From Chitinophaga polysaccharea (lineage in GTDB: Bacteria; Bacteroidota; Bacteroidia; Chitinophagales; Chitinophagaceae): a stretch of 64,000 nt of DNA. Under the pieces are notes generated by a model. That model was not told the origin of the DNA. It saw only the letters and a program-made list of their open reading frames with translations, and ran no database searches. This document shows positions 1 to 64,000 of this stretch, one piece after another. The position numbers and the translations under genes were made by a program. Where the stretch lies: contig NZ_VIWO01000002.1 in the NCBI RefSeq assembly GCF_007829335.1, positions 248,001-312,000 of the forward strand, in the 5' to 3' direction. Each line of letters opens with the position of its first letter. The stretch's first letter is position 1.

Positions 1-727
1 GTGCCGCCACCTGGTTGGTTGTATATGGAGCGGGATTACCGTCCTGACCACCCTGGAAGAGCCATAACGGCGTAAATTTATAAGTATTGATGTAATTGGC
101 ATAATCCAGCGTCATGGCGCTCATTGGGAGAAATGCAGCGGTTAACTGAGGATAGCGCAATGCAAATTCCCAGGTAGCCCATCCACCACCGGATAAACCG
201 TTAACGCTTAAACGATCGGGGTCGCCTTTGCAGGAAGCCACGATAGAATCTACTACTTCTTTCAGGTTGTCGTAATCATTGGGCCCCCAATAGCCACCCT
301 GGCTTTGAGGATAAATCAGGTAACCATCGAACGTACCAGCGTCAACGCGGGAAGCCCATAACTGGCCGCCCCACAGTAACTGGTATTCGTTGTCATAAAT
401 TGTTCCTTTTTCCCCTACACCGTGGAAGAACAGGTAGATGGGGTATTTTTTTCCATCATTGGTGCCAGGGACGTAGGTCTTAGGGAATTTAAGACGAAAC
501 GCCATGTTCTTATAAATGTAGCATTTATAAGAATCGGTGTTGTAGCTCATTCTTACTGTTCTTACCCATTTTACGATTTTGTCGTACTGCGGAGTGGCAG
601 GAGGGTTGGCAGAGTTGTAAGTGATCACCGGATCACTGGGGTTTAATGCTGTTTGTGCACTGGCTTCGTGGAGAAAGCCCAATGCAAGCAGCATCATAAG
701 GAGCATGCGGTGTAAAGTTCGATTCAT
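1..727 (-). CDS. Secreted alpha/beta-hydrolase esterase (3' end outside window)
   Basis: Reading leftward from the ATG at 727 gives an open frame of 242 codons that runs off the window edge, so the C-terminus is missing. Residues 1-24 form a signal peptide ending in A-S-A-Q. A lipase/depolymerase-type fold follows, with an oxyanion-loop HGVGE (about 102-106) and the nucleophile elbow G-L-S-G-G-G with Ser179. This looks like the polyhydroxybutyrate-depolymerase or feruloyl-esterase branch of alpha/beta hydrolases, so a role in de-esterifying extracellular glycans is plausible. The same FFHGVGE and GLS-x-GG pattern recurs in the N-terminal domain of the giant secreted protein at 12845-17038, so the two are probably related. 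A weak hairpin at 758-776 sits in its leader. Substrate cannot be told from sequence. Confidence 0.8.
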   Translation of the reverse strand, partial: MNRTLHRMLLMMLLALGFLHEASAQTALNPSDPVITYNSANPPATPQYDKIVKWVRTVRMSYNTDSYKCYIYKNMAFRLKFPKTYVPGTNDGKKYPIYLFFHGVGEKGTIYDNEYQLLWGGQLWASRVDAGTFDGYLIYPQSQGGYWGPNDYDNLKEVVDSIVASCKGDPDRLSVNGLSGGGWATWEFALRYPQLTAAFLPMSAMTLDYANYINTYKFTPLWLFQGGQDGNPAPYTTNQVAA

Positions 728-1028
728 AGAAGTATATTGTATTACGTGATCCTCCAGCTTTCGGCTTGACCGAAGGAAAAAAATGTCACAGTTAAAACTC
801 CGGGAAACCGGAATTACGTTTTGTTCAGAGGAGATGGTAAAAATTACTCGCTGTATCAGACACTCGTCTGTCAGCATGGTGGCTTTGTCGAAGGATAAGG
901 TTGAGGGGAAATGGTGGTCAGGGAATTAACTCATTCACTGATGTTGTAGCATTGTCCGTCCATTCAAAAATCAGGACACAATCTTTCTTTTCAATTTCCT
1001 TAATCTCCTGCTAAATTAAATAACGGTT

Positions 1029-1078
1029 GGTAAATATCATATTTTTTTTGGTAAACGGCGTCTTTTGGCTGGTAAACG
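1029..1078. promoter_or_regulatory. Three 21-bp-phased GGTAAA(CG) repeats
   Basis: In the 387-bp gap between the partial esterase and the GT2 gene, GGTAAA starts at 1029, 1050 and 1071, exactly 21 bp apart. The second and third copies extend to GGTAAACG. Two-turn spacing of direct repeats is typical of regulators that bind one face of the helix, LytTR-type proteins for instance. A second array with the same period lies at 2424-2473. The rest of the gap (728-1028) shows no gene or clear TAnnTTTG box. A weak CTTGT/ACAAG hairpin at 1090-1108 may end the GT2 transcript. Confidence 0.45.
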
Positions 1079-1114
1079 CGAGTATCTGCCTTGTGAATAA
1101 AAAACAAGCGAACT

Positions 1115-2302
1115 TTACTGTACCGCAACACTTCTTTGCGCCCGTTCCCAGACAGCGGACTGCCGCTTTCTGAAATAACGTATGCAACCGATGTACACCG
1201 CTACATTCATAAATACAAAATAGAAAGGAATATAAAAGTATTTCACTTTTTTCTGGCGTTTTGCGAGAAGATAACCGATGAGCGCTGCTCCGTAGAAGCA
1301 GACTTGTGCGATGCCTGTTACAATATAAATATTACCTGCCTGCGCTATCACCAGGAAAGCGTTACTAATGATGGCCAGGAGCAGCGATAAAGGGGCCAGG
1401 GTCCACCGGAGTATCCGGTGAGAAATGTACTGCCACGTGATTTTGGGATAGCGGAAAGGGTTGAGCAGCGGGAGCAGGCGGCCCATAGACTGGAACCCGC
1501 CGGCACATATCCTTACTTTACGTTTATACTCTTCCCTAAGGGAGGCAGAAGATGTTTCCATGGCATAGGCTGCCGGCTCATACATTACCTTATATCCTTT
1601 CATATTGATACGAAAGGAGATCATAAAGTCATCCAGGATCGTATCTTCTTCCGGGTGTTCGTACAGCTCGGTACGGATGGCAATCAGTTCGCCTGCTGCG
1701 CCCATGACACTGTAGAGCTCCGCATCCCATTTTTTGAGCAAGGACTCGTATTTCCAGTACATTCCTTCTCCTTCGGCTTCTGCGCCGCCGGTGGTGGGCA
1801 TTACCTTTTTTTCTCCGGCCACCACGCCGGTAGCAGGATCTGCAAAGTGTTGCATGAGCAGGGACACAGCGCCGGGATTCAGTAGCGTGTTGGCATCCGA
1901 TAGTACCACAAAGGGCGTGTGTACCTCTTCCATGGCGCGATTGACGGCTGCCATTTTTCCCTTGCGCTGAGGATGATACAATAAAGTTACCTGTGGATAC
2001 TGTGCTATTATTTCATTAGTACGATCAGACGATCCGTCCGTTACAAAAATGAAACGGATTTTATCGGCAGGATAGTCCATCGCCAGGCTGTTCTTTATTT
2101 TTTCGGCGATAAAATCTTCTTCATTATAGGCAGCAACAAGAAAAGTTACAGGGGGAACAAAAGAAGGGTCGCCATGCTGTGAATGCCCGTGTAATAAACG
2201 TTTCACACGTATAACGAAATATAGCAGCAGGCCGTATCCTACATAACTGTAGCATACTATAAAAAGGCTCAGCCAAAAGATCACAGACAAAAAGGTGGAC
2301 AT
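1115..2302 (-). CDS. Membrane glycosyltransferase family 2
   Basis: A 395-residue GT-A glycosyltransferase. An N-terminal membrane segment (about 5-32) precedes the GT2 core, with V-A-A-Y-N-E-E at 56-62, DGSSD at 89-93, QRKGKMAAVN at 112-121 and the metal-binding D136-A-N138. An acceptor-site EDTILDD stretch lies near 218-225, and two or three membrane helices close the protein (about 310-375). This architecture is typical of processive or polyprenyl-linked sugar transferases on the inner face of the inner membrane (NodC/ExoM-like). It faces away from the main operon and has its own promoter at 2339-2369. It is probably part of the same glycan locus. The donor sugar is unknown. Confidence 0.88.
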   Translation of the reverse strand: MSTFLSVIFWLSLFIVCYSYVGYGLLLYFVIRVKRLLHGHSQHGDPSFVPPVTFLVAAYNEEDFIAEKIKNSLAMDYPADKIRFIFVTDGSSDRTNEIIAQYPQVTLLYHPQRKGKMAAVNRAMEEVHTPFVVLSDANTLLNPGAVSLLMQHFADPATGVVAGEKKVMPTTGGAEAEGEGMYWKYESLLKKWDAELYSVMGAAGELIAIRTELYEHPEEDTILDDFMISFRINMKGYKVMYEPAAYAMETSSASLREEYKRKVRICAGGFQSMGRLLPLLNPFRYPKITWQYISHRILRWTLAPLSLLLAIISNAFLVIAQAGNIYIVTGIAQVCFYGAALIGYLLAKRQKKVKYFYIPFYFVFMNVAVYIGCIRYFRKRQSAVWERAQRSVAVQ

Positions 2303-2338
2303 AGCAGCAAAACTTAAAGGGGCTTATTGTTTTCTTCA

Positions 2339-2369
2339 CAAAAGTATTGTAATTTAAATGATACGCAAA
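2339..2369 (-). promoter_or_regulatory. Bacteroidota-type promoter for the GT2 gene
   Basis: On the minus strand TTTG (2369-2366) is followed after 19 nt by TACTTTTG (2346-2339), matching the TTTG-N19-TAnnTTTG consensus. It would start transcription about 25-30 nt before the ATG at 2302. Confidence 0.65.
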
Positions 2370-2423
2370 TCGTAATTTGTGTTAGTTCATTGTTCCAGAC
2401 CACTTTATTGAAATGTAAATGAC

Positions 2424-2473
2424 CGTTTACCTCAAAAATTGCAACACTTACCCTCCAAATTTGGTCGTTTACA
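2424..2473. promoter_or_regulatory. Second 21-bp-phased repeat array (CGTTTACC type)
   Basis: CGTTTACC at 2424, CACTTACC at 2445 and CGTTTACA at 2466 are direct repeats with an exact 21-bp period. They are the reverse complement of the GGTAAACG repeats at 1029-1078. The array sits about 55-105 bp upstream of the promoter at 2339-2369 and about 250 bp upstream of the receiver gene at 2723, so it could regulate either gene. A-C-C-G-T-T-T-A at 2422-2429 fits the LytTR half-site pattern I recall. Nothing else was recognised in the 2303-2722 gap. Confidence 0.5.
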
Positions 2474-2722
2474 AAAAAAAATATCGCTGATATTTTTAAA
2501 GCTATACTTTTGCTTTCATATTCATCGAGTGAAGATTCGGGAATACACAACAAGCATGAAAAAACCATTTTTCCTCTCTCATATCCCCTGCAAAGACCGC
2601 ATAAGGTAACTTACCTGACTGATAATTGACCAGATCCCATCAAAAGCCTTCGGGAGTTTGCGCTAAATTTTTTGCAAACCACCATGTAACAGTTTTAAAT
2701 AATTGTTTGAAAAGAAGGTATA

Positions 2723-3115
2723 ATGAAAAAGAAAATTTTAATAATAGATGATAGTATGCCGATGCGTTATTTGCTGGAGGCGGTTTTAGGGAAGGAATAT
2801 TCTGTGGTAACAGCCCAGGACGGCCTGGTAGCAATTACCTGGTTACTGAATGGTAACAAAGCAGATTTAATTATTACCGATTTGCAGATGCCTAATATTG
2901 ATGGATGGGAACTGCTGGACTACCTGTCGGGTAGCTATTTATACCAGGATACACCCATAATGGTGCTGTCGGGGTTTTATGCCGACAAAACCAATGATCT
3001 GACTGCACGGTACAATAGTGTGAGAGAAGTGTTGCAGAAGCCATTTGATCCAATGCAGTTATTAAATAAGGTGGACTTTATCCTGGAGAAGCAATTAAGC
3101 GCCACCGTTATTTAA
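2723..3115 (+). CDS. Stand-alone response-regulator receiver protein
   Basis: A 130-residue single-domain CheY-like receiver. The key residues are present: acidic pair D9-D10, phospho-acceptor D53 (ITDLQMPNIDGWELL), S83 in the Thr/Ser switch position and K106 in KPFDP. There is no output domain, so it should act by protein-protein contact. It is the first gene of the overlapping glycan operon, 42 nt before the priming transferase, whose own N-terminus resembles a receiver without the phosphorylation site. This suggests phospho-control of polysaccharide assembly, which is inference. An AAGGTA-like ribosome site lies just before the ATG. Confidence 0.9.
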   Translation: MKKKILIIDDSMPMRYLLEAVLGKEYSVVTAQDGLVAITWLLNGNKADLIITDLQMPNIDGWELLDYLSGSYLYQDTPIMVLSGFYADKTNDLTARYNSVREVLQKPFDPMQLLNKVDFILEKQLSATVI

Positions 3116-3157
3116 TATGTTATTGTCATAAACGAATACACTACAACTTTTTAACCG

Positions 3158-4309
3158 ATGAATACCATTACCCCCAATTTACTGCAAGTTAAGAGCATCA
3201 GAGGCGTGGAAGTAAATAGAAACAGTTTACTCACCCAGGTAGCAGATGCTGAATGCGTGGTACTTTTTGTAGGCAAAGCCAACAAAGCCATGCTGGCAGA
3301 AAACAATCAATTTAGATGTGTCGTGACAGAGCAAGTAGAGGAAGCGAGAAAAGTAATTCATCAGCTGCAGCATGTTTTCAAAAAAATGCCTTCAGCTATC
3401 ATTTATGGGTTTGACAGTAATTATGAAACAACATTAACGGAATGGGATGCTTTTTTTAACAGCCACCAGTTTCTGGGTTCTATTCCTTTCTTCGTATATA
3501 TCGATAAAGGATTTGATGAACTGAAACCCCTGGTTGCCCGCTATACCTTTATTGATGATATTATTACCACCAGTGCGTGGCATATGCTGAGCAATAAAAT
3601 TGCTATTGTCAGCAAGTTTAAGCGCATGCGCACGTTTCCTGTTTACAAGAGCAGCAGCCTGCGTACCCGCTTATATTCCGGTAAATTTTACAGCAACCTG
3701 CTCAAACGTACCCTGGACATTACCCTGGCTACCGGCGGGCTGATCGTGTTAAGCCCCTTCTTGCTGGTTATTGCCGCGGCAATCAGGCTGGAGTCGAAAG
3801 GGCCTATATTTTATGCTGCTAAACGTGCCGGCAGGAACTATCGCGTATTTAAATTTTATAAGTTCCGTACCATGGTGCCAGATGCAGATAAGCAACTGGA
3901 TAAAATTAAACACCTCAATCAATACGATGGCCAGGGCAACGGACCTACCTTCATTAAAGTTTCCAACGATCCAAGGGTTACCAAATTGGGCAGTTTCCTG
4001 CGCAATACCAGCCTGGACGAAATTCCCCAGCTCCTGAACGTGATCAAGGGAGATATGTCGCTCGTAGGCAATCGTCCTTTACCATTATATGAGGCTACCA
4101 CGCTGACCACCGACCAATGGGTGGAAAGATTCCTGGCCCCCGCCGGCATCACCGGCCTTTGGCAGGTAAGCAAAAGGGGAAAGAAGGAAATGTCTGTACA
4201 GGAAAGAATAGACCTGGATATTAACTATGCGCATAATCGTTCCTTCAGATATGATATGTGGCTGATGGCAAGCACACCATTTGCCCTTGTACAAAAAGAT
4301 AATGTATAA
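3158..4309 (+). CDS. Priming sugar-phosphate transferase with degenerate receiver-like N-terminus
   Basis: 383 residues in two parts. The C-terminal part (about 180-383) is a bacterial sugar transferase (PF02397, WcaJ/PglC-like). It starts at KRTLDI (183), has one membrane segment (188-210), KFRTM (235-239), the catalytic D287-E288 pair in TSLDEIPQ and the SLVGNRP motif. Such enzymes move a sugar-1-phosphate to undecaprenyl phosphate and start repeat-unit assembly. The N-terminal part (about 20-155) has receiver-like strand order (IIYGFDS near 81, IPFFVYID near 109, FIDDIITT near 131) but lacks the Asp/Lys phosphorylation set. The usual WcaJ-type CoA-binding/multi-TM N-terminus is absent. Its stop overlaps the next ATG by one base. 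Confidence 0.9.
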   Translation: MNTITPNLLQVKSIRGVEVNRNSLLTQVADAECVVLFVGKANKAMLAENNQFRCVVTEQVEEARKVIHQLQHVFKKMPSAIIYGFDSNYETTLTEWDAFFNSHQFLGSIPFFVYIDKGFDELKPLVARYTFIDDIITTSAWHMLSNKIAIVSKFKRMRTFPVYKSSSLRTRLYSGKFYSNLLKRTLDITLATGGLIVLSPFLLVIAAAIRLESKGPIFYAAKRAGRNYRVFKFYKFRTMVPDADKQLDKIKHLNQYDGQGNGPTFIKVSNDPRVTKLGSFLRNTSLDEIPQLLNVIKGDMSLVGNRPLPLYEATTLTTDQWVERFLAPAGITGLWQVSKRGKKEMSVQERIDLDINYAHNRSFRYDMWLMASTPFALVQKDNV

Positions 4310-5517
4310 TGATAGCTACTATAGAAGTAATACTGTTTGTTTACCTGGCCGGTTGCGTATTGTATAATCTTTTGTTATCCATAGCAGGTCGTCTGAGCCG
4401 CAAAAAAAAGATTAGCTACGAGGAAACGACTGCTTTTGCAAAGATTGCAATACTTATTCCTGCCTATAAGGAAGACAGTATTATCTTATCGACGGTGAAT
4501 AGTTACAATCGCTTACGTTACCCGCTTACCAGGTTTGAAGTGGTGGTAATAGCCGATTCTCTTCAGCCGAGAACACTGGAAGAGCTGGCAGCTACCGGGG
4601 CCAACGTTATCGCAGTTAAATTTGATAAAAGTACCAAAGCCAAATCGCTGAATGTAGCATTTGAGAAATTGGGCGATGATTATGATATGGCCCTGATCTG
4701 TGATGCGGACAATATGCTGGAGGAAGACTTTTTATTAAAGATCAATCACGCTTATCAGCAAGGTTATCACGCCATACAAGGTCAACGGGTAGCAAAGAAT
4801 CTCGATACACCTTTTGCTATACTGGACGCCGCCAACGAAATTATAGCAAATCATCTTTACCGTAAAGGTGCTAACGCATTGGGTTTATCATCTTCTGTTA
4901 TCGGATCCGGCATGGCATTCCATTATCCGCTGATTAAACAGATATTAGGCGAAATACAGGCTACCGGTGGATTTGATAAAGTGTTACAGCTGCTGGTAAT
5001 AGAAAAGGGACATAGTATTCACTACCTGGAAGATGCTTACGTATTTGATGAGAAAATTACGCATGCGGCCGTATTTGAAAACCAGCGTAAACGCTGGATG
5101 TCCAGCCAATTGGTATATTTGCGCACTTACTGGCGCGCCGGATGGAAGGCCCTTTTCAGGGGTAATATCAATTACTTTAACCTGGCCGTTTGCCAGAATG
5201 CTTTATTGCCAAGGATGTTGCTCCTGGCCGCATTAACATTCATTACCGCTCTTTGTTTCCTGTTACAGTCTTTCATGGTTATTCCGGCTTATGTGTGGGC
5301 AGGGCTGTTTATAGCAAATATGATGAGCCTCCTGTTGCCTATTCCGGGAAAGTTTTTCAGGAAATACCTGGTTACTGCCATGATCGCATTGCCCAGGGCC
5401 ATCGGCATTATGATATTATTGTTGTTCCGCCTCAAGGGCGCCGACAAAACATTCATTCACACTACTCATACACAAACGGGTATTAATAACCCTTTATTAG
5501 ATGCAGCCAGAAAATAA
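4309..5517 (+). CDS. Membrane glycosyltransferase family 2 (processive-like)
   Basis: A 402-residue GT2 with an N-terminal membrane helix (about 5-28), the nucleotide-binding ILIPAYKED (48-56), D132-A-D134-N metal site, acceptor motif EDAYVFDEK (241-249) and QRKRW (259-263), the QxxRW signature of processive GT2 enzymes. C-terminal membrane helices lie at about 290-380. The set resembles bacterial cellulose/hyaluronan-type synthases in outline, but the protein is short, so a single sugar or repetitive transfer are both possible. It is translationally coupled: the ATG overlaps the upstream stop, and its end overlaps the next gene by 17 nt. Confidence 0.9.
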   Translation: MIATIEVILFVYLAGCVLYNLLLSIAGRLSRKKKISYEETTAFAKIAILIPAYKEDSIILSTVNSYNRLRYPLTRFEVVVIADSLQPRTLEELAATGANVIAVKFDKSTKAKSLNVAFEKLGDDYDMALICDADNMLEEDFLLKINHAYQQGYHAIQGQRVAKNLDTPFAILDAANEIIANHLYRKGANALGLSSSVIGSGMAFHYPLIKQILGEIQATGGFDKVLQLLVIEKGHSIHYLEDAYVFDEKITHAAVFENQRKRWMSSQLVYLRTYWRAGWKALFRGNINYFNLAVCQNALLPRMLLLAALTFITALCFLLQSFMVIPAYVWAGLFIANMMSLLLPIPGKFFRKYLVTAMIALPRAIGIMILLLFRLKGADKTFIHTTHTQTGINNPLLDAARK

Positions 5518-6424
5518 TACATATTATCCACTGGTATCCATTATCACTGTTAATTACAATAATGCTAAAGTAACAGTGGAACTGATGGCGTCGCTCAAGC
5601 GCATCAGTTATCCCCACCTGGAAGTGATTGTGGTTGACAATGCCTCTGCTGAAAACCCGACCGGGGCCATTCAGCAGGAATACCCTGCCGCCAGGGTTAT
5701 ACGGAGTGAACAGAATCTCGGATTCGCAGGAGGCAATAACCTGGGTATAAAAGCCGCTACCGGGGACTACCTGTTCCTGGTCAACAATGATACTGAATTT
5801 ACCGAAGGCCTGATAGAAGGGCTACTGGAAGTGTTTAGCCAGCATCCCGATGCAGGCGTAGTCAGCCCGAAGTTTCATTACTTCTTCCAAAAAGGTACCA
5901 TTGAATACGCCGGTTATAAAGCCGTAGATACACTCACCGGCAGAAACAGTATGATTGGTTGTCGCGAAACGGACAATGGCCAATACGATGCGTTTACAGA
6001 AACGCATTATGCACATGGCGGCGCTATGATGGTGTCTGCTGCTGCTTTACAAAAGGTAGGCCTCATGCCGGAAGTGTATTTCTTGTACTACGAAGAATTT
6101 GACTGGTGCGAACAATTCAAACGCCAGGGATATAAAATATACTACCAGTATAAATCCCTGATCTATCATAAAGAGTCGATGACTACCGGGAAGAACAGCC
6201 CGCTGAAAACATACTACATTACACGCAACCGGATATTATTCATGCGAAGGAATGTTAAACTGCCAGCCCGGATGTTTTTTATGTTGTACTTTGCCTTTTT
6301 CACCATCCCAAAAAACACGGCCCAGTTTCTATTAAAAAGGGAATCCGTTCATATGAAAGCATTCTGGAATGGCATTTTCTGGAACCTTAAACATCCTAAA
6401 CCAGATAATATATGTGTGGCATAG
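5501..6424 (+). CDS. Glycosyltransferase family 2 (WbbL/rhamnosyltransferase-like)
   Basis: A 307-residue soluble GT2. SIITVNYNN at 13-21, VVDNAS at 44-49, EQNLGFAGGNN at 70-80 and the NND (95-97) metal motif are typical of the WbbL/RfbF rhamnosyltransferase branch. The HGGAMM loop and YEEFDWCEQ acceptor motif follow in the second half. It probably adds one sugar to the lipid-linked intermediate on the cytoplasmic face. It overlaps both neighbours (17 and 13 nt), as expected inside a co-translated operon. Naming rhamnose as donor would be over-reading. Confidence 0.88.
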   Translation: MQPENNTYYPLVSIITVNYNNAKVTVELMASLKRISYPHLEVIVVDNASAENPTGAIQQEYPAARVIRSEQNLGFAGGNNLGIKAATGDYLFLVNNDTEFTEGLIEGLLEVFSQHPDAGVVSPKFHYFFQKGTIEYAGYKAVDTLTGRNSMIGCRETDNGQYDAFTETHYAHGGAMMVSAAALQKVGLMPEVYFLYYEEFDWCEQFKRQGYKIYYQYKSLIYHKESMTTGKNSPLKTYYITRNRILFMRRNVKLPARMFFMLYFAFFTIPKNTAQFLLKRESVHMKAFWNGIFWNLKHPKPDNICVA

Positions 6425-8313
6425 CAGGGTTTATTGATTTTACCCAAAAATCAGATGTAGGTATATTGCGCAGTATGACGGATGCGATGGCACATCGCGG
6501 ACCCAACGATGCCGGGTACGAGGTATACGAACACCCTCATGCCTCCATCGGTTTGGGACAACGCCGGTTGTCGATCCTGGATCTGTCCAGCTCCGGTCAC
6601 CAGCCCATGCACTTTGAACAATATTCCATTATCTTCAATGGAGAGATATATAATTTTAAGGAGATCAGAACCGAACTGGAAAAGCTGGGACACAGTTTCC
6701 GCTCCGGCGCTGATACCGAGGTATTACTAAAAGGCTACGCACAGTGGCAGGGTAAGATCCTCGATAAATGCATCGGCATGTTCGCCTTTGTGATCTACGA
6801 CCGCAACGCAGGGGAAGTAGTCCTGTTCCGCGACAGGGCCGGCGTGAAGCCATTGTACTACTACTGGCACAACCGTACGCTGCTTTTTGCGTCTGAATTA
6901 AAAGGACTCTGTGAGCATCCATCTTTTAAGAAAGAGATTGATGAAAAAAGCCTGTCCCTGTTCCTGCAATACAGCTATATCCCGGCGCCATATACTATCT
7001 ACCGGAATACGCATAAACTCAGACCAGGGCATTTGCTGAAAATATCCCTGGAAAGCGAAGCCATCAGTGAGCATGAGTACTGGAATGTGTTGAATGCGTA
7101 CAAACAACCGCTGACGCACCTGTCAGAAGGGGATGTGATCCGTCATACCGAAGAGCTGATGCACAGCGCGTATAGCTATCGCATGGTATCCGACGTACCG
7201 GTGGGCGTATTTTTAAGTGGCGGATACGATAGTGCCAGCGTGGCAGCCTTACTGCAATCTAATACCTCCAGCCGTATCAAAACCTTCACTATCGGCTATA
7301 AAGAGCCACAGTGGGACGAGTCCAGGGAAGCAAAGAAAATAGCGATGCACCTGGGTACAGAGCACCATGAGTGGATAGTAGGACCTAAAGACGCACAGGA
7401 AGTATTACATCATCTGCCCGAAATATATGATGAGCCCTTTGCCGATAATTCTACCGTACCCACTACGCTGGTGAGCCGTTTTGCCAGCCGGGAAGTGAAA
7501 GTAGTGTTGTCTGCCGATGGGGGAGATGAGGTGTTTGCCGGGTACAATAAGTTTAACCAGTCGCTCCGTTATACCGGAAGCTTCCCACGCCCGATTCAGC
7601 GTACGCTGAGTGCGGCGATGTCGGTGGTATCGCCGGAGGTGATTCCTTATTTCAATAAGCAATACAACTTCGCGTCCCGCTACGAGAAAATGAAATTGAT
7701 CTGGGCGAGTGGAAAGCCACAACACGCCCTGAAATATATCAGCCAGTATCTCACCGAAAACGAAGTAAACTATTATACCGCCAGTCCGGTAGATGGTTAT
7801 AAGACTAACTTCGATATGAACGGGGAACTGGATCAGATGAACGATCCGCTGAATCGTTTGCTGGCAGTAGATTACAAAACATTCCTGGTGGATAATAACC
7901 TGGTAAAGGTCGATAGGGCTACCATGTCGGTTAGTATCGAAGGCCGCGAACCTATGCTGGATCACCGCCTGGTGGAATTCCTGGCCCAGGTGCCTGCCAG
8001 CCTGAAAATGAAAGATGGGATCAACAAATATATCCTGAAAACGATCGTACATAAGTATATTCCCAGGCCCCTGATGGAACGTCCAAAAAGACCATTCATT
8101 GCACCTTTGCAGGAATGGTTCCGCGACGACCTCAAGGAACAGATGCAATATTACTTATCCGGTGAGCGCCTGGCAAAATCCGGTTTGTTCAACGTTCCAC
8201 ATGTAGAGCAACTATTGAATCATTATTTATCCGGCGGAAAGGTGAGTCACCAGAAACTGTGGAACATGCTGGTATTTCAATTATGGTATAGTCGCTGGAT
8301 TGAAAAATTGTAG
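6412..8313 (+). CDS. asnB: AsnB-type glutamine-hydrolysing amidotransferase
   Basis: 633 residues, full length for the glutamine-dependent asparagine synthase family. Mature Cys2 follows the initiator Met (MCGIAGF) and serves as glutaminase nucleophile. The N-terminal domain carries RGPN and IFNGEIYN. The synthetase domain has the PP-loop SGGYD at 269-273, where housekeeping AsnB usually has SGGxDS. In glycan clusters such paralogs amidate sugar acids or attached amino acids rather than make free asparagine, and that is the likely role here. The gene overlaps the previous one by 13 nt. Whether it makes asparagine or modifies glycan cannot be settled from sequence. Confidence 0.88.
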   Translation: MCGIAGFIDFTQKSDVGILRSMTDAMAHRGPNDAGYEVYEHPHASIGLGQRRLSILDLSSSGHQPMHFEQYSIIFNGEIYNFKEIRTELEKLGHSFRSGADTEVLLKGYAQWQGKILDKCIGMFAFVIYDRNAGEVVLFRDRAGVKPLYYYWHNRTLLFASELKGLCEHPSFKKEIDEKSLSLFLQYSYIPAPYTIYRNTHKLRPGHLLKISLESEAISEHEYWNVLNAYKQPLTHLSEGDVIRHTEELMHSAYSYRMVSDVPVGVFLSGGYDSASVAALLQSNTSSRIKTFTIGYKEPQWDESREAKKIAMHLGTEHHEWIVGPKDAQEVLHHLPEIYDEPFADNSTVPTTLVSRFASREVKVVLSADGGDEVFAGYNKFNQSLRYTGSFPRPIQRTLSAAMSVVSPEVIPYFNKQYNFASRYEKMKLIWASGKPQHALKYISQYLTENEVNYYTASPVDGYKTNFDMNGELDQMNDPLNRLLAVDYKTFLVDNNLVKVDRATMSVSIEGREPMLDHRLVEFLAQVPASLKMKDGINKYILKTIVHKYIPRPLMERPKRPFIAPLQEWFRDDLKEQMQYYLSGERLAKSGLFNVPHVEQLLNHYLSGGKVSHQKLWNMLVFQLWYSRWIEKL

Positions 8314-8314
8314 T

Positions 8315-9442
8315 ATGGGAAAAGTAAATGGCAAAATACGTGTACTGGAAACTATCCGCCAGGGTAAAATTGGCGGTGGCGAGAGCCACGTACTGGATCT
8401 GGTGGCAACGCTGGACCGCGATTTATTTGAGCCGGTAGTACTTTCTTTTACAGAAGGGCCAATGATCACCGCGTTGAAACAAATGAATGTACCGGCCTAT
8501 GTAATTGGCAGTGAAAAAGCATTTGACATAGGAGTGTGGAGAAGGGTGAAGAGCTTTATACAGCAACAACAGATCGATGTAGTACACGTGCATGGTACCC
8601 GTGCCAACTCCAACGTGTTGTGGGCCGCACGTAGCCTGGGATTACCGGTAGTATATACCATTCACGGTTGGTCGTTTCACGAGGGGCTGCATCCGCTGAC
8701 CAAGCGTTTGCGTATTGCGGCAGAAAAATTTATTACCCGTAAAACACAGGTGAATATCTGTGTGTCTGAATCCAACCGCCAAACCGGTATCAAGGCGTTC
8801 AAACGTTTTGCCGGGGTGGTGATACGGAATGGTGTAAGCCTGCGGAAGTTTAATCCAGAAGGCACTTACCCGGATCTGCGGGCAGAGTATGGGATACCAG
8901 CGGAAAAGCTGCTGATTTGTTTTATTGCGCGGATGACCTACCAGAAAGATCCGGTAACGATGATCAGAGGGTTTGCAGCTGCCTTGCAGCAGGTACCACA
9001 ACTGCAGTTGCTCATGATTGGCGACGGGGAACTGATGCCGGCAGCGGTATCTGCGGCCCGTGAAGCAGGTGTGGAACAGCAGGTGATCTTTGCCGGCTAC
9101 CGCCAGGACATACCAGCAGTGCTCTATGCCGCTGATATCTACTGCCTGCCGTCGCTATGGGAAGGATTTCCGATTGGCGTACTCGAAGCAATGGCCATGG
9201 GAAAAGCAGTGATAGCCAGTGATGTGGACGGTACCAAAGAAGCGGTGAAAGATGGTGAAAATGGCTTGCTGATACCCGCAGAAAATGTGCCTGCATTAGC
9301 AGACGCTATTGTAAAAGTAGCCACAGATGAACGTTTGCGTTATCAGTTGCAGCAAAACGCAAAAATTGAAATTGCTACGCACTTCAACGTAGCTGGTATG
9401 ACCGAAAAAATAGCCGCTGTATACCAGCAGCTCTGTAAATAA
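8315..9442 (+). CDS. Glycosyltransferase family 4
   Basis: GT-B enzyme of 375 residues from the ATG at 8315, one base after the upstream stop codon. A TTG at 8300 also opens the frame but would add five unusual residues, so the ATG is preferred. The N-terminal GGGESHVLDL loop, the central IARMTYQKDP donor-domain start and the C-terminal EGFPIGVLEAMAMGKAVIAS (E-x7-E nucleotide-sugar motif) are classic GT4. It likely extends the lipid-linked oligosaccharide in the cytoplasm. The spacing indicates translational coupling with the amidotransferase. Confidence 0.9.
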   Translation: MGKVNGKIRVLETIRQGKIGGGESHVLDLVATLDRDLFEPVVLSFTEGPMITALKQMNVPAYVIGSEKAFDIGVWRRVKSFIQQQQIDVVHVHGTRANSNVLWAARSLGLPVVYTIHGWSFHEGLHPLTKRLRIAAEKFITRKTQVNICVSESNRQTGIKAFKRFAGVVIRNGVSLRKFNPEGTYPDLRAEYGIPAEKLLICFIARMTYQKDPVTMIRGFAAALQQVPQLQLLMIGDGELMPAAVSAAREAGVEQQVIFAGYRQDIPAVLYAADIYCLPSLWEGFPIGVLEAMAMGKAVIASDVDGTKEAVKDGENGLLIPAENVPALADAIVKVATDERLRYQLQQNAKIEIATHFNVAGMTEKIAAVYQQLCK

Positions 9443-9464
9443 TAACACACTTATCAATTTTGAT

Positions 9465-10235
9465 ATGACAAACACCGCAATCACCTACGAATACGACCGG
9501 ATTACCGATATAAAACGCCTCAATTTCATAACGGATAGCTTGAAGCAAAACATTCCCGACGGAGGCCGCGTGCTGGACGTTGGATGTGGCAATGGCGTGA
9601 TCAGCCGTCACCTCGGACAGTTTGGTTATGAAGTATTGGGAATAGATATCAGTGAAAAAACCATTGCAGTGGCCAATGCGCGTAATACTTACCCCAATGT
9701 AAAGTTTGCTGCTATCAGTGCAGAGGCACTCACCGCACAGGGAGAAACATATGATGCAGTGATCTGCAGCGAAGTGCTGGAACACCTGGATCAACCTCAG
9801 CTGTTACTGCAAACCATCCACGATTCCCTGAAGGACGATGGGCTGCTGATTGTAACGGTTCCCAATGGACAAGGACCGAGAGAGTTATGTGTTACCCGGC
9901 CTATGCTCAAGGCACGCAACAACCCGGCATTGTGGAAAAACATTAATAAGGTAAAACACGCACTGGGCTTCAAAGGTACTACTGCCCAATCACAGGCTGA
10001 TAACCTTGATCACGTACAATTCTTTACGGTGAAGGACCTGCAGAAGCTGGCTGCCGCGAGCGATTTCAAAATAGTACGCTTTGCCAAAACCAATTTTGTG
10101 GAAGACGTATTCCCGTTTTCACTGATCACCAAGCGGGTGAAGTTCCTGCAGTCATTGGATTGCCAGGTGGCAGAAATTCTGCCCTACAACTTTACCGGTG
10201 GCTTTAATACGCTGTGGAGAAAGAACACCCGATAA
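9465..10235 (+). CDS. Class I SAM-dependent methyltransferase
   Basis: A 256-residue Rossmann-fold methyltransferase with motif I VLDVGCGNG (36-44), acidic loop IDIS (near 62-65) and motif II/III VICSEVLEHL. It belongs to the UbiG/Methyltransf_11-23 group common in polysaccharide clusters. It probably methylates a sugar or caps the chain. It lies 22 nt after the GT4 gene and is the last gene before a strong intrinsic terminator, so it closes the operon that starts at 2723. The acceptor is not predictable. Confidence 0.85.
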   Translation: MTNTAITYEYDRITDIKRLNFITDSLKQNIPDGGRVLDVGCGNGVISRHLGQFGYEVLGIDISEKTIAVANARNTYPNVKFAAISAEALTAQGETYDAVICSEVLEHLDQPQLLLQTIHDSLKDDGLLIVTVPNGQGPRELCVTRPMLKARNNPALWKNINKVKHALGFKGTTAQSQADNLDHVQFFTVKDLQKLAAASDFKIVRFAKTNFVEDVFPFSLITKRVKFLQSLDCQVAEILPYNFTGGFNTLWRKNTR

Positions 10236-10261
10236 TAATAATATACGCAACGAGTGTAAAA

Positions 10262-10302
10262 AAAGAAACCGTCTCTGCGGAAGCGACGGTTTTCTTTTTT
10301 TT
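10262..10302 (+). terminator. Intrinsic terminator of the main glycan operon
   Basis: AAACCGTC (10266-10273) pairs with GACGGTTT (10285-10292) and is followed by a C-interrupted T run. It ends the 2723-10235 operon and faces the convergent GT14-like gene. Confidence 0.85.
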
Positions 10303-10319
10303 ATAGTAGTTTCACCCGG

Positions 10320-11162
10320 TTAGCGCTGGGTTGCCAGGTCAATCTGGTCCAGCAGTTCCGGGGTTTTGTCCATATCAAACTTACGTGCCAGCAGTTGCCC
10401 CGACTGCAATATCTTGTCCAGATCCTGTATGGTAAATGTTTTTGGATGAGCATGGCCTTCCGACCAGTCTATATACCGCATGTAACTATTCCGGACAGTA
10501 TCTCTAAATGGACTGTTCATAATGAGTGTCTGGAAAATAAATTCATCTCCCCCCCAGGTATATTTATAAAAGCGTTCCAGCCTGGGATGCTCCTTTACAT
10601 ATTGGGCGCACCACAACGCGCATTCTTGTGTAAGGCTCCACCAGAGCGAGCCGCCATAGACCTCGAGATTAAGAGGATGACGCCGTGCCGGCAATATTTT
10701 GTTGACCAGGGAAGCCATCCGGTATTTACCAGGTAAACGGAGATCCTCAAAATAATAGGCGGTGATTTTAGGCATCATCCGTTGGAGCGCTTCCGGTGGT
10801 AGCAGGTCCAGGAACTGTTGCCCGGGATTGTTGGCAAAGAAATGATACAGTACATCGATATCTGCCAAAGGATAATCCTGTGCACTGATCAGGTGAATAA
10901 AGCCGTATTGCCTGCCGGTAGCGCCAATGTGTTCGATGCCATTAAGTGCCGCCCGGATGGTGCCGTAACCGGCCCAGGTAACATTGGCTCTTTTGGTGAT
11001 AAAACTGACCTGAGGGAAATGTAAAGCATCCTGCCATTCCCGTATATCTGCTTTCGCATCGAGATGAATATAGCAATCAACCGCCGGATGCTGCAGCCGG
11101 CCGAGCAGGCGGCATAACTGCTGAGGATTCTTATGACTCAGGATAATAAAAGCTATCCTCAT
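10320..11162 (-). CDS. GT14-like beta-1,6-N-acetylglucosaminyltransferase family protein
   Basis: 280 residues resembling the core-2/I-branching enzyme family (GT14, PF02485). It starts directly with IAFIILSHKNP, has IHLDAK near 32, the ISAQDYPL motif (about 92-99, equivalent to SGxDxPL) and WWSL, followed by the KYTWGGDEFIFQT acidic site near 201. Bacterial members add branching sugars to surface polysaccharides. It is 10 nt downstream of the flippase gene and co-directional, so the pair likely forms a second, minus-strand operon read from the promoter at 12605-12636. The sugar is uncertain. Confidence 0.82.
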   Translation of the reverse strand: MRIAFIILSHKNPQQLCRLLGRLQHPAVDCYIHLDAKADIREWQDALHFPQVSFITKRANVTWAGYGTIRAALNGIEHIGATGRQYGFIHLISAQDYPLADIDVLYHFFANNPGQQFLDLLPPEALQRMMPKITAYYFEDLRLPGKYRMASLVNKILPARRHPLNLEVYGGSLWWSLTQECALWCAQYVKEHPRLERFYKYTWGGDEFIFQTLIMNSPFRDTVRNSYMRYIDWSEGHAHPKTFTIQDLDKILQSGQLLARKFDMDKTPELLDQIDLATQR

Positions 11163-11172
11163 AAATGGTTAG

Positions 11173-12513
11173 TTATTTATACTGTAAGCGGAAGAGTTTT
11201 AATTTCGACAAAAGTGTCTTGCATTCATTCCAACCATAAAGCCATACATCTTTCAACGTCACATCTGGAAGATAACGGTGAAGGAAATAATAACCGAATA
11301 CTACCGCAAACACCAGGTTAAGGGAAGAGGCAATCGCCACGGAGCGAATATCGGTAAATAGCAGCACCAATAATATATCCAGAACAATATTTATAATTAG
11401 TTTCAACAGGTTTTTATAAAAATTTACGCCTGGTTGGTTGATCATGTCCAGGGTAACACTGATGAAACGGTCAATCGGGTACAGAATGCCCGACAGCAGG
11501 AATATTCTCACGATATCGGTAGCCGGCAAATAGGCCTTGGCAGCCAGTATCATAATCAATGGCTTGGTAAATATCAATAACCCTATGATAAAGGGTAGAA
11601 TGATGATCGTAATGGTGCCGGTATAGCGACAAAATGCGCGGGATACTTCCTTCCAGTCGTTCCGGTTGGCCGCAGAAGAAATGGTTGGCTGCGAAGTGGC
11701 CACAAAACTCCGCAGGATAATTTCAATGAACTCCATAAATTTCTGCGGGATGCTATACACCGCTACGGCAGCAGGATTGATCATTGTTCTCAATACCAGG
11801 TTATCAGAGTAGGTGAGCAGGGACGACGTCACCATACTGCCCACTATCATTCGCCCATACCGGTATAACTGTAGGGCATGCGCTTTGGTGCGTACGGCCA
11901 GGGTATGTAATTCGGTCCACTTAAATATCATGCAATATATGCTGGTCAGGAGCAGCGACAGGGTATACGCATATAATACATTATGCAGGTTCACCTGTTT
12001 CAGGAGAAACAGGATGCAGAGCAGCACCAGGAAAGAGCCATTTTGCATCATGCGTATCTGCACAATTTTATCAAACCGGTGTGCAGCCTGCAGTACCCAG
12101 GTAGAGAAGTTGAAGGGCAGTGAAAACAATGTCATAATACCCAGCCATCCGAGGAAAAAATGCCAGGTATCGCTGAACCAGCGGTAGCCGGCAGCATATA
12201 CGATAAGTGAGGCAGCAATAAAGATAAATGTCAGCAGCAGCGAAATATACCAGGCGGCCCCGGTTACCTGGTTGCTGATATCTGCATCTACACCCGCACT
12301 GAATTTAATAATGCCGGATTGCAGTAATGCCGTTCTTATCTGATCCAGGATGTTGTAAGTAGCGAGAAATAACACCCATTCACCAAATGCAGGAAGTGAT
12401 AGCATTCTTACCAGCAATGCGAAAGAAAGTACATTGAAAAACGCCATAATCACATTTCCAAGAAGCGAGTGGAAATGCCTGTTACGCATTATTGCCAAAA
12501 GTTTAAATGCCAT
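11173..12513 (-). CDS. Wzx-type oligosaccharide flippase (MOP/MATE superfamily)
   Basis: 446 residues with about 12-14 predicted membrane helices spread along the length and short polar loops, starting MAFKLLAIMRNRHFHSLLGN. This is the PST/Wzx polysaccharide transporter pattern. It would flip undecaprenyl-linked repeat units made by the neighbouring transferases across the inner membrane. No Wzy-type polymerase is visible in the window, so either polymerisation is encoded elsewhere or the product is an oligosaccharide. First gene of the minus-strand pair with the GT14-like gene. Confidence 0.85.
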   Translation of the reverse strand: MAFKLLAIMRNRHFHSLLGNVIMAFFNVLSFALLVRMLSLPAFGEWVLFLATYNILDQIRTALLQSGIIKFSAGVDADISNQVTGAAWYISLLLTFIFIAASLIVYAAGYRWFSDTWHFFLGWLGIMTLFSLPFNFSTWVLQAAHRFDKIVQIRMMQNGSFLVLLCILFLLKQVNLHNVLYAYTLSLLLTSIYCMIFKWTELHTLAVRTKAHALQLYRYGRMIVGSMVTSSLLTYSDNLVLRTMINPAAVAVYSIPQKFMEFIEIILRSFVATSQPTISSAANRNDWKEVSRAFCRYTGTITIIILPFIIGLLIFTKPLIMILAAKAYLPATDIVRIFLLSGILYPIDRFISVTLDMINQPGVNFYKNLLKLIINIVLDILLVLLFTDIRSVAIASSLNLVFAVVFGYYFLHRYLPDVTLKDVWLYGWNECKTLLSKLKLFRLQYK

Positions 12514-12604
12514 GAACCATTAATTACAATCGTATTGAACTGAGATAATGGTCTTTGTGTAGGAAGAGGTCAAAAAATAAGGGATCTGTGTAGACTAATG
12601 ACTG

Positions 12605-12636
12605 CAAAGTTAAGTTTTTTATTGACAAAAAAACAA
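12605..12636 (-). promoter_or_regulatory. Bacteroidota-type promoter for flippase/GT14 pair
   Basis: Minus-strand TTG (12636-12634), 21 nt spacer, then TAACTTTG (12612-12605). This matches TTG-N21-TAnnTTTG and predicts a leader of about 85 nt before the start at 12513. Confidence 0.6.
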
Positions 12637-12844
12637 TCTTTTGCCAGATAGATTTAAAATAAACAAATAAATACAGATATGAATTATTTATAATTTATTT
12701 ATTGTCGACATATATGTTATTTTTTTTAATTATATGAAAGAAAAAAAACCTTTCTTTGCAAAGACAAACCCCTGTTTTTGGGAACCTTCAAAGAGAATGA
12801 CTATGAGGATAGAATTTTAAAACTATTGCAAGCCATATAATTAC
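12637..12844. other. AT-rich spacer upstream of the giant secreted protein gene
   Basis: Very AT-rich with homopolymer runs. A near-match to the -7 box, TTTCTTTG, lies at 12751-12758 without a convincing -33 partner. No gene or hairpin of note. It presumably holds the promoter for the gene at 12845. Confidence 0.4.
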
Positions 12845-15800
12845 ATGATAAACCATCTTCCCTTGCCCAGGCGCTCGTTTCGCCGCAGCATATACCGGTT
12901 AATTGCTCTTTTTCTCCTGGTGTCCTGCTTGGGATTCCTGCCTGTTTTTAGCCAGGTACAAACAGCCCGCTCATTTAGTGATCCTACCATGTCTAATATC
13001 AAGGGCTTTTATGAATACCTACCGGCGGGTTATACCCGGGGGAGCGGTAAAAAGTATCCACTCATTATGTTCTTTCATGGCGTAGGTGAACTCGCTACTA
13101 ATTCGCCGTTATCAGGTGTATTGAGAAATGGTTTGCCCAGAGTGATCGATGATGGCAGGTTTCCTACCAGTTTCACTGTAAATGGTCAGCAGTACTCATT
13201 TATCGTGATCTCGCCCCAGTTTAATACCTGGCCCGGTTCAGGAGATGTAACCCTGTTTAAAAACTACCTGCTTTCAAAATATGATATCGATACCAACCGC
13301 ATTTATATTACCGGCTTAAGTATGGGAGGGGGACTCACCTGGGGAACGCTTTGTGAAGATAAAACGAAAGCCGCGGCGTTTGCAGGCGCTGTAGTGGTAT
13401 GCGGTATGTATCCACCTACGACTGCATTGGCAGCCGTAGTGGCAGGCAATAACACCCCCGTATGGGCCCTGCACAATAATCAGGATCCTACCGTACCTTC
13501 TCAGTATTCGATCGACTGGATAAAAGATATCAACTCGACTGTACCTGCTCCCAATCCACTGGCAAGACTCACCCTCTTCCAGGCGGCGTCGCATGATGCC
13601 TGGACTAAAGCCTACGACCCGAATTACAAAGAAGATAATAAGAACATCTATGAATGGATGCTGCAATACAGCAAATCCGATACCACCACTACTCCGTCGC
13701 CTGGCACTGCGAAACGTATTGTAGTGCCCATGACCAATACCGCCAATGGAAGAGCGGAAATGTATTACCCCAATGCTATGACAGCGTTGAATGTAAACCC
13801 GGGAGATACCTTGTGTATACCCGCGGGGGAGTACGAATATCTTCATCTGGGGAACCTGACAGGCACTCCCGATAAACCCATCGTAGTCACTAACTGCGGC
13901 GGCCAGGTAAAGCTGGGTGTCCGCAATCAGGGTACTGCGGCAGTGTTCAACTGTCCCACCTGCCGCTTCGTGGAAATCAGCGGTAGCGGCGATAAAAATT
14001 ACGAATACGGATTCGATCTCAATGGTACCAATATCAATGGCCTCCCTATTTTCGGGATCACCTTTGGCCTGGGCGCTTCCGATTTTGACGTGCATCACCT
14101 GTATATCCACGATGGTAATATTCTCCTTCAGGCTAAAACACTGCAAACCTGTGCCCAGCCACAGTATTGGGAAGGTAACTTCGTGATGCAAAACGTGAAA
14201 ATACATCACCTTAAATGCAGAAATGCCGCAGGGGAGGGCTTCTATATCGGTAATACCCACTATTTCTGGAACGAAGGTACCTGCACCAACATGCGCTCTC
14301 ACTGGATTGAAAACCTCTGGGTATACGACAACGACCTCGAAAATATCGGGAGCGACGGGATACAGATCGCCATGGCCAAAAATGGCGACAATCGCGTGTT
14401 CAACAACCGCTTGGTCAATTATGCGATGTCTAAAAATGCCGCCCAGGGATATGGTATCCTTATTGGTTCCGGTTCGGCGCTGAAAGTTTATAATAATAAT
14501 GTCTCCACAGGGTATATGCCGGCCATCGAGGTGTTCGGTTCCGGTGTCAGCGAAATTTATAACAACATCATTTCAAATATTTACTACGAAGGGATCAATG
14601 TAGCGGATAAGATCCCTGACGGTACCACCCCTGACCTGTTTCCACCGCCAACTGCCAATATCTACAACAATACGATTGTAAATACCGATAGCGGCAAGAA
14701 TGCGATCAAAATATTTGCCTATCAAACCACGATTGGTCACCAGGTATATAATAATTTATTGGTAGAGAAGGGAACGCCCTATGATTATCCATCAAACGGC
14801 ATGTATATCAAAGGTGCCCAACCGATTAAACTGCAGTTCGGCAACAACATTTGTTATACCGGCATGGCCACCGCCAATTTCGTAAATGGCGCTGCCGGCG
14901 ACTATCACCTGTTGCCCGCATCCACAGCGGTGAATACGGGAAGAGATATGTCAGATTTCAACCTGAAAACAGATTACGATAATACTGTACGCCCGCAGGG
15001 GGGGAAATATGACGTGGGCGCCTTCGAACTGAAAGATGGCACCCCGGCGCCCCCGGTAGCCAACGCTGGCAGTGATATTACCATCACGTTACCCGTGAAC
15101 TATGCCACGCTCGATGGCGCTGCATCTACCGCGGCATCAGGCAATACGCTCACCAATTATACATGGAAGAAGCTGAGCGGCCCTACCGGCGGAACCCTTG
15201 TAACGCCGGCCGCTGTTAAAACAAATGTTACGGGCCTGCTGGCAGGCACCTACGTATATACGTTAACGGTAACCGATAACAAAGGGTTGACCAGCACCGA
15301 TACGATCAATGTAAAAGTAAATCCTGCGGCCAACAAACCACCGGTAGCCAATGCCGGTACCAATATCCAGGTGCAATTGCCTGTCAGCACTACCACGCTG
15401 GATGGCAGCGCCTCTACAGATGCCGACGGACAAATTACTACCTGGCTGTGGGAGAAAACCGCCGGTCCTGCTGGTGGCGACCTTGCTACCCCGGGCGCGT
15501 CCAAAACAAATGTGACCAATTTCCAGGCAGGCACTTATACTTACCGGCTGACGGTAACAGATAACAGCGGGGCTACTAACGCAGCTACTGTAACAGTAAC
15601 CGTCCTGGCCGCACCGCCCAATAAACCGCCGGTAGCCAATGCTGGTACCAATATCCAGGTACAGTTGCCGCTTAATACCGCCGCCCTCGATGGCAGCGCC
15701 TCTACAGATGCCGATGGGCAAATCACCACCTGGCTATGGGAAAAAACTGCCGCTCCTGCTGGTGGCGACCTCGCTACTCCGGGCGCGTCCAAAACGAATG

Positions 15801-17038
15801 TGAGCAATTTACAGGAAGGTACTTATACTTATCGCTTAACCGTAACAGATAACAATGGCGCCACCAACGCGGCTACGGTAACGATTACTGTGCTGGGTGC
15901 AACAATCAATAAGCCACCGGTTGCTAATGCGGGCACCAATATCCAGGTACAGCTGCCCATCAATACCGCCGCCCTCGATGGCAGCGCTTCTACAGATGCC
16001 GATGGGCAAATCACCACCTGGCTATGGGAAAAAACTGCCGGTCCTGCTGGTGGCGACGTCGCTACTTCGGGCGCGTCAAAAACGAATGTGAGCAATTTAC
16101 AGGAAGGTACTTATACTTACCGGCTGACGGTAACAGATAATGGCGGCGCCAGTGCTACGGCCACGGTAGCGATTACCGTATTGGCTGAAGTCCCCAACAA
16201 GCCACCCGTTGCCAATGCGGGCAACAATATACAGGTGCAATTACCTGTGAATACCAGTGCCCTTGATGGCAGCGCTTCTACCGACGCCGACGGACAAATC
16301 ACTGCCTGGCTATGGGAGAAAACCGGGGGTCCGGCAGGAGGCGACCTGGCTACGCCGAACGTGGCTAAAACTAATGTAAGCAACTTACAGGCAGGTACAT
16401 ATACCTACCGCCTCACTGTAACCGATAATAAAGGCGCCAGCAGTACGGCTACAGTAAATGTGGTAGTAGCCGCCATACCCAATAAATCACCTGTTGCTGT
16501 TACCCAGGGAGATAGAAGCATAGAACTACCCATGGACGCATTGATTGCCGATGGAAGTGCCTCCTACGATCCCGATGGTAACATTGTAAAATATGAATGG
16601 TCGCAGGTAAATGGTCCGGCAACAGCACAGATACAAAGTCCGAATACTGCCCAAACCCTGATCAGGGTGACAGAAGGAGGAGAGTACCAGTTCCGTCTTA
16701 CTGTAACTGATGATAAAGGAGCTACCGGCACCACCCTGTTTTCTTTAACGGTAACCGGTAATAATGACGGACACCAGGAAAACAAGGTACAGCTGTACCC
16801 GAATCCGGCGGTGCAGTATGTGCGGTTGCAAATTACCCGTAGAGGTGAGGCGCCGCTGCAGGTGAGGATTTTCGATCTGAATGGCCGTATGCAGCGTCAA
16901 CTCCGGTTTACTACGCCCGGATCTTTCCTGGCTGAAATAAACATCAGTAACCTGGCCAACGGCTACTATACGGTAGATGTAAAAGCAGAAGACGGCAGCT
17001 TTAACTGGAAGGGCCGTTTTATAAAAGTAAACAATTAA
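12845..17038 (+). CDS. T9SS-exported esterase / beta-helix / PKD multidomain protein
   Basis: 1397 residues. A signal peptide (about 16-37, ending V-F-S-Q) is followed by an esterase-like domain (about 50-285) with FFHGVGE and nucleophile elbow TGLSMGG, Ser159. Residues about 300-725 have many short N-rich turns (IYNN, VYNN, EIYNN) typical of a right-handed parallel beta-helix as in polysaccharide lyases. From 734 on come PKD-like repeats of 96 residues. The last about 85 residues (YPNPA...VRIFDLNGR...NGYYTVDVK) form a type A T9SS sorting domain. It should be secreted and attached to the cell surface, and a glycan-cleaving or deacylating role on the locus's polysaccharide is inference. Its stop codon overlaps that of the convergent gene. 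Confidence 0.85.
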   Translation: MINHLPLPRRSFRRSIYRLIALFLLVSCLGFLPVFSQVQTARSFSDPTMSNIKGFYEYLPAGYTRGSGKKYPLIMFFHGVGELATNSPLSGVLRNGLPRVIDDGRFPTSFTVNGQQYSFIVISPQFNTWPGSGDVTLFKNYLLSKYDIDTNRIYITGLSMGGGLTWGTLCEDKTKAAAFAGAVVVCGMYPPTTALAAVVAGNNTPVWALHNNQDPTVPSQYSIDWIKDINSTVPAPNPLARLTLFQAASHDAWTKAYDPNYKEDNKNIYEWMLQYSKSDTTTTPSPGTAKRIVVPMTNTANGRAEMYYPNAMTALNVNPGDTLCIPAGEYEYLHLGNLTGTPDKPIVVTNCGGQVKLGVRNQGTAAVFNCPTCRFVEISGSGDKNYEYGFDLNGTNINGLPIFGITFGLGASDFDVHHLYIHDGNILLQAKTLQTCAQPQYWEGNFVMQNVKIHHLKCRNAAGEGFYIGNTHYFWNEGTCTNMRSHWIENLWVYDNDLENIGSDGIQIAMAKNGDNRVFNNRLVNYAMSKNAAQGYGILIGSGSALKVYNNNVSTGYMPAIEVFGSGVSEIYNNIISNIYYEGINVADKIPDGTTPDLFPPPTANIYNNTIVNTDSGKNAIKIFAYQTTIGHQVYNNLLVEKGTPYDYPSNGMYIKGAQPIKLQFGNNICYTGMATANFVNGAAGDYHLLPASTAVNTGRDMSDFNLKTDYDNTVRPQGGKYDVGAFELKDGTPAPPVANAGSDITITLPVNYATLDGAASTAASGNTLTNYTWKKLSGPTGGTLVTPAAVKTNVTGLLAGTYVYTLTVTDNKGLTSTDTINVKVNPAANKPPVANAGTNIQVQLPVSTTTLDGSASTDADGQITTWLWEKTAGPAGGDLATPGASKTNVTNFQAGTYTYRLTVTDNSGATNAATVTVTVLAAPPNKPPVANAGTNIQVQLPLNTAALDGSASTDADGQITTWLWEKTAAPAGGDLATPGASKTNVSNLQEGTYTYRLTVTDNNGATNAATVTITVLGATINKPPVANAGTNIQVQLPINTAALDGSASTDADGQITTWLWEKTAGPAGGDVATSGASKTNVSNLQEGTYTYRLTVTDNGGASATATVAITVLAEVPNKPPVANAGNNIQVQLPVNTSALDGSASTDADGQITAWLWEKTGGPAGGDLATPNVAKTNVSNLQAGTYTYRLTVTDNKGASSTATVNVVVAAIPNKSPVAVTQGDRSIELPMDALIADGSASYDPDGNIVKYEWSQVNGPATAQIQSPNTAQTLIRVTEGGEYQFRLTVTDDKGATGTTLFSLTVTGNNDGHQENKVQLYPNPAVQYVRLQITRRGEAPLQVRIFDLNGRMQRQLRFTTPGSFLAEINISNLANGYYTVDVKAEDGSFNWKGRFIKVNN
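15044..16480 (+). repeat. Tandem 288-bp PKD-domain repeats inside the secreted protein gene
   Basis: Units begin at 15044, 15332, 15620, 15908 and 16196, each 288 bp (96 codons), and a divergent unit starts at 16481. Units two to five are nearly identical in protein (NKPPVANAGTNIQVQLP...), while unit one and the last are diverged. This suggests recent internal duplication or gene conversion of the middle copies. Copy number may vary between strains. Confidence 0.9.
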
Positions 17039-17649
17039 ATTTTTTCCCAGGTACCACTGGATGGCTGATATTGACGGATGGGGCGGGCAGGATTGCCCGC
17101 CACTATCGTATAAGGGGGAACGTTTTTGGTAACTACGCTGCCTCCCGCCACCACAGAATGGCGGCCGATAGTAACCCCTGCGGTAATCACACTGTTGGCG
17201 CCAATCCAACAGTCGGCTTCTACTACGATCTCGCCTGTACTGCAAGGTTGTTGCGCAATAGGTACATCAGGATCTGTATAGCCATGGTTTAAGCCGGATA
17301 ATACTATGTTCTGCGCCAATATAACATTGTCGCCTATACGTACCGGTCCTATCAGGACGTTGCCAATACCTACCCGTACATGGTGACCAATAATTACAGC
17401 GCCCATGCCATTGTTAACCGTAGCAAAATCTTCGATGGTGGAATAGTCGCCTAGTATAAATGTGTTGAAGGGCAATACATCCATCCGGGTGCGCCGCCTG
17501 ATCAGGGAACCTTTACCTTTCTTATGTATAAAAGGATTCACAAATAGCCTTACCCACGCGCGTGGACGGGCCTGGTGCCTGGGCATCAGGAGGTATAATG
17601 CCAGTTTCTTGAGACCGGGGCTCTGTTTCAGTTTTTCTTTTATGCTCAT
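17035..17649 (-). CDS. Hexapeptide-repeat acyltransferase (WcaF/LbH family)
   Basis: 204 residues. After a basic N-terminus, residues about 70-195 show the left-handed beta-helix hexapeptide pattern, with VIIGHHVRVGIGNVLIG, an NHGYTDPD loop carrying the likely catalytic His, then WIGANSVITAGVTIG and AGNPAR. This fits O-acetyltransferases of the WcaF/maltose-acetyltransferase type. It likely adds acetyl groups to a sugar of the polysaccharide. It is 2 nt downstream of the GT4 gene, so the pair is co-transcribed. It meets the convergent giant gene in a 4-nt overlap where a single TTAA provides both stop codons. Confidence 0.87.
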   Translation of the reverse strand: MSIKEKLKQSPGLKKLALYLLMPRHQARPRAWVRLFVNPFIHKKGKGSLIRRRTRMDVLPFNTFILGDYSTIEDFATVNNGMGAVIIGHHVRVGIGNVLIGPVRIGDNVILAQNIVLSGLNHGYTDPDVPIAQQPCSTGEIVVEADCWIGANSVITAGVTIGRHSVVAGGSVVTKNVPPYTIVAGNPARPIRQYQPSSGTWEKI

Positions 17650-17651
17650 AA

Positions 17652-18851
17652 TTAATTGCCGCTGGTAGATAATATGGCCTGGTAAATGGCCGCAACCGAA
17701 TTTTCCCAGGTGTGGGTACCTGCAAAGTGTATGCGCGCTGCCGCCGTGTCGGCATTGTTTTCTTTCAAAGCCCTTTCAATCAGCAACGTATATTCGTCCG
17801 GGTGAGTAGCCAGGTACACATAGTCCCTGAATAGCTCCATCGTTTTGGTGGCGGTAGCCACCACCGGTTTACCCATCGCCAGGTATTCATCAATCTTTAA
17901 AGGATAATTACCGACCGTGACTTCATTCACCACCTGCGGGTTCAGGCAAACATCAAATGCCTGTATATACGCAGGCAGCTGGGAAATATCTTTACTGCCG
18001 GTGAAATGAACGTTGGGAAGCTGGTGTAGGGCAGAGGCTTTGAAGTCGTCGTCTTCAGGACCTACCAATACCAGCTGCCACTGTGGCCGGTCTTTCGCTA
18101 TTTTCTCCAACACGGATATATCCAGGCGCAACGATTTTAAGGCGCCCACGTATCCGATGAGCGGGCCCTGACCGGTTGGAATATCCGCTGGTACGGGGTG
18201 ACTACCCGCGCGGAATAATTCCAGGTTGCATCCCTGGCCCACATAATAACTATGAGGATTGTATTGTTGAAGCATCTCAGCCAGGTAGAGGGAATTGGCT
18301 ACCGCCGCATCCGCCTTGGCAATATGTTGCGGCTCCAGTTGCTGGCCATGCTTCTTCCAGTAAGGTACGCCCAACAGGTAGTCCCTGCTATAGTATACAT
18401 AACTGGCGGGTTGCAGCATTTCTTTCAGGTAAAATCCCCGGAAAATGTCGTTGTCATTAAACAGGATGACATCCTTGAAATTCATTTCCTGTATCGCGGC
18501 CTGGATACTGTCGGCAAACTTTCTGTTATTCCGTTTGTTAAACCACGAGAAGAGCGGCGTAAAAGGCAGCCAGTTGATGGATTCCAGCACAGCAGATGGA
18601 TAATGGTTCCATAAGTTGTCGCTGATCTGCACCGTTGCCGGCACTTTTTTATCCCGGGCGTCCAGGGTATATTGTACATGAGGGTCGTCTTTCCCGTGCA
18701 TAATGGTGCGCCGGTCTAGCGGAGAGTTGATATACAATACCCGGTTATGACGGGCAAATTCACGGGCAATACTTTTACAGTTGCTGCCAATTGAAGTATA
18801 CCATTGCTGCAATCCAATAATGACGATATCTCTGTTTTCTATTAAAGGCAC
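17652..18851 (-). CDS. Glycosyltransferase family 4/1-like
   Basis: A 399-residue GT-B enzyme. The N-terminal domain opens with DIVIIGLQQWYTSIGSNCKS. The donor domain starts at GPLIGYVGALKSLRLD (about 229) and carries the acidic-site NYPLKIDEYLAMGKPVVAT (about 318-336), the GT4-like E-x7-E region written as K-I-D-E-Y. It resembles teichuronic-acid/TuaH-like transferases. It is first in a two-gene minus-strand unit with the acyltransferase, and only a -7 box (18941-18948) was found upstream. Donor and acceptor are unknown. Confidence 0.83.
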   Translation of the reverse strand: MPLIENRDIVIIGLQQWYTSIGSNCKSIAREFARHNRVLYINSPLDRRTIMHGKDDPHVQYTLDARDKKVPATVQISDNLWNHYPSAVLESINWLPFTPLFSWFNKRNNRKFADSIQAAIQEMNFKDVILFNDNDIFRGFYLKEMLQPASYVYYSRDYLLGVPYWKKHGQQLEPQHIAKADAAVANSLYLAEMLQQYNPHSYYVGQGCNLELFRAGSHPVPADIPTGQGPLIGYVGALKSLRLDISVLEKIAKDRPQWQLVLVGPEDDDFKASALHQLPNVHFTGSKDISQLPAYIQAFDVCLNPQVVNEVTVGNYPLKIDEYLAMGKPVVATATKTMELFRDYVYLATHPDEYTLLIERALKENNADTAAARIHFAGTHTWENSVAAIYQAILSTSGN

Positions 18852-18940
18852 AGTAGTAAGAAGGGTATCGGTTAATGAAATAATTGTGCAGGCTTGCCAC
18901 TGGGGTATGGTTAAATTATTTGAACCGTTGATTGATAATG

Positions 18941-18948
18941 CAAAAGTA
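18941..18948 (-). promoter_or_regulatory. Possible -7 box for GT4/acyltransferase unit
   Basis: TACTTTTG on the minus strand fits TAnnTTTG. No TTG was found at the right distance upstream, so confidence is limited. The leader would be about 80 nt. Confidence 0.35.
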
Positions 18949-19015
18949 AACGAAAATTTCTATATTATTGAACGATACACTGGGAATACCCCAATTAAGA
19001 ACAGAAACGCACAAT

Positions 19016-20539
19016 ATGTCAGAAACAGTTGAAATCAGAAATTTGACAGTAGCCGATTACATGGACCTGAAAGAGTCGATGGTATCTGCCTATGCAGATA
19101 TGGCAGGAAGCTATTGGAGGGAACCCACTATTCAGCGCCTCATTAAACTTTTCCCCGAAGGGCAGATTGCTGTGGCGGTAAACGGAAAGGTAGTGGGCTG
19201 TGCATTATCTATTATTGTAGACTACAGTAAATTTGGAGATAATCATACCTATGAACAGATTACAGGGTATTATACGTTTAGCACCCACACCCCCAAAGGA
19301 GATACCCTTTATGGGATAGAGGTATTTGTACACCCCGACTTCCGGGGAAAAAGATTGGCCCGCCGGCTGTACGACGCTCGTAAAAATTTGTGTGAACAGT
19401 TGAACCTGGAAGGGATTGTGGCCGGGGGACGCATTCCCAATTACGAAAAGTACGCGGATCATTTGTCGCCCAGGGAGTATATAGAGAAGGTACAGGACCG
19501 GGAAATTTACGATCCCACCCTGACCTTCCAGTTTGCCAACGACTTCACCGTGAAGAAGATATTGAAAAATTACCTGCCCAACGATGAGGCCTCTAAAGGA
19601 TTTGCCACCCTTTTACAATGGTTTAATATTTATTATGAGAAAGACCAGGATACCATCCGGTATAATAAATCGACCGTCCGCATAGGACTGGTACAATGGC
19701 AAATGCGCGATTATGGTAACCTGGATGGCTTCCTGCAACAGGTGGAGTATTTTATTGACGCCGTGAGCGACTATGGATCAGATTTCGTGGTGTTCCCAGA
19801 GTTGTTTAACTCTCCTTTGATGAAGGAATTTAACCAGATGGATCCTGCTGGGGCTATCCGGGGGGTGGCTAAATATACCGAGCAGCTGCGGGAGAAGTTC
19901 CAGGAGCATGCGGTAGCCTATAATGTAAATATTATTTCGGGAAGTATGCCGATTGTGATCGACGAGGTGCTGTACAACATCTCTTATCTCTGTCGCCGCG
20001 ATGGTACGTATGATCAGTATATTAAGATACATCCTACGCCCGGGGAGGTATCTGCCTGGGGGATCAAGGGAGGAAGCGAAATTAAGGTGTTTGATACCGA
20101 CTGCGGAAAGGTGGGAATCCAGATCTGTTATGATGTGGAGTTTCCCGAACCCTCCCGCATCCTGGCAGAGCAGGGGATGCAGATCCTGTTTGTGCCTTTT
20201 ATGACAGATACCCAGCATGCCTACAACCGGGTACGGTTCTGTGCCCAGGCCAGGGCAGTGGAAAATGAGTGTTATGTGGCGATAGCCGGTTGCGTGGGCA
20301 ATCTCCCGAAGGTAAATAATATGGACTTGCAATATGCACAGTCCTGCGTATTTACCCCATCCGATTTCGACTTCCCGGTAACCGGTATCAAGGCAGAGTC
20401 GACCCCTAATACGGAGATGGTGGTGATCGCAGATGTGGATCTTGTATTGTTGAAGGAATTACATGCCTTCGGAAGTGTACAAACTAAAAAGGATATACGA
20501 AAAGACCTGTATGAAGTCAATTATAAGAGGGTGAAATAG
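19016..20539 (+). CDS. GNAT acetyltransferase - carbon-nitrogen hydrolase fusion
   Basis: 507 residues from the ATG at 19016. An ATG at 18968 would add 16 residues unlike the domain start and is judged less likely. Residues about 5-160 are a GNAT domain with the acetyl-CoA loop HPDFRGKRLARRL. Residues about 210-505 are a nitrilase-superfamily amidase with the full Glu-Lys-Cys set: E262 in VVFPELF, K337 in YIKIHP and C371 in QICYDVEFPE. The fusion is known as a two-domain family in Bacteroidota and others. It probably releases ammonia from, and acetylates, small amides. Substrate unknown. Its link to the glycan locus is only by position. Confidence 0.88.
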   Translation: MSETVEIRNLTVADYMDLKESMVSAYADMAGSYWREPTIQRLIKLFPEGQIAVAVNGKVVGCALSIIVDYSKFGDNHTYEQITGYYTFSTHTPKGDTLYGIEVFVHPDFRGKRLARRLYDARKNLCEQLNLEGIVAGGRIPNYEKYADHLSPREYIEKVQDREIYDPTLTFQFANDFTVKKILKNYLPNDEASKGFATLLQWFNIYYEKDQDTIRYNKSTVRIGLVQWQMRDYGNLDGFLQQVEYFIDAVSDYGSDFVVFPELFNSPLMKEFNQMDPAGAIRGVAKYTEQLREKFQEHAVAYNVNIISGSMPIVIDEVLYNISYLCRRDGTYDQYIKIHPTPGEVSAWGIKGGSEIKVFDTDCGKVGIQICYDVEFPEPSRILAEQGMQILFVPFMTDTQHAYNRVRFCAQARAVENECYVAIAGCVGNLPKVNNMDLQYAQSCVFTPSDFDFPVTGIKAESTPNTEMVVIADVDLVLLKELHAFGSVQTKKDIRKDLYEVNYKRVK

Positions 20540-20554
20540 ATAGTGATAAGGGAA

Positions 20555-20583
20555 TTTGATAGGTTATTAATAATCTTAATTTG
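20555..20583 (+). promoter_or_regulatory. Possible promoter for the FkbM methyltransferase gene
   Basis: TTTG (20555-20558), 17 nt, then TTAATTTG (20576-20583), one mismatch to TAnnTTTG. It lies about 75 nt before the ATG at 20659. Confidence 0.35.
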
Positions 20584-20658
20584 AACGACAGCAGCTTTTA
20601 CTACACTGCTTTCCGCTTACATTCTTAAGATTTATTTTAACCCGAAAACCCAACTATC

Positions 20659-21465
20659 ATGAAAGATCACGCCTATTATCCTTCCTGGAGAAACTTATCT
20701 AAATACGGGCAATACCTGTCATATTTTGGTGAGTACATTCGCTACAACGACTGGAATTCGTTGGCCGCTTCCCTTAAGCTGGTGCTCTTTAATAAACCAC
20801 CTGGAAAAAGCTGGCAGGCTACTTCCGCTATGGGACGTTTCAGGATACGCAAAGGCACTACCGATTTCCAATTTATCAACTACGCCTATGAAAGACGCGT
20901 ACGTAACTACCTGAAAGAGCAGGTAGATGCAAAGGCTGTCGGTAGTTTTATTGACATTGGCGCTTGTATCGGGGAATACGATGTATGGCTGGCAGGTCAG
21001 GGCGTTCCCTGCATTGCCTTTGAACCGGTTAACTACAAAGCGGTAGAGGAAAACCTCCGGCTTAACCAGCTGGAAGGCAAGGTAAAGTTATATGCTGCCG
21101 GATTGGGGAGCCGGCGGGAGAAGGTAAATTTTGTGGTGATGGGAACAGTCACCGGGTCGAGTCATATGGACCGTGACCATAAAGACGGGGGCAATATTCC
21201 TATTGAAAGGCTGGATGATTTGGTGCCTCAGCTGGGAGTAAACCTCCAGGAACGCATTATTGTGAAGCTCGATGTGGAAGGAATGGAAACCGAAGTGCTG
21301 GAAGGCGCCCGGAATTTTATCCGGGATACCCCAGATCTTCGTATTATTTTTGAACGCTATGAAGGGGACAATACTGTAAACGATAAACTCAGTTCGATCG
21401 CCGATTTTGAGTTTACCCGGATTGACCACTATAATTACCTGGCCACCAAAAAAGCAACAGCATAG
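20659..21465 (+). CDS. FkbM-family methyltransferase
   Basis: 268 residues with a class I methyltransferase core. GSFIDIGACIGEY is motif I (about 95-107), AFEPVNYKAVEENL the acidic loop, and IVKLDVEGMETEVLEGA (about 209-225) is the FkbM hallmark. FkbM proteins O-methylate sugars or polyketides, and many sit in surface-glycan loci. The N-terminal 80 residues are unlike the core and may bind the acceptor. It stands alone on the plus strand at the right edge of the glycan locus. Confidence 0.87.
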   Translation: MKDHAYYPSWRNLSKYGQYLSYFGEYIRYNDWNSLAASLKLVLFNKPPGKSWQATSAMGRFRIRKGTTDFQFINYAYERRVRNYLKEQVDAKAVGSFIDIGACIGEYDVWLAGQGVPCIAFEPVNYKAVEENLRLNQLEGKVKLYAAGLGSRREKVNFVVMGTVTGSSHMDRDHKDGGNIPIERLDDLVPQLGVNLQERIIVKLDVEGMETEVLEGARNFIRDTPDLRIIFERYEGDNTVNDKLSSIADFEFTRIDHYNYLATKKATA

Positions 21466-21807
21466 TTACCTGCAACAGGAGAGAAGAAATGTATATCAAC
21501 GCAATTTTCTGTACTGAAAATTTATTTATTATTTAAAATATGAATACATTAAAATTGATATGCATAACTACGCTTTCGTTAGACCTGCGAAGAAGGAACC
21601 GAAAAATGAATGGTGTATATTGAATTGATTAGTATTATTTTATGAGATTTATATAGACTGTTACTTTAAATGAAAAAATCAGATAGATCGATAATAAATG
21701 AGAATTAATAAAAAAACCTGAAAGAAGAGACCGTTTTCTATTAAAGCAATAGTTTAGATAAACGTAATTATTATGTATAATTCAATTAATTAGGTAAATT
21801 AAGAAAA
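21466..21807. other. AT-rich intergenic region, no feature recognised
   Basis: 342 bp, strongly AT-rich. No open frame of note, no stable hairpin and no full TTG-N-TAnnTTTG promoter. It marks the right border of the glycan locus. Confidence 0.5.
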
Positions 21808-22107
21808 ATGAATAACAAGATCAATTTAGCGCTGCAAATCATTCCTTCGGTACCTTCTGAGCAGGTTTATGCGGTCGTTGACGAAGCCATTGCAGTGATC
21901 AGGGACTCAGGTGTCAAATATCGGGTATGTCCTTTTGAAACGGTGATGGAAGGCACCTACGATGAGCTCATGGAAGTGGTGCGTAAAGCCCAGGAAGTTT
22001 GTTTTAAAGCCGGTGCATCGCAATTGCTGGTGTATGTAAAAATGCAGATAAGAAAAGACAAGGACGTTACCATGGAAGAAAAAACCGGTAAGTATGATAG
22101 CATATAA
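21808..22107 (+). CDS. Thiamine-binding-like protein (MTH1187/YkoF-type, DUF77)
   Basis: 99 residues, the normal size for the single-domain MTH1187 family. It shows the typical order LALQIIPSVP, DEAIAVIRDSGVKYRVCPFETVMEGTYDELM and a second alpha/beta half with LLVYVKMQIRKD. Structures of relatives are ferredoxin-like tetramers, and some bind thiamine or related hydroxymethylpyrimidine. It is followed 43 nt later by a small membrane protein on the same strand. The true ligand is unproven. Confidence 0.85.
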   Translation: MNNKINLALQIIPSVPSEQVYAVVDEAIAVIRDSGVKYRVCPFETVMEGTYDELMEVVRKAQEVCFKAGASQLLVYVKMQIRKDKDVTMEEKTGKYDSI

Positions 22108-22150
22108 CTAAATTTCTTTATCTTACCAGGCAATTAAAGGATAGGAACTT

Positions 22151-22654
22151 ATGCGATATGCCGCCCGGTTGGACGATAACTCAAAACTTGTCACACACCT
22201 GATCATTATCATTTCATTGGTCTTTTTATTCCGGCAAATCACCGACATCTCCCAGGATACACTCAGTACCACGGTGATGTTGTTTATCCTGGTACCAGTA
22301 ATCGTTATTGCCTGGTGTTTGAGCCCGCGGTATTATACGATCACTGCTACCACCATCCTTATCCGGCGGCCGTTGTTGAGCATCACCATCCGCCTGGAGG
22401 ATGTGGTAAGGTTGAGAAGCATTACAGAAGAAGACCTGGGAAACAGTTCCCGCTTGTTGAATATTGGAGGTGTATTCGGATACCTGGGTACCTACCGCTC
22501 CAGCGAAATAGGGAAGTACCAGCGTTGGTGCACTAACCGGGAAGACCTGGTGCTCATTGAATCTGATAACCAGAAATGGTTGATCAGCCCTGCCGGTGCC
22601 GATGATTTTGTGAGAAGGGTAAACCAGTTGATTAACATACCTGATCAGCCATAA
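22151..22654 (+). CDS. Small membrane protein with bacterial PH-like domain
   Basis: 167 residues. Two membrane helices (about 17-32 and 42-58) are followed by a soluble beta-rich part (about 62-165) with YTITATTILIRRPLLSITIRLEDV and a WLISPAGADDFVRRV ending. This matches the general form of bacterial PH / YdbT-like domains (two TM helices plus PH fold). Function unknown, with membrane-associated sensing or assembly as general possibilities. It ends 20 nt before a strong bidirectional hairpin. Confidence 0.65.
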   Translation: MRYAARLDDNSKLVTHLIIIISLVFLFRQITDISQDTLSTTVMLFILVPVIVIAWCLSPRYYTITATTILIRRPLLSITIRLEDVVRLRSITEEDLGNSSRLLNIGGVFGYLGTYRSSEIGKYQRWCTNREDLVLIESDNQKWLISPAGADDFVRRVNQLINIPDQP

Positions 22655-22674
22655 TAACGGTATAATATTAAAGA

Positions 22675-22722
22675 GAGAAGGGATCATAAGTGCGGCATAT
22701 GCTGCACTTATGATCCCTTCTC
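22675..22722. terminator. Bidirectional terminator-like hairpin between convergent genes
   Basis: A perfect 19-bp inverted repeat (22675-22693 with 22704-22722), with GCATATGC in the loop, lies between the stop of the PH-like gene and the stop of the spmAB-like gene. Short A/T tracts flank both sides. Confidence 0.75.
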
Positions 22723-22750
22723 CCTTTATAATATTAAATATTATGTATAC

Positions 22751-23989
22751 CTACGCGGTATGAAAAAACAGGTATCCCAGCAGGATGGCGCAGAGCATTC
22801 CAAAAAAGTCGGCAATCAGTCCCGCTGCCAGTGCATACCGGGTCTGTTTCACGTTCACAGAGCCAAAGTATACTGCCAGTACATAAAATGTAGTTTCGGT
22901 GGTGCCCTGGATAATGCTGGCCAGCTTGCCCACAAATGAATCTACACCATGGGTTTTCAGGATATCGACCATCAGGGCCCTGGCGCCGCCGCCACTCAGC
23001 GGCTTCATAAAGGCTACCGGCAGTGCAGGCACAAAATCGGTATTAAGTCCCAGCCAGGCGAAGAACAGGCCAATACCATGGGTGATATAATCCAGGCAAC
23101 CCGTAGTGCGAAACACGCTAATGGCCACCAGCATACCCACCAGGTAAGGAATAATCCGGACAGATACCTGGAATCCTTCTTTAGCACCCTCTATAAAAGC
23201 ATCATATACATTTATTTTTTTTACCATCCCTGCTACCAGGAAAGTAATCACTATAGTAAAGATGATAGCACCGCCTAAAGAAGCAGTCTTGGGGCCTATT
23301 TCAGCTGGAGGCAGGCTGTGTACCCAGTAATAAAGTCCCGTCATAATACCGGCAAATAACAACAGGAAGATTAGCACCGGCAATTTGAACAGGTTGATTT
23401 TCTGGAAGATGGAAACGGTAAACATTCCCATAATAAATGCGATAAAGGTAGAGATCAGCGTCGGAATAAAGATGTCGGCCGGGTTGGCGGCGCCTGCTGC
23501 CAGTCGCAGCGCAATCACTGAGGTAGGAATCAGCACCACGCCTGCCGTATTCAGCACGAGGAACATAATCTGTGGGTTGCTGGCCTCCTCCGGTCTCGGA
23601 TTGATTTCCTGCAGTTCTTTCATGGCTTTCAACCCCATCGGCGTGGCGGCATTATCAAGACCCAACATGGTAGCGGAAAAGTTCATCATCATCGACCCCA
23701 TGGCCGGATGGCCTTTAGGAACGTCAGGGAATAATTTGGAGAAGAAAGGGTTTACCAGGCGGGAAAAACGGTTGATCATGCCGGCTACTTCCCCGATGCG
23801 CATGATACCCAGCCATAAAGTCATAATACCTGCCAGGCCCAGTGAAATCTCTGCGCCGGTTTTAGCGCTGGAAAACATCCCGTTCATGATCTCCCCGAAG
23901 ATGGAAGCGTCGTGCAAAACTACCGACTTGAAAACTGCTACAACAAATGCAATAAGAAAAAATCCCAGCCATACGTAGTTTAATGCCAT
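22751..23989 (-). CDS. SpmA-SpmB fusion, nucleoside-recognition (Gate) membrane protein
   Basis: 412 residues with about ten hydrophobic segments in two halves. The first half (1-210) matches SpmA, with NFSATMLGLDNAATPMGLKAM near 103-123. The second (235-412) matches SpmB, with IPYLVGMLVAISVFR and PLSGGGARALM. Firmicutes carry these as two spore-maturation genes, while non-sporulating Bacteroidota often have the fused form. The family shares the Gate/nucleoside-recognition fold and may be a transporter. Its substrate is not known. It is divergent from ychF with only 66 bp between the starts. Confidence 0.85.
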   Translation of the reverse strand: MALNYVWLGFFLIAFVVAVFKSVVLHDASIFGEIMNGMFSSAKTGAEISLGLAGIMTLWLGIMRIGEVAGMINRFSRLVNPFFSKLFPDVPKGHPAMGSMMMNFSATMLGLDNAATPMGLKAMKELQEINPRPEEASNPQIMFLVLNTAGVVLIPTSVIALRLAAGAANPADIFIPTLISTFIAFIMGMFTVSIFQKINLFKLPVLIFLLLFAGIMTGLYYWVHSLPPAEIGPKTASLGGAIIFTIVITFLVAGMVKKINVYDAFIEGAKEGFQVSVRIIPYLVGMLVAISVFRTTGCLDYITHGIGLFFAWLGLNTDFVPALPVAFMKPLSGGGARALMVDILKTHGVDSFVGKLASIIQGTTETTFYVLAVYFGSVNVKQTRYALAAGLIADFFGMLCAILLGYLFFHTA

Positions 23990-24032
23990 TAGATTATTGG
24001 TTTATTCATCAACAAATAAACTAAAATAAACC

Positions 24033-24040
24033 TATCTTTG
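24033..24040 (+). promoter_or_regulatory. -7 box for ychF
   Basis: TATCTTTG fits TAnnTTTG exactly and lies 16 nt before the ychF ATG, giving a very short leader. No clear -33 TTG at the normal distance. Confidence 0.5.
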
Positions 24041-24055
24041 CGCAAATTTTAAAAA

Positions 24056-25159
24056 ATGGCTTTGCAAGTTGGAATTGTAGGATTGCCGAATGTAGGAAAA
24101 TCGACTTTATTTAATGCGGTGAGCAACAGCGCTAAAGCGCAGGCCAGCAACTACCGCTTCTGTACTATAGAACCCAACGTAGGTCAGGTAGACGTACCGG
24201 ACGAGCGTATGTATAAATTGGAAGAGCTGGTAAAACCTGAAAGGGTAGTACCGACCACGATCGAGTTTGTAGATATTGCCGGCCTGGTAAAAGGCGCCAG
24301 CAAGGGTGAAGGACTGGGGAATAAATTCCTGGCTAACATCCGCGAGGTAGATGCGATCGTACACGTAATCCGCTGCTTCGAAGATGATAACATCCTCCGT
24401 GAAGAGGGCGCTATCAACCCCGTGGGAGACAAGGAAATTATTGACACCGAATTACAGCTGAAAGACCTGGAAAGCGTGGAACGTAAAGTAGCCCGCACCG
24501 AGAAAATGGCTAAAACCGGTGGAGATCCTAAAGCAAAAGTAGAATTTGAAGTCCTGAAAAGGTGCCAGGCGCACCTGGAACAGGGCCGTAATATCCGTGA
24601 ACTGGGACTCAGCAAGGAAGAACGCGTTGCGATCGCCGACCTGTTCCTGCTCACTGAAAAACCAGTACTGTATGTGGCCAACGTAGACGAAGCGTCACTA
24701 CATACCGGCAATAAATTTTCTGAAGCGCTGCAGGAAGGCGTAAAAGCAGAGAATGCGAAAGTTATCGTGATGAACAATACCATTGAAGCCCAGATCTCCG
24801 AAATGGAAGACCCCGCCGATAAGGAACTGTTCCTCGAAGAATATGGACTGAAAGAGCCAGGCCTGAATCGCCTGATCCGCTCTGCTTACGGACTGCTCAA
24901 CCTGATCACTTACTTTACTGCCGGCGTGCAGGAAGTACGTGCCTGGACCATCCACCAGGGATGGAAAGCTCCGCAGGCGGCCAGCGTTATCCATACCGAT
25001 TTCGAAAAAGGATTTATCAAGGCAGAGGTAATTGCATATGATGACTATGTGAAATATGGTTCCGAATCGGCTGCCCGCGACAACGGACGTCTGCGTATTG
25101 AAGGAAAAGAATATGTGGTGGCAGACGGAGATGTAATGCACTTCCGCTTCAACGTATAA
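24056..25159 (+). CDS. ychF: Redox-regulated ATPase YchF (OLA1-like)
   Basis: 367 residues, the usual YchF length. The G domain starts at once, with GLPNVGKST (8-16) as Walker A/G1, DIAGLVKGASKGEGLGN as G3 region, and the non-standard G4 that gives ATP rather than GTP preference. A coiled-coil insert lies at about 125-190 and the C-terminal TGS domain carries FFTAGVQEVRAWTI-like sequence (here YFTAGVQEVRAWTI) and KGFIKAEVI. YchF associates with ribosomes/proteasome-like partners and oxidative stress control. A strong stem-loop follows the gene. Confidence 0.97.
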   Translation: MALQVGIVGLPNVGKSTLFNAVSNSAKAQASNYRFCTIEPNVGQVDVPDERMYKLEELVKPERVVPTTIEFVDIAGLVKGASKGEGLGNKFLANIREVDAIVHVIRCFEDDNILREEGAINPVGDKEIIDTELQLKDLESVERKVARTEKMAKTGGDPKAKVEFEVLKRCQAHLEQGRNIRELGLSKEERVAIADLFLLTEKPVLYVANVDEASLHTGNKFSEALQEGVKAENAKVIVMNNTIEAQISEMEDPADKELFLEEYGLKEPGLNRLIRSAYGLLNLITYFTAGVQEVRAWTIHQGWKAPQAASVIHTDFEKGFIKAEVIAYDDYVKYGSESAARDNGRLRIEGKEYVVADGDVMHFRFNV

Positions 25160-25198
25160 GATACTTCATGAAAATATCCATGAGGGTTACAACAATCA

Positions 25199-25224
25199 AA
25201 CGGGCCGGAGAAATCCGGCCCGTT
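25199..25224 (+). terminator. Stem-loop after ychF
   Basis: AACGGGCCGGA (25199-25209), loop GAAA, TCCGGCCCGTT (25214-25224). This is a perfect 11-bp GC-rich stem with a tetraloop and a weak T tract. It separates ychF from the retron locus. Confidence 0.7.
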
Positions 25225-25365
25225 GTTATGTAACGTACTAACGCCCACGCATATATCATTTTGACCTGTACATATTATATTCCCACAAAATTGCCGGTCA
25301 ACGTTCGGAAATTGTAATTCTTTTATTAGCTTTAGCCCGTCTATATTTAATGTTAATGTTAGCTC

Positions 25366-28300
25366 ATGCGAATTGTCAGGAACGTAAAACTCTTTTTCCG
25401 GGAAGGAAACTCGGATAAGACCTATGAAATTGACCTTTGTGAAGTTGGCCCGGAACAATATATTGTTAACTTCAGATACGGAAAACGTGGTGGTGCCCTG
25501 AAAGACGGCACCAAAACCGTAAGCCCCGTAGCACTCGCCGCTGCCACTACCATCTTCGATGCGCTCGAAAAGGAAAAACGAAGCAAAGGTTATTTAGGAG
25601 AACAGGAAGCTGTTCAGGATTTGACATTTGTGCCAGTAGATACTACCCAGGTGACAGATGTAAAACACCGCGCTATATTAAGGCGATTGCAAGATGCCGT
25701 GGAAGGAAAATCCAGCTACAAAACTACCTGGAGTACTTCCCGCGTGATCTGGAGAGCGGGAGAGGAGAAAATAAAAGAAGCAGTACCCTACCTTATCAAA
25801 CTGGTAGAGAAAGGAGATGCCCGTCAACGTTATGCCGCTTTATGGTCGCTCGGCAAAACAGGCGACCCGGCTGCCGGCCCTGTATTGCGCTCCTATGCCG
25901 ACAATAGCTCCCGCCCGTTGAACATCCGTATGCTGGCGGCCAATGGTCTCCTGCTGGTATTGCCGGCAGAAGAACGGGCCGCGCATATACAAGCATATGT
26001 ACAACGGCTCCCACCTGCATTTCAAACGGCGGTGACCAATAATAATGGAGAAGAACTTTTCAACCTGCTTACCCAACAGGTAGTATCTCAGCAGCAGCTG
26101 AGTTACCCTATGCTGGAAGATCTTTTCGTGATCTCCTGGCAATACCCGGCGGTAAAACAGGTGCTGGTGACCCTCTTGTCGCGCATGCCTTTCCGGCCTT
26201 CTTTCTTCCAGCACGTCCGCCATATCTTCAAACAAGCGGAACTGAGGGATGAACATAATATCGTAGGCCTGCTGGCTACCCGCTTCGAAAGGGAAGCGCC
26301 TATGTTCAACAACCCGGGCAGCAGTACCGACTACGACGGAGAACCTTATATTCCTACCATCTATATCCCTGAGTTACAGGAATCGATGAAGGCAGATAAG
26401 GAACTGAAAAAGCCTACTTCCCGGTTGTCTTATTCCAACCGTACCCGTGCTTACCTGCATCGTCGCGTACTGCGCAACCTGCAAACATTGGGCGCCCGCG
26501 AAGATGTACAATATGTACGACTCGCCACCGCCTTATTGCTGCACTACGATGAAAGCAGGGACGCCACCAAAGAATACCAGGTACGCGATTATGCGTATAT
26601 CAATAACCGTTATACATCTATTTATATCCAGTATCCCGCCAACTCACGCGCGGTATACCTGAACTATATTACCCGCGGAAATGCCTCCAATCTCCGCCTG
26701 AAACCGGATAACAGGGAATGGGTATTCCAGGAACCGGGTAACGATGGGGCACAAAGTACTGCCAAACGTACATTGGATGCCAACCCCGATACCCTCAAAA
26801 ACGGGGATAAAGGTGGTTTGCTGAAAAAGCTGTTTGGTTGGCTGGGCGCCGAAAAACCATCTGTAACACCAGCGGTCCCCAAAGAATACCAGGCTACACC
26901 GCCGCCAGCACAGGCTATTGTAAGCGATGTACCTTACCTGCATCTCTGGCAACAACTGCCGCAGGCTTTTGTACAGCTGCTCATTTCCGGTCGCATGGAA
27001 GCCGTGCATATTTTTGCGATGGAGCAATTGAAAGCCCACCCCGAATATGAAAGCCTGAAAGCTAAGATGGATGAAGGCGTTATAGCCGGGCTGCTGGCCA
27101 ACGCGTTCAGTATTCCTACCATGTACGGATTGGAACTGGCCAAGGAGAGATATGATCCGGCCAACCCGTCGATACCACTCCTGTTCAGCCTGATCAAAAG
27201 CCCACTAGACCTGGCCCGGATACAAGGACTGCAATGGATCAGTGAAAACCAGGCGACCTGCTTTGGCAACCTCGACTTCCTCATGCACCTGTTATTCTCA
27301 CCCTATAAAGAGGTGCGTGATTTTGTACGTAAGCAATTAACACCGGAATACCTACCCGGCGACAATCCCCGTCTGTTATGCAATATGGCGATTGACGGCC
27401 TGCTGGCACTGCAGTCAGCTACTGCCGCCGGCAACGATAACCTCAACGATTCCTGCAGCATACTGGAGCAGGTTTGCCGTCAGGCACTCACGGCTACGGA
27501 TATAGTTATCATCGAGAAATTACTGGGTAGCCCGGTACTGGCTTGTCACGCGTTTGCCGCGCGCCTGCTGCTCCTGAAACAAGGACACTTTAATTATGCA
27601 GAAGTATCCGACGGCTTAATCCGTGAGCTGCTGGTAAATGCCTTCCAGCCCGTAAGAACAGCCGGAATCAGTATCCTACAGGCTCTCGGTATGACCGAAC
27701 TGTTGAAAAGACCCGAACTGGTACTATATATTATCACCAGTACGTACACGGATGTACGAAATGGCATACGCCCGCTGATCAGTCAGTTGGTGCAACAAGA
27801 CCCACGCATGGCCGTTTACCTGGTAAATGAATTGGTACCGCTGTTGATGCGCAAGGAAACCGCTGAGGGGACGCATGCAGATATTGCCGCCCTGCTCAGC
27901 CATGAGCTGGTGAACTATTTACAGGATGTAGATACCGCTACAGCCCTGCGCCTGCTGTATTCGAATTACCGGTCGGCACAGGAATTTGGTATCGTGGTAC
28001 TGGAAAAGTATATTCCTGCCGATGCGTTGACGCTGAAACAGGTCATTGCAGCCGGTAGCCATGAACTGTTGGCTGTACGCGAATGGTGTTGGCTGTTTTT
28101 TCACAGAAACGTGGCCCGTATCCGCTATGAAAGAGAAGCGGCCATGGGATTGCTGGATGCCAAATGGGAAGATACCCGCCAGATGGCCATGGAGTTTTTC
28201 CGTACCCAGTTTACCGACAAAGACTGGACGCCCGAAACCCTCGTATCGGTGGCCGACAGCGTAAGACCTGATATCCAGGCCTTTGGTAAAGAAATGCTGA

Positions 28301-28695
28301 TGCGCTTTTTCCGGGAGGAAGATGGCCCCACTTATCTACTGAAATTAAGCCAGCACCCAAGTGTAAGTATGCAGTTATTTGCTACCAACTACCTGCAAAG
28401 CTATGCCGCCAGTAACCTGGATTACCTGCAACAACTGGAACACTATTTCAGGGTGGTACTGAGCAGGGTCAACAAAGCCCGCGCCGCGAAGGAACGAATA
28501 TTTGCATTCCTGGAAGCCGAGGCGCTGAAGTCTGCCGAAGCTGCAGCATATATTGGTCATATCATTGCCCATATTTCCGCTACCGTGGCGATAGGCGATA
28601 AGGCCCGTTGTATCGATATCATGCGTAACATACAACAGCAATACCCGGTAGAATTGCCTATCCAGATTATGCCAACTGCTATCAGAGTATCTTAA
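25366..28695 (+). CDS. WGR-domain and HEAT/ARM-repeat protein, retron-associated
   Basis: 1109 residues. The first about 80 form a WGR domain (YEIDLCEVGPEQYIVNFRYG followed by KRGGALKDGTKT), a fold known from PARPs and MolR-like proteins that contacts nucleic acid ends. From about 120 onward come helical HEAT/ARM-like repeats (VPYLIKLVEKGDARQRYAAL; LLLKQGHFNYAEVSDGL; more up to about 1090), interrupted near 490-525 by a Pro/Ala-rich linker. No enzymatic motif was seen. It is 15 nt upstream of the SWIM protein gene and in the same direction as the RT. The set RT + ARM + winged-helix/SWIM is what I recall for type XIII retrons, so this is the likely ARM partner protein. Confidence 0.8.
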   Translation: MRIVRNVKLFFREGNSDKTYEIDLCEVGPEQYIVNFRYGKRGGALKDGTKTVSPVALAAATTIFDALEKEKRSKGYLGEQEAVQDLTFVPVDTTQVTDVKHRAILRRLQDAVEGKSSYKTTWSTSRVIWRAGEEKIKEAVPYLIKLVEKGDARQRYAALWSLGKTGDPAAGPVLRSYADNSSRPLNIRMLAANGLLLVLPAEERAAHIQAYVQRLPPAFQTAVTNNNGEELFNLLTQQVVSQQQLSYPMLEDLFVISWQYPAVKQVLVTLLSRMPFRPSFFQHVRHIFKQAELRDEHNIVGLLATRFEREAPMFNNPGSSTDYDGEPYIPTIYIPELQESMKADKELKKPTSRLSYSNRTRAYLHRRVLRNLQTLGAREDVQYVRLATALLLHYDESRDATKEYQVRDYAYINNRYTSIYIQYPANSRAVYLNYITRGNASNLRLKPDNREWVFQEPGNDGAQSTAKRTLDANPDTLKNGDKGGLLKKLFGWLGAEKPSVTPAVPKEYQATPPPAQAIVSDVPYLHLWQQLPQAFVQLLISGRMEAVHIFAMEQLKAHPEYESLKAKMDEGVIAGLLANAFSIPTMYGLELAKERYDPANPSIPLLFSLIKSPLDLARIQGLQWISENQATCFGNLDFLMHLLFSPYKEVRDFVRKQLTPEYLPGDNPRLLCNMAIDGLLALQSATAAGNDNLNDSCSILEQVCRQALTATDIVIIEKLLGSPVLACHAFAARLLLLKQGHFNYAEVSDGLIRELLVNAFQPVRTAGISILQALGMTELLKRPELVLYIITSTYTDVRNGIRPLISQLVQQDPRMAVYLVNELVPLLMRKETAEGTHADIAALLSHELVNYLQDVDTATALRLLYSNYRSAQEFGIVVLEKYIPADALTLKQVIAAGSHELLAVREWCWLFFHRNVARIRYEREAAMGLLDAKWEDTRQMAMEFFRTQFTDKDWTPETLVSVADSVRPDIQAFGKEMLMRFFREEDGPTYLLKLSQHPSVSMQLFATNYLQSYAASNLDYLQQLEHYFRVVLSRVNKARAAKERIFAFLEAEALKSAEAAAYIGHIIAHISATVAIGDKARCIDIMRNIQQQYPVELPIQIMPTAIRVS

Positions 28696-28710
28696 AAAAG
28701 TAATCCATTT

Positions 28711-30351
28711 ATGTTATTTAATTACAGATATAGTGGTAACTCGCAGGTGTACAGCAATGCCTCCTCTGCAGGCATTTCTTTTGCGCCGGATACCCGTCGT
28801 GACCCAACTTTCTTCGTGGGAAAGCTGCACAAAAAGATAGCTTTCCGCGAAGCCATATCCGCCCTGCATGATGTGGTGGTATCTGACTTGCGTTTTAAAC
28901 CCAAAGATAAAACTGCCTATAAAGAATGGGCCGCCCAGCAGGAGTCGCTCTGGCTGGCAGAATATATGAACGGCTTCGATACGAAAGCCGCCGATGACCG
29001 TATTGCCACGCTCAAAAATCAGCTGCACGATATTTCCGCTGAACGGGATCGCGTAATGGGCCCTTTCTATAAAGCCCGCAAAACTTACTTCGATTACCTA
29101 TATCAGAAGGACCGCGATGCCTGGTTTGTACTGGACCCTGTTATCAGTGTGCACCCGGATGAAATGTTCTTTGAATGTTTCAGCCAGGATGAATCGACCT
29201 ATGGGAAGTTAAGCGCCAACTACAATGTATTTAAAGAGGTGAACGAGTTTGAATGTGGCACCACCAACATCGATTACTCCGCAGCTTTGTATGATGAGTT
29301 TCAGAAGATACGCGATTATAAAGAAACAGATTTCAAAATTGATCCGGGAGGGTTCCAGGTGCAAACCTCCCAGGAAGAGCTTTACCATGAGGTGAAGATC
29401 GACCTGCCAGATAGCTGGGTGAGAGGATTTTTACAGGTGAGTTCAGCTATGACGTTGCCTGCGGCTACTTTTGACCTGCATCCAATGGATGTATATAACT
29501 TCTGTTCCTGGCTCCGCCGGTTTAAAGAAAAGAAAGGGCCCCGTTCCATTCGCTTTATACTGGAACCAGGTAAACCGGTAAGGGCCATTTTTGAGCCCTG
29601 GAACCAGGAAATCGTATGTGCGAGATCGTTATATACCGGTCCGCAATCCCGCGAAATCCGCATATGGGGGAGAAGACGCCTGCTGATACTGGAAAGGCTG
29701 ATTCCAATTGCCAAAAAGTTCACGGTGCATTTGACCGGCAACGGCTTACCATCTTTTTATATTGCTGACCTGGGAGATATGCAGTTTACGCTGGGACTGA
29801 GCGGATGGACTGCCAACGACTGGTCCCGCGCCGGTCAGTTTGACCTGATGGCGCCCAGGGCCATAGTCGATGACAGCGCCAAGCTAAAAGTATTTGCCGA
29901 CCTCAAAACCAGGTGGATGGCCAAGCCGGAAACCATTGCGCATGCAACCAGCCTGGATAAAGCCACGGTGCTGGGTGCGCTGGGTATCTATACCCAGGCG
30001 GGCAAAGTGATCTTTGATCTGCATACCGGCTTTTACCGCTTGCGGGAACTGAGCCGGGAGCCCTTGCCATTGGACGACTTGCGGTTTTCCAACCCCGAGG
30101 AAGCTGCCGGCAATAAACTGGTGCAGGAAAAACGGGTACAGTTTACCGAAAAAGATATCCCTGGAGTAGGGCTGCAATTAACGGGTACCGTGAAGGGATC
30201 ACATCGTGTATACCATCCCGTTATTACCATCGATGCAGATGAAAGATTGAGCAATGCGCATTGTGATTGCAACTTTTATGCAAGCAATAAATTATATAAA
30301 GGTCCCTGCGAACATATGCTGGGACTGCGTATCGCGCATGCGCAAAAATAA
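28711..30351 (+). CDS. Winged-helix/SWIM zinc-finger protein, retron-associated
   Basis: 546 residues. The C-terminus holds a SWIM zinc finger, C518-x-C520-x12-C533-x-H535 (CDCNF...GPCEH), which binds DNA or protein. A helical segment with coiled-coil character lies near 75-125 (AAQQESLWLAEYMNGFD). A winged-helix-like region may lie at about 395-460 (TSLDKATVLGALGIYTQAGK), just before the SWIM part. It follows the WGR/ARM gene by 15 nt and is therefore translated from the same message. After it comes the msr-msd-like RNA locus and the RT. Role in the retron (effector, msDNA binding or antitoxin) is not known from sequence. Confidence 0.78.
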   Translation: MLFNYRYSGNSQVYSNASSAGISFAPDTRRDPTFFVGKLHKKIAFREAISALHDVVVSDLRFKPKDKTAYKEWAAQQESLWLAEYMNGFDTKAADDRIATLKNQLHDISAERDRVMGPFYKARKTYFDYLYQKDRDAWFVLDPVISVHPDEMFFECFSQDESTYGKLSANYNVFKEVNEFECGTTNIDYSAALYDEFQKIRDYKETDFKIDPGGFQVQTSQEELYHEVKIDLPDSWVRGFLQVSSAMTLPAATFDLHPMDVYNFCSWLRRFKEKKGPRSIRFILEPGKPVRAIFEPWNQEIVCARSLYTGPQSREIRIWGRRRLLILERLIPIAKKFTVHLTGNGLPSFYIADLGDMQFTLGLSGWTANDWSRAGQFDLMAPRAIVDDSAKLKVFADLKTRWMAKPETIAHATSLDKATVLGALGIYTQAGKVIFDLHTGFYRLRELSREPLPLDDLRFSNPEEAAGNKLVQEKRVQFTEKDIPGVGLQLTGTVKGSHRVYHPVITIDADERLSNAHCDCNFYASNKLYKGPCEHMLGLRIAHAQK

Positions 30352-30420
30352 AAACAGGAAAAAAGTAAGAGAAGATTTTTTGTTTTCCGGAATAATTTTC
30401 TAACTTGCTGACTCATTAAT

Positions 30421-30673
30421 AACAAAGATCTTTGTAAAGAGGAATTGATTGCACTTGCGCCCGAAAAGGGACGAATGATGTTTCGTCATTCAGGTATTTT
30501 GACTATACATGCTTCACTAAATGCAATCTTTACTTTGGGAGGGGCCTACCATACGCATATTTCCGGTAGAAGCCCCAGGGGCTGAAATATACGTATGGTA
30601 GGCCCCTCCCTTGAGTTGATTGATTTAGTCAATGGCTTGCACGAAGGCCTCTTCCTCTTTACAAAATTTTGTT
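30421..30673 (+). ncRNA. Candidate retron msr-msd RNA
   Basis: The 469-nt gap between the SWIM gene and the RT gene has every landmark of a retron template RNA. The a1 arm TTTGTAAAGAGGAA (30431-30444) is perfectly complementary to the a2 arm TTCCTCTTTACAAA (30652-30665). The outer AACAAA (30421-30426) pairs again with TTTGTT (30668-30673). Just after a1 lie TTGATTGC, with candidate branching G at 30447 or 30451, and msr hairpins CCC-GAAAA-GGG (30460-30470) and GACGAA/TTCGTC (30470-30475, 30482-30487). The msd part contains the long hairpin at 30537-30610. Borders of msr and msd are estimates. The RT start follows a2 by about 150 nt. Confidence 0.82.
30537..30610 (+). repeat. Long msd hairpin of the retron RNA
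   Basis: GGGAGGGGCCTACCATACG (30537-30555) is perfectly complementary to 30592-30610. After one C/A mismatch the stem continues with ATATTTC (30557-30563) pairing GAAATAT (30584-30590). The tip folds AGCCC/GGGCT (71-75 with 79-83 of 305xx). About 26 paired bases in total, as in msDNA stems. Confidence 0.85.
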
Positions 30674-30820
30674 ACTCCCCGTCAGCAAGGCACTACAGCC
30701 GGTATATCTTCTCTTCATTTTCCCTGTCTTACAACTATTTTTTATTTAGTCTGAAAGTAATGTCGTTGCCTGAAACAGCATTGCTGTATATGAAAATGAA
30801 TAAATACTCAACTATTTATC

Positions 30821-32428
30821 ATGGCCGAAAGCTTAACCCGTCAACAGCTGTACGATAGAATACGTGCATCCTCTAAAGAGGAATTTATACTGGAAGAAAT
30901 GATTCGCCTGGGTTTCTGGGCAAGAAATACTGCACAGCCGTCTCCCTCTGAAACGCTTATCCGCAGGGAGGGAGAGCTGCGCCGTGAACTGAATGACCTG
31001 CTGGCAGAAAAGCAACGTTATCAAAATAAAGTCAAAATGTTGGCTGACATGCGAAAAGATCGCATGGCCAAATCAAAACTGAAAATTGCAGAAACTAAAA
31101 AGCGCCGCGAGGAAGAAAGGAAAGCGAGGGCGGAAGCATGGGCTGTGGCTAAGGACCAGCAGATCCTTTACCTGGGTGAAGAAGTATCTGCGGGCCTGAA
31201 CAAGGTGAATCCCGACACAGCGCAACTGGCAAAGTTCAATCTGCCGGTGTTTGCCGATGCTACTGCGTTGGCAAACGCCATGGGCATTACGTTGGGTAAA
31301 CTTCGCTACCTGGCGTTCAATCGGAAAGTGGGGCATCATACTCATTACCAGCGTTTCCAGGTGCCTAAAAAATCCGGCGGTACCCGCGTGATTTCTGCAC
31401 CGATGCCCCAGCTGAAAGCTGCACAGCACTGGATCCTAGAGCATATACTGTATAAAGTCAGCCACAGCAACGCCGCGCATGGTTTTGTGCCGGGAAAATC
31501 GATCGTTACCAACGCGGCGCCGCATGTAGGCCAGGATATTGTGATCAATATTGACCTCCGCGATTTCTTCCCGTCCATCGCCTATAAAAGAGTGAAAGGA
31601 TTATTCTGCAAATTGGGATATGCCGAACAGGTAGCTACCATCCTGGCCCTTATTTGTACGGAACCGGAAGTAGATGAAGTGTTGCTCGATGGCCGCAAAT
31701 ATTATGTAGCTAAAACGGCCCGCCATCTCCCGCAGGGTGCTCCTACCAGCCCCGCACTTACCAACCTGATTTGCTTTAAGCTGGACCGGCGTTTTGCCGG
31801 TCTCGCAGAAAAATACGGTTACGCCTATACGCGGTATGCGGATGACATGACGTTTTCTGCGAAAGGAGCGGCGGCCGACAAAGCCGGACAACTCCTGCGT
31901 GCCGTGAAAATGTTTGTGAAAGAAGAGGGTTTCACCATTCACCCCGACAAGCTCCAGGTCATGCGTAAAGGTGACCGCCATACGGTAACCGGCATCGTGG
32001 TAAATGAGAAGCTGAGTATAGACCGTACTACCTTACGTAAGTTCCGCGCCTTGTTACACAACATTGAGAAAACCGGTTTGTCTGGTAAAAGATGGGGCAA
32101 AGGAAAGAATATTATCAGCAGCATAGAAGGCTATGCAAACTTTGTATACATGGTGAAACCTGAATGGGGCGCCAGGTTGAAAGAGAAGCTGGCAGCGCTG
32201 TTACAGCGACCAGATATCAAGGCAGAAGCGCATGCCATCTGGACAGGCAACAGCTCACAACCTGTTACAACAGAAGCGATATCTGCGTCTTCGCATCCTG
32301 CCGGATATACCAGTTCTGACACTACTACGCCGGCTGCTACTACCGATAGTTCCACCACTATACCAGGAAGGATAACGCCGCCGGAACCGCCTGCTGCCAC
32401 AGATAAGCCCTGGTGGGATGTGGTATAA
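30821..32428 (+). CDS. Retron-type reverse transcriptase (type XIII-like)
   Basis: 535 residues. RT core about 170-460: INIDLRDFFPSI with catalytic D245, LPQGAPTSP (303-311), YADD (339-342) in TRYADDMTFS, plus the retron signatures NAxxH (N231-A-A-P-H235) and VTG (389-391). An N-terminal extension of about 165 residues includes a charged coiled coil (about 45-110). The C-terminal about 60 residues are Ser/Thr/Pro-rich and end in PWWDVV, which is unusual. The enzyme would prime from a 2'-OH of the upstream RNA and copy the msd into msDNA. It is downstream of the msr-msd locus and the WGR/ARM and SWIM genes, and a terminator follows. The most probable job is phage defence. Confidence 0.93.
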   Translation: MAESLTRQQLYDRIRASSKEEFILEEMIRLGFWARNTAQPSPSETLIRREGELRRELNDLLAEKQRYQNKVKMLADMRKDRMAKSKLKIAETKKRREEERKARAEAWAVAKDQQILYLGEEVSAGLNKVNPDTAQLAKFNLPVFADATALANAMGITLGKLRYLAFNRKVGHHTHYQRFQVPKKSGGTRVISAPMPQLKAAQHWILEHILYKVSHSNAAHGFVPGKSIVTNAAPHVGQDIVINIDLRDFFPSIAYKRVKGLFCKLGYAEQVATILALICTEPEVDEVLLDGRKYYVAKTARHLPQGAPTSPALTNLICFKLDRRFAGLAEKYGYAYTRYADDMTFSAKGAAADKAGQLLRAVKMFVKEEGFTIHPDKLQVMRKGDRHTVTGIVVNEKLSIDRTTLRKFRALLHNIEKTGLSGKRWGKGKNIISSIEGYANFVYMVKPEWGARLKEKLAALLQRPDIKAEAHAIWTGNSSQPVTTEAISASSHPAGYTSSDTTTPAATTDSSTTIPGRITPPEPPAATDKPWWDVV

Positions 32429-32449
32429 GTAATAAGCATTAAATAAAAA

Positions 32450-32493
32450 AGGCCCCGGTTTTTCTTCCTGTTATAGGAGAAGCGCCGGGGCCT
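32450..32493. terminator. Bidirectional terminator between RT and TonB receptor genes
   Basis: AGGCCCCGG (32450-32458) pairs with CCGGGGCCT (32485-32493). An A run precedes it and T-rich sequence lies inside and after, fitting termination from both convergent genes. Confidence 0.7.
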
Positions 32494-32517
32494 GGTTGTT
32501 TAAACTACTAGATTTTA

Positions 32518-35382
32518 TCAGAGGTTATACCCCAGGGAGATATACCATTGTGAACCAATGGTAGGGTTACCCCATGAAGTGGTATATTTCTTATTCAGGA
32601 TATTGACACCACCCAGTTTCACGGTAGTTTTAGCTTTTGGGAAGAATTTGCTTACCATCGCATCTAATGTGCCATAGGAAGGTATTTCACTCAATCCCGC
32701 TGTATTTACAGCTGGTCCTACGAAAGTTGATTGCCATACAAATGAATCTTGCCATTTCCATAAGATATTAAAGGCGATATTGGAATTGGCTACATTTCGA
32801 TTACCGAAGTTCAGGCTATAGCGGTATTTCGGTGTATTGTATTGGGGAATAAAGCTGCCCAGGTCTTTCGCATTACTCAGTTCATTGTAAGTAATGTTAC
32901 CACCGGCGGTAAAGTTGAGCGGCAGGCTGTAATCGAGGCCTAATGCCCATCCCCATGATTTTACAATCTGTTGTGAGCTCACAGGAACGGAGAAGTAAGC
33001 GAAAGGCTGGGTAGGATTGGTGGTAGGTTTAGCTACTACCTGGCTGCCGTTCATATTTTTGAAATCATTTTTATAAATGTAGGCATCAATCAGCAGGCGT
33101 TTGGCGATAACTGATTTATAACCGATTTCGTATGCCTGTATTCTCTCCGGTAAAAATTCCTGGAACTGGTATTGAGCGGGATTACCTGCCAGCAGCGATT
33201 GTAAGGAGTACACTCTGCCGGTATCCAGTCCATAACGTTCACGCATAAACGGTAAACCGCCAATCAGGTGCGCCTGTGGTGTTACGAGGTCAATATACTG
33301 ATCCTGGTTGGTAGGAATGCGGAAGCCTGTTTGGTAAGAGGCCCGGATATTCTGGCTTTCCAGGAAGGTGTATACGGCGGAGATACGCGGACTAAACTGG
33401 CCTTTGAAGTTCATGTTCTTATCATAGCGTACGGAGCCGGTCAGTTTAAGATGATCATCGATCAGTTTTTTCATGACTTGTACATAAGCGCCATATTCGT
33501 TGATCTTAAATTCTTTTCCGTTGTCATCCAGGGCAAACAGCGTTTTCTCTGAGTTCAGGGAATAGCGGCGATAGTTGCCACCTACCAGGATTTCAGCAAA
33601 ATGTACCAGCTTGTGGAAGTTGTACATAAACTCGGCCTGGTAAAGGTTGGTTTTATCAGTGAACTTGGCGCCTACACCCTTCGCATCGCCGGGAATAGGC
33701 TTGCTCTTCACCTGGGCGGCGGCGGCGTCAAATTCAGGCGTGCCTGGTAAGAAGCGACCTTTGTCGGCCACGTCCCTCGCAGATTTAAAGAAGTTGGGTT
33801 GTTGGGCTTGCACTGCCTGCTGGGCGGCGGCTACAGCGGCTACCGGGCCTTGGGCAATGTTATCCATGATAGTTTTCTGGAAAAGGGCGCCGGCAGTGGC
33901 AGCGTAGGTACCAAAGTACTCTGTATACCATTTCTGGCTGGTCTTCCAGGCTTCGTTAATACCTGCGGCCAGTGTACCTCCTGCATAACTGTCGCCTGCT
34001 CTTTCCTGGGTCGTATATAGTCTTACGTAGAAGTCGGGACTTCTCAGTTCCACTTTATATTGACCCATATTAAAGTTCTTCAGAGAATAACGGTCGTTAC
34101 CCGTATATACACTGGTACCGGAGCCGTAGCTACCTTGTATCAGGGCTTCGAGGTTTTCCGTAATCTTATAATGCAGGGCAGCATTCAATTTCAGGTTTTT
34201 TGTAGTATAGTCAACCACATCGGCTTCATTATAACCGGTACGCGTTACATTTGACATATTGGGTGCCGGCATCAGTGCGTTGTACAGCTGTGTGGGGCTC
34301 ACAGCGCCGCCTAGTTGTGTAGACAGCGCTGTCATTTGTGGCATCAATGATGGCTTCAGGAAAGTGTACATGTTGACAGCGTTCTCATCGCCATAGGTGT
34401 TTACACCGTTATAGCCTTCATTATTAGCCCTGGTACCGTCCTGGAGGGTATGGCCATTGGCCAGGCTTTGATCGCGGTGGTCGTATGCCTGCCAGTCTTT
34501 CGCCTGCAGGTAGCCCACGTTTAATTTGAAGGCCCATTTATTATTGAAGGCATGTGCATAGCGAACAGATACGTCGTAGAATGGGGTAGTGGCGTCGGTA
34601 CGGCCGCCGTCATTGAGCACGCCGCCTTTTACCTGCGCGCTCAGGCCCTGGTATTGGAAGGGACTTTTGCTGGTCATCAGCACAATACCGTTGAGGGCAT
34701 TAGGGCCATAGAGGGCAGATGCAGCGCCCGGGATCAGTTCTACGTTGTCCAGGTCCAGCTCCGGGATACCCACCATGTTGCTCACGGCGAAGTTAAGTCC
34801 TGGCGCCTGGTTGTCCATACCGTCGTTCAGTTGCAATACGCGGGTATTACCATTGCCGTTAAAACCGCGGGTGTTAACAGATTTGAAAGTTAAGCTCTGC
34901 GAACTGGTTTCCACGCCTTTCAGGTTGGCGATGGCATCATAAAATGAGGGAGCAGGAGAGGCTTTCAATGCGCGGGCATCCAGCTTTTCGATGGATACGG
35001 GCGATTGCAGGATACTTTCCTGTACACGGCTGGCGGCTACTACCACTTCCTGTCCAAGGATTTCGGAAGTGCTAAGTTCTACCGTCACGCTTTCACTGGC
35101 GCTGCTGACTTCTTTTTCTTCCGTCTTATAGCCCACGTAGGAAAACACGAGGGTTAGCGGGAAGGAGTGGCTTGTTTTGAGTACAAAGGTTCCGGCGTTG
35201 CCTGTAATAGTTCCCGCTGAGGCGCCTTTGACGCTCACAGTCACACCGGACATGGTACGGCTGGAGCCTTTTTCCTTTACAACCCCATTAATTGTGGCCA
35301 TGGTTTGCGCCGAAACTACCTGGGTTAGGGATAGCAAAAGCAATAGCACACCGGAGAAGGACTTGATGAACGTGCTTTTCAT
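32518..35382 (-). CDS. TonB-dependent outer-membrane receptor
   Basis: 954 residues. Signal peptide 1-25 (VVSAQ) is followed by a carboxypeptidase-regulatory-like domain (about 29-105; INGVVKEKGS...GVTVSVKG...FSYVGYK), a plug domain (about 120-235; VSIEKLDARAL, NTRGFNG, LDLDNVELIPGAASALYGP) and a 22-strand barrel to the C-terminus (YISLGYNL). This form imports bulky nutrients or metal chelates across the outer membrane using TonB energy. No SusD partner is adjacent, so a siderophore/cobalamin or peptide ligand is as likely as a glycan. It stands alone between the RT and metX. Confidence 0.9.
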   Translation of the reverse strand: MKSTFIKSFSGVLLLLLSLTQVVSAQTMATINGVVKEKGSSRTMSGVTVSVKGASAGTITGNAGTFVLKTSHSFPLTLVFSYVGYKTEEKEVSSASESVTVELSTSEILGQEVVVAASRVQESILQSPVSIEKLDARALKASPAPSFYDAIANLKGVETSSQSLTFKSVNTRGFNGNGNTRVLQLNDGMDNQAPGLNFAVSNMVGIPELDLDNVELIPGAASALYGPNALNGIVLMTSKSPFQYQGLSAQVKGGVLNDGGRTDATTPFYDVSVRYAHAFNNKWAFKLNVGYLQAKDWQAYDHRDQSLANGHTLQDGTRANNEGYNGVNTYGDENAVNMYTFLKPSLMPQMTALSTQLGGAVSPTQLYNALMPAPNMSNVTRTGYNEADVVDYTTKNLKLNAALHYKITENLEALIQGSYGSGTSVYTGNDRYSLKNFNMGQYKVELRSPDFYVRLYTTQERAGDSYAGGTLAAGINEAWKTSQKWYTEYFGTYAATAGALFQKTIMDNIAQGPVAAVAAAQQAVQAQQPNFFKSARDVADKGRFLPGTPEFDAAAAQVKSKPIPGDAKGVGAKFTDKTNLYQAEFMYNFHKLVHFAEILVGGNYRRYSLNSEKTLFALDDNGKEFKINEYGAYVQVMKKLIDDHLKLTGSVRYDKNMNFKGQFSPRISAVYTFLESQNIRASYQTGFRIPTNQDQYIDLVTPQAHLIGGLPFMRERYGLDTGRVYSLQSLLAGNPAQYQFQEFLPERIQAYEIGYKSVIAKRLLIDAYIYKNDFKNMNGSQVVAKPTTNPTQPFAYFSVPVSSQQIVKSWGWALGLDYSLPLNFTAGGNITYNELSNAKDLGSFIPQYNTPKYRYSLNFGNRNVANSNIAFNILWKWQDSFVWQSTFVGPAVNTAGLSEIPSYGTLDAMVSKFFPKAKTTVKLGGVNILNKKYTTSWGNPTIGSQWYISLGYNL

Positions 35383-35481
35383 AGAGTGGATTTTAAACAG
35401 ATTTAGATTCGGTTTAATTTAAATATAGGGAAAAAAGCACAAAGCAAAAAAAAGCTGAAGGAACGCGCGGGGAAACTAAAA

Positions 35482-35544
35482 AGCGTTTACTACAAATGAT
35501 CAGTGTGGGCGGTATTCCCCTGTCGACTCTCTGTTGTAAACGCT
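35482..35544. repeat. Inverted AGCGTTTAC / GTAAACGCT pair upstream of TonB receptor
   Basis: AGCGTTTAC (35482-35490) and GTAAACGCT (35536-35544) are perfect inverted 9-mers about 100-160 bp upstream of the receptor start. They may form a hairpin or bind a regulator. They share GTAAACG with the arrays near 1-2.5 kb. Confidence 0.35.
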
Positions 35545-35563
35545 GTATGGTGCAGGGTTTCCG

Positions 35564-35582
35564 GGGACGCTGTTAGCGTCCC
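35564..35582 (-). terminator. Hairpin spanning the metX stop codon
   Basis: GGGACGCT (35564-35571), 3-nt loop, AGCGTCCC (35575-35582). The metX stop lies in the loop. No T run follows, so termination is only possible. Confidence 0.4.
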
Positions 35583-36592
35583 ATCCAGTCCCAGAGTATA
35601 TTGCCGATCTTTTCAAATTCTATGAGGAAACCATCATGACCATACGAAGAGTCAATTTCATGATAAGTTGCCTGTGGAAGATGGGCTGCCATGAATTGTT
35701 GTTCTTCCGGCGGGCAGAGAATATCGCTACTGATGCCAATTAGCAGGGTACGTTGCCGGATATGCGACAGGGAAGCGGTAATATGTTCATGTCGTCCACG
35801 GGCTATGTTATGGCTATCCATAGCTTTGGTGAGCAACCAGTACGACTGCGCATTGAAGCGTTTCACCAGCTTGTCGCCCTGGTAGTTGATATAAGAGGAG
35901 GCACGGAAATGATCTGTTTTTTCTTTGTCTTCGTCAGACTGGGCGCGCACAAAGGTTTGATAATTTCGATAGGTGAGCATACCGATGGCCCTGGCGGCTT
36001 TGAGGCCCCTGGAGCCGGCGCTGTGGCAGTCCTGTTGCCAGGTATCGTCTGCCTCTATAGCCAGTCGTTGGGCGGTATGAATAGCAATACCCCAGGCACT
36101 TTCCGCCGCGCCGGTGCACAGCAGGAAAAGCTGGTCTATCACAGCGGGTTCGGTTAATGCCCATTCCAGCGCCTGGTAACCGCCCATGGAGCCGCCGATC
36201 AGCAAATGAATACGGGGCACCTGTAAATGAGCTCTCAACAGGATATGCGCTTGTACCATATCGCGGATGGTAACAGTAGGAAAGCTATGATACCAGGGCT
36301 TGCCGGTGTCGGGGTTGATGGTATGCGGCCCGCTGCTGCCGTAACAGGAGCCGATAATGTTGGCACAAACAATAAAGTGCCTGGAAGGATCTATCACCTT
36401 CCCTGCGCCTATCAGGCCGGTCCACCAATCTGCCACATCGCTGTTGGCCGTTAATGCATGACATACCCATACTACATTACTGCCATCTTCATTCATGGTA
36501 CCGTAGGTATGATACGCGATGTGCAATTCTGGTAATACCTGGCCGGACTCCAACCGGAACGCTGCTTTACTGTGAAATACCTTTACCGACAA
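35573..36592 (-). CDS. metX: Homoserine O-acetyltransferase
   Basis: 339 residues from a TTG at 36592 (reads S-V-K-V-F-H-S next). A longer frame from TTG 36613 is unlikely because that codon is part of the -7 promoter box at 36611-36618. Alpha/beta-hydrolase fold: CHALTANSD oxyanion region, the MetX hallmark CANIIGSCYGSSGP, nucleophile Ser in LIGGSMGG and the catalytic His in SYGHDGFLIE. It transfers acetyl from acetyl-CoA to homoserine, the first committed step of methionine synthesis by direct sulfhydrylation. The OsmC and trans-sulfuration genes diverge from it. No SAM riboswitch was recognised upstream. Confidence 0.92.
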   Translation of the reverse strand: MSVKVFHSKAAFRLESGQVLPELHIAYHTYGTMNEDGSNVVWVCHALTANSDVADWWTGLIGAGKVIDPSRHFIVCANIIGSCYGSSGPHTINPDTGKPWYHSFPTVTIRDMVQAHILLRAHLQVPRIHLLIGGSMGGYQALEWALTEPAVIDQLFLLCTGAAESAWGIAIHTAQRLAIEADDTWQQDCHSAGSRGLKAARAIGMLTYRNYQTFVRAQSDEDKEKTDHFRASSYINYQGDKLVKRFNAQSYWLLTKAMDSHNIARGRHEHITASLSHIRQRTLLIGISSDILCPPEEQQFMAAHLPQATYHEIDSSYGHDGFLIEFEKIGNILWDWMGR

Positions 36593-36610
36593 TGCTTCTT
36601 TAAATTTGCG

Positions 36611-36642
36611 CAAAACTACAATATTGGAATTAAAAATTACAA
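36611..36642 (-). promoter_or_regulatory. Bacteroidota-type promoter for metX
   Basis: Minus-strand TTG (36642-36640), 21 nt, TAGTTTTG (36618-36611). It places the RNA start near 36605, which supports the shorter metX start at 36592. Confidence 0.6.
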
Positions 36643-36723
36643 TTACAATTACAGCGGCAGATTTACGGGAAGGCCCCGCGTATGGGTGTTATTCGTAATT
36701 CGTAATTCATGATTGTTTTATTT

Positions 36724-36731
36724 TATCTTTG
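36724..36731 (+). promoter_or_regulatory. -7 box for the OsmC/trans-sulfuration operon
   Basis: TATCTTTG matches TAnnTTTG, 19 nt before the OsmC ATG. A -33 TTG at the usual spacing is not obvious. Confidence 0.45.
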
Positions 36732-36750
36732 TTGAAGAAAAATAATAACC

Positions 36751-37170
36751 ATGAAGATAGCATTACAAAGAATAGACGACGGATTCAACATGGAAGCGGT
36801 AGACGAAGGCGGTCACAAAGTACTGATGGACTCTTCCCTGGAAAATGGCGGAAAAAACAACGGGGTACGACCCATGCAGATGGTGATCATGGGCCTGGGT
36901 GGTTGTTCTGCCATTGATGTGATGATGATCCTGAAGAAACAGCGCCAGGACGTACAGGATTTCCGTATTGAAATTGAGGCTGAAAGAGAAAAAGGCAAAG
37001 AGCCTTCGCTGTGGGAAACCGCTCACCTGGTGTTTCACCTGAAAGGCAATATAGACCCGGATAAAGCGGCACGCGCCGTGGAATTGTCGATGAACAAGTA
37101 TTGTTCTGTAGCAGAAACGCTGCGCCAGGGACATACCAAACTGACCTGGGAAGTGAAATTGAACGCGTAA
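36751..37170 (+). CDS. OsmC-family peroxide-reducing protein
   Basis: 139 residues, normal for OsmC/YhfA. Two conserved cysteines are present, C52 in LGGCSAID and C118 in KYCSVAETL, the redox pair that reduces organic hydroperoxides. It is 20 nt upstream of the PLP enzyme and shares its promoter, linking thiol redox protection with methionine synthesis. Cytoplasmic. The YhfA-like branch (no long N-terminal extension) is the best fit. Confidence 0.9.
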   Translation: MKIALQRIDDGFNMEAVDEGGHKVLMDSSLENGGKNNGVRPMQMVIMGLGGCSAIDVMMILKKQRQDVQDFRIEIEAEREKGKEPSLWETAHLVFHLKGNIDPDKAARAVELSMNKYCSVAETLRQGHTKLTWEVKLNA

Positions 37171-37190
37171 AAGCTGTAATTACCATATCC

Positions 37191-38381
37191 ATGAACAAAG
37201 ACAGACATCAATACCAACCGGATACCAATGCTGTAAGAATCCAGATTCCGAGAACAGACCAGATGGAGCATGCATCTCCTATGTTCCTTACTTCCAGTTT
37301 CTGTTTTGATAATGCAGAAGAAATGCGGGCTACGTTTGCCGATGAAACGGATTTCAATATCTATAGCCGTTTCAGCAATCCCAACGTAGACGAATTTGTA
37401 CAGAAGATGTGCGCCCTCGAAGGAGGAGAAGCTGGTTATGCCACCGCCTCTGGTATGAGCGCTATCTTTGCCAGCTTTATGGCCCTGCTGAAAGCAGGTG
37501 ATCACCTGCTCTCTGCCCGTTCTATCTTTGGCTCTACACATACAGTGATCACGAAGTTCCTGCCCAAATGGGGCATCACCACTTCCTATTTCGATATTAC
37601 AGATGATCCGGCCTCTATTGCGGCGATGATCAAGCCCAATACCCGGATGATTTTCCTGGAAACACCTTCCAACCCTGGACTGGAGATTATTGATATTGAG
37701 ATGTTGTCCCGTATTGCGAAGGAACATAAGGTAATACTGAATGTAGACAATGCTTTTGCTACCCCCGTGTTGCAAAAGCCACTGGCCCACGGCGCTGACC
37801 TGGTTACCCATTCTGCCACCAAGTGGATAGACGGGCAAGGGCGCGTATTAGGCGGTGTAGTGGTAGGAAAGAAAGAACTGATCAAAGAAATATATACCTT
37901 CTGCCGCAGCACCGGGCCCTCTATGTCGCCTTTCAACGCATGGGTGTTGAGTAAAAGCCTGGAAACCCTGTTTGTGCGCATGGAACGCCATTCAGACAGT
38001 GCGCTGAAGCTGGCTAAAGCCCTGGAAAACAATCCTCATCTGTCGCTAGTGAAGTATCCGTTTTTACCCAGCCACCCGCAATATGCCATTGCGCAAAAGC
38101 AGATGAGTGGAGGAGGAGGTATTGTGTGCTTTGAGCTGAAAGGCGGCTTACAGCAAGGGGTACGTTTCCTGGACGCCTTACAGTTGCTGTCGCTCACCGC
38201 TAATTTGGGCGATAGTCGTAGTATTGCTTCACATCCGGCCAGCACTACGCACGCCAAACTGAGCGAAGAAGAACGAGCCATTGCCGGTATTACGCCGGGA
38301 TTGATCCGCATTTCAGTGGGATTGGAGAATATTAAGGATATTCTCGAAGATATTGAACAGGCGCTGGAGAAAAGCAAATAA
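37191..38381 (+). CDS. PLP-dependent trans-sulfuration enzyme (homoserine sulfhydrylase-like)
   Basis: 396 residues from the ATG at 37191. An upstream frame to 37101 lies inside the OsmC gene and is rejected. Cys/Met-metabolism fold I: YSRFSNPNVDEF (58-69), SGMSAIFASF (87-96), ETPSNPGLEI (157-166), D186 and the PLP lysine K211 in SATKWIDGQGR. Members are MetZ (O-succinylhomoserine sulfhydrylase), MetY or MetB. With MetX encoded next door, O-acetylhomoserine is the expected substrate, giving homocysteine with sulfide. Specificity is inferred from context. Confidence 0.88.
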   Translation: MNKDRHQYQPDTNAVRIQIPRTDQMEHASPMFLTSSFCFDNAEEMRATFADETDFNIYSRFSNPNVDEFVQKMCALEGGEAGYATASGMSAIFASFMALLKAGDHLLSARSIFGSTHTVITKFLPKWGITTSYFDITDDPASIAAMIKPNTRMIFLETPSNPGLEIIDIEMLSRIAKEHKVILNVDNAFATPVLQKPLAHGADLVTHSATKWIDGQGRVLGGVVVGKKELIKEIYTFCRSTGPSMSPFNAWVLSKSLETLFVRMERHSDSALKLAKALENNPHLSLVKYPFLPSHPQYAIAQKQMSGGGGIVCFELKGGLQQGVRFLDALQLLSLTANLGDSRSIASHPASTTHAKLSEEERAIAGITPGLIRISVGLENIKDILEDIEQALEKSK

Positions 38382-38403
38382 GCCTAAAGCATAGAGTAAA
38401 AAT

Positions 38404-38476
38404 CAAAAAGCTATTGTGGAGAATGATCAAAGCGATTTTTAATACCGCTAAGGTCATTCTCCACAATAGCTTTTTG
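38404..38476. terminator. Perfect 23-bp inverted repeat after the PLP enzyme gene
   Basis: 38404-38426 is perfectly complementary to 38454-38476 with a 27-nt loop. Outer AGCCTAAAG (38381-38389) pairs again with CTTTAGGCT (38477-38485). T-rich sequence in the right arm fits an intrinsic terminator, but the length and perfection also recall a small mobile repeat. Confidence 0.6.
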
Positions 38477-38524
38477 CTTTAGGCTTTATGCTCTCCTTTA
38501 AGCTTTTTATCCTATATTAGAATT

Positions 38525-38878
38525 ATGAAATCCTTTGCACATTTTCTTCTTATCCTAGTCCTGGCTTATATAGCCGGTATGTTTTTACCCTGGTGGAGCG
38601 TGGTGTTGGTGGCCTTCCTGGTAACCCTGGTGATGCCCTTATCTCCCGGTAAATCCTTCTTCAGTGCATTCATGGGTATATTTGTGCTGTGGCTGATGCT
38701 CGCGTTTTATATGGACGTACGGAATGATCACCTGTTGGCCAACCGCATGAGCGAAATGATCCTGAAAGTGAAAAGTGCCCCGCTGATGGGCGTAGTGAGT
38801 GCGTTCTTAGGTGCACTGGTAGCAGGTTTTGCCGCCAGCTCCGCTGCCTTTTTACGCGTAACAAAAAAGCCAGCCTGA
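38525..38878 (+). CDS. Small four-helix membrane protein, unknown function
   Basis: 117 residues with hydrophobic segments at about 5-20, 24-40, 45-63 and 87-112, and a short polar loop (RNDHLLANRMSEMILKVKS). No recognised domain. A basic C-terminus (RVTKKPA) would be cytoplasmic. It precedes the DUF5686 protein gene by 81 nt on the same strand and could be co-expressed. Confidence 0.65.
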   Translation: MKSFAHFLLILVLAYIAGMFLPWWSVVLVAFLVTLVMPLSPGKSFFSAFMGIFVLWLMLAFYMDVRNDHLLANRMSEMILKVKSAPLMGVVSAFLGALVAGFAASSAAFLRVTKKPA

Positions 38879-38959
38879 TTGCTTATCAAGGCTGTTAAAC
38901 TTCTGGTAAAACGGCGTATCCGGTATACCGGTAACCCGTTGGCTGTTACATTTGGGAAT

Positions 38960-41482
38960 ATGATGAAATATCTATCCACCCTGTTGTGTATCCTTATTTC
39001 GGGCTATTGTCAGGCCAATGTGGTGAATGGCCGTGTAACGGATGATAAAGATCAGCCGCTTCCCTTCGCTACTATATTCATAAAAGGAACCACTACCGGC
39101 ACTACTACCAATGCTGCCGGACAATATCATCTTGACCTTCCCCCGGGGCAATACACCATCGTATGCCAGTATATCGGTTTCCGGAGAACGGAATTGCCGG
39201 TTAACGTTAACGCCCCCACGCAAACGCTCGACTTCCGCTTACAGCCAGTGAATATGCAGATCCGGGAAGTAGTGGTGAAAGCCGCCGGCGAAGACCCGGC
39301 ATACGCTATCATCCGCCAGGCGATCAGGAAAAGACAGTTTTACCACGACCAGGTGAAGGAGTACACTTGTATGTCTTATATTAAAGGCACTATTGGCCTG
39401 CAAAATGTACCGGAGAAACTCCTGGGCAAGAAAATAGACAAAGCCGATATGGGCGTGGATAGTACCGGGAAAGGCATGGTATTTCTCTCCGAATCTATGA
39501 CAAAAATTTCCGCCCGTCAGCCGGATAAGATCAAGCTGGAAGTCATTTCTTCCCGTAAAAGCGGCGGTGGTTTTGGCCTGAGCTTCCCGGCTATTATTAG
39601 CTTCTACGATAATAACGTAACAGCCGTTATTACGCAGATGGGCCCCCGTGGCTATATTTCGCCGATTGCAGAAAATGCGCTGGCCTTCTATAAATACCAG
39701 CTGGAGGGTACTTTTGTAGAAGATGGGAAAACGGTAAACAAGATAAAAGTGATTCCTCGCCGTAAGCAGGAGCCGCTGTTTTTCGGTGATATTTTTATCA
39801 CCGATGGTGATTGGCGCATTCATAGCACCGATCTGTTCCTCACTTCAGATTACCAGCTGGAGCTGATGGATTCCCTGGAGATCCGCCAAACCCATGTGCC
39901 GGTAACAGAAGGTGTATGGCGGGTAAAAGACCAGGTGCTGCGTATTGCCTTCAACAAGTTTGGTTTCCGCATGGGGGGAAGTTTTGTGAACGTTTATTCA
40001 GATTATAATGTACATCCCAACTTACCCGCAGGATTTTTCGATAATGTTTTCCTGAAGTATGATACTGCCTTTGATAAACAACAGCATGCTTATTGGGACA
40101 GTATCCGCCCGGTGCCACTGGAGCCGGCTGAAGTAAAGGACTATCACGAAAAAGACAGTGCCGCTCAGGCCGATCGGGATTCTGCCATGTCGAAATATCG
40201 TCTGGCGTCCCTGCAGAAAAAACAAAAGCCGGTGAAGGTAATGGACCTGCTTTGGGGCGGCGCCACCCACAAATATTATTTCCGCCGCGACAGCGCCATC
40301 AACTTCCATCAGCTGTATATCAAAGGATTATTGAAATCGCTGAAGTATAACACCGTAGAAGGACTGGCCCTGGCCCTGGAGCCGGAGTTTACCATCAATA
40401 CCAGCGGGGAAAGTAATTTACGTATAAAGCCTTTCGTGCGCTACGGGCTGAGTAATAGTCACCTCAACGCCTATACGGAAATTAACTTTCAGAACACCAG
40501 CAAAATCAGTAAGCGGTATGGGCGTAACGACTGGAAGCTGGCAGGGGGCAAGCGTATTTCCCAATTCAACCAGGACAACCCGATCGATAATATCGCCAAC
40601 GAATTTTATACCCTGTTCCTGAAGGAAAACTATATGAAGCTGTATGAGAATTGGTTCGGTAACCTGCAATACAGCAGAACGTTTCAAACAAATGACCGTT
40701 TAACCGTTGGCGTGAATTATGAAAGCAGGATACCGGTAGAAAATACGACGGATTTTGTATTCTTTAGGAACGACCGTAAGGCGTTTACGCCCAACCATCC
40801 GCAGGAATTGGCTGGTGTACCTTTTGAAAAGCACCAGGCGCTGGTTGCTGATGTGAGTTTTACTTACCAGCCGGGGCAACAGTTTATAGAATTACCGGAC
40901 CGTAAAATACCGTTGGGTTCTAAATATCCTACCTTTAAAATCAGCTACAGCAAAGGAATTCCGAATGTAGCCAATAGCATCGTTGATTTTGATAAATGGA
41001 ATTTTTCAGTGCAGGATAATATGAACTTTAAATTACTGGGTGAGTTCCGTTATCACATTGGAGTAGGGGGATTTCTGAATGATAAAAATGTACAGATCCC
41101 GGACTACCAGCATTTCAACGGGAACCAGACGTTCTATAACATGAAATACCTGAATAGTTTTCAGCTGGCTCCCTATTACCAGTATAGTACTACCGCCTCG
41201 TTTTATACCACCGCCAATGTAGAGCATCATTTCAATGGGTTGCTGACCAACAAAATTCCGTTGTTCAACCGGCTGAAATGGAACCTGGTAGCGGGCGCCA
41301 ATGCTTTTTATGTAAACAGCGATAACAACTATGTAGAAGTATTCGGAGGTCTGGAAAATATTTTCAAGATGATCCGGGTAGATGTGGTGGCGGGTTATCA
41401 GAGCAAACAGGATACCCGTATAGGCGTGCGCGTTGGCTTTGGCGGAATATTAGGTAACGTGGTAAAGTTTAACAGCCGTTAA
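38960..41482 (+). CDS. DUF5686 / carboxypeptidase-regulatory-like outer-membrane protein
   Basis: 840 residues from the tandem ATG at 38960. A TTG at 38879 would add a basic stretch before the signal peptide and is rejected. Signal peptide MMKYLSTLLCILISGYCQA; carboxypeptidase-regulatory-like domain about 20-100 (VNGRVTDDKDQPLPFATIF, GQYTIVCQYIGFR); then the long DUF5686 region with amphipathic barrel-like strands to the C-terminal aromatic/Arg end. The family is widespread in Bacteroidota outer membranes without a proven function. TACATTTG at 38947-38954 could be a -7 box for an almost leaderless message. Confidence 0.83.
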   Translation: MMKYLSTLLCILISGYCQANVVNGRVTDDKDQPLPFATIFIKGTTTGTTTNAAGQYHLDLPPGQYTIVCQYIGFRRTELPVNVNAPTQTLDFRLQPVNMQIREVVVKAAGEDPAYAIIRQAIRKRQFYHDQVKEYTCMSYIKGTIGLQNVPEKLLGKKIDKADMGVDSTGKGMVFLSESMTKISARQPDKIKLEVISSRKSGGGFGLSFPAIISFYDNNVTAVITQMGPRGYISPIAENALAFYKYQLEGTFVEDGKTVNKIKVIPRRKQEPLFFGDIFITDGDWRIHSTDLFLTSDYQLELMDSLEIRQTHVPVTEGVWRVKDQVLRIAFNKFGFRMGGSFVNVYSDYNVHPNLPAGFFDNVFLKYDTAFDKQQHAYWDSIRPVPLEPAEVKDYHEKDSAAQADRDSAMSKYRLASLQKKQKPVKVMDLLWGGATHKYYFRRDSAINFHQLYIKGLLKSLKYNTVEGLALALEPEFTINTSGESNLRIKPFVRYGLSNSHLNAYTEINFQNTSKISKRYGRNDWKLAGGKRISQFNQDNPIDNIANEFYTLFLKENYMKLYENWFGNLQYSRTFQTNDRLTVGVNYESRIPVENTTDFVFFRNDRKAFTPNHPQELAGVPFEKHQALVADVSFTYQPGQQFIELPDRKIPLGSKYPTFKISYSKGIPNVANSIVDFDKWNFSVQDNMNFKLLGEFRYHIGVGGFLNDKNVQIPDYQHFNGNQTFYNMKYLNSFQLAPYYQYSTTASFYTTANVEHHFNGLLTNKIPLFNRLKWNLVAGANAFYVNSDNNYVEVFGGLENIFKMIRVDVVAGYQSKQDTRIGVRVGFGGILGNVVKFNSR

Positions 41483-41491
41483 GTTCGATGC

Positions 41492-41525
41492 CGGAGATTT
41501 TACCTGGGGTACCGTAAAATCTCCG
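41492..41525. terminator. Stem-loop between DUF5686 gene and small ORF
   Basis: CGGAGATTTTAC (41492-41503) pairs perfectly with GTAAAATCTCCG (41514-41525). It lies between the convergent DUF5686 gene and the 36-residue gene on the minus strand and can serve both. Confidence 0.6.
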
Positions 41526-41555
41526 TATCTCAACATCCACACCCTAAAAAGGGGT

Positions 41556-41666
41556 TTACTTTTTCCTGCTCTTTAATTCCTTTTTCTCGTCGAAGTAATA
41601 CGCCAGCAACCTGAAGATCCAGATACCAACGACTGCGTAAATAAAGTAAGTAATGTAAGTACTCAT
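41556..41666 (-). CDS. 36-residue single-helix membrane peptide
   Basis: ATG at 41666, stop at 41556. The peptide starts MSTYITYFIYAVVGIWIFRL and ends in a charged tail (DEKKELKSRKK), so one membrane helix (about 4-25) with a cytoplasmic basic tail. This is the form of many real small membrane proteins. A minus-strand TAACTTTG at 41758-41751 could be its -7 box, and a stem-loop at 41492-41525 follows the stop. Function unknown. Coding status rests on architecture and context only. Confidence 0.5.
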   Translation of the reverse strand: MSTYITYFIYAVVGIWIFRLLAYYFDEKKELKSRKK

Positions 41667-41750
41667 AATGTAACATTTAAGGGTTAAACAATAATTGTTC
41701 TTGTAATGCCATTTTTCAAAAAGGGTGCCAATCGGGGTCGTAACTTATAA

Positions 41751-41758
41751 CAAAGTTA
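41751..41758 (-). promoter_or_regulatory. Possible -7 box for the 36-residue gene
   Basis: TAACTTTG on the minus strand, about 85 nt before the ATG at 41666. No TTG partner at 17-23 nt. The rest of the 41667-41928 gap is AT-rich. A plus-strand CATATTTG at 41851 with TTG 23 nt upstream may serve the next gene. Confidence 0.35.
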
Positions 41759-41928
41759 TATACAATAATTATCAAATAGTTATAAAATAATAAATATTTT
41801 TTTTCTCAGGGAAGAAACTTTTGGTTGATAAATTACGTTAGTAAGGTAAGCATATTTGCAGGATCGCTGTGCACATTTTACTCACACGTAAGTACCAGCG
41901 GCCTTTAGTTAATAAGAAATTGTTCGTT

Positions 41929-42135
41929 ATGAGGAAAATCGCCCTTTACGCGTTATTATCAGGCATCCTGCTGGCAGCAGCAGCCTATTTTACAGAAATG
42001 AATGACCTGCCCGGCGCAGTGGAATTAAGAACGCCTGGTTTTGTAGGTTATATATTCATTATCAGCGCAATAGGTTGGTTTTCCCTGAATACCCTGTATG
42101 AATGGGGACGGGAAGCCGATGCTTACCAGTATTGA
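41929..42135 (+). CDS. Small two-helix membrane protein, unknown function
   Basis: 68 residues from the ATG at 41929. A GTG at 41869 extends the frame by 20 polar residues but is less convincing. Two hydrophobic segments (about 5-20 and 36-53) are separated by a polar loop ([17 protein letters not shown]), and the end reads [12 protein letters not shown]. No family recognised. The trhO promoter overlaps its 3' end. Confidence 0.6.
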
Positions 42136-42160
42136 TATTGCTGTATTTTTGCTACCTTTG
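42132..42160 (+). promoter_or_regulatory. Bacteroidota-type promoter for trhO
   Basis: TTG (42132-42134), 18 nt, TACCTTTG (42153-42160). This predicts a leader of about 80 nt before the ATG at 42249. Confidence 0.6.
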
Positions 42161-42248
42161 CGCCCTAATCAATTGTTCTTTTACGATTAAAGAGGGGTTG
42201 ATTGAAGTTTTGTTCACGACGCAGGTGTCCTTAAAATTTCAAGCAATT

Positions 42249-43262
42249 ATGGCATTACACAACAGAGTATCTGCCGCCGAACTAAAACAACGGCTGGCAA
42301 AAGAAACATTTAAGCGCGTTACAATTTCTTTCTACCAGTACGCGAAAATCCCCGATCCGCAGGCATTCCGCGATCAGCTCTACGAATCCCTTTTCAAACT
42401 GGATACATTCGGACGTATTTACGTGGCCCATGAAGGCATCAATGCCCAGATCAGTGTGCCCGAACATCATTTTGATGCATTTAAGGACACGTTATATGGC
42501 ATCGACTTCCTGAATGGTATAAGGCTGAATATTGCGGTAGACGATGACGGCAAGTCGTTTTTTGTATTGAAAATCAAGGTCCGGGAAAAAATTGTTGCTG
42601 ATGGCATCGAGGACCCCACCTTCGATATGGCCAACCGTGGCCGCTATGTAGACGCCCGAACCTTCAATGAGCTGACTGCCGATCCTGACACGGTGATTGT
42701 GGACATGCGGAACCACTATGAGTACGAGGTGGGACATTTTGAAGGCGCCATTGAAGTACCCTCCGATACTTTCCGCGATCAACTGCCCATGGCCGTAAAT
42801 ATGCTGGCCGACCAGAAAGATAAAAACATCATTATGTACTGCACCGGGGGCATACGTTGTGAAAAAGCATCGGCCTACATGCTGCATAATGGTTTTAAGA
42901 ACGTATTTCACCTGGAGGGCGGCATTATTGAATATACCAACAAAGCTCGTCAACAGGGCCTTCCCATCAAATTCAAAGGCAAAAACTTTGTATTCGATGA
43001 TCGCCTCGGTGAGCGTATCAGTGAAGATATTATCAGTCATTGTCATCAATGTGGTGAGCCTTGCGATACCCATACCAACTGCCTGAACCAGGGCTGTCAC
43101 CTGTTGTTTATCCAGTGCGAGTCTTGCGCGAAGAAGTACAATGGGTGCTGCAGTGACGCCTGCCAAACCGTATACGCTTTACCGGAAGAAGAACAGCTCG
43201 AATTACGCAAGGGCGTAGAGAAAGGATTGATGTTTAATAAATCGAGACGGAGAAAAATATAA
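42249..43262 (+). CDS. trhO: tRNA uridine(34) hydroxylase TrhO (rhodanese domain)
   Basis: 337 residues from the ATG at 42249. The frame opens at 42102, but the extra residues lie over the promoter and the previous gene. Residues about 15-105 are the acylphosphatase-like N-domain ([15 protein letters not shown]), about 135-235 the rhodanese domain with active-loop Cys198 in [12 protein letters not shown], and the tail has a Cys-rich cluster ([29 protein letters not shown]) as in E. coli YceA. It uses oxygen to make 5-hydroxyuridine at tRNA position 34. Monocistronic, with a terminator behind. Confidence 0.93.
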
Positions 43263-43291
43263 GCGGGTGCGTTTCCTGCAAAGTAAATAAA

Positions 43292-43338
43292 CAGCGAAGC
43301 CGTAAAGAAATGTAGTCACATTCTTTACGGCTTCGCTG
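43292..43338. repeat. Perfect 18-bp inverted repeat after trhO
   Basis: CAGCGAAGCCGTAAAGAA (43292-43309) pairs with 43321-43338, followed by a T-rich stretch. First of two tandem hairpins between convergent genes. Confidence 0.7.
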
Positions 43339-43406
43339 CTTGGTTTTAAAAAATCCGCTCCGCGTTGTATCTTCTCGGCAGGGCGGAGTAGTATGAGCAT
43401 AAAATT

Positions 43407-43439
43407 GAATGGTCGGAATTACTCCGGCCATTCTTTTTT
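43407..43439 (+). terminator. Intrinsic terminator downstream of trhO
   Basis: GAATGGTCGGA (43407-43417) pairs with TCCGGCCATTC (43423-43433) with one G-T wobble and is followed by six T. It points in the plus direction. Confidence 0.8.
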
Positions 43440-43487
43440 ATGGCCATGCTATCAACCTATATGCGAACTAAAATTTTTCTAGTTTAC

Positions 43488-46400
43488 TTATAAAGCGTCT
43501 TTCTTATTTTTATAAGCACCGTAGAAGATAATTGGGAACACCAGCAGTGTTAAGATGGTGGCCGTAATCAATCCTCCAATTACTACAATCGCCAGCGGCT
43601 TCTGTGTTTCGGAGCCAATTCCGTGGGAAATGGCGGCTGGTATCAGACCGATGGCAGCCATCAGCGCGGTCATTACTACCGGACGCACACGACTCTGTAC
43701 TCCCAGTTTAATGGCCTCATTGAGTGGCACTTTTCCTTCCAGGTTTTTATGGAAGACGGAAATCAGGATCACCCCATTTTGTATACAAATCCCGAACAGC
43801 GCGATGAAACCAACACCGGCGGAAATACCGAAGTTCATACCGGTAACATGCAGCGCCAGGATACCACCAATCAATGCAAACGGTACGTTCATCAGTACCA
43901 GGCCGGCATCTTTTACACTACCCAGCATGATAAACAATACCATAAAGATGGCGATGATACTGATAGGCACTACCTGTCCCAGACGTTGCGTGGCACGTAC
44001 CTGGTTTTCAAACTCACCGGTCCAGCCAATAGAGTAGGCCTTCGGCAATTTAACCACCTTGTTGATTTTAGCTTGTGCTTCCGCAATGGTACTACCCAGA
44101 TCACGATCACGTACAGAGAACTTCACCCCGATGAAGCGCTTATTGCTGTCACGGTAAATGAACGCCGGCCCTGTAATCGTTTTGATTTCCGCGATTTCTT
44201 TCAGTGGTATCTTATTATTGTTGATGGTAGGTACCATCAGGTTAGCCAGGTCGTCTTCCGTTTTACGATAGTTTTCGTCATAACGGATACGGATATCGAA
44301 TTTTTTCTCTCCCTGGTACAGCTGGGTAGCGGTTTTACCACCAATCGCCATTTCAATTACAGCCTGTGCATCGCCGGTGGCTACGCCGTATTGGGCCATT
44401 TTGTTGTCGTCGAGATTGATACTCATTTCAGGCTGACCAATGTTACGGATAACCCCCAGGTCTTTAATACCCTGTACTGTTTTCAGCTGTGCAATCACCT
44501 GTTGGGATAATGCTTCCAGCTTTGTCAGGTCATCTCCGAAAATCTTCACCCCGTTAGCGGCTTTAAAACCTGCAACGGCTTCCGCTACGTTGTCGCTGAT
44601 CGGCTGGGAGAAGTTCAGGATAATGCCCGGATATTTTTTCAGGCGATGCTCCATTTCTGCAATCAACTCGTCCTGTGTGATTTTGCGCTTCCATTCCTCT
44701 TTCGGCGCCAGGTCTACCTGGTATTGTACGAAGTAAAAACCATTAGGGTCAGTACCGTCGTTGGAACGGCCTACCTGCGACAATACCCGCTTTACCTCAG
44801 GGAATGTACCCAGGTCTCCCCGGATATCATGCGCCATTTTGGTGCTTTCGCTCAGGGCCATACTCATGGGCAATTCCGTGGTTACCCAGAGGGAGCCTTC
44901 ATTCAGCTGCGGCAGGAACTCTGTTCCCAGGAATTTGGCAGAGATGAAGGTCACTACCATAAATGCCAGGGCCAGCGTCATACTTAAGCGCTTGTTGCGG
45001 TAAGTCCAGCCGAAACCGCGCATAACAATGCGGTCGAAGAAGTTAACCAGTATATTATTTTTCTCCTTTACATTTTTATTGAGCAGGATAGAGCACAATA
45101 CCGGCACAAGTGTTAGCGTAAACAACAGGGCGCCCAGTAAGGCAAATCCCAATGTCCAGGCCAGCGGCGAAAACATTTTACCTTCTACCTTCTGGAAGGA
45201 GAAGATAGGAATGAGGGAGATGATAATAATGAGTTTGGAGAAGAAGATGGCCTTCGCCAGCTCACCGCCGGTTTGCTTGATCCATCCCAGCTTGGCCATT
45301 TTATTAAACCGCTCCATGCCATACTTGTGGGCTTTGTGGTCGAGCATTACGAAAATACCCTCCACCATTACCACAGCACCATCAATGATAATACCGAAGT
45401 CGATAGCTCCCATCGACAGCAGGTTGGCGCTCATGCCTTTCAGGCGTAAGCACATGAAGGCAAACAGCAAGGCCAGCGGGATAATGATGGATACGATCAC
45501 CGTGGTGCGCCAGTCGGCCATGAAAAGGAATACGATCACCGTTACGAAAATGATACCTTCTACCAGGTTATGCATTACTGTATGGGTACAGAACTCCATG
45601 AGGTTATCACGGTCGTAGAACGTTTCCATCTTGATATCATCCGGCAGGATGGTTTCATTCAGCTCTTTCAGCTTGTCTTTCAGGCGGGCGAGGACTTCGG
45701 TCGGATTTTCGCCTTTACGCATTACCACGATACCTTCTACCAGGTCATCATTTTTATCGATACCTACTTGTCCCACGCGTGGAGCAGAGGCTTCGCGTAC
45801 ATTGGCCAGGTCTTTTACCAGCAGGGGTACGCCATTGATATTTTGTAAGATGATGTTATTGATATCCTGTATGCTGTTCAACAAACCTATACCACGTACT
45901 ACATAGGCCTGCCCGTTCTTCTCGATCACATCGCCGCCTACGTTGACGTTACTCTTGGTAACGGCCTGGTATAATTCCAGCGGGGTAATATCGTATTTAG
46001 CCAGTCTTACCGGGTCGGCAGAAATTTCATAAATCTTTTCCTGTCCGCCGAAGGCTACTACGTCGGCAATGCCGGGCACACTGCGGATTTGGCGGTCTAT
46101 CACCCAGTTCTGCCAGGTGAGCAGGTCGCGGGAGTCGCGTTTGCTGCTCTTGAGGTAGTATCGGAATATTTCACCGGTAGGGCCGTAGGGGGGTTGTACT
46201 TCCGGTTCGGAGCCCTCGGGGAGACTTACGTTAGACAACATGTTGTTGACCTGTTGCCGGGCGAAGAAGTCTTCCACATCGTCTTCGAACATGATTTTCA
46301 CCACAGACAGCCCGAACATGGTAACGGAGCGTACACTGGTTTTCTTTTGTACGGCGTTCATCGATACTTCTATGGGTAGCGTTACAAAACGCTCTACTTC

Positions 46401-46586
46401 CTGCGCGCTCCGGCCATTCCATTTGGTAACGATTACGATTTGTGTATTCGTTACATCGGGGAATGCTTCGATCGGCGTATGCACAAAGGAAAATATGCCG
46501 GCTGCTATCAGCGTTGCTACGCTGATGAATACAAACAACTTATTCCTCAGCGAAAAAGCTACAATATTTCTAATGAATTTATTCAT
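43488..46586 (-). CDS. Heavy-metal efflux RND pump, CzcA-like
   Basis: 1032 residues, typical HME-RND length, with 12 membrane helices and two periplasmic loops. The helix-4 proton-relay motif reads DFGIIIDGAVVMVE with D396, D402 and E409, the CzcA-type signature, which favours divalent metals (Zn, Co, Cd, Ni) over the Cu/Ag CusA type. It sits in the inner membrane and drives export across both membranes with adaptor and TolC-like partners encoded upstream. Last gene of the efflux operon, 12 nt after the porin gene. Confidence 0.92.
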   Translation of the reverse strand: MNKFIRNIVAFSLRNKLFVFISVATLIAAGIFSFVHTPIEAFPDVTNTQIVIVTKWNGRSAQEVERFVTLPIEVSMNAVQKKTSVRSVTMFGLSVVKIMFEDDVEDFFARQQVNNMLSNVSLPEGSEPEVQPPYGPTGEIFRYYLKSSKRDSRDLLTWQNWVIDRQIRSVPGIADVVAFGGQEKIYEISADPVRLAKYDITPLELYQAVTKSNVNVGGDVIEKNGQAYVVRGIGLLNSIQDINNIILQNINGVPLLVKDLANVREASAPRVGQVGIDKNDDLVEGIVVMRKGENPTEVLARLKDKLKELNETILPDDIKMETFYDRDNLMEFCTHTVMHNLVEGIIFVTVIVFLFMADWRTTVIVSIIIPLALLFAFMCLRLKGMSANLLSMGAIDFGIIIDGAVVMVEGIFVMLDHKAHKYGMERFNKMAKLGWIKQTGGELAKAIFFSKLIIIISLIPIFSFQKVEGKMFSPLAWTLGFALLGALLFTLTLVPVLCSILLNKNVKEKNNILVNFFDRIVMRGFGWTYRNKRLSMTLALAFMVVTFISAKFLGTEFLPQLNEGSLWVTTELPMSMALSESTKMAHDIRGDLGTFPEVKRVLSQVGRSNDGTDPNGFYFVQYQVDLAPKEEWKRKITQDELIAEMEHRLKKYPGIILNFSQPISDNVAEAVAGFKAANGVKIFGDDLTKLEALSQQVIAQLKTVQGIKDLGVIRNIGQPEMSINLDDNKMAQYGVATGDAQAVIEMAIGGKTATQLYQGEKKFDIRIRYDENYRKTEDDLANLMVPTINNNKIPLKEIAEIKTITGPAFIYRDSNKRFIGVKFSVRDRDLGSTIAEAQAKINKVVKLPKAYSIGWTGEFENQVRATQRLGQVVPISIIAIFMVLFIMLGSVKDAGLVLMNVPFALIGGILALHVTGMNFGISAGVGFIALFGICIQNGVILISVFHKNLEGKVPLNEAIKLGVQSRVRPVVMTALMAAIGLIPAAISHGIGSETQKPLAIVVIGGLITATILTLLVFPIIFYGAYKNKKDAL

Positions 46587-46598
46587 AACTCCTGTTCT

Positions 46599-47963
46599 TT
46601 AGAATGCCACTCTGGTCCTTATGCCGATGATGTTAACCGGTCCGCGGTCCTTGTTGTAAGCAGGATGCAGCACAAACTGGTAATCAGGGCTTAAGGCAAT
46701 ATGTAGCCTGGTAATGTTACATTGATAGAAAACTTCGGCAATCATTTCCGGAGCATAGTTCAGGCGACCATCGCCCACCATGAACCCGGTGCCTCCTGCA
46801 GCGAGGTAGTCGCGGTGGTCTTTCGACAAGCCGTTTACAGCGATGGCGATGCCGGCATTATCCTGTGCGCGGTGCCACCATTGGCCATTTTGCAGCCATC
46901 CGGCGCTGAGCGACTGATCTATTTCGGTGTAGGCCCAGGTTTCATTATGACCATCATTCCAGGACGCTTTCAGGAAAGCCCCTCCGCTTTTGGTAATTTC
47001 CTGGTCTATATTAATGCCGAAGCCGTATTTAGTACGTCCGTCTTTCCTGGCAGCGGTAATGTCGGGGGTGTCGGTAGCTCCCTTCAGTGCCAGCCGGTAG
47101 TTGCCCATAGGCGCCTGGTTAATAAAAGCCATCAGCCGTACATTCCCTTCATGCTTATTCAGTGTATGTGTATGGGCTACTTCTATCACTTCGCCGTTCG
47201 ACTTGCCATAGTCATAATTCAACTTAGGGCCATTGGCCAGCTTGGGCTCCAGAGAAGTTGCCGCCTGCACCTGCCATTTGTCTTTCCGGTATTGTACGGT
47301 CAACGCCATGGTATATCCGCGTACATCGGCGGGGTAATCCCACGCGGCATTAGCCATCAGCGACCAGTTCAGGAACTGAGTGCGGGGATCGTGACTATAG
47401 CTGTTCTGATCGAAGAAGTCGGCCAGACAATACTTACCGGCAATAAAGCGCAGATAATGGGTAGGCGTGGCGCCGGCTACATGGTTCAGATCATCAGCGT
47501 CAAATTCGTTCCGGTCATCCAGGTCGGCTGCTGTCCTTTTGGAAGTTAACGGCAACGTATATATGCCAAATGCCCGGGCCAGGTAAATGGTAGGTGTGGG
47601 GTTGCCCACCCTGAACGTTTCGCCGTTGGGGAAACCCGCGATGCCGGTGGCATGGCTGAGACCCTGGCCACCAGCGAGTTCCGGGTTTACATATAGTTCC
47701 AGGTTCTTTAACGGGCGAATGCCCGCATAAATAGTACTGGTAATAGAAGTAGCGCCTTTTTCATGCGTCTGGAAGCTGTTGGGACCAGAATACTTTGCCT
47801 GAAAGTCCGGGTGCCATTGCGTTACCAGTGTTTGCTGGAAATGGAAAGTGTAAGGAACAATGCTATCCGTTCGTTTGTCCTGTGCGATAGCCTGGCTACC
47901 GGCAAATGCCAGTATACCCAGGGAGAATAAGGGTTTTATTCCCAGCTTAGTCTTTAAGTGCAT
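46599..47963 (-). CDS. OprB-like carbohydrate-porin family outer-membrane protein
   Basis: 454 residues from ATG 47963, whose signal peptide (KLGIKPLFSLGILAFAGSQA, then IAQ) is well placed. A start at 48008 would overlap the adaptor gene by 62 nt. The body is a beta-barrel with alternating strands and motifs of the OprB family (WSLMANAAWDYPADVRGYT; TKYGFGINIDQEITKSGGAF; NYAPEMIAEVFYQC), ending in R-T-R-V-A-F with terminal Phe. Inserted between adaptor and pump genes, it is probably part of metal traffic or of the family often found in such operons. Direct role uncertain. Confidence 0.8.
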   Translation of the reverse strand: MHLKTKLGIKPLFSLGILAFAGSQAIAQDKRTDSIVPYTFHFQQTLVTQWHPDFQAKYSGPNSFQTHEKGATSITSTIYAGIRPLKNLELYVNPELAGGQGLSHATGIAGFPNGETFRVGNPTPTIYLARAFGIYTLPLTSKRTAADLDDRNEFDADDLNHVAGATPTHYLRFIAGKYCLADFFDQNSYSHDPRTQFLNWSLMANAAWDYPADVRGYTMALTVQYRKDKWQVQAATSLEPKLANGPKLNYDYGKSNGEVIEVAHTHTLNKHEGNVRLMAFINQAPMGNYRLALKGATDTPDITAARKDGRTKYGFGINIDQEITKSGGAFLKASWNDGHNETWAYTEIDQSLSAGWLQNGQWWHRAQDNAGIAIAVNGLSKDHRDYLAAGGTGFMVGDGRLNYAPEMIAEVFYQCNITRLHIALSPDYQFVLHPAYNKDRGPVNIIGIRTRVAF

Positions 47964-49038
47964 CGTAAATAAGCAATTGATTTTTTGAGATAACTTTTTC
48001 ATCTGCATTGAGGCCAGATGAAAGATAAGTAATATCTCCCGCTGTCTTGGCGACCTCTACCTGGCGTACAGCGATATTAAATTTGTCCTTAAATACGAGC
48101 ACATAGTTTTTGCTGTTGTCGAAAATGACCGCTGCAGAAGGCACTGCTACTTTTTCATCGTTATCCTGGTATTTCACATACACGGTGGCAAACATTTCCG
48201 GTTTCAGCTCCATATTTTTGTTATCGATGGCGATTCTTACCTGCATGGTTTTGGTAGCAGGGTCCAGGAAGTTGTAGATCTTGTCGATCTTGCCATGGAA
48301 GGGCTCATCGGGATAACTTACGGTTACCACCTTGGCTTCGTAGCCTTCTTTAATCCGGGCAATATCCGTTTCAAATACGTTGGCCATTACCCATACATCA
48401 TCCAGTTCGGAGATGGTGAAGATGTTGGCGCTGTTATCCGAACGGATCTCCATATTGTTGTTGATATTTTTTTCGATGATATAGCCCGATATAGGCGCAG
48501 TTACCAGGTAGGTAGCGCCATTTCCTTTGCGGTAAATTTTAAAGAGGTCGTTGAGGCGATTAATTTCCGCTTCTGACTTCTGTAATTCTCCTTTGGCGTT
48601 TACCACATCTTTTTCTGTGCTCAAACGGCTATCATACAGGTCTTGCGCTACTTTCAGGTTTTTGTCGGCTACATTGCGGTCAGATTTTGCCTGTGCCAGT
48701 TGTTTTTCATAGTCGGCAATTTCCGCACTGTGTATCACGGCCAGCACCTGTCCTTTTTTAACATAGTCGCCCAGCTGCACTTTGATATCTTCTACATAAC
48801 CACTCACCAGCGGATATACTTTCAATACCTTGCCACCGTTGGGCGTTACCTTACCGGAAAGGCGCAGTTCATTCATCACCGGTTGCATATGCGCGGTATC
48901 AATGCGTATATTTTTCAGCATGGTATCGCTGAGTACAAAGGTGGTCTTCTCTGAATCTTCTGCCTGGCTGTGTTTGCATCCACTCCACAGAATGGCTGCC
49001 AGCAGCGAAAAGCCAATAATCAGAATAGGCTGTTTCAT
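47947..49038 (-). CDS. RND efflux periplasmic adaptor (HlyD/CzcB-like lipoprotein)
   Basis: 363 residues from ATG 49038, 4 nt after the tolC-like stop. A longer frame to 49095 overlaps that gene. A lipoprotein signal (MKQPILIIGFSLLAAILWSG-C) anchors it. Barrel-sandwich hybrid halves (VSGYVEDIKVQLGDYVKKGQ and YLVTAPISGYIIEKNINN) flank an alpha-hairpin (about 95-150), then beta-barrel and membrane-proximal domains. It bridges the pump and the outer-membrane channel. No Met/His-rich metal-binding tail was seen. It overlaps the porin gene by 17 nt. Confidence 0.9.
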   Translation of the reverse strand: MKQPILIIGFSLLAAILWSGCKHSQAEDSEKTTFVLSDTMLKNIRIDTAHMQPVMNELRLSGKVTPNGGKVLKVYPLVSGYVEDIKVQLGDYVKKGQVLAVIHSAEIADYEKQLAQAKSDRNVADKNLKVAQDLYDSRLSTEKDVVNAKGELQKSEAEINRLNDLFKIYRKGNGATYLVTAPISGYIIEKNINNNMEIRSDNSANIFTISELDDVWVMANVFETDIARIKEGYEAKVVTVSYPDEPFHGKIDKIYNFLDPATKTMQVRIAIDNKNMELKPEMFATVYVKYQDNDEKVAVPSAAVIFDNSKNYVLVFKDKFNIAVRQVEVAKTAGDITYLSSGLNADEKVISKNQLLIYDALKD

Positions 49039-49042
49039 GTGC

Positions 49043-50320
49043 TTAGTTTTTAAATAGTTCTTGTCCTGTTGCATAGTTGAGTTCTTCGTAAGCATTTACC
49101 CGGTTGGATAAAAACTTATTAATATTTTTTGCGTTGTCGCTATAACTGTTGAAATAGTCGATAAACTGGAGCAGGGAGATATTACCCTTGCTGAAGTTTT
49201 TAGATACTTCTGCGATGAGGGTATCAAATTCGCCCTGAAACTGGTGGAGGTCAAATCCTTTGTAACGCTTTTCCAGTACCACAATGCGCTGGTAGGCATT
49301 CAGCACTTCTGTTTGTGCTACGGATTGTTGTTGGAGTAACTGTTGTTGCTCACTGTTGATTTGCAGTTTTGCTGCGTGTATATTGCCCTGGTTGCGATTC
49401 CACACTGGCAGGTCAATACCGAGGGTCAGGCCCACAAAGTTATTAACGTAGCTGCCTTGTTTATCGTAAGTGGCGCCTACATGCAGATCGGGTACTGCCA
49501 GGGATTTTTGCAGGCGATAATTCAGCTGTGCGGTCTGGTATTGCAGGTCGGCCATCCGTACATCGGCCCTGTTTTTTGAAGCGGCTTCCAATAGCTGGGG
49601 CAGCTGTATTTTATCCAGGGTGTAAGGAGCCAGGTCGGCGGGCTTGATATCAGCTGCGTAGAAATCCTGGCTATGTAATAGCTGTTGCAGGTTTTTCTGC
49701 GATTCCAGTTCCTGTTGTTTCAGGTCGGCGAAATCGTTTTCTATTCCCACCTGCAGGGCCTGAAGGCGCACGAGGTCAGCATGTGCCACGCTTCCCTTTT
49801 TATCTGCAGTAACGTAGGCATCTACGATTGTCTGCAGGTTGCCCAGTTGTTCTTTTAATACCTTTTCGGTTTGCTGTTGGTAGTAGATATTGTAAACGTT
49901 TTCCCGCAGTTGTAAACGGAGAGTACGTATCAGCTCATCGAAGTTGGCCTCACTCATTTTGGTAGCGGTGGCGGCCAGCTGAATAGCTTTATTCCTTTTG
50001 CCCGCGGTTTGAATCAGCTGGTCGATGTTGTACTGTGTTTCACCACCGGATCCAACGTTAAAAGGTTTCAATTTATCGGTGCTGCCAAAACCAAGTACAG
50101 TGCTGAAAGAAGGATTGCTCCACATCTTCGCCTGGCGTACCAGCGCTTTGGAAGCGTCAATCTGGTAGCGTTGTGCCAACAATAAATAGTTTTTAACCAG
50201 GAAAGAGTCCTCCACAGACTGGAGGGTTACTGTTTGTACAGAATTTTGTGCCTGTGTAGGTTGAATAAAGCCCAGGCATGTTCCACATGCTGCCAGTAGC
50301 AGCATCCTTATAGTTCGCAT
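49043..50320 (-). CDS. TolC-family outer-membrane efflux channel
   Basis: 425 residues. Signal peptide 1-24 (QPTQAQ), then two OEP repeats with long amphipathic helices (about 45-225 and 235-420), rich in Gln/Ala heptads (QLGNLQTIVDAYVTADKKG; AAKLQINSEQQQLLQQQS). CzcC/CusC-like. It is the first gene of the efflux operon tolC-like - adaptor - porin - pump, behind a 256-bp gap with a phased repeat array and downstream of the sensor kinase. Confidence 0.9.
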   Translation of the reverse strand: MRTIRMLLLAACGTCLGFIQPTQAQNSVQTVTLQSVEDSFLVKNYLLLAQRYQIDASKALVRQAKMWSNPSFSTVLGFGSTDKLKPFNVGSGGETQYNIDQLIQTAGKRNKAIQLAATATKMSEANFDELIRTLRLQLRENVYNIYYQQQTEKVLKEQLGNLQTIVDAYVTADKKGSVAHADLVRLQALQVGIENDFADLKQQELESQKNLQQLLHSQDFYAADIKPADLAPYTLDKIQLPQLLEAASKNRADVRMADLQYQTAQLNYRLQKSLAVPDLHVGATYDKQGSYVNNFVGLTLGIDLPVWNRNQGNIHAAKLQINSEQQQLLQQQSVAQTEVLNAYQRIVVLEKRYKGFDLHQFQGEFDTLIAEVSKNFSKGNISLLQFIDYFNSYSDNAKNINKFLSNRVNAYEELNYATGQELFKN

Positions 50321-50339
50321 AATGCCAATTTTGATGATA

Positions 50340-50408
50340 CAAAATTCTTAAAGCGAAATTAAAGGCGCCTTTAAGCCACATTAAAATGCCCTTAAAATAG
50401 GATTAGAA
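50340..50408 (-). promoter_or_regulatory. Phased TTAAA repeat array and -7-like box of the efflux operon
   Basis: TTAAA/TTAAG/TTAGA starts at 50348, 50359, 50371, 50381, 50392 and 50403, spacing 11, 12, 10, 11 and 11 bp, directly upstream of a minus-strand GAATTTTG (50347-50340), one mismatch from TAnnTTTG. The array replaces a -33 element, as expected for an activator such as the neighbouring OmpR-type regulator. Centre: palindrome TTAAAGGCGCCTTTAA (50359-50374). GATTAGAA recurs at 50401, 50553 and 50564 in the same gap. Confidence 0.5.
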
Positions 50409-50576
50409 AAAGAGCGTATAATCGTGCACGTTGGGTCCGGGGAGCGCGTCTGGCTATGGTTTTTGCTTTGAAGTGTTTGCTGGTGGCTTGTTTTAGCGCA
50501 CCGGGCAAAATTATCACCGGGTATTTTAAAAACTAAAATACATCTCATTCCGGATTAGAATAAGATTAGAACCAGG

Positions 50577-51947
50577 TTATAAATGGGGGAGTATGACGGT
50601 AAAAGTGGTGCCTTCCGGTAAATTAGAAGTAACTGTAATGTGTCCGTTGTGGATCTGGACTATTTTCTTGCAGATAGAGAGCCCCAGGCCATGGCCGCGG
50701 ATTTGCAGGGCATTCTGGCCGCGGTAAAAAGGCTCAAATATTTTATTGATCTCGTCGGGGGGGATACCGATGCCGGTATCTTTTATCTGTACCAGGATAT
50801 ATTGGGTAAAGAAATCGATGGATACGTGTGCGGTATTGTTGTCAGAAAATTTGCATGCATTGTCGATGAGGTTCAGAAAAAGTACTTTCAGCAGGTTTTC
50901 ATTGCCATAGCAGGTCACCAGGGAATCGTTGTCAGGTACCTTCAGGAAGTGCAATTCCAGCTTGCTGGCGGTTTTCTGCTTCAGCCGGATCAGCGTGGTC
51001 ATTTCCATCAGCAGTTCATCAATGCGCACATTACTGAGCACAAATTCCTGTTGCCGCATTTCAGACTGCGCCAGCTGTAACAGCCCATTGGAAAGGTCGG
51101 AGAGGTTCTCCGCGTCTTCCAGCACAGAACTGAGGAGGGCCTGGTATTCTTCCTGGGTCCTGTCTTTCGACAGGGCTACCTGTAGCTGGCTGATAATGGC
51201 GGCCAGCGGGGTACGCAGCTCATGGGAGGCATTGCTCACAAAGCTTTTCTGGAGATGGAAAGACTCGCTTAGACGCTGCAACATGGTATTAAAGTTGGCG
51301 CCGAGCTTGGCAATTTCATCTTTCCCCTTTACGGCTACCTGTGTATCCTGCAGGTTGTTGGCATTGATACTGTCAACCTGTTGTACTAATTGATCAATCG
51401 GTTCCACCATTTTACGGGCAAAGAAATAACCTATCACCACCAGCACAATGACGGCCGTGAGCAGCTCCAGCAGCAGGATCTGGCTCAAGTGCTGCAGGTT
51501 GAGGAAACCATACTTATCAAAGGACGATACAATTACGATCACTGAAATATTGCCTTCCGTATAGTATACACCTACCACTTCGCCGCTGCCTTTGTCGTAG
51601 CTGTATAATTTATTCTCCTTGATATAATTCAGCAGGCTGGGGTGGGTGCGGATGGTAGTGTCTTTCAGGTTGCTATAAAGCAGGTCATAATTGGTACTGT
51701 ATACCAGGATGGTTTCTTTGTAGAGGTCCTGGAAGGTGGTTCTGTCCAGTTTTCGCAGCAGGTCTACCTTTACGATATCATCTTCAATAATTACATTGGC
51801 GATAGACCTGGCGCGGTATTCCAGTCGTTCCAGGTATTCCGCTTTGCGCGACTTGGCCGAGAAATAATAAGCCAACCCCGCAAACGCAATGAGCATCAGC
51901 GTAGCGGAGAGCGTGTAATAGAGTGCTATTTTATATTTGATCTTCAA
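50577..51947 (-). CDS. Sensor histidine kinase (heavy-metal type, CusS/CzcS-like)
   Basis: 456 residues. Helix 1 at about 8-28, periplasmic sensor about 31-150, helix 2 about 155-176, HAMP to about 230. The HisKA box is SNASHELRTPL with phospho-His242, followed by the N box IDNACKFS with N363 and G1 DTGIGIP (390-396), then G2 GHGLGLS. It senses a periplasmic signal, presumably the metal, and phosphorylates the regulator encoded 9 nt upstream. The efflux operon follows on the same strand. Confidence 0.93.
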   Translation of the reverse strand: MKIKYKIALYYTLSATLMLIAFAGLAYYFSAKSRKAEYLERLEYRARSIANVIIEDDIVKVDLLRKLDRTTFQDLYKETILVYSTNYDLLYSNLKDTTIRTHPSLLNYIKENKLYSYDKGSGEVVGVYYTEGNISVIVIVSSFDKYGFLNLQHLSQILLLELLTAVIVLVVIGYFFARKMVEPIDQLVQQVDSINANNLQDTQVAVKGKDEIAKLGANFNTMLQRLSESFHLQKSFVSNASHELRTPLAAIISQLQVALSKDRTQEEYQALLSSVLEDAENLSDLSNGLLQLAQSEMRQQEFVLSNVRIDELLMEMTTLIRLKQKTASKLELHFLKVPDNDSLVTCYGNENLLKVLFLNLIDNACKFSDNNTAHVSIDFFTQYILVQIKDTGIGIPPDEINKIFEPFYRGQNALQIRGHGLGLSICKKIVQIHNGHITVTSNLPEGTTFTVILPHL

Positions 51948-51956
51948 ATAAAACTG

Positions 51957-52643
51957 CTATTCTTCGGAAAGATAATATCCCATGCCGGTTTTGGTATGGA
52001 GTAATTTCTGGTCAAAGTCTTTGTCTATCTTTTTACGGAGGAAGTTCATATACACTTCGATCACATTGGTGCCGGTATCGAAGTCGATGTCCCACACTTT
52101 TTCGGCGATGGTGAGTTTGGAAATAACTTTTCCTTTGTGCATGGCCAGGAACTCCAGCAGTTGGTATTCTTTGGCTGTAAGGGCAATTTTTTTGCCGGCG
52201 CGGCTCACATCTTTTTTCTCCCGGTCTATTTCCAGGTCGGCAATCGTGATTTTGTATTGGGTGCCATGGGTGGCTTCAGAGCCGGCACGTTTCAGGAACA
52301 CCCGGATGCGGGCCAGTAGCTCACGGAAGTCGAAGGGTTTTACCAGGTAGTCGTCTGCTCCCAGCTCGAAGGCCTGCATTTTATCTTCCATGCCGCCCAG
52401 CGCCGTCAGCATGATGACGGGGACCCGGTTATTTTTGTTGCGGATCACCTCACAGAGCTCATACCCGTTGTTATGCGGAAGATTGAGGTCGAGGATCACC
52501 AGGTCGTAGTGGTTATTGGTCACCAGGCCTTTACCGATGCGGCCATCATAGGCTACGTCTACATCAAAACCATTTTCTTCCAACCCTTTCTTAACGGCAT
52601 TGGCCACTTTAACTTCGTCTTCAACTACCAGTATTTTTTGCAT
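51957..52643 (-). CDS. OmpR/PhoB-family response regulator (CusR/CzcR-like)
   Basis: 228 residues. Receiver 1-118 with E8-D9-E10, phospho-Asp52, T79 and K101 (LVKPFDF), then a winged-helix DNA-binding domain (about 130-226; ALTAKEYQLLEFLAMHKGKV, TNVIEVYMNFLRKKID, GMGYYL). It pairs with the downstream histidine kinase and probably activates the efflux operon through the repeats at 50340-50408. It might also control its own operon. Confidence 0.93.
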   Translation of the reverse strand: MQKILVVEDEVKVANAVKKGLEENGFDVDVAYDGRIGKGLVTNNHYDLVILDLNLPHNNGYELCEVIRNKNNRVPVIMLTALGGMEDKMQAFELGADDYLVKPFDFRELLARIRVFLKRAGSEATHGTQYKITIADLEIDREKKDVSRAGKKIALTAKEYQLLEFLAMHKGKVISKLTIAEKVWDIDFDTGTNVIEVYMNFLRKKIDKDFDQKLLHTKTGMGYYLSEE

Positions 52644-52683
52644 ACTACAGGAAGGGGGATGGTTAAAAAATATAGCTGACTAG

Positions 52684-52721
52684 CTACGGTGTGGAAGGTG
52701 GGTGGCCGGGCCACACCGTAG
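52684..52721 (-). terminator. Hairpin downstream of the ABC-F gene
   Basis: CTACGGTGTGG (52684-52694) pairs with CCACACCGTAG (52711-52721). On the minus strand a T-rich stretch follows about 13 nt later. It lies between the ABC-F stop and the regulator start. Confidence 0.5.
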
Positions 52722-52745
52722 TAATGATACCTGAATGTAATGATA

Positions 52746-54710
52746 TTAGCTGACCAGGCTGGCTTCCAGCTGCATTATTTTTTCGAATAACTGCTCATAT
52801 TGCTGGTTGGCGCGGTCTAAATACTTCTGTACTTCCTGGTATTCACTTTCTACCTGGGCAAATTTTGCCCGGTCGCTGTAAATATCCGGTGATCCCAGGC
52901 TGGCTTCCAGGTTAGCCTTGCGCTCTTTCAGGCTGGCTACCTGTCCCTCTACCTGCGAAAACTGTTTCTGCTGTTTTTGCAACTCGCGCTGTACATCTTT
53001 ATTGATGGCTCCCTTGCCGGCTTCAGCTGTCGCGGCATTATTCTGGGGAGCGGCTTCTTTTTTCGTATCTGCGTTATTGTTAGCTTTTGCTGCAGCGGGC
53101 TGCTGTTGGGCGGCCATTCTCTTCTTCCACTCTTCGTACTCGTTATAGGTCCCCTTGAACTCTTTGATTTCGCCATCTACGATTTCCCAGATCTTGTTGG
53201 CCGTTTGGCTCACAAAATAACGGTCGTGCGATACCAGTACCAGGCTGCCTTCGTACTTGTTCAATGCATCGATCAGCATTTGTACGGAGTTCATATCCAG
53301 GTGGTTGGTAGGCTCATCCAGCATGAGGAAGTTAGCCTGGCTGATAATGGTTTTGGCCAGGGCCACACGGGCTTTTTCCCCTCCCGACAGGATCTTGATC
53401 TTTTTAAATACGTCGTCGCCGGTAAAAAGGAAGCAACCGAGCAGCTGGCGTAATTCCAGCTCTGTGCGGCCGCTGCCGAAGTTTTTCAGCTCGTCCAGGA
53501 TTTCTGCGCTCAGGTCCAGCGATTCCAGCTGGTGCTGGGCGTAGAAGCTGGTCACCACGTTATGGCCGGGAACACGTTCTCCTTCCATTGGTTCCATCCC
53601 GAAAATGATGCGGAGCAGGGTAGACTTACCCTTACCGTTGGCGCCTATCAGGGCAATTTTATCGCCGCGGTTGATTTCAGCGCTGGTATTTTTCAGGATT
53701 TGTATATCTCCGTAACTTTTACTGATATTGTTCAGGGTACATAGGATCTTACCGGGCGTTTTATCCACGGTAAAGTTGATCCGGATCTTAGAGGGACCAT
53801 TATCTACCTGCTCTACCCGTTCCAGCTTATCGAGCCTTTTTGCAATACTCTGTGCCTGGGCGGCTTTGGAGGCTTTGGCTTTAAAACGCTCAATAAAGCG
53901 TTCCTGCTGGCGGATATAGTCCTGTTGATTTTCGTATGCACGTTGCTGCATTTCCCGGCGCAGTTCTTTCTCCACTTCATAATCAGCGTAAGAGCCGGCA
54001 TAGTGGTGCAGTTGCTGCTGGTATACTTCCACGATTTTGTTGACCATGCGATCCAGGAAGAAACGGTCGTGCGATACAATGATCACGGCGCCGTTATAGC
54101 CTACCAGGTATCTTTCCAGCCATTCTATAGATGGAAGGTCCAGGTGGTTCGTGGGTTCATCGAGCATGAGTACATCGGGCTGCTGCAGGATCAGGCGGGC
54201 GAGGAGCACGCGCATGCGCCATCCTCCGGAAAACTGGCTGTAGGGGCGGTCCAGGTCCGATGTGGTGAAGCCGAGGCCTTCCAGCACCTGCGCTGTTTTA
54301 TGTTTCATGTTATATCCATCCAGTGCCTCGAATTCGTGCAGCTTATCGCTGAACTCCTCCAGTAACGCGTCTGTCTGGCTATGCTCCAGCTCTTTGGTAA
54401 TACGTTCTATATCCTTTTCCAGCTCCAGGGCCTTACCGAAGGCCATCATGCCCACGGTGAGGATAGATTCATCGGTTTCAAAACTGAGCAGGTCCTGGTT
54501 AAAGAAACCAATCGTCAGATTTTTACTTTTATTAACACTTCCTTTAGAAACGGAATATTCCCCATTGATAATGCGTAACAGGGTTGACTTTCCGGTACCG
54601 TTTAACCCGATAAGGCCCACACGGTCACCGGGTTCTATATGCCAGGAGGACTCTTCCAGTATCACCCTGGATCCAAACTCAAACGTAATATCCTGTAATG
54701 CGATCAACAT
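52746..54710 (-). CDS. ABC-F family ATPase (Uup/YfmR-like)
   Basis: 654 residues from ATG 54710. A start at 54743 is excluded because the -7 box covers it. Two ABC domains without membrane part: Walker A GLNGTGKST and GANGKGKST, signatures FSGGWRMRV and LSGGEKARV, and twice LMLDEPTNHLD as Walker B. A linker of about 80 residues joins them and a C-terminal coiled coil (about 565-650) follows a Lys/Asn-rich hinge. ABC-F proteins work on the ribosome, and the coiled-coil C-terminus suggests the Uup type. It likely rescues stalled translation. Antibiotic protection cannot be excluded. Confidence 0.9.
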   Translation of the reverse strand: MLIALQDITFEFGSRVILEESSWHIEPGDRVGLIGLNGTGKSTLLRIINGEYSVSKGSVNKSKNLTIGFFNQDLLSFETDESILTVGMMAFGKALELEKDIERITKELEHSQTDALLEEFSDKLHEFEALDGYNMKHKTAQVLEGLGFTTSDLDRPYSQFSGGWRMRVLLARLILQQPDVLMLDEPTNHLDLPSIEWLERYLVGYNGAVIIVSHDRFFLDRMVNKIVEVYQQQLHHYAGSYADYEVEKELRREMQQRAYENQQDYIRQQERFIERFKAKASKAAQAQSIAKRLDKLERVEQVDNGPSKIRINFTVDKTPGKILCTLNNISKSYGDIQILKNTSAEINRGDKIALIGANGKGKSTLLRIIFGMEPMEGERVPGHNVVTSFYAQHQLESLDLSAEILDELKNFGSGRTELELRQLLGCFLFTGDDVFKKIKILSGGEKARVALAKTIISQANFLMLDEPTNHLDMNSVQMLIDALNKYEGSLVLVSHDRYFVSQTANKIWEIVDGEIKEFKGTYNEYEEWKKRMAAQQQPAAAKANNNADTKKEAAPQNNAATAEAGKGAINKDVQRELQKQQKQFSQVEGQVASLKERKANLEASLGSPDIYSDRAKFAQVESEYQEVQKYLDRANQQYEQLFEKIMQLEASLVS

Positions 54711-54740
54711 AAAAACAAAAAAAATTGGATAAAAAACGTG

Positions 54741-54748
54741 CAAAGTTA
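54741..54748 (-). promoter_or_regulatory. -7 box for the ABC-F gene
   Basis: TAACTTTG on the minus strand. RNA would begin near 54735, so translation must start at 54710. No -33 TTG was found. Confidence 0.5.
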
Positions 54749-54840
54749 AGGATAAAAGGTGAAACCAGAAAGCCTTTAGACAGGCAGCTATTAAAGTATC
54801 CGTTTATATCATTTGCTGCCGTCACTGTCTGCTTTATGAT

Positions 54841-54848
54841 TACTTTTG
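54841..54848 (+). promoter_or_regulatory. -7 box for the DUF3347 lipoprotein gene
   Basis: TACTTTTG, 16 nt before the ATG at 54865. A TTTG at 54812-54815 lies 25 nt upstream, slightly longer than usual. Confidence 0.5.
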
Positions 54849-54864
54849 CTAAAAGACCAACAAG

Positions 54865-55446
54865 ATGCATATCAAACAAGGCTTATCGATTGGATGTTTA
54901 CTGGTGGGGCTTGGGGCCTGCCATTCCGCAGCGCCTAAGGAAGAACAGGCAACAGCGCCTGTTACCGCAGCGCTACAGGCCCCCTATAGCCAGCAGTTTT
55001 ACGACTCGCTGGGAGGTGTAATGAATACCTACTATCGCCTTTCCGCCGCACTGGTGGCAGCCGACAGCCCCACAGCCAATCATGCTGCCGCCGCGTTGAA
55101 AATGCAGGTGGACAGCCTGCCGGTAAACCTGCTTCAGATGGATAGCAGCCACCTGGCTAATATAAACGGCATCAGTACCAGTATCAGCGCTGAACTGGCC
55201 GGTTTTGAAGGAGAGCAGGGGCTGGATGGCAAACGGGCATCGTTCCAGATGGTATCCGATATGTTGTTCGACCTTGTAAAAAATACCGGTTTAAAAGGAC
55301 ATACGATTTACCACCAGTACTGCCCCATGGCATTCAATGATAAAGGCGCCTACTGGCTTAGCGATAAACCGGGTATTCAAAATCCCTACTTCGGCCATGA
55401 TATGCTAACCTGCGGAGAAACCCGGGATAGTTTAATTTATAAGTAG
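54865..55446 (+). CDS. DUF3347 lipoprotein, putative metal-binding
   Basis: 193 residues. Lipoprotein signal with G-A-C at about 17-19. DUF3347 helical domain about 40-145, then the Cys/Met/His end YHQYCPMAFNDKGAYWL...NPYFGHDMLTCGE, the same CPM...NPYFG...M..CG pattern seen at the C-terminus of CusB-like adaptors and thought to bind copper or similar metals. It lies about 4.5 kb from the efflux operon on the other strand and 45 nt before a TonB receptor gene. Periplasmic metal handling is likely, the metal uncertain. Confidence 0.85.
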   Translation: MHIKQGLSIGCLLVGLGACHSAAPKEEQATAPVTAALQAPYSQQFYDSLGGVMNTYYRLSAALVAADSPTANHAAAALKMQVDSLPVNLLQMDSSHLANINGISTSISAELAGFEGEQGLDGKRASFQMVSDMLFDLVKNTGLKGHTIYHQYCPMAFNDKGAYWLSDKPGIQNPYFGHDMLTCGETRDSLIYK

Positions 55447-55491
55447 ATTATCGTCGGGTAAATCGTAAATTACCAGCAACGATCTTACGGT

Positions 55492-57855
55492 ATGTTTACA
55501 CGATACGGTCCCTTCTTACTGATATTATGGCTGTCATGTTTTGCGGGTGCAGCATGGGGACAACAGTATATCGTCAGCGGCTTTATAAAAGACAGCACCA
55601 ACGGCGAATCCTTGCCAGGTGCCACTGTGCAGGTACTGCATTCCTCCAGTGGCGTGCAAACCAACAATTACGGCTTCTACTCCCTCACCTTGCCGGCCGG
55701 CAGCTATATATTGCTTTATTCTTTTGTAGGATACGAATCCAGGGCTGTGGCGCTTAACCTGGCAGGAAATGCCACCCAGCACATGGAATTGGCGCCGCAT
55801 ATCTACCAGGCAAAGGAAGTGGTGATTACCGATAAAAAGAAAGATGCCAACGTTAAAAGCACCGACATGGGGAAGGTGGAAATTACCGCTGACCAGGTAA
55901 AGAAATTACCCGCCCTGATGGGAGAGGTGGATATGCTCAAAGCCCTGCAACTCATGCCTGGTGTACAGGCCTCAGGAGAAGGGAATGCAGGATTTTATGT
56001 GCGGGGCGGCGGCCCGGATCAAAACCTTATCTTGCTCGACGAAGCGCCGGTATATAATACGGGTCACCTTTTCGGCTTTTTCTCCGTATTTAATACAGAT
56101 GCCATCCGTAATACCACGCTGATCAAAGGAGGAATGCCTGCCAACTACGGTGGGCGGCTATCTTCCGTAGTGGATATTTCCATGAAAGAAGGTAATAATA
56201 AAAATTTCCAGGGAGAAGGAGGAATAGGACTGATCTCCTCGCGGCTCTCATTACAGGGACCATTGAAGAAAAACAAGGCCTCCTTTATTGTAAGCGGCAG
56301 GCGCACTTATATCGACCTGATTACAAAACCAGTTATCAATAATACTTCGTATAAGGGTTCGGGTTATTACTTTTATGACCTCAATGCGAAAATGAATTAT
56401 ATTTTTTCAGACAAAGATCGCCTGTACCTGAGCGGTTACCTGGGAAAAGACGTGTTTAGTTTTGCCAACAAAGACCGTTCGTTTAACGTGAATATTCCCT
56501 GGGGCAATACCACGGCGACATTGAGATGGAATCATATTTTTAGCCGGCAATTGTTTGCCAACACCTCACTCATTTACAACGATTATAAGTTTCGTTTCAA
56601 CGCTTTGCAAAACAGCTTTGATATCCGCCTGTCGTCTGGTATCAGCGATGTAAACTTTAAAACGGATTTTGACTATTATCCGCATGTGGATCATCATATC
56701 CGGTTTGGCGCCAATTATATCCACCACACGTTTACGCCTTCCACGGTGTCTGGCCGGCAGGATTCTACGCAGTTTACGCCGGAAAAGGCCTTCGAGAAGT
56801 ATGCACATGAAGTGGCGGTCTACCTGATGGATGACTGGGAAATATCTCCCAAACTGCAACTCAATGCAGGCGTTCGTGTCAGTGGGTTTATGCAGGTGGG
56901 ACCCTATAAGCAGTACACCAAAGATGCCAACGGCAATAATATTGACAGTGTTATGTATGGCCGGGGACAAAAAGTGGTGAGTTACGGAGGGCTGGAACCC
57001 AGGGTGATCCTGCGTTTGGCACTAAATGATCAAAATTCCCTGAAAGCATCGGTTACCCGTAACTACCAATACATACACCTCGTGTCTAATGCGGCTACCA
57101 CGCTGCCTACCGATGTTTGGGTGCCCAGCACTTATCTCGTACAGCCGCAGGTGGCCTGGCAGTACAGCGCCGGCTATTTTCTCAACTTCGGCCATAATAC
57201 TTATGAAGCTTCTGCGGAGGTATATTACAAGGAAATGGACCACCAGATTGAGTATAAAGAAGGATATACGCCTTCTATCACGGACCCGGAACAGGATTTC
57301 GTTTTTGGTAAGGGGCAGGCTTATGGCCTGGAACTGTTTGTGAACAAGAAGAAAGGACGTTTTACCGGATGGCTGGGATATACATTGGCATGGACCTGGC
57401 GGCAGTTCCCCGATCTGAATGATGGCAAACAATACCCTGCGAAATATGACCGTCGCCATGACCTTGCGCTGGTAGGCACTTATGAGCTGAGTAAGCGCTG
57501 GAGCCTGTCCGGTATATTTATCTATGGCAGCGGCAATACGACTACGCTGCCGGAAACTTTTTATTTTATGGAAGGCACGCTGATACAGGCCTATGGGAAC
57601 CTGAATGGCTACCGACTGCCGGCCTACCACCGTCTGGACTTATCGGCTATTTATTCGCCTCAGCCAAAAAGGCCCAACCGCCGGTTTAAGAGCAGCTGGG
57701 CGTTTTCAATATACAATGTGTACAGTAGGCAAAACCCTTATTTTGTGTATTTTGATCAGAATGGAAGTGTGGTTAACGGGACATTGCAAGTAAGTGCCAA
57801 ACAGGTGTCGTTGTTTCCTGTATTGCCTTCTATTACTTACAACTTCAGGTTTTAG
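55492..57855 (+). CDS. TonB-dependent receptor with carboxypeptidase-regulatory domain
   Basis: 787 residues. Signal peptide ends G-A-A-W-G-Q. Regulatory-like domain about 26-105 (VSGFIKDSTNGESLPGATVQ; LLYSFVGYES), plug about 120-225 (ALQLMPGVQASGEGNAGFYV; GGGPDQNLILLDEAPVYN; RGGG signature), then a barrel ending in YNFRF. Relatives include putative metal-chelate importers. It shares direction with and lies 45 nt from the DUF3347 lipoprotein, so metal-related uptake is an attractive guess. No SusD-like partner. Confidence 0.87.
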   Translation: MFTRYGPFLLILWLSCFAGAAWGQQYIVSGFIKDSTNGESLPGATVQVLHSSSGVQTNNYGFYSLTLPAGSYILLYSFVGYESRAVALNLAGNATQHMELAPHIYQAKEVVITDKKKDANVKSTDMGKVEITADQVKKLPALMGEVDMLKALQLMPGVQASGEGNAGFYVRGGGPDQNLILLDEAPVYNTGHLFGFFSVFNTDAIRNTTLIKGGMPANYGGRLSSVVDISMKEGNNKNFQGEGGIGLISSRLSLQGPLKKNKASFIVSGRRTYIDLITKPVINNTSYKGSGYYFYDLNAKMNYIFSDKDRLYLSGYLGKDVFSFANKDRSFNVNIPWGNTTATLRWNHIFSRQLFANTSLIYNDYKFRFNALQNSFDIRLSSGISDVNFKTDFDYYPHVDHHIRFGANYIHHTFTPSTVSGRQDSTQFTPEKAFEKYAHEVAVYLMDDWEISPKLQLNAGVRVSGFMQVGPYKQYTKDANGNNIDSVMYGRGQKVVSYGGLEPRVILRLALNDQNSLKASVTRNYQYIHLVSNAATTLPTDVWVPSTYLVQPQVAWQYSAGYFLNFGHNTYEASAEVYYKEMDHQIEYKEGYTPSITDPEQDFVFGKGQAYGLELFVNKKKGRFTGWLGYTLAWTWRQFPDLNDGKQYPAKYDRRHDLALVGTYELSKRWSLSGIFIYGSGNTTTLPETFYFMEGTLIQAYGNLNGYRLPAYHRLDLSAIYSPQPKRPNRRFKSSWAFSIYNVYSRQNPYFVYFDQNGSVVNGTLQVSAKQVSLFPVLPSITYNFRF

Positions 57856-57902
57856 GGAGAGAGAAAATGGAAGCTTAGCGGAGGTGGAACGTAGACAATT
57901 GC

Positions 57903-58316
57903 TTACTTAATTACGCCTGCATATTTCAGGATTGTGAGAACAGAAATGATGACTACCAGTAGTTGGCCCAACCCCACCATATATATACTTTTAGTAACCC
58001 GGGCCTCCACTTCTGCCAATTCGCGTTTAGTTGCCATGTTAGTGTTCATGTTATGGTTCATGTGTTCCAACTTGGTGTTGATAATTTGTACTTCATGTTT
58101 AACAGCTTGTACCTCGTGTTTAACGGCTTCAATTTCAGTTTTTAGCTCATTCTTCGTGCTTTGCAGCTCAGTCTTGGTGGCCATATCCTTGGTGGCTTCG
58201 GTGATTTTTAGCGAGAAAAAATCATCCATGGCTACCATGGCTTCCATGGCCCGGTTGTCTGGTAAATGAAGATCCAGTCTAAAGATCTCGTACAGTTTTA
58301 AGTTTTCAAATGTCAT
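57903..58316 (-). CDS. Coiled-coil protein with C-terminal membrane anchor
   Basis: 137 residues. A short N-terminal region (about 1-40; LYEIFRLDLHLPDNRAMEAM) is followed by a heptad coiled coil (about 41-108; repeats of K-H-E-V-Q-A-V and K-L-E-H-M) and one C-terminal membrane helix (about 112-131). This form resembles the DUF1640/CCDC90 type. The internal KHEVQAV repeats are near-identical. Function unknown, and oligomerisation at the membrane is the only safe statement. Monocistronic. Confidence 0.7.
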   Translation of the reverse strand: MTFENLKLYEIFRLDLHLPDNRAMEAMVAMDDFFSLKITEATKDMATKTELQSTKNELKTEIEAVKHEVQAVKHEVQIINTKLEHMNHNMNTNMATKRELAEVEARVTKSIYMVGLGQLLVVIISVLTILKYAGVIK

Positions 58317-58720
58317 ATGAAATATGGTTTTAAATCATGATAAAATTACGGTGTTTAAACCTCTTGTATAGGTATTTATATAGATATTTCTTTTAACTAT
58401 ATTATATTATAATTTAATTGATTAAGATGTAAATTGATCGATCATTTTGAGAGAGATGAATACTAACTACAGCCAGGAATGTAAAAATGAGAATAATCCG
58501 TTATGTGATCAGGCGCGCAGAATAGCCGGGGAGCGCCTTGCATTGTTTCAAAATTTTATGATAAAACCCATTTCTGTCATTTTTTAACTGAGCTTACACC
58601 GCTGTAATAATATTTATTTTTAAAATCCTTAATTTCAATGACATGGTTATCTAAATGCTAACAAAGTATTTCTTAACTTCGCAAACATTTATAAAGGAAA
58701 TATAGCCCATATGACGTAGT
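58317..58720. other. Intergenic region upstream of thrS, no gene seen
   Basis: 404 bp, AT-rich. TAACTTCG near 58673-58680 is one mismatch from the -7 consensus. No T-box or other known leader was recognised, and no open frame of note. Confidence 0.45.
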
Positions 58721-60682
58721 ATGGCGCTAACAGCAAAACGTATGATAAATATCACTTTTCCGGATGGCGCAGTTCGTCAGTATGAACCAGGAGTAACTGC
58801 ATTGGACATTGCCAAATCCATCAGCGAGGGATTGGCGCGTAAAGTATTGGCAGCAAATGTGAACGGGCAGGTAGTGGATGCTACGCGCCCGATTTTGACG
58901 GATAGCACACTACAGTTGCTGACGTGGGTGGATAAGGATGGCAAGGCAACGATGTGGCACTCTTCCGCCCACCTGATGGCCGAGGCCCTGGAAGCCCTGT
59001 ATCCTGGTGTGAAACTGGGTTACGGACCCTCTATTGAAAACGGATTCTATTACGATGTTGACCTGGGCGATCGTACCATTTCGGAAGAAGATCTGAAAAA
59101 GATTGAAGCCAAAATGGTGGAGCTGTCTAAGTTAAACAGCGAGTATATACGCAAGGATATCAGCAAAGCAGATGCGCTGGCTTACTTTACAGAGAAAGGA
59201 GATCAGTACAAAGTAGAAACCATCAATGAACTGGCGGATGGCAGCATTAGCTTCTATACCCAGGGTGGTTTTACAGATTTGTGCCGTGGTCCGCATATCC
59301 CGAACACCGGCTTTATCAAGTCGATCAAGCTGACCAGCATTGCCGGTGCTTACTGGCGTGGGAATGAAAAAAATAAGATGCTGACCCGCATCTATGGTAT
59401 TACTTTCCCTAACCAGAAGGAGCTCGACGAGTACCTGACCCTGATCGAAGAAGCGAAGAAACGTGATCACCGTAAGCTGGGTAAGGAACTGGAGTTGTTT
59501 GCCTTCTCTGAAAAAGTGGGGTTGGGGCTGCCTATGTGGCTGCCTAAGGGCGCTATGCTCCGCGAGCGTTTACAACGGTTCCTCCAGGAAGCACAGATTG
59601 CCAGTGGTTACCTGCCAGTGGTAACTCCGCATATCGGTAACAAAAATCTGTACGTGACTTCCGGTCACTACGAAAAATATGGTAAAGACAGTTTCCAGCC
59701 TATTCACACGCCGGAAGAAGGCGAGGAGTTTATGCTGAAACCGATGAACTGTCCACATCACTGTGAGCTGTACAAGGTAACGCCTAAATCCTACAAAGAC
59801 CTGCCGGTTCGTTTTGCCGAATTCGGTACCGTGTATCGTTATGAGCAACACGGCGAACTGCATGGCTTAACCCGTGTAAGAGGGTTTACCCAGGATGACG
59901 CACACTTATTCTGCCGTCCTGATCAGGTGAAGGCGGAATTCCAGAAGGTGATAGACCTGGTGATGTATGTGTTTAACAGTCTCAGTTTTACCGATTTTAC
60001 CGCGCAGATTTCCCTGAGAGATAAGGAAGATCGCAGTAAGTACATTGGTTCAGACGAAAACTGGGAGCTGGCAGAACGGGCGATTATCGAATCTGCCGCC
60101 GAAAAGGGTTTGAATACCGTGGTGGAATATGGTGAAGCGGCCTTCTATGGTCCTAAGCTGGATTTCATGGTAAAAGATGCATTGGGCCGTAAGTGGCAGC
60201 TGGGTACTATCCAGGTGGATTACAATCTGCCAGAGCGTTTTGAGTTGGAGTATATCGGCGCCGATAACCAGCGTCATCGCCCGGTAATGATTCACCGTGC
60301 GCCATTTGGTTCACTGGAGCGGTTTATAGCCGTGCTGATAGAGCACTGTGCGGGCAAGTTCCCGCTATGGCTGGCGCCTACCCAGGTGAAGATTTTACCG
60401 ATCAGTGATAAAAGCCAGGAGTACGCAGAAAAAGTAGCAGAATTGCTAAAAAAAGCGGAAATTCGCGCTGAAATAGACGATAGAAGTGAAAAAATAGGCA
60501 AAAAAATCCGGGAAGCTGAGCTGGCAAAAATTCCGTACATGCTCGTCCTGGGTGAAAAAGAAGCCGCCGATAATGTAGTAGCTGTTCGTCGTCAGTCTAA
60601 AGGTGATATGGGAACTATGCAAATTGACGCTTTTACTGCGTTGATCAATGAAGAAGTAGCGAACCGGAAACCATTAGAATAG
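58721..60682 (+). CDS. thrS: Threonine-tRNA ligase
   Basis: 653 residues, full length. N-terminal TGS domain (about 8-70), editing domain with [13 protein letters not shown] (HxxxH) and the later CRGPHIP motif, the class II catalytic core with zinc ligands in [11 protein letters not shown], motif 2 [20 protein letters not shown] (about 365-384), motif 3 [11 protein letters not shown], and the anticodon-binding domain (about 545-640; [20 protein letters not shown]). It charges tRNA-Thr. infC follows, as in most bacteria. Confidence 0.98.
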
Positions 60683-60765
60683 TGATGTAATAAATGTGGA
60701 AAAAAGGTATATAAAACAATGAACATTACTAGAGAAAGGTATGTTTATTGCTATAATTTTCCCCT

Positions 60766-60773
60766 TATTTTTG
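60766..60773 (+). promoter_or_regulatory. Possible -7 box for infC, with leader hairpin
   Basis: TATTTTTG matches TAnnTTTG. It suggests infC has its own promoter as well as read-through from thrS. Directly downstream TGGTCCAT (60787-60794) pairs with ATGGACCA (60803-60810) in the infC leader. Confidence 0.4.
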
Positions 60774-60852
60774 TAGAAATTGTTTTTGGTCCATGGAAGA
60801 GAATGGACCATGGACTAAATGGACAATTAATTAATTAATTTTAATTTTCTTA

Positions 60853-61533
60853 ATGCAACAAAGACCCAGACCAAGTTTTGGCGGTAACAACAACAACCGG
60901 GGAAGAAACCCCAACTTCCGCAGGGAACAACAACAAGAACATCGCACCAACAGGATGATACGTGTCCCTGAGGTTAGACTTGTAGGTGAAAACGTTGAAG
61001 TCGGTGTTTACAGAACGGAAGAAGCACTCCGTATGGCGGAAGAACAGGGATTAGACCTGGTAGAAATTTCTCCAAATGCAGTGCCTCCTGTTTGTCGTAT
61101 TATCGACTACAATAAATTCCTTTACGAGAAGAAGAAGAAGGAAAAAGAAATGAAGGCGAAGGCGCATAAGAGCGAAGTGAAAGAAATTCGTTTTACGCCT
61201 AACACCGATGATCACGATTTTGATTTCAAGGCCAAGCACGCAGAAAGCTTCCTGAAAGACGGTAACAAGGTAAAAACCTATGTTCAGTTTAAAGGTCGCG
61301 CTATCATGTTTAAAGAGCGTGGCGAGTTAATTCTCCTCAAATTCGCTGAAAGGCTGGCAGAAGTAGGTGGTTTGGAAAGCATGCCTACCATGGAAGGTAA
61401 GCGTATGATTGCCATCTTTGCGCCGAAAGCAGCCAAGAAGAAAGAGAAGGAACCTAAAGAGCCGAGAGAACCAAGAGAGCCGAAGGCAGCAACTCCTCCG
61501 TCATCTGCTGATGCGGGTGGTAGTGCAGAGTAA
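60853..61533 (+). CDS. infC: Translation initiation factor IF-3
   Basis: 226 residues, longer than the about 180 of most IF-3. The core (about 36-200) has the N-domain (VPEVRLVGENVEVGVYRTEEAL; LDLVEISPNAVPPVCRIIDY) and C-domain (VKEIRFTPNTDDHDF; VKTYVQFKGRAIMFKERG). Extra parts are a Gln/Asn/Arg-rich N-terminus of about 30 residues and a Lys/Glu/Pro-rich tail. The start is ATG, not the AUU of E. coli. It prevents premature subunit joining. rpmI and rplT do not follow, since a terminator and convergent genes come next. Confidence 0.96.
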   Translation: MQQRPRPSFGGNNNNRGRNPNFRREQQQEHRTNRMIRVPEVRLVGENVEVGVYRTEEALRMAEEQGLDLVEISPNAVPPVCRIIDYNKFLYEKKKKEKEMKAKAHKSEVKEIRFTPNTDDHDFDFKAKHAESFLKDGNKVKTYVQFKGRAIMFKERGELILLKFAERLAEVGGLESMPTMEGKRMIAIFAPKAAKKKEKEPKEPREPREPKAATPPSSADAGGSAE

Positions 61534-61560
61534 TCACCAACGGTTATATACCTGATTAAG

Positions 61561-61603
61561 AAAAGCAGCACAACGGGGTGTAATACCTCGTTGCGCTGCT
61601 TTT
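61561..61603. terminator. Terminator between infC and HEAT-repeat gene
   Basis: AAAAGCAGC (61561-61569) pairs with GCTGCTTTT (61595-61603), and CAACGGGG inside pairs with CCTCGTTG. A-rich left and T-rich right arms allow use in both directions. Confidence 0.8.
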
Positions 61604-61622
61604 CGTTTATGGCTTGGGTATT

Positions 61623-62138
61623 CTACTGAATGGCTTTCAGCACCTTCTTTGCCCTCGACCGGATACCAGGTGTGGGATTGGTTTCCAGCTGGTCTTCCAC
61701 CAGCAGGCGGATCTCGTTTTTAATATCGGGATAGTCTTTCGCTAAACCGGCCAGGATGCTCATCGAAAAGGCTTTTACCGCTACTGGTTCTTCCGGGTCT
61801 TCCAGGAACCGGAAGCAGCTGTTCATCACTGCACCGTGAAGGGGAGTGGGGATGTCAAGGTATTGTAGTATCCTGAGCACATTTCTTTTAACGGCTACGG
61901 GGATACCGGCATCTTCCATCCTGGCCACCATGGCGGGCAGGTGAGTAGTCAGCAGTGCCGGGTGTTTCATGGCCACAAAGCTGATGACCCAGGCGGCTCT
62001 TTGTACCACGCGGTATTCATCTTCCAAAAATAATTGCATGAGCTGCCGGAAGCGGGAAACGCTATTGCCGATCCAGCCTGCGATGTACAGCGATTGCGTA
62101 CGGGAATGTTCTGCCAGTATGGCTGTTCTAAGGTCCAT
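61623..62138 (-). CDS. HEAT-repeat-like protein
   Basis: 171 residues, all-helical, with repeat-like pairs (EDEYRVVQRAAWVISFVA; PVAVKRNVLRILQYL; PVAVKAFSMSILAGLA; PGIRSRAKKVLKAIQ) in the style of HEAT/armadillo scaffolds such as DNA-glycosylase AlkD-like or DUF repeats. No catalytic residues. It lies 37 nt downstream of the HD-domain gene and may be co-transcribed with it. Function unknown. Confidence 0.7.
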   Translation of the reverse strand: MDLRTAILAEHSRTQSLYIAGWIGNSVSRFRQLMQLFLEDEYRVVQRAAWVISFVAMKHPALLTTHLPAMVARMEDAGIPVAVKRNVLRILQYLDIPTPLHGAVMNSCFRFLEDPEEPVAVKAFSMSILAGLAKDYPDIKNEIRLLVEDQLETNPTPGIRSRAKKVLKAIQ

Positions 62139-62175
62139 ACCGGAAAGTTAATACAAGTAGCTTAATCAGCCTGGT

Positions 62176-62754
62176 TTATTGATAATGCTCCAGCAGGTAG
62201 GACAGCGTCTTCTGTTTCATCCGGCTAATATCTTCAGGCATTACCGACATGTCGGTTTCCTTACCCATATCGTCCCATATTCTTATCTGGATGTATTGAT
62301 GGAACAGCGGATCACTGCGGAAAGCAAGGGCTTCTTCTTCAGTCATAGGCCCGCCCTGGTATTCGAGGGTTTGTTTGCTGGCTTCAGAAAGCGTATCGTA
62401 GTAAGCGCTATCGGACCAGGTGAGATAACGTTTGGCGGCCACATGACTTCCGACCAGCTTAGCCATCCTTTCAGGAAATCCACATTCTACCAGGTAAGCG
62501 CTGCCCAGGTCGTCGTGCGCCTGGCTGCCATAGATGCCCATTTGCGCTTCCTGTTCAAAAAAATGCCCGATGTCGTGTAAGAAAGCGGCGACAATCATCT
62601 CATCATCGAATCCTGTACTTTCTGCTATCAGGGCGGCTTGCATCATATGCATCATCATCGTTACCTGTTCTCCGTATTCCTGGTGCCCGAGACGTTCGTA
62701 TAAATCAAAAATATTGTTGATAACGGTGTGTGCATGTAGTTCGTTGTCGGTCAT
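62176..62754 (-). CDS. HD-domain protein, PhnZ-like
   Basis: 192 residues. Metal ligands: H36, H60-D61 in AAFLHDIGHF, H80, H103 and D161, a six-ligand set able to hold two metals. The Y27-G-E29 lid preceding H36 recalls PhnZ, a mixed-valent di-iron oxygenase that cleaves hydroxylated phosphonates. It differs from the mononuclear HD phosphohydrolases. No other phosphonate gene is near, so either phosphonate catabolism by a stand-alone enzyme or another substrate is possible. Confidence 0.8.
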   Translation of the reverse strand: MTDNELHAHTVINNIFDLYERLGHQEYGEQVTMMMHMMQAALIAESTGFDDEMIVAAFLHDIGHFFEQEAQMGIYGSQAHDDLGSAYLVECGFPERMAKLVGSHVAAKRYLTWSDSAYYDTLSEASKQTLEYQGGPMTEEEALAFRSDPLFHQYIQIRIWDDMGKETDMSVMPEDISRMKQKTLSYLLEHYQ

Positions 62755-62823
62755 TTTCGTATATTAATTCGTATATTAATGAGGGTTAGGACTGTTTTTC
62801 AGTAGTTGTGGTAACGCTTATCG

Positions 62824-62831
62824 CAAATGTA
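62824..62831 (-). promoter_or_regulatory. -7 box for the HD/HEAT genes
   Basis: TACATTTG on the minus strand, about 70 nt before the start at 62754. A -33 TTG is not evident. Confidence 0.4.
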
Positions 62832-62907
62832 ATGGCTATCGGTGCTAAATCTGCACAGGTGTTGTTATCTAATTATTAAGGTCTTGGATACGGCGGGGCA
62901 TAAAAAA

Positions 62908-62928
62908 AGCCCCGCTATAAACGGGGCT
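62908..62928 (-). terminator. Intrinsic terminator of the serine hydrolase gene
   Basis: On the minus strand AGCCCCG, 7-nt loop, CGGGGCT, then seven T. Textbook form, about 30 nt after the hydrolase stop. Confidence 0.85.
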
Positions 62929-62955
62929 GGTTTAAGATCTTTACCGGTCGTTGAT

Positions 62956-64000
62956 TTATTCTTCTCCTGCTTCTTCGCCATCACCATGGCCCAGTATTTC
63001 ACGTATTGGTTTTACTGCCTGGTAAATGCCACGGTTATATTTGTTGCCTAATATAATCAGGGTAGTGGAGTCTTGTACAAAGCGGTAAAACACGGTATTG
63101 TTACCATGCCACCATCCGTTGTGGTAGACGATATTTTTGGTGCTGTCAGGGTATACCATCAGTCGCCATCCCAGGCCATAGTTGCGTACGCCGGGTTTCT
63201 CGTTGCTGTAAGGCGTGTAGGCTACTTTCAGGCTGGCTTCATTCAGAAACTGGCCGGAGTAAAGCGCCTGGTCCCATTTCAACATATCTTCTGCGGAGCT
63301 GTAGATACCTTTATCGCCCATGACGCCATCGAAATAAGTGTCGGGTTCAAACTGCCCGTTATATTTGTGGCTTTGTGTCTGGTGTGCATGTACTGCGCTG
63401 CCCGGATTAAATACAAAGGTGCTGTTCATGCCCAGTGGTTTGAATATGGTTTGGGTCATGAAGTCGGCATATTTTTGTCCGCTTACCTTTTCTATGATGG
63501 AAGCCAACAAGAGATAGTTGGTATTGCAATACTGGAAGTGAGTGCCCGGCAGATGCTGCATGGGTGGCTTATGTACTTCCATCAGTTTAATTACTTCATC
63601 GTTGGAGATAAAGCCTGATTCTTTTTTCCAGAGGCTGTCACAGAAGTAGAGGTAGTTCGGAAGGCCGCTGCGGTGGCTTAACAGCATACGTACATTGATT
63701 CCCTTGTAGGGGAATGTGGGAAAGAACTTTTGCAGGGAATCGTCCAGGCTGAGTTGTTCTTTTTGTACGAGCCATAGTACGGCTGCGCCGGTAAATGTTT
63801 TGGATACGGAGGCCAGCTGGAAGGCAGAGCTGTCCACAATTGGCGCCTTGGTGCGGGAGTTTTCGTACCCATGATATTTCTCAAAAATCACGACACCTTT
63901 CCTGGCCACAATCATCGCGCCGTTGAACCCACTACGGACGAGTTTACCGTTATAAAATGCTTCCAGTTCCTGTTGCATTTGTTTGGTGCGGGATGATTTA
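62956..64000 (-). CDS. Serine beta-lactamase-like hydrolase (5' end outside window)
   Basis: The frame stays open through 64000, so the ATG at 63978 is probably internal and a signal peptide lies beyond the edge. Counting from that Met, the penicillin-binding/class C fold motifs are S57-V-S-K60, Y150-C-N152 and H286-N-G288. The set is complete for the serine hydrolase family that includes esterases, D-aminopeptidases and class C beta-lactamases. The C-terminus is acidic (HGDGEEAGEE). Periplasmic or surface peptidase/esterase is the safest name. Antibiotic resistance is not implied. Confidence 0.85.
   Translation of the reverse strand, partial: KSSRTKQMQQELEAFYNGKLVRSGFNGAMIVARKGVVIFEKYHGYENSRTKAPIVDSSAFQLASVSKTFTGAAVLWLVQKEQLSLDDSLQKFFPTFPYKGINVRMLLSHRSGLPNYLYFCDSLWKKESGFISNDEVIKLMEVHKPPMQHLPGTHFQYCNTNYLLLASIIEKVSGQKYADFMTQTIFKPLGMNSTFVFNPGSAVHAHQTQSHKYNGQFEPDTYFDGVMGDKGIYSSAEDMLKWDQALYSGQFLNEASLKVAYTPYSNEKPGVRNYGLGWRLMVYPDSTKNIVYHNGWWHGNNTVFYRFVQDSTTLIILGNKYNRGIYQAVKPIREILGHGDGEEAGEE

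Follow-up and report, generated by a model that had tools for sequence, protein, structure and literature searches.

The cluster of three co-oriented genes and a structured RNA found in Chitinophaga polysaccharea, within the window (the whole 64,000-nucleotide stretch analysed), raises the question of whether it forms a complete retron of a recognised type and, if so, how such a system might act. This is of particular concern for type XIII retrons, which have been named yet lack a mechanism in the literature searched, most of it outside subscription papers. The first part of the question can be answered with near certainty: the locus is a complete, intact type XIII retron, retrons being bacterial systems in which a reverse transcriptase uses its own RNA to produce a short DNA. 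Three open reading frames on the forward strand, at 25366-28695 (1109 aa), 28711-30351 (546 aa) and 30821-32428 (535 aa), have the PADLOC profiles WGR_XIII (1156.7 bits), SWIM_XIII (801 bits) and RT_XIII (635.8 bits), respectively, as their best matches. The joint presence of RT_XIII, SWIM_XIII and either WGR_XIII or HEAT-ARM_XIII is what we take, from the model names, to be the PADLOC rule for type XIII, a type reportedly included in the retron classification of Mestre and colleagues in 2020. The initial annotation had arrived at the same label (RT + ARM + WHSWIM) and suggested PADLOC as a check, and the profiles agree with it for all three genes.

The reverse transcriptase (RT; 30821..32428, forward strand) contains NAAPH (NAxxH) at residues 231-235, YADD from residue 339 and VTG from residue 389, exactly where these motifs had been placed; NAxxH and VTG are hallmarks of retron RTs. 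Pfam RVT_1 is matched, and within NCBIfam the retron models score 220-241 bits, in comparison to 64.7 bits for the group II intron RT model (curated cut-off 300) and 46.5 bits for Drt2, so that assignment to group II introns, one of the outcomes named beforehand as speaking against a retron, was rejected. No DGR model is among the seven NCBIfam matches, and the RT is the sole match to its own sequence in the genome (E up to 0.001). Loss of linkage between the RT and its neighbours had been named as another such outcome, and the neighbours are in fact kept with the RT across phyla. For comparison, the best 80 of 476 RT relatives were taken as loci, yielding protein sets that include the window and a few contig-edge fragments (79 RT, 66 SWIM and 63 WGR proteins); genes for which no start was found were dropped from the coordinates (RT of L031 and L056, SWIM of L044, WGR of L056 and L065). 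RT, SWIM and WGR proteins are co-inherited, with r of 0.955-0.975 over 63 sources.

Between the SWIM and RT genes lies the msr-msd non-coding RNA (a1 to a2, 30431..30665, forward strand, as are all features of the locus below; family profile match at 30449-30646). Its existence had merely been asserted, and is now borne out by an a1/a2 inverted repeat with msr and msd stems beside the RT, by folding stability and by covariation, the latter seen both within Chitinophaga relatives and across phyla. The a1 repeat (30431..30444) is a perfect 14-nt complement of a2 (30652..30665), and in relatives a1 shows compensated changes from G-C to A-U and from A-U to G-C. Soon after a1 comes UUGCA (30449..30453), with G 30451 as a candidate for the priming G; UGCA is invariant in all 41 aligned copies across phyla, these copies having been picked by hand. 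This cross-phylum alignment (A4) comprises 37 of the 82 copies from the family profile search and 4 of the 10 from a second set; among the copies not included are those of Flavobacterium, L025, L027 and L039. L001, a duplicate of the window, was dropped from the RNA search. In A4, the msr hairpin GAATGAT-GTTTC-GTCATTC (30473..30491, helix 1) has eight pairs, five of them changed on both sides, with 99.7% of cells paired, although pairing percentages in this alignment lean to well-aligned copies because of the hand-picked selection. The msd (30513..30632, a putative extent for the reverse-transcribed part) combines a conserved basal stem with a variable apical stem. The apical hairpin (30537..30610) has arms of 27 nt at 30537-30563 and 30584-30610 that are 96% complementary, and its core varies by compensatory change. 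The folding z-score of the RNA is -11.8, with none of 200 shuffles equally stable. Rfam gave no match to the locus at gathering thresholds. The RNA is real, and the initial observation exceeds chance in all its parts.

Outside the apical hairpin, the RNA is, by bin, 6- to 60-fold less divergent than 4-fold codon sites, and its distance is the lower of the two in every one of 351 pairs. The variable msd core was also considered as a fast-evolving or spacer-like element, a reading rejected for now on a mean distance of 0.41 versus 0.58 at 4-fold sites (351 pairs). The core exceeds 4-fold sites in 66 of the 351 pairs, strongly so in L018/L019 (0.50 versus 0.27), and may thus undergo bursts of change. 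An exact match to the window's 21-nt stem arm was not found among viral contigs.

The SWIM protein (28711..30351) is predicted, from its PADLOC profile, AlphaFold model and Foldseek and VIA-align comparisons, to consist of a PCNA-like clamp, a winged-helix-like part and a SWIM zinc finger. The CxC-x12-CxH finger claimed in the initial annotation is present at residues 518-535 (30262..30315), where C518, C520, C533 and H535 are invariant in 40 aligned SWIM proteins (40 of the 66 were used in this folding alignment). The window's protein scores 16.9 against the Pfam SWIM cut-off of 19.6, and the model is matched by 39 of the 40 proteins, the window's included, at E up to 10. By both Foldseek and VIA-align, clamp matches span residues 34-373 (28810..29829) of the model, which is predicted to adopt there the two-domain PCNA-like processivity fold of sliding clamps (over residues 34-365), interrupted by a helical insertion at about residues 62-135; the model has a mean pLDDT of 78.8 and a pTM of 0.74, with some stretches below 50. 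This predicted fold, which makes up most of the protein labelled WHSWIM, had been missed in the initial annotation. Structural matches to clamps share 6-13% identity. At the level of sequence, no clamp occurs among the Pfam families for the 40 SWIM members (25 of 36 families listed), the best hit of a PDB sequence search (E 0.28) is not a clamp, and hhalign against 27 DnaN proteins (from 29 DnaN loci) gives probabilities of 0.2-0.3%, no better than a WGR control; profile likeness to PCNA or DnaN was not detected by these searches. Distant clamps often show such likeness, though they need not. Judged from these sequence comparisons, the missing profile match lowers the case for common descent with clamps, not the claim of a fold. 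Conserved basic positions may be enriched on the putative channel helices, as assigned without coordinates (8 of 50 versus 7 of 216 elsewhere, p 0.002). We consider the SWIM protein to have a predicted sliding-clamp-like ring-subunit fold; a shared fold by itself shows no function. An ordinary DnaN is also present in the genome (G000:C1:851667-852020).

The gene set, the RNA with its covariation, the co-inheritance, the predicted clamp fold and the types of RT tail are what the analysis shows; any mechanism goes beyond them. The initial annotation had supposed that the WGR and SWIM parts may bind msDNA, with the ARM protein as a putative scaffold or effector. The best mechanism, a serious possibility that stays clearly short of an even chance, is that the RT-msDNA restrains a DNA-clamping module. 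The RT and the msr-msd RNA would produce msDNA, which would stay complexed with two non-catalytic DNA-handling proteins, the PCNA-like clamp/winged-helix/SWIM protein and the WGR-HEAT protein, with the RNA/DNA hybrid occupying the clamp module in the resting state. A phage factor might then remove or remodel the msDNA, and the freed proteins would close on DNA, the WGR domain at ends and the clamp, possibly as a ring, round the duplex. Replication would be blocked, which could result in phage defence. By analogy with other retrons, the RT-msDNA would hold an effector in check, with the RT tail probably serving as an anchor for the complex, either at the membrane or on a partner. A joint proposal, tentative but not far from an even chance, places a bacterial PCNA-like clamp at the core of type XIII retrons: the RT-made msDNA, with an RNA-DNA junction that resembles a primer-template, would restrain the clamp/WGR-HEAT module, the RT tail would tether the complex, the RT could work in trans with RNA encoded more than 1 megabase away, and in some genomes msDNA genes that differ in their apical stems would form arrays.

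The distribution of the system bears on an alternative, in which a vertically inherited cellular device, rather than an abortive-infection defence, would employ low-level msDNA in DNA repair or the signalling of replication stress, as a clamp-loading substrate or a guide; the 9-1-1 checkpoint clamp, which is PCNA-like, offers a comparable logic. In 17 of 26 Chitinophagaceae loci the system occupies a common chromosomal site, next to ychF. Among 72,556 plasmid records a single one, a 2.8-Mb replicon, has a full-length copy, and among 50,697 phage records none has; weakly similar RTs occur in 505 and 58 of them, respectively. As for SWIM relatives, 28 stretches of viral contigs fitted a pattern, none of them confirmed, and phage records had none; such absences do not amount to proof. 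Such a fixed site, together with near absence from plasmids, phages and viral contigs, is unlike typical mobile defence, and the constraint on the RNA outside the apical hairpin points in the same direction. Of 79 genomes from the genus, 44 have full-length SWIM, which favours a cellular role, but the other 35 lack it, and in the order as sampled a strong SWIM match occurs in 5 of 119 genomes: the system is dispensable, and patchy outside the genus. Moreover, the WGR-HEAT protein diverges fastest of the three (mean distance 0.64 versus 0.39 for SWIM), as could suit a part facing a changing partner. We regard this cellular role as unlikely.

The RT tails are relevant both to the proposed restraint of a clamping module and to a second alternative. 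The C-terminal tail of the window's RT (32204..32425) is a P/S/T-rich linker ending in KPWWDVV. Among the 79 RTs from the best 80 of 476 relatives, 41, the window's included, have a WW-type end and 11 a hydrophobic, transmembrane-like tail. Together with the WGR domain, which in PARPs binds DNA ends, and the predicted clamp-like fold, these tails might suggest a membrane-posted sensor of incoming linear DNA, with the RT tail at the inner membrane, WGR reading ends and the clamp securing them, so that a phage genome is stopped on entry, while msDNA with its RNA-DNA junction serves as the resting ligand. However, 21 of the 79 RTs (20 cyanobacterial ones and L022) have no tail, and WW ends may bind protein rather than membrane, leaving this sensor a rather doubtful reading.

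The WGR-HEAT protein (25366..28695) has an N-terminal WGR domain followed by a HEAT alpha-solenoid. The earlier description as WGR plus HEAT/ARM holds: HEAT_2 exceeds its Pfam cut-off, WGR scores 20.9 bits against a cut-off of 22.0, and WGR_XIII is matched. Its AlphaFold model has a pLDDT of 86.6 and a pTM of 0.66, and the Foldseek and VIA-align matches listed are all alpha-solenoids, which say little. Toxicity from an unrecognised enzyme, with the clamp as scaffold only, might be sought in the helical insertion of the SWIM protein or in the non-HEAT stretch of the WGR protein (~310-525), a strand-containing region that the fold matches (mostly 567-1104) hardly reach, but it is improbable, given that neither protein matches a Pfam or NCBIfam enzyme family, that the listed solenoid matches include large kinases only by their solenoid parts, and that the 20 residues invariant across 36 WGR proteins (of 63; those in the folding alignment) form no evident catalytic cluster.

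For type XIII retrons, the predicted clamp fold in the most conserved protein makes a mechanism testable, opening questions of DNA binding, ring formation and the holding of msDNA. We know of no other retron organised around a replication-clamp fold; if true, this would be the first. From the cross-phylum RNA model, msDNAs can be predicted in many hosts. The split form of cyanobacteria offers a natural test of a retron RT working in trans. The literature searched, which mostly excluded subscription papers, yielded no description of a clamp fold in these retrons, of the arrayed RNA family, of the split form or of the RT tails.

In comparison with known systems, the locus shares with type XIII retrons the same three clustered protein families and an msr-msd RNA between SWIM and RT, with no gene-level differences. 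The SWIM protein is also homologous over residues 137-540 (23-24% identity) to one paired, in the same genus, with a DUF6493-DUF7824-DUF7825 protein; as in type XIII, SWIM is accompanied there by a large partner (~950 aa), but this partner belongs to other Pfam families than WGR-HEAT, and neither RT nor retron RNA was detected at the three loci examined. Relative to the PCNA/beta-clamp superfamily, the SWIM protein shares the predicted two-domain fold and adds the helical insertion in the first domain, the winged-helix-like part and the SWIM finger. Retron-Eco8 comprises an RT, msDNA and an OLD nuclease, with msDNA-RT control of the partner protein (PMC13158370). The assumed logic of an RT-msDNA controlling a partner protein would be common to both systems; the effector in Retron-Eco8 is a nuclease, whereas at the type XIII locus the RT is the sole enzyme recognised.

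The positions given to three genes in the initial annotation were confirmed by open reading frames in one common direction, encoding a WGR-HEAT protein (WGR, 25366-28695, + strand), a SWIM protein (28711-30351, +) and a reverse transcriptase (RT, 30821-32428, +), with gaps of 15 nt and 469 nt between successive genes. Its type XIII label, from a set of retron types said to originate in the Mestre classification, also stood, the best PADLOC models for these genes being WGR_XIII, SWIM_XIII and RT_XIII. A search of the organism's own 7.6-Mb genome with the RT returned the RT itself (window in contig C2) as the sole match, and among named relatives Chitinophaga eiseniae Ak56 is the nearest, with an RT 98% identical. 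The locus is an intact, ordinary type XIII member, in a family predicted to be centred on a sliding clamp (PCNA-like fold, SWIM residues 34-373).

The three proteins are co-inherited. Around the RT in the best 80 of 476 RT relatives, SWIM was present in 66 loci and WGR in 64, several of the loci lacking either one ending at contig edges. The gene order is WGR-SWIM-RT in most loci and RT-WGR-SWIM in Flavobacterium loci (L032-L036 and L058). Across the 63 sources with all three genes, WGR, SWIM and RT distances correlate at 0.955-0.975, with mean distances of 0.636 for WGR, 0.453 for RT and 0.386 for SWIM. Strong SWIM matches were found in five of 119 sampled genomes of the order, all five with a strong RT_XIII match; RT_XIII exceeded 500 bits in six sampled genomes, and G207, where the RT lies 345 bases from the contig start, was the only one without SWIM. 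The SWIM protein search scored at least 5,300 relatives, and the named ones among the 120 listed are annotated as SWIM zinc finger or hypothetical proteins.

Three loci of the same genus (L082, L083 and L084) pair a distant SWIM relative with a DUF6493-DUF7824-DUF7825 protein, neither RT nor retron RNA being detected in their stretches; the pair may represent a comparable two-protein module that lacks an RT. The control genome Methanosarcina acetivorans gives matches at E 1e-3 to both SWIM_XIII and WGR_XIII, and at 1e-40 to RT_XIII, with no SWIM or RT match at 1e-60, which would be compatible with a distant archaeal relative.

The msr-msd RNA (30431-30665) lies within the 469-nt gap; its 14-nt a1 and a2 repeats are perfectly complementary, and the arms of its hairpin are 27 nt long. 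The folding energy of 30420-30680 is -113.6 kcal/mol versus a shuffle mean of -63.3. In 27 sequences (24 distinct) from Chitinophaga and its family, mean column identity of the RNA is 88%, and RNAalifold on the Chitinophaga-family alignment gave 83 pairs, 20 with compensatory changes, chiefly in the core of the apical msd hairpin (30537-30610). A sequence profile made from 29 unique seeds, themselves counted among the matches, recovered 82 copies. Of the 81 sources searched, the window and 80 loci, 71 have at least one copy, and their record titles include Bacteroidota, Planctomycetes, Acidobacteria, Proteobacteria and cyanobacteria; the ten sources without a match are nine cyanobacterial loci and L031, which is cut at its contig start. 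Across 41 copies, with the structure derived from the same alignment on which it was scored, standard pairs fill 89.8% of cells (shuffles 67.5%, slid controls 32-46%), both-side changes occur in 35 of 46 pairs (shuffle average 31.2) and in 488 cells versus 179 in shuffles, and further pair types are no more numerous than in shuffles. The UGCA after a1 is invariant (41/41), and flanking helices of at least 10 pairs occur in 73 of 82 copies versus 28 of 410 shuffles.

Seven loci carry multiple RNA copies: four in L037, three each in L025 and L044, and two each in L026, L039, L043 and L052. These copies diverge mostly in the middle part, where the apical stem is located. In L052 the differences are 3/75 in the 5' part, 14/71 in the middle and 0/38 in the 3' part, and between L044.1 and L044.2 they are 2/75, 43/90 and 2/38, respectively; the bias is weak or absent in L026, L039 and one L025 pair. 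Among 351 pairs of single-copy Chitinophaga loci, apical core distance averages 0.41 versus 0.58 at 4-fold sites and exceeds the latter in 66 pairs, while the parts of the RNA outside the apical hairpin have a mean of 0.08 and exceed them in none. The apical core is read as constrained mainly in its pairing.

A split form was found in cyanobacteria. In 13 genomes (12 cyanobacterial, one planctomycete), all picked by their RT, RT_XIII occurs exactly once per genome and WGR in all 13, with SWIM in 12. In seven of the 12 cyanobacteria (L054, L057, L059, L060, L063, L067 and L081), SWIM lies outside the stretch examined, which reaches up to 8 kb either side of the RT; in the nearly complete Calothrix genome, 1.19 Mb of a single contig separates RT from SWIM. 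RT and SWIM share a contig in L040, L050 and L053, and the contigs of L066 and L076 are too short to decide between split and joined. Ten of the 12 SWIM loci, among them all seven with the split arrangement, carry the RNA at 28-395 nt behind SWIM; no copy was detected there in L090 or L091, and the L091 genome has a copy on its RT contig (L053). Since the RNA of split genomes lies behind SWIM, away from the RT, the enzyme would need to work in trans.

Eight cyanobacterial loci (L040, L050, L053, L054, L055, L062, L075 and L081, the last with two copies) have an RNase III-like gene upstream of the RT, accompanied in six by an NYN-domain-like gene, both names being assigned by reading the sequence; the RNase III-like product may process the RNA. 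Calothrix also has two WGR-type genes in tandem, the second of them (G083:C1:1854163-1857813) matched as two overlapping pieces. The planctomycete, a Planctomycetaceae MAG (G091, locus L046), has the RT and an RNA copy, and WGR on another contig, while a genome-wide search for SWIM found none, which could reflect assembly loss or a reduced form.

RT C-termini also vary. A WW motif ends 41 of 79 RTs (KPWWDVV in the window), and another 11 carry a hydrophobic C-terminal segment (threshold 1.6 in a 19-residue hydropathy window); 21 are tailless and six are of other kinds. Record titles of the 11 are all proteobacterial. The tail would probably act as a membrane tether, docking onto a protein being the alternative.

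Regarding mobility, in 17 of 26 loci the retron is flanked by ychF on one side and by a TonB receptor/metX/OsmC/metZ block on the other; none of these genes was present in the stretch examined at the nine loci L017-L023 (L022 being a short contig), L030 and L038. Of 79 genomes from the genus, 44 encode a full-length SWIM. Searches with SWIM gave one full-length match in 72,556 plasmid records, on a 2.8-Mb Methylobacterium replicon, plus one weak match, none in 50,697 phage records and none confirmed in viral contigs, whereas the RT, as a control, was weakly similar to 505 plasmid and 58 phage records (covering 80% of the RT in one plasmid and no phage), a contrast limited by the bias of these collections away from type XIII hosts.

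Within the searchable subset of the literature, the only paper found to name a type XIII retron reports it for a Variovorax strain, in a list of PADLOC matches (PMC11953036). A term search gave no match in the main text of PMC12548924 and PMC13405049, and nothing relevant to WGR/SWIM, sliding clamp, or tandem or split retrons appeared among the matches listed, which include four papers that mention retron and sliding clamp a single time each, an earlier description elsewhere being possible. The interest lies in the family as a whole, with its predicted clamp, conserved RNA, arrays, split form and probable membrane tails.
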